Shown here: one piece after another, positions 1 through 23,620 of the stretch | How the letters are laid out: every line of letters starts with the position of its first letter | How positions within the stretch are numbered: position 1 is the stretch's first letter | DNA from: a virus | IMG/VR virus record: IMGVR_UViG_3300047462_000712 | Coordinates: 1-23,620 of that record | Length of the DNA stretch: 23,620 nt | Strand: one strand, 5' to 3' | Notes under the pieces: generated by a model | Told to the model about the DNA's origin: nothing | The model's input: only the letters and a program-made list of their open reading frames with translations | The model's database searches: none | Program-made: the position numbers and the translations under genes

Positions 1-396
1 ATGACCGAAGCAACGCCCTCCCCCCCGGAGTCGGCCACCGCCGACCCGCGCGTCGAGACGCTCGAACGCCGCATCGCCGAACTGGAGGCCACGCATCGCG
101 CCCGTCTGGTGCGTGCCGAACTCAAGGCCGAGGCGGTGCGCGCCGGCATGGTCGATCTCGACGGCCTTAAACTGGTCGATCTCGCCACCGTCGAAGTCGG
201 CGACGACGGCGAGGTCAAGGGCGGCGAGGCGCTGATGCGCGCCCTGCGCCGCACCAAGCCCTGGCTGTTCGGTCAGGCCAGCACCTCCAGCACCGCCGCC
301 GCGCCCCCGGCCACCCCGCCCGGCCCACGGCGCGCAATGGACATGACGCACGATGAATGGCGGGCAGCCCGCGCCGAGTTGCTCCGCCACCGCTGA
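1..396 (+). CDS. Scaffold-like capsid assembly protein
   Basis: This 131-aa acidic protein lies directly upstream of the major capsid gene, where phages encode their scaffolding protein. Residues about 14-45 are charged and heptad-like (VETLERRIAELEATHRARL), consistent with a coiled coil. They are followed by a segment reading LKAEAVRAGMVDLDGLKLVD and then by ALRRTKPWLF. That order of an alpha-helical segment, a 'DLDGLKLVD' turn, and a short 'KPWLF' motif is a pattern I associate with phage scaffold/GP20-type proteins. The tail from residue 93 is low-complexity Ala/Pro/Thr, then a basic C-terminal helix. The ATG is the first base of the window, so an upstream start cannot be excluded. Scaffold is inferred from position and composition. 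A minor head protein is the alternative. Confidence 0.6.
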   Translation: MTEATPSPPESATADPRVETLERRIAELEATHRARLVRAELKAEAVRAGMVDLDGLKLVDLATVEVGDDGEVKGGEALMRALRRTKPWLFGQASTSSTAAAPPATPPGPRRAMDMTHDEWRAARAELLRHR

Positions 397-484
397 TCCG
401 GCCAGCCGGCCACGCGTCGCCGGCACAAGCTCAACGCCACCCTGAGCCTCCCCAACCCGCTCCCCACACGAGGATCGCGCCCCC
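397..484 (+). other. Short intergenic gap before capsid gene
   Basis: This 88-base gap is one of the two largest in the window. It is GC-rich and holds only a weak GAGG at 470-473, eleven bases before the capsid ATG. I see no convincing promoter, terminator or small gene in it. Confidence 0.5.
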
Positions 485-1813
485 ATGGGTATCCAGAACT
501 TCCCTCTCGCGCTGCAGCCGATCATCCAGCAGGGCTTCCTCGAACGCGAGTTCGAGGCGGCGATGCAAAGCCGCCTTGGCTACCGCGCCTGCGCGGACCG
601 CGAGGATTTCGCCGTCGGCATCGGCGAGACGCTCACCAAGACCCGCGCCGGCCTCAAGTCCGCCATCACCACGCCGCTCAACCCGGCCACCAACACCAAT
701 CTGGACAACGGGCTGACGCCGCAGGGTTTCTCGGTCGAGCAGTTCACCATCACGCTCAATCACTATGCGGCCTCGACCGACCTCAACATGGTCACCAGCC
801 GTGTCGGCATCGCCAGCCAGTTCCTGCTGAATGCCGCCATCAACGGCGAACAGGCCGCCCGCTCGCTCGACGAACTGGCCCGCAACGCGCTGTTCGGCGC
901 CTATATGGGCGGCAACACGCGCATCACCCAGACACTCGCGGCAGCCGGTGCGACCGTTAAGGTGGATGATATCCGCGGATTTCAGACCGTCTCGGTCAAC
1001 GGCGTGCCAACCACCGTCGGATCCAGCGCATCGCTTGTCGTCAGCATCAACGGGACCAATTACACTCTGATCGGCGCCACGGCCGACACCGCCAACGTGT
1101 CGGCCGCGCTGCTTACCGGTGGCCAGAGCGGAACACTCACATTCACGACCAATGTCTCGGTCACCGACGGCACGGCGAACAACACTGTCGTGGCCGCGAA
1201 CGCCCCCCTCATCGCACGCCCGAACAACCGCGCCAACACCTCCCAGCTGACGGCCACCGACGTGCTGGACATGAGTACGCTGCTCAACGCGGTGGCCACG
1301 CTGCGTTCCAATGCGGTGCCGGAAATCGACGGCGTGTTCAACTGCTATCTCGATCCGGTCTCCGCCCGCCAGCTGTTCGCCGACGAGGCCTTCCGCCAGC
1401 TCTTCACCGGCGCCACCTCCGCCAACCAGGTGTTCAAAAGGGGGATGATCAACGACTTCCTCGGCCTGCGCTTCATCCCCACGACGGAGGCCTTCGTCAC
1501 GTCGATCAGCAACAGCAACAGCGCACTGGTCCGCCGCCCGATCATCTGCGGCAAGGGCGCGCTGGTGGAGGGCGATTTCGCCGGCATGAAGGACACCGAC
1601 GTGACACCGAAGGACGCCATCGTCTCGATGGTGGACGGCATCGCCATGGTCACCCGCGAGCCGATCGACCGGCTCCAGCAGATCATCGCCCAAAGCTGGT
1701 ATTGGATCGGCGGCTTCTGCGCCCCCACGGATATCACCACCACTTCCCAGACCATCCCCACCGCCAGCCCCGCCGCCTACAAGCGGGCGGTGGTGGTCGA
1801 GCATATCGGCTAG
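485..1813 (+). CDS. Major capsid protein (HK97 fold, with insertion domain)
   Basis: This 442-aa protein should be the main shell subunit of the head. The N-terminus (QPIIQQGFLEREFEAAMQSR) and the segment TLTKTRAGLKSAITTPLNP match the N-arm and E-loop region of a phage capsid family I recognise from alphaproteobacterial and other myoviruses. NTNLDNGLTPQGFSVEQFTI and DLNMVTSRVGIASQFL follow, corresponding to the spine helix and P-domain start. Residues about 160-240 are a beta-rich Ser/Thr/Val/Gly-rich insertion (VNGVPTTV...SGTLTFTTNVSV), probably a surface or stabilising subdomain. The A-domain resumes at NCYLDPVSARQLFADEAF. It follows the scaffold-like gene and precedes connector genes, as expected for a head module. 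The start is supported by a GAGG eleven bases upstream and by the natural N-terminus. Confidence 0.9.
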   Translation: MGIQNFPLALQPIIQQGFLEREFEAAMQSRLGYRACADREDFAVGIGETLTKTRAGLKSAITTPLNPATNTNLDNGLTPQGFSVEQFTITLNHYAASTDLNMVTSRVGIASQFLLNAAINGEQAARSLDELARNALFGAYMGGNTRITQTLAAAGATVKVDDIRGFQTVSVNGVPTTVGSSASLVVSINGTNYTLIGATADTANVSAALLTGGQSGTLTFTTNVSVTDGTANNTVVAANAPLIARPNNRANTSQLTATDVLDMSTLLNAVATLRSNAVPEIDGVFNCYLDPVSARQLFADEAFRQLFTGATSANQVFKRGMINDFLGLRFIPTTEAFVTSISNSNSALVRRPIICGKGALVEGDFAGMKDTDVTPKDAIVSMVDGIAMVTREPIDRLQQIIAQSWYWIGGFCAPTDITTTSQTIPTASPAAYKRAVVVEHIG

Positions 1814-1828
1814 GCGGCGGGCGCGCCC

Positions 1829-2206
1829 ATGGCCTTCACCGACACCGAGAAGACCGACATCCGCCGCTTCTGCGGCTATCCCGCCTATGGCGGCACGCCC
1901 CAGGGCTTCAATGGCTGGCGCTTCTATCAGGCCTACGGCGCGCTCGAATACCGCATGCAGTTCCTCTCCGGCGCGGAGGAGGCAGTGGTGCGACACCATC
2001 TCGCCACGCTACGCCAGTTGGAGGCGGCGATCCCCGCCGCCTCCGCCACGCTGGACACGGAGCAGGCGGCGGTCTGGACCCGCAACGCCGACGAGGTCCG
2101 CGACCGCACCCGCCTGTTCGACGACTGGCGGCGGCGGCTCTGCGGCTTCTTCGGACTGCCGCCAGGCCCTGCTTTGTCCGAGGCCGGGCTGAGGATCGTG
2201 GTGTGA
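1829..2206 (+). CDS. Head-tail connector-like protein
   Basis: This 125-aa protein sits immediately after the capsid gene in the neck region. It opens with FTDTEKTDIRRFCGYPAYGG, a short helix plus Gly/Pro-rich turn of the sort seen in small connector proteins. Long helices follow (EYRMQFLSGAEEAVVRHHLATLRQLEAAI and a second helix around residues 75-110 with DRTRLFDDWRRRL). It has no signal peptide or membrane segment. The mostly helical fold, the length and the gene order fit an adaptor that attaches to the portal (gp6/gp15-type). The stop TGA shares its A with the next ATG, so it is translationally coupled to 2206. The exact connector role is inferred from position. Confidence 0.5.
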   Translation: MAFTDTEKTDIRRFCGYPAYGGTPQGFNGWRFYQAYGALEYRMQFLSGAEEAVVRHHLATLRQLEAAIPAASATLDTEQAAVWTRNADEVRDRTRLFDDWRRRLCGFFGLPPGPALSEAGLRIVV

Positions 2207-2862
2207 TGCATCAGGCGCTGTTGCAGGACATCATTCGCCGCGGCGTCGGGCGCGGGGCCGCGGCCGCCGGCGCGTGGTGCGATGCCTACCGCCCGAACGG
2301 TCCGCACGATCCGCTGGCCTCCGTCAACCGCTTCCTCCGCCTGCCCGTCATTCTCGCGCCGCCCAGCGGGTTCGCTCAGCCGGTCGGCTATGGCGCGGCG
2401 ATCTGGACCGGCCAGTTCGACGCGGCGGCGACGCGGCCCGGGGACTACCTCGTCCGCCCGGCGGCACAGGGCGAGGAACGCGCAATCTGGTTCATCGCAG
2501 CCCAGCAGGCACTGCTGCCGGTGCTGTGCGTCCACGCCACCCGCATCGTGGCCCTCCATCGCCCCGCACCGCAATCCGCCATCGGGGTCAATCCCTATGG
2601 CGGGGTGCTGCGCGGCGGGGCCATCCCGCTCGCCACCGGCTGGCCCGCCAGCGTGCTGACCGGCGGAGCGGGGCTCGATCCGGCAAGCCTCCCGGCTGAC
2701 GCCGCGCCCGGCGGTTGGTCGGTTCTGCTCCCACCACTCGGCGACGTGCTGCTCCGCGCTGGGGATCTGATGACCGACGACCTCGCCCGCACCGGGATCG
2801 TCGCCGCCGCCGAACGCACCGACCTCGGCTGGCGCCTCCAGGTGCGCCAGGCCACGACGTAA
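2206..2862 (+). CDS. Neck-region structural protein, function unknown
   Basis: This 218-aa protein starts at an ATG overlapping the previous stop (TGATG). The open frame extends much further upstream, but that part lies inside the capsid and connector genes and is not coding-like. It contains the segments CDAYRPNGPHDPLASVNRF, YGAAIWTGQFDAAATRPGDY and EERAIWFIAAQQALLPVLCV, and ends in an alternation of short beta strands (WSVLLPPLGDVLLRAGDLM). The small beta-rich build, with a 'GDYLV...WFIA' element, resembles uncharacterised neck proteins that sit between connector and tail-terminator genes in other contractile phages. A head-closure (stopper) or decoration role is possible. I do not recognise a named family. 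Confidence 0.5.
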   Translation: MHQALLQDIIRRGVGRGAAAAGAWCDAYRPNGPHDPLASVNRFLRLPVILAPPSGFAQPVGYGAAIWTGQFDAAATRPGDYLVRPAAQGEERAIWFIAAQQALLPVLCVHATRIVALHRPAPQSAIGVNPYGGVLRGGAIPLATGWPASVLTGGAGLDPASLPADAAPGGWSVLLPPLGDVLLRAGDLMTDDLARTGIVAAAERTDLGWRLQVRQATT

Positions 2863-2899
2863 CGTGGTTTGCCGCCCGACATGACGATGGAACCCAGCC

Positions 2900-3730
2900 A
2901 TGGCCGACCAATCCGATGTCGAGACCGCGCTCGTCGCGCGGGTCGCCGCCATCCTCTACCCGCTCGGGCCCAACGCACCCTCGACGCTGAACCGCCTGTG
3001 CCGCATCTATCGCGGCTGGCCACACAGCGCGTCGCTGGACGCTGACCTCGCGGAAGGCCACGTCAACGTCACGGTGTTTCCCGATCCGCGCCACGAACGC
3101 GTCACCACGCGCTATCCCGCCGAATTCCGGATCGTCACCCGCGCCACGCCCACCTACACGGTCGCCACAACGCAGACGGATGCGACCATCGGCGGCATGC
3201 CCGGCGGCGGGCAACTGGTCGGCCTGCTGGTGGACAACATCGCCGTCGTGCATCGCACCGCGCCGTCCGACAGCCCCGAACTCGTGGCCGCCATCCTCGC
3301 CGCCGACCTCGCCACGCAACGGGTCGCCTTCGCCGCCGGCCCCACGATCAACCTTCCCGGTGCGGCCCGCATCATCGGCCGCGTGGTGGCCGACCAGTTG
3401 GCGCGGTCCGAAACCCGCCGCCAGCGACAGGGTTTCCGCATCAGCCTCTGGTGCCCCGACCCCGCCACGCGCGATGCCTGCGCATCCGCCATCGACGCCG
3501 CGCTCTCGGCCATCGATTTCATCGACCTGCCAGACGGCACCGCCGGACGGCTGCTATTTCATGGCTCCACCGTGATCGACCAGGCGGAGAGTGCCGCTCT
3601 GTTCCGCCGCGACCTGCTCTACAGCGTGGATTACGCCACCACCGTCTCGGCCACGCTGCCCGCCCTGATCTTCGGCGACACGGACTTCGCCGCCGATCAC
3701 GGCCCGACGATCCGCACCTGCATCGGCTGA
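2900..3730 (+). CDS. Tail terminator/completion-like protein
   Basis: This 276-aa protein precedes the sheath genes, the position of the tail terminator in contractile phages. It begins with a helix (SDVETALVARVAAILYPLG) followed by RIYRGWPHSASLDADLAEG and a strand NVTVFPD, an arrangement typical of tail-completion proteins with a mixed alpha/beta fold. The middle holds a second alpha/beta unit (residues about 120-200, including QGFRISLWCPDPATRDACAS and AIDAALSAIDFIDLPDG), and the end is beta-rich (LLYSVDYATTVSATLPALIFG). No membrane segment is seen. The likely role is capping the top of the tail tube and sheath. That is an inference from order and fold-like pattern, because no diagnostic motif is present. 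Confidence 0.5.
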   Translation: MADQSDVETALVARVAAILYPLGPNAPSTLNRLCRIYRGWPHSASLDADLAEGHVNVTVFPDPRHERVTTRYPAEFRIVTRATPTYTVATTQTDATIGGMPGGGQLVGLLVDNIAVVHRTAPSDSPELVAAILAADLATQRVAFAAGPTINLPGAARIIGRVVADQLARSETRRQRQGFRISLWCPDPATRDACASAIDAALSAIDFIDLPDGTAGRLLFHGSTVIDQAESAALFRRDLLYSVDYATTVSATLPALIFGDTDFAADHGPTIRTCIG

Positions 3731-3758
3731 CCCGCTCCCCTTCCCGGAGAACCCCTTC

Positions 3759-3941
3759 ATGACCCCGACCCTCGTCGTCGTGCGCCCGTTCGGGACGCAC
3801 GCGAAAGGCGACGCCATCGCCGATGCCGCCACGGTGGCGCAAATCCTCGCCACCGAACACGCCACAAAGGTGGTGCGTGTGTTCTCCACCGCCACACCGG
3901 CGCCCGCGCCGGCCCCCACCACCGCGCAGCAGGGAGGCTGA
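3759..3941 (+). CDS. Small pre-sheath protein
   Basis: This 60-aa protein has a GGAG ribosome-binding site upstream and ends seven bases before the sheath gene. It begins with a beta-like strand (TLVVVRPFG), then an alanine-rich helix, then a second strand (KVVRVFST), and finishes in an Ala/Pro/Thr tail. Mu-like phages encode a small protein in the equivalent slot between the tail terminator and sheath (Mu gp38/DUF2635 type), and this is a positional analogue. Sequence similarity to that family is not clear to me, so no function is claimed beyond a tail-associated small protein. Confidence 0.55.
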   Translation: MTPTLVVVRPFGTHAKGDAIADAATVAQILATEHATKVVRVFSTATPAPAPAPTTAQQGG

Positions 3942-3947
3942 TCCGCC

Positions 3948-5519
3948 ATGCCCATCGTCCAGCAGGGCGCGATCAACACCACCGCGCTGGTGGTGCCCGA
4001 TCTCTACGTGCAGATCGTCCCGCCGCAGAACCTCGTGCTCAACGGCGTGCCCACAAATGTCATCGGCGTGGTCGGCACTGCCTCTTGGGGGCCGGTCGGT
4101 CAGCCGGTGATCGTCGGCACGATGGCCGGTTATGCCAGCAATTTCGGGCCCGTCATGGCCCGCAAATACGATCTCGGCACGCCGGTCGCCACGGCCGTCC
4201 AGCAAGGGGCGTCGGCCTTCCGCTGCGTGCGCGTCACCGACGGCTCGGATTCCGCCGCGCAGTTTGAACTGCCGAACACCACCTTCCTGTTCACGGCGCT
4301 CTACACCGGCAGCCTGGGGAACAGCATCCGCGTCACGCTGTCGGCGGGCAGCGCCGCCGGAACCTGGCGGCTCACCGTCGTGATGCCCGGCCTGCCGCCC
4401 GAAATGTTCGACAACATCGCCGGCGCTGGCGCCGCGTTCTGGACCGCGCTCGCGGCGGCGGTGAACAACGGCATCACCAACCAGCGCGGCCCCAGCCAGT
4501 TGGTCGTCGCCTCCGCCGCCGGCACCTCGGTCGCGCCTTTCGCGTTCAGCTACACGATGACCGGCGGGGTCCAGGGCACCGACGGCGCATCCGGCGTCAC
4601 CGCCGCGACGCTGGTGGGCCAGGATGTCCCGCCCCGCCACGGCATGTACGCGCTGCGCGGCCAGGGCTGCTCCATCGGCGTGCTGTCGGATGCCGACGAT
4701 GCCTCCACCTGGGTCGTGCAGGCGGGCTTCGGCCTGTCCGAGGGGCTCTACATGATCATCCCCGGACCGGCGGGCGACACGATCGTCGATGCCGTGGGCG
4801 CCAAACAATCCACCGGGCTGGACAGCTACGCCGCCAAGCTGATGTTCGGCGACTGGCTCTACTGGAACGACCAGGTCAACGGCATCCTTCGTCTCGTCTC
4901 CCCGCAGGGCTTCGTGGCCGGACGGCTCGGCAATCTCTCGCCGGAGCAGTCGAGCCTGAACAAGCCGCTCTACGGGGTCGTCGGCAGCCAGAAATCCGGC
5001 CAGCCGGGCACAGGTCAGGCGAATTCCTATTCCTCGGCCGAGCTCGCCGCGCTGCTCCAGGCCGGCATCGACGTTATCACCAACCCACAGCCCGCCGGCA
5101 GCTTCTGGGGCGTGCGCGGCGGCCACAACTCCAGCTCCAACGCCGCCACCAATGGCGATAACTACACGCGGATGACGAACTACATTGCCGCCACCCTCGC
5201 CTCCGGCATGGGCCAGTATGTCGGCCAGGTCATCACCGCACAGCTGTTCCAGCGAATCCGCGCCACCCAGCTCGCCTTCCTGCAGAACATGCTCACCCAG
5301 GGCCTGCTCGGCAGCACGGACGGCTCGGTGCCCTTCAGCGTCATCTGCGACGTCTCGAACAACCCGCCAAGCCGCACCGGGCTGGGCTACGTGCAATCCG
5401 ACGCGCAAATCCAGTACCAGGCGATCAACGAGAAGTTCATCGTCAACATCGAGGGCGGCCAGACCGTGCAGGTCCAGGTCCAAACCCTGCCGACCAGCAC
5501 GCCCGCACTCACCGCGTAA
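3948..5519 (+). CDS. Contractile tail sheath protein
   Basis: This 523-aa protein forms the outer contractile sheath around the tail tube and powers contraction during DNA delivery. The N-terminus (VVPDLYVQIVPPQNLVLNGV) and the following NVIGVVGTASWGPVGQPVIV are the beta-hairpin handshake region seen in Mu gpL-type sheaths. The centre carries insertion domains (about 90-300). The conserved C-terminal half includes FWGVRGGHNSSSNAATNGDN around residue 386, then YTRMTNYIAATLASGMGQYV. The last strands (FIVNIEGGQTVQVQVQTL) form the C-arm that links neighbouring subunits. Length is usual for the family (400-550 aa). A strong GGGAGG site lies upstream, and the tube gene follows 21 bases later, as in other myoviruses. 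Confidence 0.93.
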   Translation: MPIVQQGAINTTALVVPDLYVQIVPPQNLVLNGVPTNVIGVVGTASWGPVGQPVIVGTMAGYASNFGPVMARKYDLGTPVATAVQQGASAFRCVRVTDGSDSAAQFELPNTTFLFTALYTGSLGNSIRVTLSAGSAAGTWRLTVVMPGLPPEMFDNIAGAGAAFWTALAAAVNNGITNQRGPSQLVVASAAGTSVAPFAFSYTMTGGVQGTDGASGVTAATLVGQDVPPRHGMYALRGQGCSIGVLSDADDASTWVVQAGFGLSEGLYMIIPGPAGDTIVDAVGAKQSTGLDSYAAKLMFGDWLYWNDQVNGILRLVSPQGFVAGRLGNLSPEQSSLNKPLYGVVGSQKSGQPGTGQANSYSSAELAALLQAGIDVITNPQPAGSFWGVRGGHNSSSNAATNGDNYTRMTNYIAATLASGMGQYVGQVITAQLFQRIRATQLAFLQNMLTQGLLGSTDGSVPFSVICDVSNNPPSRTGLGYVQSDAQIQYQAINEKFIVNIEGGQTVQVQVQTLPTSTPALTA

Positions 5520-5540
5520 GCACCGAGGACACGCAAACAC

Positions 5541-5969
5541 ATGCCCAGCAACACATTCTCGGTCGGCCGCGACTGCCAGCTTGTCGTCATGGGTCCGTTC
5601 GGCCGTGTCGATCTCACCCATGTCACCGGGTTCGACAGCCGCCAGGTCACCTCCGCCATCCGCATCGACCGCATCGACGGCGTGCTGCTCGCCGCGGAAT
5701 TGCCGAAAGGCTGGGAGGGCACGTTCGAACTCGAACGCGGCTCCTCCACCGCCGATGATTTCGTCGCGCGGCTGGAGGCCAGCTACCTCTCGGGGGCCCC
5801 GATCACGCCCGGCACACTCTATCAATACGTGCAGGAGACGGATGGCTCGACGTCCACCTACCAGTACAACTCGGTGGTGTTCAAATTCGCCCAGGCCGGC
5901 AGCTGGCGCGGCGACCAGAGCGTGAAGCAGCGCCTGGAATTCTTCGCCGCCACCCGCACCCGCGTCTGA
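5541..5969 (+). CDS. Tail tube protein
   Basis: This 142-aa protein directly follows the sheath and is the hexameric subunit of the inner tube. It is beta-rich: CQLVVMGPFGRVDLTHVTGF, then RIDGVLLAAELPKGWEGTFE, a helix (TADDFVARLEASYL), and two long strands (YQYVQETDGSTSTYQYNSVVF). GWEGTFELERGSS and the final KQRLEFFAATRTR resemble Mu-M/P2-FII-like tube subunits. The length is within the 115-180 aa usual for this class. It sits between the sheath and the tail assembly chaperone, matching the canonical order. A GAGG lies upstream of the ATG. Confidence 0.85.
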   Translation: MPSNTFSVGRDCQLVVMGPFGRVDLTHVTGFDSRQVTSAIRIDRIDGVLLAAELPKGWEGTFELERGSSTADDFVARLEASYLSGAPITPGTLYQYVQETDGSTSTYQYNSVVFKFAQAGSWRGDQSVKQRLEFFAATRTRV

Positions 5970-5977
5970 ACCCCGCG

Positions 5978-6331
5978 ATGCAATCGCAGGACACACCCTC
6001 CGCCCGCCTCATCGCCGCCGCCCAGGCCGCCCCGGAGGTGACTGATGCGCAAGGCCGCCGCCTCGCGCTGAAGCGGCTCACGGCGCTGGACAAGCTGCGC
6101 CTGTTCAAGGCGGCCGGACCGGGCCTCTCGCAAAACCAGCCCTGGCTTGGCATGGCGGTTCTGGCAGCCTCGGTCGCCGCCATCGACGATATCCCGGTGC
6201 CGCCGCCGGGCACCGAGGCGCAGATCGAGGCGCTGGTCGCCCGCCTCGGCGATCCCGGCCTCGCGGCCATCGCCACCGGGCTCGACAGTGCCGCGCCGCC
6301 CGTCGATCTCGCGGCCCACGCGGGAAACTGA
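5978..6331 (+). CDS. Tail assembly chaperone, short form (G)
   Basis: This 117-aa product is the zero-frame form of the tail assembly chaperone, a non-structural protein that assists folding of the tape measure and tube polymerisation. It is mostly helical: SARLIAAAQAAPEVTDAQGR, then a conserved-looking stretch with LKRLTALDKLRLFKAAGPG, then helices through residue 117. It follows the tube gene by eight bases, the position of Mu gp41, P2 E and lambda G. The reading frame ends at TGA 6329-6331. The heptamer GGGAAAC at 6322-6328 sits in the correct phase immediately before this stop, so a fraction of ribosomes can slip into a second frame (see the fusion entry). Confidence 0.82.
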   Translation: MQSQDTPSARLIAAAQAAPEVTDAQGRRLALKRLTALDKLRLFKAAGPGLSQNQPWLGMAVLAASVAAIDDIPVPPPGTEAQIEALVARLGDPGLAAIATGLDSAAPPVDLAAHAGN

Positions 6332-6501
6332 GCCGGCACCCCGATCTGGTCGATTGCCTGTTCCTGGTGCGGAACGGGGTGCCCTTCGACGTCGCTTTCA
6401 GCCTGCCCCCGGAAGACCGCCTCGCCTGGGTGGTCGCACTCGGCACGCTCGATGGCAACGAGTTCGACTTCGCGCGGATGCGCTGGAAGGATCGCGGATG
6501 A
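5978..6501 (+). CDS. Tail assembly chaperone, frameshift fusion (GT)
   Basis: A -1 slip at GGGAAAC (6322-6328) would extend the 117-aa G product by 57 residues to 174 aa, ending at TGA 6499-6501. The extension reads from L, S, R, H at 6328 through DLVDCLFLVRNGVPFDVAF and ends EFDFARMRWKDRG. That acidic-aromatic ending followed by basic residues is typical of phage T extensions. This second frame has no start codon of its own near its beginning and no room for an RBS, so it can only be made as a fusion. The next gene's ATG (6498) overlaps its stop by ATGA, showing that the frame is genuinely used. I infer G and GT are both made, as in lambda and P2. Confidence 0.85.
6322..6383 (+). promoter_or_regulatory. 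Programmed -1 frameshift signal (slippery heptamer plus stem-loop)
   Basis: The heptamer GGGAAAC at 6322-6328 has the X-XXY-YYZ form in the zero frame (G GGA AAC), so both tRNAs can re-pair as GGG and AAA. A six-base spacer (6329-6334) follows. Then come GGCACCCCG (6335-6343) and CGGGGTGCC (6375-6383), a perfect 9-bp stem with a 31-nt loop. Spacers of about 5-8 nt to a stem or pseudoknot are usual for -1 sites. The heptamer, its phase, the stop and the stem were read directly. Whether the loop forms a pseudoknot is not decided. Confidence 0.88.
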
Positions 6502-6860
6502 AACTCGCCGATCTCGCCACCGGCCTCGCCCGCCTCGACCTCGACGCGGTCGCGGCGACGGCGCTGGCGGCCCAGGCGAACACCATCGGCGAGGCGGTGC
6601 GCGAGGCGCTCTCCCACCCGCCCGGCCTGGAACATGTCTATCCCTGGAAGCAATCCGGCGCCCTGCAGGCCAGCATCGGCGTCGCCGCCGAAGGGAGCGA
6701 GGCGGTGATCGGCTCGACCGATCCGGTCGCGTTCTGGCAGGAACACGGCACCTCGCGCATCCCACCGCGCCCTTTCCTCGCCCCGGTCGCCGCCGCACAG
6801 GCCGAGGCGACAGCCGCCGCCATCGGCGGGGCGGTGGCTGCCGCAATCGGAGGCGTGTGA
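6498..6860 (+). CDS. HK97-gp10-like tail/neck protein
   Basis: This 120-aa protein starts at an ATG overlapping the frameshifted chaperone stop. The frame is open further upstream, but that part is another frame of the chaperone and is not coding-like. A helical N-terminus (residues 1-32) is followed by WKQSGALQASIG, then a strand around EAVIGSTDPVAFWQE, and finally HGTSRIPPRPFL near residue 90. The 'GTSRxPPRPFL' element is the hallmark I associate with HK97-gp10/virion morphogenesis proteins. Those usually sit in the neck cluster, whereas this one lies between the chaperone and the tape-measure-position gene. Its stop overlaps the next ATG (TGATG). The family call is by motif, the tail-completion role is inference. 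Confidence 0.62.
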   Translation: MKLADLATGLARLDLDAVAATALAAQANTIGEAVREALSHPPGLEHVYPWKQSGALQASIGVAAEGSEAVIGSTDPVAFWQEHGTSRIPPRPFLAPVAAAQAEATAAAIGGAVAAAIGGV

Positions 6861-7885
6861 TGGACGAGGCCTACCTGATCGGCATCCGCCTCGCGCTGGA
6901 CAACGGCGTCAGCGCCGGCATCGCCACCATCTCGCGCGAACTCGCCGCCCTCGACGCCGCCATCGCCACCACCACGGCGCATCTGCAACGGCTGGAACAG
7001 GTGGCCGCATCCGTCGCCCAGGGCCCGGCGTCGTCGCTGCCTTCCCTCGATCTCCCGGCACAGACACCCGCAGCGCCGGAGCCCCCGCCTTCCGCCGCGT
7101 CCGCCCAGCCCACGCGAGCCACCCCATCCGCTCCCCAACCGCAAGCCACGTCTCCCCTCCCCTTGCGGGAGGGGTCGGGGGAGGGGGGCAGCCGCACGAT
7201 ACCCTCCCCTGCTTCACAGCCCCAGCAGACCGCTTCGTCCCCCCAAAAACCACAGACTCCACCAACCACTTCTCCCCCCCCCTTGCGGGAGGGGCCGGCG
7301 GAGGGGGGAAGCCGCACCATCACTGCCCCGGCCCCGCCGTCGCCCCTTGCCGCGCCCGCCCTCCAGAAGCCCCAGACTCCGACAGCGCCTTCCCCACTCC
7401 CCTCGCGGGGGAGGCCGAGGGAGGAAACCAACCGCTCGATCCTTCCACCCATGGCGAGCGAGCCGGCCGCTTCCCCGCGCCATGCGTCTCCGTCCGTCGC
7501 GGCCCTGGTTAGCCCGCCACCGCCATCCGCTCAGCCGCAACGTCCGCCAGTCCCGCCGCCCCTCCCCTCGCGCCCGGAGCCAGCGGGAGAACGCGCGCTC
7601 CCGCTCCCAACCCCACGCGCCCCGCCGCCACCGCCGCGTCCCCAAGCGCCGGCGCAGGCAGCCCCCATCGCGCTGGCGCCCACGACCACGCCCACCTCTG
7701 CCGCCCCCACCCGCCGCGAGCCCGAACCCGCCGGACCCACGCACGGCGATGTGTTCCTCGACGGCAGCCGGGTCGGCACCTGGCTGTCCGAGCACCTGGC
7801 CCGCGCCGCCGCCCGTCCCCAGGCCGGGGCGACCGGTGTCGATCCCACGCTGACCCCGGCGTGGCCTGGAACCCTGCAACAGTGA
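6860..7885 (+). CDS. Proline-rich protein in the tape-measure position
   Basis: This 341-aa protein occupies the slot between the chaperone and baseplate genes where the tape measure normally lies. Three parts are visible. Residues 1-55 are helical (IGIRLALDNGVSAGIATISR, then a hydrophobic heptad-like stretch), similar to the start of some alphaproteobacterial tape-measure-like proteins. Residues about 60-290 are Pro/Ala/Ser-rich with no predicted helix. Residues 98-217 carry three 40-residue units encoded by 120-bp DNA repeats. Residues 296-341 (GDVFLDGSRVGTWLSEHLAR) look like a conserved C-terminal domain. It lacks the 600-plus residues and hydrophobic segments usual for tape measures. The start ATG overlaps the upstream stop. 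It could be a divergent tape measure or a smaller tail protein. Confidence 0.6.
   Translation: MDEAYLIGIRLALDNGVSAGIATISRELAALDAAIATTTAHLQRLEQVAASVAQGPASSLPSLDLPAQTPAAPEPPPSAASAQPTRATPSAPQPQATSPLPLREGSGEGGSRTIPSPASQPQQTASSPQKPQTPPTTSPPPLREGPAEGGSRTITAPAPPSPLAAPALQKPQTPTAPSPLPSRGRPREETNRSILPPMASEPAASPRHASPSVAALVSPPPPSAQPQRPPVPPPLPSRPEPAGERALPLPTPRAPPPPPRPQAPAQAAPIALAPTTTPTSAAPTRREPEPAGPTHGDVFLDGSRVGTWLSEHLARAAARPQAGATGVDPTLTPAWPGTLQQ
7151..7440 (+). repeat. Three palindromic G-rich units at 120-bp spacing
   Basis: Units begin at 7151, 7271 and 7391, an exact 120-bp step. The first 50 bases of units 1 and 2 match at 45 positions by direct count. Each contains a hairpin: unit 1 CCCCTCCC (7154-7161) with GGGAGGGG (7167-7174), loop of five; unit 2 has the same arms with one mismatch; unit 3 CTCCCC (7397-7402) with GGGGAG (7408-7413). 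Unit 3 is more diverged. The step is a multiple of three, so the coding frame is kept. The form (pyrimidine arm, TTGC/TCGCG-like loop, purine arm, then a GGGGGAGGG tail) resembles palindromic elements that I recall as dispersed in alphaproteobacterial genomes. Dispersal cannot be tested here. Confidence 0.8.
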
Positions 7886-7901
7886 ACCGGGCACCCTCCC
7901 C

Positions 7902-8603
7902 ATGAACGGCTCCCTGCTCCTCGGCCCGGTCTTCTTCCTGGACTTCGAGGTCCCCGAACGCATCGCCTTCGGCGGCGGCCAGCGCCTCGCCATCCACCGC
8001 CTCCCCGGCGGCGGACGGGTGATCGACGCGATGGGGCGCGACGATGCGGACCTCGTATGGTCAGGCATCTTCACCGGCCCCGAAGCCGCCGACCGCGCCC
8101 GCCTGCTGGACGCGCTGCGGGTCCAGGGCGCGGTACTGCCGCTGACCTGGGACGCGTTCTTCTACTCGGTCGTGATCGCCCGCTTCGACGCCGAATACGC
8201 CCATCCCAATTGGGTGCCCTACAAAATCACCTGCACGGTCCTGCGCGATGAGGCGACGGGCGTCGCCGCTCCCGTCACCGATCTGAGCGGCAGTGTGTTC
8301 GCCGATCTCGCAAGCGCGGGCCGCGCGATCGATACCACCGCCGCCACCGTGGCCCTCGCCGCCGCCGGTGCGACAAGCCGGGGCACGGCCACTTACGCAG
8401 CCGCCACGACCGCGGTCTCCGCCCTGGCCACGCAGCTCAACGCGGCCGCCGCCACCGCGGAGGCCACGCTGTCGGCCACGCCGCTCAACACCGCCACCGG
8501 CCTCACCCAGGCCGCCGACGCAGCGGGCACGTTGGCCGCCGCCACCCGGGCCTCGGGCTACGTCGCCCGCGCCGCCGTCAACCTCGCCAACGCCAGCACC
8601 TGA
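7902..8603 (+). CDS. Baseplate protein, gpN/DNA-circularisation-like
   Basis: This 233-aa protein begins the baseplate block. Its N-terminal half is beta-rich with LAIHRLPGGGRVIDAMGRDD, a tryptophan motif (DLVWSGIFTG) and PEAADRARLLDALRVQGAVL, followed by LTWDAFFYSVVIARFDAEYA and PYKITCTVLRDEA. This pattern of a W-x-G strand, a helix, then two strands is what the N-terminal domain of Mu gpN (DNA circularisation family) looks like, and the location before the LysM and hub genes matches. The C-terminal 110 residues are Ala/Thr-rich helix without recognisable motif. The role is probably a tail-tube to hub connector. The family link is a visual call. Confidence 0.55.
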   Translation: MNGSLLLGPVFFLDFEVPERIAFGGGQRLAIHRLPGGGRVIDAMGRDDADLVWSGIFTGPEAADRARLLDALRVQGAVLPLTWDAFFYSVVIARFDAEYAHPNWVPYKITCTVLRDEATGVAAPVTDLSGSVFADLASAGRAIDTTAATVALAAAGATSRGTATYAAATTAVSALATQLNAAAATAEATLSATPLNTATGLTQAADAAGTLAAATRASGYVARAAVNLANAST

Positions 8604-8611
8604 GAGGCGCG

Positions 8612-8797
8612 ATGCGAACCCTCACCACCGCCGGCGGCAACCTGTTCGCCATAGCCGCCATCGAACTCGGCGACGCGACGCAATGGATCCGCATCGCCGC
8701 GCTCAACAACCTCTCCGACCCGATGCTGCAAGGCGTCGTCACGCTCGACCTGCCCGACACCGACCCGAACGCCGGAGGCGGCATTGCCAGCCAATGA
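8612..8797 (+). CDS. LysM-like tail protein X
   Basis: This 61-aa protein is almost entirely one LysM-type fold: GGNLFAIAAIELGDATQWIR (strand then helix), IAALNNLSDPML (second helix) and GVVTLDLPDTDP (strand). Small LysM proteins of about 60-70 aa encoded just before the hub are the tail protein X/gp53-like component that links hub and wedge in the baseplate. GAGAGG lies just upstream of the ATG. Its last 14 bases overlap the start of the hub gene. That overlap and the internal RBS at 8774-8778 favour coupled translation. Confidence 0.78.
   Translation: MRTLTTAGGNLFAIAAIELGDATQWIRIAALNNLSDPMLQGVVTLDLPDTDPNAGGGIASQ
8774..8786 (+). promoter_or_regulatory. RBS and TTG start for the hub gene
   Basis: GGAGG at 8774-8778 lies five bases before a TTG at 8784-8786, inside the end of the LysM gene. 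No ATG exists nearby in this frame, and the first alternative in-frame start is a GTG at 8829 that would remove the opening 15 residues. The strong spacing makes the TTG the best start. Confidence 0.7.
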
Positions 8798-9857
8798 CGG
8801 CTCCGTCCTGCGCCAACCGACGCTGATCGTGCTCGCCAACGGCATACCGCTCGCCGCCCCGCTCGCCAGCCAGATCGTCAGCAACAATCATCACGCAGCC
8901 GACCGCTTCCACGTCACCGCCGTCCTCCCCGCGCCGCCGGACGCCGCGATGTGGGCGGCGACCGCCCCCATCGCCATCGATATCCGTATCGGACTGGACG
9001 GGAGCCCGCCGGTCAGCCTGATCCAAGGCAATGTCGACAGCGTCGAGATCGACGCGCTCACCGGCCGACTCACCATAGAGGGACGCGACCAAACGGCCGC
9101 CCTGATCGAGGCGCGCACGCAGGAGACCTTCGCCAACCGCACCTCCAGCGAAATCGCCGCGCTGCTGGCCGCCCGCCACGGGCTCCTGCCCGATGTCGCG
9201 CCCACCACCACGCCGGTCGGTCGATACTGGCAACTGGAACATGACCGCATCACGCTCGACCAGTTCAGCCGCGCCACAACCGAATGGGACCTGCTGACGG
9301 CCCTCGCCGCGCATGAGGGGTTCGATGTCTGGGTCAGCGACACCACGCTGCATTTCCGGCCTGCCGCCTCCGCCGCCGCGAACCCGGCGCCCTCGGCCAC
9401 GCTCGCGGCGGTGGCCACCGCGTTCGGCCCCGCCAACGTGACCGCCCTGCGACTCGAACGCGCCCTCACCCTCGCCGGCGCGATCCAGGTCACGGTGAAA
9501 AGCTGGCACAGCCGCATGGGTACGGCCTGCGTGCAGAGCGTAAGTAGCGGCAAGGGCGGTAGTCCACGAGACTACGTCTACATCGCACCCAATCTCACGC
9601 CCGATGCGGCGCTGAGGCTGGCAAACATCAAACTGGCCGAACTCGCCAAACACGAGCGCGTCGTCGTCGCCGAAATGCCCGGCGAACTGACCCTGAAGCC
9701 ACGCATGTCCGTCGCGGTCGCCGGCACCGGCACCGCGTTCGATCAACTCTACTGGATCGACGAAATCACACGCTCGCTGGACTGGCGACACGGCTTCACC
9801 CAACGCATCCGCGCCCGCAACGTCACCGCCGCCGCGGCAATGGCGCAAGGAGGCTGA
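8784..9857 (+). CDS. Baseplate hub protein (gpD/gp27-like)
   Basis: This 357-aa protein forms the hub on which tube and spike sit. It starts at a TTG with a good GGAGG site. The beta-rich opening (PTLIVLANGIPLAAPLASQI, DRFHVTAVLP) is followed by the hub signature DGSPPVSLIQGNVDSVEIDA, then RLTIEGRDQTAALIEARTQE, which is the usual 'G.....R.l...L' turn of late control protein D. Helices follow (SSEIAALLAARHGL, QFSRATTEWDLLTALAAHEG). A later domain carries DVWVSDTTLHFRP and SWHSRMGTACVQSVSSG, and the end carries YWIDEITRSLDWRHGFTQRI. The length and position between tail-X and spike fit gpD/gp27. Confidence 0.85.
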   Translation: MPANDGSVLRQPTLIVLANGIPLAAPLASQIVSNNHHAADRFHVTAVLPAPPDAAMWAATAPIAIDIRIGLDGSPPVSLIQGNVDSVEIDALTGRLTIEGRDQTAALIEARTQETFANRTSSEIAALLAARHGLLPDVAPTTTPVGRYWQLEHDRITLDQFSRATTEWDLLTALAAHEGFDVWVSDTTLHFRPAASAAANPAPSATLAAVATAFGPANVTALRLERALTLAGAIQVTVKSWHSRMGTACVQSVSSGKGGSPRDYVYIAPNLTPDAALRLANIKLAELAKHERVVVAEMPGELTLKPRMSVAVAGTGTAFDQLYWIDEITRSLDWRHGFTQRIRARNVTAAAAMAQGG

Positions 9858-9862
9858 ACTTC

Positions 9863-10372
9863 ATGGAGCGCTTCCTCAATGCGGTGAAGTCGCATGCCGC
9901 CGCACTCGATCACGGCATGGGCCAGCCGCGCTTCGGCCTCGTCACCAGCGTCGATCCGCAGCGTTATGCCGCACGCGTCGCGTTGCAGCCCGAGGGGGTG
10001 ATCACCGGCTGGCTGCCTATCGCCACGCCCTGGGTTGGCTCCGGCTGGGGCCTCGTCTGCCCGCCCGCGCCCGGCGACCAGGTGCTGGTACTACCGCAGG
10101 AGGGCAACGCCGAGCATGGCGTGATCGTCGGCCTCAGCTTCTCCGACCGCGCCCGCCCGCCGCAGAACGCGCCGGCAGGGGAGTTCTGGCTGGTGCATCG
10201 CAGCGGAACCTCGTTGAAACTCGCCAACGACGGCACGGTGCGCATCAATGGAGACCTGCACGTCGCGGGCGATGTCTATGACAGCGCCGGATCGCTCTCC
10301 CGACTGCGCGGCCATTACGACCAGCACACCCATCCCGGTTCCGCCAGCACGCAGCCGTCTCCCCAGGACTGA
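9863..10372 (+). CDS. Baseplate spike (gpV/gp45-like)
   Basis: This 169-aa protein is the membrane-piercing spike at the tip of the tail. Residues about 22-95 (FGLVTSVDPQRYAARVAL, WLPIATPWVGSGWGLVCPP, GDQVLVLPQEGN) form the OB-fold that docks on the hub. The segment SGTSLKLANDGTVRINGDLH starts the narrow beta-helix shaft. The apex HYDQHTHPG holds H155-x-H157; in P2 and Mu-type spikes a His-x-His ring binds a metal at the trimer tip, so this tip is likely metal-bearing (inference from motif). An AAGGAGG site precedes the ATG. It sits five bases after the hub gene. Confidence 0.88.
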   Translation: MERFLNAVKSHAAALDHGMGQPRFGLVTSVDPQRYAARVALQPEGVITGWLPIATPWVGSGWGLVCPPAPGDQVLVLPQEGNAEHGVIVGLSFSDRARPPQNAPAGEFWLVHRSGTSLKLANDGTVRINGDLHVAGDVYDSAGSLSRLRGHYDQHTHPGSASTQPSPQD

Positions 10373-10378
10373 ACAAAT

Positions 10379-10744
10379 ATGTCCGATCTGTCCCACCTGT
10401 TCGGCTCCGATCTCGCGATCGGACCAACCGGCGACCTCGCCTGGGCCGCCGGCACGGCTCTCGGCCAGCAGCGCGTACTCAAACGCCTGCTCACCAATCC
10501 AGGCGACTACATCTGGCAGCCCGATTACGGCGCCGGCCTCGCGCAATTCATCGGCCAGCCGGCACAGGCGAACCAGATACGCGCGGTGATCCGCAGCCAG
10601 GTGTTCAAGGAAGCCTCCGTCGCCCGCACGCCCGAACCGGCCATCGACGTGGCGTTCGACGAAACCGGTACCTTCTCCGTCCAGCTCCGCTACGCCGACG
10701 CGGCAACGGGGCAAACGCAATTGCTGAGTTTCTCGGCGTCGTAA
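10379..10744 (+). CDS. Baseplate wedge protein (gp25/gpW-like)
   Basis: This 121-aa protein is the conserved wedge subunit that connects baseplate to sheath. GDLAWAAGTALGQQRVLKRL is the N-terminal helix pair, NPGDYIWQPDYGAGLAQFIG carries the family 'PxYG.GL' motif near residue 50, and a second helix (QANQIRAVIRSQVFKEASVA) is followed by C-terminal strands (FSVQLRYADAATGQTQLLSF). The length (110-140 aa) and the position just before the gpJ-like gene are typical for GPW/gp25 proteins. There is no strong Shine-Dalgarno match beyond a weak purine stretch (AGGA) upstream. Confidence 0.85.
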   Translation: MSDLSHLFGSDLAIGPTGDLAWAAGTALGQQRVLKRLLTNPGDYIWQPDYGAGLAQFIGQPAQANQIRAVIRSQVFKEASVARTPEPAIDVAFDETGTFSVQLRYADAATGQTQLLSFSAS

Positions 10745-10771
10745 CCACACCGCCCCGCACATAGGCGTCCC

Positions 10772-11908
10772 ATGCAGCTCCAGCTTCAGACCTTCACAGC
10801 CCTGGTGGGCAGCACCGTCGCCGCCATCCAGGGAGCAGCAACGCAGCTGCTTGACCTCACGGTCGGCTCCACCCTGCGCGCCATCGTCGAGGCGAATGCC
10901 TCGCTCGCGCTGTGGATGCAGTGGCTGATGGTGCAGGTGCTACGCACCACCCGCGCGGCCACCTCGCAGGGACCGGATCTCGACACCTGGGTGGGCGATT
11001 TCGGCGTCGCCCGGGTGGGCGCCGTCGCGGCCGGCGGCAACCTCGTGTTCGCCCGCTTCAGCCCGGTCGCCGCCTCGTTCGTCCCCACTGGCACGCTGGT
11101 CAAAACGTCCGACGGCACGCAGTCCTTTACCGTCATCGCCGATGACACCAACCCCGCCTGGTCGCCCAGCCAGGGCGGCACCCAAAGCGGCTACGCCGTC
11201 GCCGCCGGCACCTCGTCCGTCACGGTGCCAGCCCTCGCCGCCACACCCGGCGCGGCAGGGAACGTGCAGCCCGCCACGATCACGCTCATCGCGGCAGCGG
11301 TTCCGGGGATAGACACTGTCACCAACCCGGCCGCCTTTGCCAGCGGGCTGGACGCGGAAAGCGACGCGGCCCTGCGCAGCCGGTTCGCTCTCTTCCTCGC
11401 GGGCCTCGCCCGCGCCACGCCCGCCGCCATCGCCTACGCCGTGGCCTCCACCCGGCAGGGCCTCTCCACGCTGCTATTGGAGAATCAGACGCCCGACGGC
11501 GCCGCTCGGCCCGGCACGTTCACCTTCATCGTCGATGACGGCAGCGGCAACCCACCGGCCCCGCTACTGACAGCCATCTCCGCCGCCATCGAGGCGGTGC
11601 GTCCGCTTGGCGCGAGCTACGCCGTACAGCCGCCAACGGTGCTGCGCCCCACCGTCGCTATGAGCATCGCCACCTCCCCCTCGGCTAGCCACGCCGCGGT
11701 CGTGGCCGAGGTTGCCGCCGCGCTCGCCGCCGCGATGAACCAATTGCCCATCGGCGGAACGCTCGCCTTCTCCCGGCTAGCCGCCATCGCCTACGCGGCC
11801 GATCCCGCCGTGATCAACGTCACGGCGGTCACGCTGAACGGCGCCACGCTCGATCTCGTTCCACCCGTCACCGGGATGATCCGCCCCGGCACGATCACGG
11901 TGAGCTGA
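10772..11908 (+). CDS. Baseplate wedge protein J-like (gp47)
   Basis: This 378-aa protein is the large wedge component. A helical N-terminus (residues 10-75, including RTTRAATSQGPDLDTWVGDF) leads into beta-rich domain material (SFVPTGTLVKTSDGTQSFTV, VPALAATPGAAGNVQ, ITLIAAAVPGIDTV). The signature SGLDAESDAALRSRFALFLA near residue 190 is the classic 'G.d.ESD..LR.R' motif of gpJ/baseplate J proteins. The C-terminal half alternates strands and helices. It is followed after one base by the gpI-like gene, exactly the J-I order of P2 and Mu gp47-gp48. Confidence 0.92.
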   Translation: MQLQLQTFTALVGSTVAAIQGAATQLLDLTVGSTLRAIVEANASLALWMQWLMVQVLRTTRAATSQGPDLDTWVGDFGVARVGAVAAGGNLVFARFSPVAASFVPTGTLVKTSDGTQSFTVIADDTNPAWSPSQGGTQSGYAVAAGTSSVTVPALAATPGAAGNVQPATITLIAAAVPGIDTVTNPAAFASGLDAESDAALRSRFALFLAGLARATPAAIAYAVASTRQGLSTLLLENQTPDGAARPGTFTFIVDDGSGNPPAPLLTAISAAIEAVRPLGASYAVQPPTVLRPTVAMSIATSPSASHAAVVAEVAAALAAAMNQLPIGGTLAFSRLAAIAYAADPAVINVTAVTLNGATLDLVPPVTGMIRPGTITVS

Positions 11909-11909
11909 A

Positions 11910-12482
11910 ATGACCGGCGATCAGACCGACATGCTGGCGCGGCTCAAGGCGGTGCTGCCCCAGCGCTGGTTCCCCGACGCGACCCCGGTGCTGGACGGGG
12001 TGCTGACCGGCCTCGCCTCGGCGTGGGCGACGCTCTACGCGATGCTCGGATATATCCGCGCCCAAACCCGCATCGCCACCGCGACGGACGGGTTCCTTGA
12101 TCTCGCCTCGGCGGATTATTTCGGGCCAGCTTTGCCGCGCTTCCCTGGCGAAAGCGATGCCGCGTTCCGCGTCCGCATCGCCCGGGAAATGGTCCGCGAA
12201 CGCGCCACCCGCCCCGCCTTGGTCGCGGCGCTCACCGACCTCACCGGTCGCGCCCCCGCGGTGTTCGAGTTTGCCCGCCCGGCCGATACCGGCTGCTGGA
12301 ACAGCGCGCTTGGCTACGGCGCGGGCGGCGGCTGGGGCAGCCTCGATCTGCCATTCCAGGCGCTGGTCACCGCCTACCGGCCCCAGGCCCCGAACCCGCC
12401 AGTCGCCGACGCCGACATCCTCGCCGCCATCACCGCCGTGCTCCCCGCCGCGACCATCGCCTGGGCACGCATCGCGGACTGA
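11910..12482 (+). CDS. Tail protein I-like (gp48)
   Basis: This 190-aa protein immediately follows gpJ. It begins with a helix (DMLARLKAVLPQRWFPDA), contains ATDGFLDLASADYFGPALPR and FRVRIAREMVRERATRPALV, a helical arrangement seen in Mu gp48/gpI-type proteins that join wedge to tail fibres. Its central Gly-rich part with WNSALGYGAGGGWGS leads to a C-terminal helix (DADILAAITAVLPAATIAW). The baseplate-to-fibre role is inferred from order and from the recognised 'Lpr..ges D..fR.Ri' stretch. It begins one base after the gpJ stop. Confidence 0.75.
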   Translation: MTGDQTDMLARLKAVLPQRWFPDATPVLDGVLTGLASAWATLYAMLGYIRAQTRIATATDGFLDLASADYFGPALPRFPGESDAAFRVRIAREMVRERATRPALVAALTDLTGRAPAVFEFARPADTGCWNSALGYGAGGGWGSLDLPFQALVTAYRPQAPNPPVADADILAAITAVLPAATIAWARIAD

Positions 12483-12510
12483 GCCTTCGCCCCTCACACA
12501 GGGACCCTTC

Positions 12511-13740
12511 ATGGACCGCAACATCGTTTATCCCGGCAGCGTCCCGCTCGACACGGACATGCTGACCCTCAACCGCAACACCATGACCGCACTCGGCGCG
12601 CTTATCGCGGCGACGCTCGGTAGCGCCACGGTGATCGACGGACTGGCGGTGTCCCCGACCACACCAGCCTCGATGAACATCCAGGTCGGCCCGGGCGGCA
12701 TCACGCTCGCCACCACCGTCGATGCAACCGCCTACGGCTCGCTGCCCGCCGACACCGCCGATCCCGTCGTCAAGATGGGCATCAACCCCGGATGGACCTT
12801 CCTCGCCTGTCCCGCGCCGCCCACGGCCGGCGAGTCGGTGACGTATCTGATCCAGGCAAGCTTCGCGGAGACCGACGCGAACCCCGCCGTGCTGCCCTAC
12901 TACAATGCCGCCAATCCCGCGCAGCCCTTCCTCGGCCCGGCCAATCTCGGCGCTGCCCAGCCCACCGCGCGGCTGCAGCGCGTGCTGCTCCAGGCCAAGG
13001 CCGGCGTGCCCGCCCCCTCCGGCACTCAGACGGCGCCCGCGCCCGATGCCGCCTGGGTCGGCGTGGCGACGGTCGAGGTCGATGCAGGGACCACCGCCAT
13101 CGCCGCCGGCAACGTCGCCACCGTCGCCAACGCGCCGGTGCTGACCTACAAACTTCCCGATCTGCGGCCCGGCTTCTCGGCACTCGCCTCGTTTGCCGCG
13201 TCGGGCGTGTTCACGGTGCCGCGGACGGTGACGCGGGCAAAGATCACCGTCATCGGCGGCGGCGGGGCCGGCGGGTCGGATGCCAGTCTCCCCGGCGGCG
13301 GCGGCGGGGCCGGCGGACAGGCGATGGTCGTCGTGGACTACCTCGTCCCCGGCTCCACCATCCCGATCACCGTCGGCGCCGGTGGCGTTGCCGCCGGCAG
13401 CGGTTTCGGCCCCGGCGGCAATGGCGGGACATCGAGCTTCGGCACGATCGCGTCTGCCACTGGCGGCATAGGCGGCGGCGCGGCCCCGGTCGCGTCGGCC
13501 TACACCGGCGGCAACGGCGGCGCGGGCTTCGGCGGAGCCGTCAACACCAGCGGCTCGTTCGGCACGGACGGCATTCCGGCGGGCAACCGGGGCGGCGATG
13601 GCGGCGGACCTGGCGCGGGGCGCGGGGCCACTGGCGCCCCCGGCCTGCCCGGTCTGGGCTTCGGCGGCGGCGGCGGCGGTGGCGCGCCCGGCTTCGAGGG
13701 CGCCAATGGCGCGTCCGGCCTCGTCATTGTGGAGTTCTGA
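12511..13740 (+). CDS. Tail fibre with glycine-rich tip
   Basis: This 409-aa protein is a candidate host-recognition fibre. Residues 1-240 have a baseplate-attachment type opening (YPGSVPLDTDMLTLNRNTM) and short strands (MNIQVGPGGITLATTVDATA, TYLIQASFAETDAN). From about residue 246 the chain becomes very glycine-rich (TVIGGGGAGGSDA, GGGGGAGGQAMVVV, NGGTSSFGTI, GGGGGGGAPGFEG) and ends GASGLVIVEF. Such glycine-rich domains ending 'GLVIVEY/F' occur in phage adhesin tips and can form polyglycine-II sandwich lattices. The start chosen is the ATG with GGGA upstream; the frame is open 138 codons upstream inside the previous gene. Adhesion is inferred. Confidence 0.72.
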   Translation: MDRNIVYPGSVPLDTDMLTLNRNTMTALGALIAATLGSATVIDGLAVSPTTPASMNIQVGPGGITLATTVDATAYGSLPADTADPVVKMGINPGWTFLACPAPPTAGESVTYLIQASFAETDANPAVLPYYNAANPAQPFLGPANLGAAQPTARLQRVLLQAKAGVPAPSGTQTAPAPDAAWVGVATVEVDAGTTAIAAGNVATVANAPVLTYKLPDLRPGFSALASFAASGVFTVPRTVTRAKITVIGGGGAGGSDASLPGGGGGAGGQAMVVVDYLVPGSTIPITVGAGGVAAGSGFGPGGNGGTSSFGTIASATGGIGGGAAPVASAYTGGNGGAGFGGAVNTSGSFGTDGIPAGNRGGDGGGPGAGRGATGAPGLPGLGFGGGGGGGAPGFEGANGASGLVIVEF

Positions 13741-13742
13741 GC

Positions 13743-14006
13743 ATGCAACGCTTCGCCAGAATCGACTCCGGCGCAATCGTCGAGATCGTCGAAACCGACA
13801 AGGCCATCGCCACCTTGTTTCATTCCGGCCTGAGCTGGGTGGACGTGACCGGCCAGCCGGTCGCCATCGGCGACGTGCGGAAGGGAAGCTCATTCGCCAG
13901 CCCACCGAGGCAGGCGCATCCCGCGATGCCCACTGTCGCCGAGTTGCAAGCAGAGATCGCGCGTCTCGCAGCCCGTCTCGATGCATTGACCAAGCTCGCC
14001 GGTTAA
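13743..14006 (+). CDS. Small fibre-associated protein
   Basis: This 87-aa protein starts two bases after the fibre stop, with GGAG in the end of that gene. The N-terminus (RFARIDSGAIVEIVETDKAI) and HSGLSWVDVTGQPVAIGDV resemble short proteins often found beside phage tail fibres, with repeated 'V.iv' strands and a 'WVDVTG' turn. The C-terminal 25 residues (TVAELQAEIARLAARLDALT) form a coiled coil. It may assist or cap the fibre. The frame is open much farther upstream inside the glycine-rich gene, but that part is a shadow. Confidence 0.6.
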   Translation: MQRFARIDSGAIVEIVETDKAIATLFHSGLSWVDVTGQPVAIGDVRKGSSFASPPRQAHPAMPTVAELQAEIARLAARLDALTKLAG

Positions 14007-14048
14007 CAGCGTCCGGCCCTTCCCCAACACACTTCCGGAGACCAGCCC

Positions 14049-14534
14049 ATGCCGACCGTGGCCTCGCATCTGTGGCACCCGAGTACGGCGCGCCGCGTCG
14101 TGCTTGACGCGTATGTCCCGATCCCGCGCGGCACCCTCCCTCCCGATGGCGGCCCGCTCGTGTGGCCGGCGAAAGACCCGTCCGACGTGCTGGATTTCGA
14201 AATCGAGATCGGCCCGGCGCTGGCCGGAAATGACGGGGACGGCATCACGACCATCGACGTCGTCATCGTCCCGGCCGACGCCGGCGACCTCACGCTGAAC
14301 AGCGCCGCCGCGGACGGCACCCGGGCGGTGCTCTGGTTCTCCGCCGGGCAGGCGGGCACGACCTATTGCGTGCAGATCACACTCGGCACCGCCGGGGGCC
14401 GCACCATCGGCCGCGCCGTGCTGCTCCCGGTGCGGGCGCTGGCCGCCGCCGCCCCCCCAGCCAGCGCGCTTACCGACGATTCCGGCTCGGTCATCACCGA
14501 CCAGAACGGCAACCCCATCCTGATCGGAGGCTGA
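14049..14534 (+). CDS. Phage fibre-tail adaptor protein
   Basis: This 161-aa protein has GGAG upstream of the ATG. DVLDFEIEIGPALAGNDGDG, then TTIDVVIVPADAGDL, then VLWFSAGQAGTTYCVQITLG, make a beta-sandwich-like domain which I associate with the 'fibre-tail adaptor' family. The C-terminal part (ASALTDDSGSVITDQNGNPI) is a repeat-like tail seen in proteins that anchor spikes. It is four bases upstream of the first tailspike, so an adaptor linking spike to baseplate is the natural reading. The catalytic fold is not implied. Confidence 0.7.
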   Translation: MPTVASHLWHPSTARRVVLDAYVPIPRGTLPPDGGPLVWPAKDPSDVLDFEIEIGPALAGNDGDGITTIDVVIVPADAGDLTLNSAAADGTRAVLWFSAGQAGTTYCVQITLGTAGGRTIGRAVLLPVRALAAAAPPASALTDDSGSVITDQNGNPILIGG

Positions 14535-14538
14535 GACG

Positions 14539-16836
14539 ATGCCCACCATCGCCCAGCTCGCCTCCGCCCAGGCCGCAGCGGACACCGACCAAATTCCCGC
14601 CAGCCAGGGCGGCGTGGTGCGCGGCGTCACCCGCGCCCAAATTGTCGCCGGCTTGCAGCCGCAGATCGCCCTCGCACAGGGCCAACTGCTCGGCCGCGCG
14701 AGCGCGGGTAGCGGCGCGCCCGAACCGATCGCGCTGGGGGCGAATCTCAGCCTGTCAGGCGGCACGCTCGCCGCCGCCGCATCGCCCTTCGTCGTCGCCG
14801 CCCTGCCAGCGGGAGCCACGCCCGCGCCGGCCGATCTGGTGCCGATCGGCCAGGGCGGCGCCAACGCGGCCATCCCCTATGCGCAGTTCATGGCCGGCCT
14901 CGCCGCGCTGCCCGCCGCCAACGCCGCCGGCTTTACCCTCATCCCCTCCGACGCCACCGCCAGCCGCAATCTCGCCGACCTCGCCGCCGACGCGCTGGCG
15001 GTGGAATCCTTCGGCGCCAAAGGCGACGGCGTGACCGACGATACCGTCGCCTTCGTCGCCGCCATCGCCTCCGGCCATCCCGTGCGGCTCGCCGCACGCA
15101 CCTACATCGTCAACGGCCAGTGGACGATCGCCACGCCCAACGCGGTGCTGCTCGGCGTGCCCGGCCAAAGCGTGCTGAAGCGGATGTCGCAAGCCGGCGG
15201 GGCCTGGATCGCGGTGCAGGCGAACGGCTTCGCCGCCGACGGCGTGATCTTCGACGCCAACCGCGGGCAGGTGGGCCAGGACAGCTGGGGCGTGCTGATC
15301 GGCACCGCCTGCACACAGTCGGATCTGCATCGCTGCGCCTTCCGCAACGCCTCCGGCGCGGTGCTGGGCAGCGGACTCGCGTTCGAGGCCAGCGATCCCG
15401 CGAGCTGCCGGCATGTCGTGCGGGATTGCGAGTTCAGCGGCAACGCCGTGCATGGCGTGTGGGTGCAGGCCTGCGCCGGCGTGCAACTGCTCGGCTGCCG
15501 GGCGCACGACAACGGACAATACGGCATCGTCGCGGATTTCAACGATCCGGCCTTCGTCCAGAAGGTCCATCTGGTGCAGATCGCCTCCTGCCGTGCCTGG
15601 AACAATCTGCGCGGCATCGCGGTAGGCAATTTCAACGCCACAAACCAGCAGCCACCAACCTGGGGCAACGCCAACCCCGATGCGCTGGCCGTCTGCGTCA
15701 GCGGTAATATCTGCCACAACAACACGCTGTACGGCATTTCCGCCGCTGGCGGTGGATTGCTGATCGAGGGCAACCTGCTGGCATCCAACGGCAGCGTCGC
15801 CAATGGCGGCGGCGGAATCCTCGCCAACGTCGCGGCCAGCCGTGTGGCCGGGAACATGGTGACGGGGGTCGCCGCCTACGGCATCGATTGCGGCGGCGCG
15901 ATCGACAGCGACATCGCCGCAAATCACATCGAGGGAGCGCTCATCGGCATCAATTGCGGCGGCGGCCTGTCGATGCGCGTGACCGGCAATCATGTGCGGG
16001 ACTGCACCGCCTGGGCCATCGTCGCCAACAATGTCGAGAGCGACGGCGCGGGGAGCGGTCCGGACCATAATTTCGGAATGGCCTGCAATGACCTAACCAT
16101 CACGGAGAACTGGATCGGCCTCTCCGCCGGCACCATGGGCGGGATCTGGTTGCATGACGGTCCCTCCAACGTGTTGGTCGGCCGCAACGTGTTCATCGGC
16201 ACGAACGACGCGGTGGCCAGCAAATGCCTTTGGCCCGGCACCGACAGCGTGCTGATCGAGGGCAATCGCTGGAACGCCGCCGGGCGGTTCGTCTGCAACC
16301 CGATCGCCGCGAACGGCCTGCAGACCGTGGTGTTCCCAGACATCGCGGAGGCGGTGATGCTGACCGAAGCGTCCGCGCCCGTGCAGTCGATGCTCTCAGC
16401 CTATCAGGCGGCAACCTCCGGCGAACTGGTGTTCGCGCGGGTCACGTCCGGCGGCTCGGGCTATTCCACCGCGACCGTCACGCTCGGCGGAGCCGGCACC
16501 GGTGCGGCAGCACAGGCGGTGATATCCGGCGGCGCGGTGATCGGCATCGAGGTCACGGCACCCGGCACCGGATACGGCCCGCCCGGCACCGCCATCCCCG
16601 TCACCATCTATGGCGATGGGACCGGTGCCACCGCAATGGCCGTGTCCGGCGTTCCAATGCCCGAAGAACGATCGCTGCGGGTGCATTGCAATACCGGCGT
16701 CACCTTCGCCCGAACCGGCTCAAATCCGTTACAGGAGAACTGGACGCTGACCGATCTCGCCGTTCCTACCTTCGGCGATGTCGATTGGACAGTGACCTTC
16801 GGCGCTTGGCGCGCCGCCAGGGCGACGCGTCCCTAG
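14539..16836 (+). CDS. Tailspike with right-handed beta-helix
   Basis: This 765-aa protein has a GGAGG site before the ATG. Residues 1-85 are an anchor module (LLGRAS at 50-55) shared with the later 1411-aa spike. Residues about 155-175 (FGAKGDGVTDDTVAF) are the entry motif of the pectate-lyase-3/tailspike beta-helix. The run to about residue 600 alternates short strands and Asn/Gly turns (CEFSGNAVHGVWVQACAG, LLIEGNLLASNGSVANGG), typical of the coil ladder of a polysaccharide depolymerase. The C-terminal part has GGSGYSTATVTLGG and GTGYGPPGT, the Gly/Tyr/Thr repeats often found in phage spike ends. Enzyme specificity cannot be read from sequence. Confidence 0.85.
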   Translation: MPTIAQLASAQAAADTDQIPASQGGVVRGVTRAQIVAGLQPQIALAQGQLLGRASAGSGAPEPIALGANLSLSGGTLAAAASPFVVAALPAGATPAPADLVPIGQGGANAAIPYAQFMAGLAALPAANAAGFTLIPSDATASRNLADLAADALAVESFGAKGDGVTDDTVAFVAAIASGHPVRLAARTYIVNGQWTIATPNAVLLGVPGQSVLKRMSQAGGAWIAVQANGFAADGVIFDANRGQVGQDSWGVLIGTACTQSDLHRCAFRNASGAVLGSGLAFEASDPASCRHVVRDCEFSGNAVHGVWVQACAGVQLLGCRAHDNGQYGIVADFNDPAFVQKVHLVQIASCRAWNNLRGIAVGNFNATNQQPPTWGNANPDALAVCVSGNICHNNTLYGISAAGGGLLIEGNLLASNGSVANGGGGILANVAASRVAGNMVTGVAAYGIDCGGAIDSDIAANHIEGALIGINCGGGLSMRVTGNHVRDCTAWAIVANNVESDGAGSGPDHNFGMACNDLTITENWIGLSAGTMGGIWLHDGPSNVLVGRNVFIGTNDAVASKCLWPGTDSVLIEGNRWNAAGRFVCNPIAANGLQTVVFPDIAEAVMLTEASAPVQSMLSAYQAATSGELVFARVTSGGSGYSTATVTLGGAGTGAAAQAVISGGAVIGIEVTAPGTGYGPPGTAIPVTIYGDGTGATAMAVSGVPMPEERSLRVHCNTGVTFARTGSNPLQENWTLTDLAVPTFGDVDWTVTFGAWRAARATRP

Positions 16837-16879
16837 CTGCAAGCCGCCCGCGAATCACGTCGCCCCCAATCGAACCCAA

Positions 16880-16921
16880 CCTTCCCTCCGCCGCAACGGC
16901 GCAAGGAAGGGGAGGCCAATC
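16880..16921 (+). promoter_or_regulatory. Hairpin directly before the RBS of the large spike
   Basis: CCTTCC (16880-16885) pairs with GGAAGG (16905-16910), and inside it CGCCG (16889-16893) pairs with CGGCG (16897-16901) around a CAA loop, with a 3+3 internal loop. GGGGAGG at 16909-16915 is the RBS and shares its first bases with the stem. The hairpin can therefore mask or present the RBS, or act as a 5'-end stabiliser. No run of T follows, so a terminator reading is weak. Confidence 0.55.
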
Positions 16922-19900
16922 ATGCCCACCATGCAGCAACTTCCGCAGGCCATCATCGTCGATGCGGAGGACGAGGTGTTGCTTGCCCAAGATGGCGAGA
17001 CCAAGGTACTCACGGTCAATACCTTACTCGCCGCCACGCAGCAGCGCCTCACCCTCGCCCCAGGCGTGCTGCTCGGCCGCGCCAGCTACTTCGTCGGCGG
17101 CCCGGAACCGATCGCAATCGGTGACGGGCTGGTGCTGGACAGCGGCACGCTCGGCGCGGACGGATACTCCGTCGCGTTTTTGGACAGCCCCGCCTTCACC
17201 GGCACCCCGACCGCGCCGACCGCCCCGAACGGTGACAGTAGCGACGTCATCGCCACCACGGCCTTTGTACAGGCCAACCTGCCCCGCATAGCCATCCAGG
17301 GCGACCTGGTCGGAGCAGGCTCCGGCACCGTCACGGTCACGCTGCCACCAGTCGTCGCGCCCGGTACCTACAGCGCCGTCACGGTCAATACCAAAGGCCT
17401 GGTGATTTCTGGCACGACCCTGGACGCCACGGCGATCGACACCGCGCTGGGATATACACCCTATAATGCGGCCAATCCGGCCGGATACACTTCCCCTGCC
17501 GGCCTCGATGTGTTTCCCGCCCTCGCCTACGGGGCGTTCTTCGATGGCGTGCATGACGACCAACCAGGCATCGCCGCGGCCATCGCGGCGGCTGAGGCGG
17601 CCGGAGGCGGTACCGTGCTGCTGCCCGCAGGCAAAGGCTGCCTGGGTTCGACGCTGACCCAGACATCCAACAGCATCCATCTCGTGGGCGCAGGTGTCGC
17701 CAACCTCTCGCACAACACGCAGCCGGGCTACGACACCGGCACGGCCCTGCACTGGATTGGCGCTCCCGGTGGCACAATGGCGGTGATCGGCCCAGCACAG
17801 AACCTGGTCAACGGACGCAGCATCAGCAACGCCGATGTTCGCGGCATCATGTTCGACTGTGCTTCCAGCGCCGCCTACGGCCTTGTGATCGCATCGGTAA
17901 ACCATTCAAGGTTCGACGTTGGATACTATCAGCCACTCGTGTGCGGCCTGTGGATGACGACGGTTTTTCTACAGGCGCAGACATCGGCGACCGCGGCTCC
18001 GTTCGAAAATAACGACACGCAGCACAACATCGCGCGTGTCATCGGCTACGCGGTGTTCTACGCGAACACGACGCTGACCGCGGCCGCAGCCGGCGCGACG
18101 ACCATTCCTGTTGGCACCACGTCCAACTTTGTGGCCGGGCAGCAGGTCCGCATCGGTAAGGGGCTATATGTCCTGGCGGCGGTCGGTCCGACGACCCTCA
18201 CGCTGACAACGCCGCTCGCGGCATCCGATGGCGCTGCTGGAGCGGCCGTCGGATGCGCTCCGCGTGGAGTATGGCTGCATGGGCGAACCAATGCCGACCT
18301 TCCGGCAGGATATCACCCACCAGGAGGCACGTCCTTCCCGCAGCTTTGGACCGGCAACGTCTCGCTCAACCAGTTCGAGAGCATCACCCTCCTGCACTAC
18401 AGCAGCGGAGATGCGCTAACCTTCGGCAACTCGGACCACAATATCGTCGACAAAGCGACAGCATACACATTTCCATCCGGACACGGCCTCGTATTCGACG
18501 GCAGCCCCGGCCTCGGCGAGCAATCGGGACAGAACCGCGTCGGCTACTGCTCCGTCGGCTCCGTCGTCGCCAGAGGCACCACGACCTATCCGAACACCAG
18601 CGGCGGAGCGTTGTCGGACGGCTACTTCTGTTCGCAGGACAGCTACATCGGTTGCCTCGACACCGCCAACGGGAACCCCTACCCGACGATCGAGCCGGGT
18701 GCGACCATGCGGGTGAACACCGACACGGACGTGACCTTCGGGCCAAGACTGGTAACCCCGATCGTCTACGAAGCGGGGTGGGAACCGGTCACCGGCACCT
18801 TCCTCGCCGACCCGAACACCAGCCTGATGGTGGTGAACAACTCCGCAGACCATATGCGTCTTTGCACCGGCACGGGCTCGTATTCCTGGAGCGTGAATAT
18901 CGACGGCTCCAACGGCAACCTGAGAATCTATCCCACCGGCGCGTCTTCCGCCGCCGGCCTGGCGCTGGGCGGAGCGAGTTCACCGGCCTTCGTCCTGGGC
19001 GGATTGTCCGTGGGCGGACAAGCCACTCTTCTGGGTGGGTTGACGGCCGGTGCAACCTCGATCACCGGATCGCTTTCGATCGCCGGCCCAATGTCTGCGC
19101 CGTCCGCATCGATAAGTGGTGCGGTGGTCGCGAACAGCGCGTCGCTCGTCACCGGACTCTCGGTCGGTGGCACGGCCTCCGTCACGGGAGCCCTCGCGGC
19201 CGGCGCGGCGGCCGTCGTCGGTTTGATATCGGCTGGCACGGTCTCGGTTACTGGCGCATTGATCGCGAACAGTGCCTCGCTCGCCACAAACCTATCGATC
19301 GCCGGCACGGCCTCCATCGCAGGAGCGCTGTCGGCGGCGACAGGGTCCATCGCCAACGCACTCGCCGTGGGCTCGATCACGTCGGTCGGGTCGGTGCATG
19401 TCGGCGGGGCGCTCACTGTTCCCACACCGGCGGCCAGTGACAACAGCACCAATGCGGCGACCACGGCCTGGGTGGCCGCCAAAGCATACCTCCCGCAACT
19501 CCTCACACTCGCAGCCCTGCGCGCGGCCCCGTTTGGCGCGCTCGCCGACGGCACCACCGTGCTGCTAGACGCCTACGCGACAAGGGGGGATGGGGGAGCG
19601 GGCCTGTTCACCTGGACCGCTGCATCCACGGCTGGCGACAATGCCGGAACGACCGTCAATCCGACAGGCAATACCGGCGCCGGCCGTTGGCTCCGCCAAC
19701 TTCCCGATGGACGGGTCACGCCACAGATGTTCGGCGCTCTCGGCGACGGAACGACGAACGATACCGCCGCCTTTGCCGCTGCGTTGCTTGCCGGCCCAGT
19801 GATCGTACCCAGCGCCACCTACCGCATTGCAAACCTAGCCATTCCAAACGGGGCATGGATGGAGGGCGGAGCCGGCCTCGGCTATTCCGGCGACGTCGCA

Positions 19901-21157
19901 ACCACTCCAGGCACAGGCCAGAAACCAGCCGTCGTCGCCCCGATCCTGCTCGCGGTCGCGGGCACGACATCATGCATACTCAACGTTTACGGATGTAACG
20001 ACGCAACCTTGAAGGGGCTGTTCCTAGACGGTGGCTCGAACACACCGACCTGCGACGGCGTCTCATCTGGTTCGACACAGATTATGATGGAACGCGTGAC
20101 CGTGGTGCGCTGCATCAACGGTCTCGGCTCAGTTACCAATCCAGATCTCTACACGCACGTCGCAACCCTCATCAACTGCGAATTTGCCAACAATGGAAAT
20201 GGGATTTCGAACCTGATCGATACGGCGATGATTGGCGGCGCACTGTCAGCCAACACGATCGGCGTCAATCTCGGCTCCGGCGCCAACGCGAACAGCTTCA
20301 TCGCGGTACGGTTCGAGTGGAGCATCAACGACGGTGTTGCCGGCTACAATGCCTCCTCGAACGTATTCTGTGGCGGTCTGTTCGATCGCAATGCCTGGCG
20401 TGGCGTCAATCTCGGGGCGGGTTGCAAGGACTGGACGTTCGTTGGTGTCCAGTTCGCTCGCAATGGTTCCAACAACGCTTATCCAAACAACAGCCACGTC
20501 GCTCTGAACGGAACGACGTCGGTCTTCTTCAACGGCTGCGTCAGCCGCACGGGTACTAACGACGATGGCAGCGGCACGCTCTCTCCGGCGTATTTCGTAA
20601 ACTATATCAACAGCAATGCACTGGTTACCATCTCCGGTTGCGATGTGAGCGGATATATCACCGGCTTTGCGTTCGGTAGCAATCCGGCAAGCTACGTGCA
20701 ACGCGACAATTTCGGCGCTGGCGACACATCAATCAACGCCGCGCGCCCTTATATCAGCGGAGGTGTCGTTGCGCAGACCCTCTTCACCAAGGCACCTGCC
20801 ACAATCACCCCGGGCGCATCGACCTCCATTGCCCTCGGGCAATCACCGATCACAACCAACTACAGCACAACGACGCGTTCGCTGCACATCACTGCCGTGA
20901 ACAACAATAGCCCCTATCAGTCCTGCTCCGCTCGGATCGCACTCGGCTTCTATCGCGACACGGCCATCCACACGCCAAATGGCAGTGCCGCCTACGGCGA
21001 GACCGGCGGCACAGGGATCATCACCTGGGGTGGCAGCGGCAAGATCCAACTCTCCGCGTCCTCGGTCGCCCCGGATGGATCGACCTGGACGCTTGGTATC
21101 CTCAATGGCGGCACGGCGGACGGCTCCAACTGGAGCGTGTTCGCGGAATTGCACTGA
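16922..21157 (+). CDS. Large modular tailspike/fibre with two beta-helix modules
   Basis: This 1411-aa protein is the longest in the window. Modules in order: anchor residues 1-80 (LLGRAS at 50-55); tail-fibre motif near 88-121 (DSSDVIATTAFVQANLP); first beta-helix from about 198 (YGAFFDGVHDDQPGIAAAI); a repetitive stalk about 685-835 (repeats of 'S-x-x-G-x-L/A' such as LSVGGTASVTGAL and LSIAGTASIAGAL); a second ATTAWVAAKAYLP motif near 845; a second beta-helix entry near 936 (FGALGDGTTNDTAAF); and a C-terminal beta-rich domain from about 1285. Two separate depolymerase-like modules on one chain suggest it grips or degrades two sugars, or was built by fusion of two spikes. Base composition is lower in GC in its second half. 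Substrates are unknown. Confidence 0.85.
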   Translation: MPTMQQLPQAIIVDAEDEVLLAQDGETKVLTVNTLLAATQQRLTLAPGVLLGRASYFVGGPEPIAIGDGLVLDSGTLGADGYSVAFLDSPAFTGTPTAPTAPNGDSSDVIATTAFVQANLPRIAIQGDLVGAGSGTVTVTLPPVVAPGTYSAVTVNTKGLVISGTTLDATAIDTALGYTPYNAANPAGYTSPAGLDVFPALAYGAFFDGVHDDQPGIAAAIAAAEAAGGGTVLLPAGKGCLGSTLTQTSNSIHLVGAGVANLSHNTQPGYDTGTALHWIGAPGGTMAVIGPAQNLVNGRSISNADVRGIMFDCASSAAYGLVIASVNHSRFDVGYYQPLVCGLWMTTVFLQAQTSATAAPFENNDTQHNIARVIGYAVFYANTTLTAAAAGATTIPVGTTSNFVAGQQVRIGKGLYVLAAVGPTTLTLTTPLAASDGAAGAAVGCAPRGVWLHGRTNADLPAGYHPPGGTSFPQLWTGNVSLNQFESITLLHYSSGDALTFGNSDHNIVDKATAYTFPSGHGLVFDGSPGLGEQSGQNRVGYCSVGSVVARGTTTYPNTSGGALSDGYFCSQDSYIGCLDTANGNPYPTIEPGATMRVNTDTDVTFGPRLVTPIVYEAGWEPVTGTFLADPNTSLMVVNNSADHMRLCTGTGSYSWSVNIDGSNGNLRIYPTGASSAAGLALGGASSPAFVLGGLSVGGQATLLGGLTAGATSITGSLSIAGPMSAPSASISGAVVANSASLVTGLSVGGTASVTGALAAGAAAVVGLISAGTVSVTGALIANSASLATNLSIAGTASIAGALSAATGSIANALAVGSITSVGSVHVGGALTVPTPAASDNSTNAATTAWVAAKAYLPQLLTLAALRAAPFGALADGTTVLLDAYATRGDGGAGLFTWTAASTAGDNAGTTVNPTGNTGAGRWLRQLPDGRVTPQMFGALGDGTTNDTAAFAAALLAGPVIVPSATYRIANLAIPNGAWMEGGAGLGYSGDVATTPGTGQKPAVVAPILLAVAGTTSCILNVYGCNDATLKGLFLDGGSNTPTCDGVSSGSTQIMMERVTVVRCINGLGSVTNPDLYTHVATLINCEFANNGNGISNLIDTAMIGGALSANTIGVNLGSGANANSFIAVRFEWSINDGVAGYNASSNVFCGGLFDRNAWRGVNLGAGCKDWTFVGVQFARNGSNNAYPNNSHVALNGTTSVFFNGCVSRTGTNDDGSGTLSPAYFVNYINSNALVTISGCDVSGYITGFAFGSNPASYVQRDNFGAGDTSINAARPYISGGVVAQTLFTKAPATITPGASTSIALGQSPITTNYSTTTRSLHITAVNNNSPYQSCSARIALGFYRDTAIHTPNGSAAYGETGGTGIITWGGSGKIQLSASSVAPDGSTWTLGILNGGTADGSNWSVFAELH
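18960..19430 (+). repeat. Coding repeat: Ser/Ala/Gly stalk of the large spike
   Basis: The translation repeats a short unit of the form 'LS-x-G-x-A-S-x-x-G-A-L' with variants (SITGSLSIAG, SVTGALAAGA, SIAGALSAAT) and 'VANSASL'/'IANSASL' returning twice. This is a regular 6- to 12-residue repetition as found in trimeric fibre stalks. Repeat boundaries are approximate. Confidence 0.65.
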
Positions 21158-21191
21158 CCTCGCCCTACCGCCCCCCGACAGGAGTTTTCCC

Positions 21192-21455
21192 ATGCCTGAG
21201 CCACAAGACCCGCCAGACCAGGCGGCGCGTATGCTTGGCCGTCTGGAAGGGCGCGTCGATGCCCTCGACGAGCGCATGAACCGCCACGAAGCCGCCATTA
21301 CCGCGCGCCTGACATCGATCGATACGAAGATCGATACCATCGTCACCACGCTCGCGAGTGGGCTCGGTGGTGTGCGCGTGTTTCACTGGATAGCGGGACT
21401 GATGCTCGCCGTCGGTGGTTTCATCGCGAACTATTTTTTTCATACGAGGAACTGA
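21192..21455 (+). CDS. Coiled-coil membrane protein of the lysis block
   Basis: This 87-aa protein has AGGAG upstream of the ATG. The frame is open upstream inside the spike gene, but that part has no start with an RBS and is a shadow. Residues about 10-55 are charged and heptad-like (RMLGRLEGRVDALDERMNRH, then LTSIDTKIDTIVTTLAS). A single hydrophobic helix near the C-terminus (WIAGLMLAVGGFIANYFF) is followed by a basic end (HTRN). The topology of N-terminal coiled coil with a C-terminal membrane anchor resembles XhlA/holin-associated small proteins. It overlaps the endolysin start by one base. A spanin would have the opposite order (N-terminal anchor), so a holin-like accessory is more likely. 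Confidence 0.6.
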   Translation: MPEPQDPPDQAARMLGRLEGRVDALDERMNRHEAAITARLTSIDTKIDTIVTTLASGLGGVRVFHWIAGLMLAVGGFIANYFFHTRN

Positions 21456-21997
21456 TGGACGATCCCTTCATACCGGCATTCACGATCGTCGTGGGCCACG
21501 AGGGCGGCTATTCGGATGAACCATCCGATCCCGGAAACTGGACGTCCGGAAGAGTCGGTTTTGGCCAATTGCGTGGAACCAAATTCGGCATCTCCGCCGC
21601 GGCGTATCCAGCGATCGATATCGTTTCACTTACGCTCGACGACGCACAGACGATCTATCGGCGCGACTATTGGGTACCCATCCTGGGCGCGAAATTGCCA
21701 CCGAGGCTTGCACTCCTCGTTTTCGATTCCGCGGTTAACAATGGCGTGAACCGGGCTGTGCGATGGCTCCAGGCCGCCGTCGGCGCGGAAGTCGATGGAG
21801 AAATGGGTCCGCGGACGCAGTCCGCGATTGCGGCCCATACCGCGACAGAGACCAAGGTCACCGCCGTCTGTATCGAGTTCCAGGCCCAGCGCGTGGATTT
21901 CATGGCGAGCCTCCCAACCTGGCGTGGTTTCGGCCTTGGCTGGGCACGCCGGCTCTGCGCACTGCCCTACCAATCGCTCACGATGGGAGTGTCCTGA
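21455..21997 (+). CDS. Endolysin, glycoside hydrolase family 108
   Basis: This 180-aa enzyme should cut the peptidoglycan glycan chain at the end of infection. The signature VGHEGGYSDEPSDPGNW near the N-terminus contains the catalytic Glu16 of the GH108 motif (EGGY..), and TKFGISAAAYP completes the conserved first lobe. FDSAVNNGVNRAVRWLQAAV and VDGEMGPRTQSAIAAH match the second region with its peptidoglycan-binding-3 type helix. No signal peptide is visible, so export would rely on a holin. It overlaps the upstream membrane protein, making a lysis pair. Confidence 0.9.
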   Translation: MDDPFIPAFTIVVGHEGGYSDEPSDPGNWTSGRVGFGQLRGTKFGISAAAYPAIDIVSLTLDDAQTIYRRDYWVPILGAKLPPRLALLVFDSAVNNGVNRAVRWLQAAVGAEVDGEMGPRTQSAIAAHTATETKVTAVCIEFQAQRVDFMASLPTWRGFGLGWARRLCALPYQSLTMGVS

Positions 21998-22000
21998 TCC

Positions 22001-22930
22001 ATGAACGCCAATCTCCTACACGTCGTCGCCGCCATCGCCAACCCGGTGCGATGGGAAAGCCGCATCCGTCTCGCGCGCCAGTTCGCCTCCCACATGCTCG
22101 ACAGCGGCGTGTCGCTCACTCTTGTCGAATGTGCCTACGGCGACCGTTCGTTCGATCTCGCCGACATCCCCCACGTCAACCATGTCGGCGTGCGCGCCCG
22201 GACGCTCGTTTGGAACAAGGAGGCTCTCCTGAACATCGGTGTGGCGCGAGGGTCGCCGCAGGCGCGCCATATCGCCTTCATCGATGCCGACATCCGCTTC
22301 CGCAAACCGGCCTGGGCCGCCGAGACCGTTCATGCCCTACAACAATATGACGTCGTTCAGCCCTGGAGCGATTGCTACGATCTTGGTCCAAACGACGAAC
22401 ATCTGCATAGCCATCGCTCCTTCTGCCGATTATGGGCTGACGGCAAGCCCATCGTGCAGGGGCCGAACGCGACTGGCGGCTACCAGTTCGGCCACCCTGG
22501 CTACGCCTGGGCCTTCACGCGCCAGTCGCTCGACTGGGTGGGCGGACTCGTCGACTCCGCCGCGCTGGGGGCGGCCGATCACCACATGGCGCTTGCGCTG
22601 GTCGGCCGCGTGACCGACAGCATTCCAGGCAACATGTCGCCCGGCTACCGCGCGCCACTGCTGCGCTGGCAGGACCGTGCCATGCGCCACATCGCCGGGA
22701 ATATCTCCTATGTTCCTGGCACGATCGAGCATTACTGGCATGGCGCCAAGGAGCGCCGCAAATACGTCGATCGCTGGTCGGTGCTGTCGGACAACGACTT
22801 CGACCCCCAGACCGACCTCAAGCGCAACAGCTTTGGCGTTATCGAACTCACCGGCAACAAGCCGAAACTACGACGCGAGATCGACGCCTATTTCCGCAGC
22901 CGCGACGAAGATTCCAACACCCTTTCCTAA
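22001..22930 (+). CDS. Phage-encoded glycosyltransferase (GT-A type)
   Basis: This 309-aa protein is a probable sugar transferase and stands out between lysis genes. LLHVVAAIANPVRWESRI starts the nucleotide-binding fold. VWNKEALLNIGVARG (residues 70-84) and HIAFIDADIRF (90-100) carry the D95-A-D97 metal/sugar-nucleotide motif and match the galactosyltransferase-like GT-A fold. YAWAFTRQSLDWVGGLVDSA and AADHHMA (191-197) occupy the acceptor-side region where a catalytic Asp is expected, and EHYWHGAKERRKY (243-255) is a His-rich element of this type. No membrane segment is seen, so it should work in the cytoplasm. Targets could be host surface sugars (superinfection exclusion), virion proteins or DNA; the sequence does not decide. 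Confidence 0.75.
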   Translation: MNANLLHVVAAIANPVRWESRIRLARQFASHMLDSGVSLTLVECAYGDRSFDLADIPHVNHVGVRARTLVWNKEALLNIGVARGSPQARHIAFIDADIRFRKPAWAAETVHALQQYDVVQPWSDCYDLGPNDEHLHSHRSFCRLWADGKPIVQGPNATGGYQFGHPGYAWAFTRQSLDWVGGLVDSAALGAADHHMALALVGRVTDSIPGNMSPGYRAPLLRWQDRAMRHIAGNISYVPGTIEHYWHGAKERRKYVDRWSVLSDNDFDPQTDLKRNSFGVIELTGNKPKLRREIDAYFRSRDEDSNTLS

Positions 22931-22948
22931 CCGAGCGGAGATCGCGCC

Positions 22949-23278
22949 ATGCGCGTCGCCATCTTGACCGCCGTCATGTCGGGCGGCCTGTCCGCTTGCT
23001 CCGCCGCGATGCTCGCGTCGCCGTCCGGGCAACTGTTCTGCGCCCTGCAAACCGATGGCGGCGGCAGCGTCGTGGTCGGTCTGATCGATGCCGAGGCATC
23101 CGCTCTGCTCCCGGGCGCCGCGCCTGTCGCGGTCCTCGCGGCGGGCGCGGCACAGGCCGATCTCGATGCCGCATGCGCCGCCGCCGCTGCTTCGGTCGGT
23201 GGCACAGGCATGGCGGTACCGGCCCCAACCGGACCCGTTCCCAATATTCCGATCAAGCCGATAACGAAAGGAACCTGA
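22949..23278 (+). CDS. Small phage lipoprotein
   Basis: This 109-aa protein has a GGAG ribosome-binding site. A short hydrophobic N-terminus (VAILTAVMSGGLSAC) ends in a lipobox L14-S15-A16-C17, followed by Ser18 (no Asp at +2, so outer-membrane sorting is possible). The rest is Ala/Gly-rich with QLFCALQTDGGGSVVVGLID and a proline-rich end (PAPTGPVPNIPIKP). Similar short lipoproteins with 'GQLFCA' and 'V.lidA' are, from memory, common beside phage lysis genes in alphaproteobacteria. It could be an outer-membrane partner in lysis (o-spanin-like) or an exclusion factor. The role is unproven. Confidence 0.7.
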   Translation: MRVAILTAVMSGGLSACSAAMLASPSGQLFCALQTDGGGSVVVGLIDAEASALLPGAAPVAVLAAGAAQADLDAACAAAAASVGGTGMAVPAPTGPVPNIPIKPITKGT

Positions 23279-23281
23279 AAC

Positions 23282-23620
23282 ATGACGCCCGACATGATGG
23301 CCTTGCTGGTCAAGGCTGTGGACTGGGCGAAGCAGCCCTCCACCGTCACTGGCCTGTCGGCCCTGGCCGCCGCCGCCACCGGCGTCGCATCCGGTCAGAT
23401 GAGCGTGGGCGCGGCGATTCCGACCGCCGTGTTCGGGGTGGTGGCGGTCCTGCTGCCCGACAACAGCGCGGCGTGGCGCGACGCGCGCACATTGGCCTCC
23501 GACACGGTCGCCCTGACGCATCCAGGGGGTGTGACGGATGGACTGGCACCGGTGTTGGCCGACGCCGCCACGGTCGCCGCCGATGTTCGACCTGCCGCAA
23601 CGGGGCCATCGCGTGACTGA
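23282..23620 (+). CDS. Holin-like small membrane protein
   Basis: This 112-aa protein, the last gene, ends with the last base of the window. AAGGA precedes the ATG. Residues about 20-60 are hydrophobic (TVTGLSALAAAATGVASGQM, then GAAIPTAVFGVVAVLLPDN), reading as two short helices with a Gly/Ser turn, as in small holins. The remainder is a hydrophilic, Ala/Asp/Thr-rich tail. A holin would permeabilise the inner membrane to release the leaderless GH108 endolysin upstream. Identification is by size, topology and context only. Confidence 0.6.
   Translation: MTPDMMALLVKAVDWAKQPSTVTGLSALAAAATGVASGQMSVGAAIPTAVFGVVAVLLPDNSAAWRDARTLASDTVALTHPGGVTDGLAPVLADAATVAADVRPAATGPSRD

Follow-up and report, generated by a model that had tools for sequence, protein, structure and literature searches.

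Comparative evidence for programmed -1 frameshifting in a probable tail assembly chaperone gene pair of contractile-tailed phages related to Acetobacteraceae prophages

The window, by which we mean the whole stretch of DNA analysed here (23,620 bases), is a fragment virus record of the IMG/VR type and carries the head and contractile-tail module of a myovirus, including genes for a major head protein, sheath, baseplate hub, spike, wedge and endolysin. The phage is contractile-tailed and is related to prophages of Acetobacteraceae. The gene order along the module is sheath, presumed tube, G, T, neck and baseplate, and the features from the sheath to the neck-type gene lie on the + strand. The tail sheath gene (3948-5519; phrog_23, E 1e-43) is followed by a presumed tail tube gene (5541-5969) immediately upstream of G, which is so named for its position after the sheath and matches a family of unknown function (phrog_12993, E 1e-38). 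G, the first frame of the putative chaperone pair, encodes 117 amino acids (5978-6331). T is an extension in the -1 frame (6328-6501) of 57 codons followed by TGA at 6499-6501, and translates to LSRHPDLVDCLFLVRNGVPFDVAFSLPPEDRLAWVVALGTLDGNEFDFARMRWKDRG. Its stop overlaps the ATG at 6498-6500, in the form ATGA, which begins the next gene, of the tail completion or neck type (6498-6860; phrog_5, E 9.4e-10).

A profile search of the ORFs in the window identified no tape measure. The presumed tape measure position is taken by an ORF (6860-7885) of only 341 residues without any family match, compared with a CDS of about 740 aa that follows the gene corresponding to the neck-type gene in Komagataeibacter phage phiKX1 (LC644975). 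Within this ORF, at 7139-7572, lie copies of a GC-rich element of the CCCCTCCCCTTGCGGGAGGGG type, spaced about 120 bases apart, which translate as repeated proline-rich text. The element looks like a repeat embedded in coding sequence, at a position that might have been expected to hold a tape measure. A 309-aa ORF following the endolysin (22001-22930) has no PHROG match and resembles a glycosyltransferase by eye.

The G frame terminates in GCG GGA AAC TGA, with the heptamer GGGAAAC at 6322-6328 and the 0-frame stop codon directly abutting it at 6329-6331. The sequence-only reading had placed G_GGA_AAC in phase before this TGA, with a perfect 9-bp stem 6 nt downstream and an open 57-codon -1 frame whose stop overlaps the next start; on recheck of the sequence the phase, the stem, the frame and every coordinate were correct. 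GGGAAAC occurs once on the + strand of the window, which holds 14 XXXYYYZ heptamers of any kind and in any phase in 23.6 kb, and an in-phase heptamer touching a stop codon is rare. A single sequence could owe this arrangement to chance, and it is the comparison of relatives that settles the heptamer and the frame as real.

Relatives were drawn from viral contigs, bacterial genomes, and phage and plasmid records, giving 250 distinct loci. In one bacterial family 162 of 397 sampled genomes contained a profile match, and when the viral contigs were scanned again with a T alignment of greater diversity, most of those found had already been collected. The sequence-only reading had named a lack of conservation of the heptamer or the downstream frame as one part of the grounds for abandoning its proposal. 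Both are conserved: a heptamer in X_XXY_YYZ phase lies at the exact joint in 245 of the 250 loci, and T is in the -1 frame relative to G in 247 of the 249 where the G profile finds an upstream frame. Close relatives in which the joint is present keep heptamer and frame without exception (13/13). Five loci have no heptamer at the joint. One keeps T at -1 (L143), one has C_CCT_TTG fifteen bases earlier (L242), and in two G ends upstream of T (L381 and L394); these four possibly use other slip sites or have other layouts. The fifth, a contig of Candidatus Burkholderia pumila (L158), has a shifted A run. Relatives outside the Acetobacteraceae (L155, L156 and L344) come from Paraburkholderia, where AAAAAAC is present and the 9-bp stem is missing from its usual position, and from the planctomycete Limnoglobus roseus, whose genome has two copies.

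T evolves as a protein under purifying selection, with a median pairwise dN/dS of about 0.23, a rough ratio given that the median dS is near 0.95. This bears on the idea that a sequencing error or a pseudogene has split one ORF, in favour of which there is nothing beyond the frame break itself. Purifying selection on T argues against a pseudogene, and the recurrence of the break refutes this explanation: 245 distinct loci, drawn from viral contigs, isolates and MAGs, have it at one and the same base, which leaves the idea a probability close to nil.

The heptamer is GGGAAAC in 164 of the 245 loci and AAAAAAC in 77, with one locus each for AAAAAAT, AAAAAAA, AAAAAAG and GGGAAAT. GGGAAAC and AAAAAAC have interchanged, with at least seven changes required by a FastTree tree built from the G and T sequences minus the heptamer residues, and the switch alters the protein from Gly to Lys. 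No mixed heptamers such as GGAAAAC were seen; loci were counted only with a canonical heptamer, so that mixed forms would fall among the five exceptions, and none was found there either. The first base of the heptamer is the third position of a codon, and among unique T sequences it is G before GGA in 155 of 155 and A before AAA in 74 of 74, against third bases of G357/C315/A88/T50 for the Ala codons among the 15 codons upstream of the joint. Such linkage between a wobble base and the following codon is not produced by amino-acid constraint, and selection for slipperiness can be seen in the heptamer itself. The stop codon directly follows the heptamer in most relatives. It comes 18 nt later in 16 of the GGGAAAC loci, where the heptamer is nonetheless present, and conservation of the heptamer is therefore not a by-product of the stop. 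The typical second codon of E. coli-type slip sites is AAG; with AAC in its place, the efficiency of frameshifting may therefore be low. As for a Shine-Dalgarno-like stimulator upstream, a purine motif is found in 80 of 229 sequences, with no clear conservation.

The motif LSRHPDL, among the most conserved parts of T, starts right at the joint. In phiKX1 a small CDS of its own is annotated over the T region, starting inside the conserved domain, as would fit T being a separate gene that is translated from its own start or by re-initiation and makes no fusion. We regard this as very unlikely: of the 89 loci whose -1 leader is short, 84 lack any ATG, GTG or TTG before T codon 7, though LSRHPDL is highly conserved, and a separate gene leaves the heptamer and its wobble linkage unexplained. 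The N-terminus of T is conserved and lacks a start codon of its own, and T would therefore be reached through G. Gene callers had been expected to miss such an extension, and in four plasmid relatives from RefSeq the T region is indeed blank: 165-196 bases lie unannotated behind a G that is labelled hypothetical. Profile searches of T in Pfam, PHROGs and NCBIfam gave no match. An AlphaFold2 model of T (pLDDT 92) has no credible match in a second look at the PDB; its one structural match, A0A6J5SEC2 (prob 1.00, E 0.12), is a short viral protein that is uncharacterised.

The 5' arm of the stem (6335-6343, GGCACCCCG) begins 6 nt past the heptamer, and the 3' arm (6375-6383, CGGGGTGCC) is exactly reverse-complementary to it. 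The folding energy of the stem in the window is unremarkable, with a z of -0.64 and 46 of 200 shuffles of this GC-rich DNA folding as stably. Single-sequence energy was therefore rejected as evidence, and the significance of the stem comes from the comparison of relatives. A search of Rfam gave no match. Across the relatives 217 of 224 unique contexts keep 8 or 9 of the 9 pairs, and the variants are mostly wobble pairs. Compensatory changes are seen from C-G to A-U in three sequences of the Aquitalea type (GGAACCCCG or AGAACCCCG with CGGGGTTCC), from C-G to G-C in Paraburkholderia sp. SOS3 (GGGAC.../...GTCCC; one sequence) and from C-G to U-A in one sequence. These double changes are few, and the covariation is thus supporting rather than overwhelming. 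The stronger evidence is a sharp boundary in codon choice at the stem edge. Within the stem codon choice is frozen (Gly17 is GGG in 224/229, Val18 GTG in 224/228 and Pro5 CCC in 181/216), and the third base of Pro19, one base outside it, is free (CCG109 CCC61 CCA32 CCT26). Pairing, compensatory changes and codon choice frozen only within the stem all show that the downstream structure is under selection, and protein coding does not explain the linked changes in heptamer and stem. The heptamer, its phase, the -1 frame and the stem, together with their selection across relatives, are shown by the analysis.

The same features bear on whether the fusion could arise by slippage of RNA polymerase, that is by transcriptional frameshifting. 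About a third of the relatives have AAAAAAC, a run of six A, on which this might occur. The GGGAAAC found in two thirds, including the window, has no run longer than three, and the X_XXY_YYZ phase and downstream RNA stem are signatures of ribosomal rather than polymerase slippage, which makes a transcriptional origin extremely unlikely.

The chaperone identity given to G in the sequence-only reading draws on gene order and on weak profile and fold matches. The best PHROG match of G is to a family of unknown function (phrog_20383, E 2.3e-20), followed by a weak match to a tail assembly chaperone family (phrog_508, E 0.017), and there is no match above the curated cut-off to the tail chaperone families of Pfam or NCBIfam. 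The AlphaFold2 model of G (pLDDT 90) matches several structures in BFVD that are named tail assembly chaperone, at weak E values of 0.014-0.024. Foldseek found nothing credible in the PDB, and a search of the G alignment against the sequences of solved structures gave chance-level matches only. On a second look the best PDB match was YqbN (3KLU; rmsd 6.4 over 87 residues), with a Z of 4.6 that is within the range of chance similarity. YqbN has been called a tail assembly chaperone (PMC9603447). The modelled fold of G thus weakly resembles known tail chaperones. A real frameshift could also serve proteins that are not tail chaperones, e.g. another assembly factor of the tail module, as the best PHROG of G and the absence of a family match for T would allow. 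The position after sheath and presumed tube, the G-to-GT anatomy and the weak matches to tail assembly chaperone profiles and folds speak against this, and we judge it improbable. By analogy, G and T are probably a tail assembly chaperone pair of the lambda G/GT type.

The slippery heptamer of lambda is GGGAAAG, and P2 uses a different shift site. Frameshifted tail chaperones are a well-known class that includes lambda, P2 and Mu (PMC5009743), in agreement with the statement in the sequence-only reading that lambda, P2 and Mu-like tail chaperones frameshift. G of lambda binds the tape measure, and T brings in the tube protein; the G:GT ratio is about 30:1 (PMC5009743). The anatomy shared with lambda gpG/gpGT is a -1 frameshift near the end of G and a minor fusion product, here predicted from sequence; the lambda chaperone is absent from the virion (PMC5009743). 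No sequence similarity to lambda gpG/gpGT was found, and the heptamer here ends in C, not G. The window also differs from lambda in the stop touching the heptamer, the conserved 9-bp hairpin, the contractile-tail module and the neck-type gene after T. In TP901-1 the heptamer is GGGAAAG, and mutating it leads to capsids without tails (PMC4493119).

P2, with its E/E' pair, and Mu resemble what is predicted for the window phage in having a contractile tail and, in the tail operon, a chaperone made by frameshifting; Mu uses a -2 shift (PMC5009743). A profile search of the window proteins gave no match to the P2 or Mu tail chaperone families. The g-t shift sites of the haloarchaeal viruses HCTV-1 and HCTV-2 are G_GGA_AAC and A_AAA_AAC (PMC5009743), and it is these two heptamers that interchange in the present loci; HCTV-1 and HCTV-2 are archaeal siphoviruses, in contrast to the contractile tail of the window phage, and the likeness rests on the shift-site heptamers. 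phiKX1 has the same arrangement, with A_AAA_AAC TGA, identical stem arms and a G that is 33.6% identical to that of the window (tblastn). Its G/T region is annotated as two hypothetical proteins, and the word frameshift is absent from the main text of the phiKX1 paper (PMC8566455).

Taken together, we consider it very likely that a programmed -1 ribosomal frameshift at G_GGA_AAC makes the chaperone G and a minor G-T fusion. We infer that the ribosome would slip by -1 at the heptamer, and that both the stop codon next to it and the hairpin that begins 6 nt further on would stimulate the slip. Two products would then be made from one start, the short chaperone G by most ribosomes and the G-T fusion as a minor product. 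By analogy with lambda gpG/gpGT, G may coat the tape measure and the T part may recruit tube subunits. A bolder and rather doubtful proposal is that these phages have a distinct class of tail-chaperone frameshift, a termination-coupled slippage whose G:GT ratio would be fixed jointly by an unusually conserved hairpin and by a stop that touches a heptamer ending in AAC. The T domain made in this way would belong to a new family, spread over one planctomycete genome and prophages of both alpha- and betaproteobacteria.

The mechanism is known, being of the classic lambda type, and what is new is the unannotated family; searches of the literature in open-licence papers found no description of this G/T family. 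The family is recognisable as a sub-type by a second codon that is nearly always AAC, by the stop adjacent to the heptamer and by the fixed hairpin. With two interchangeable heptamers, one hairpin and hundreds of sequences, it offers an unusually clean natural data set for -1 frameshifting in GC-rich bacteria. In practical terms the annotation of many prophages can be corrected, and a widespread unannotated T domain can be given its reading frame, its mechanism and a probable function.
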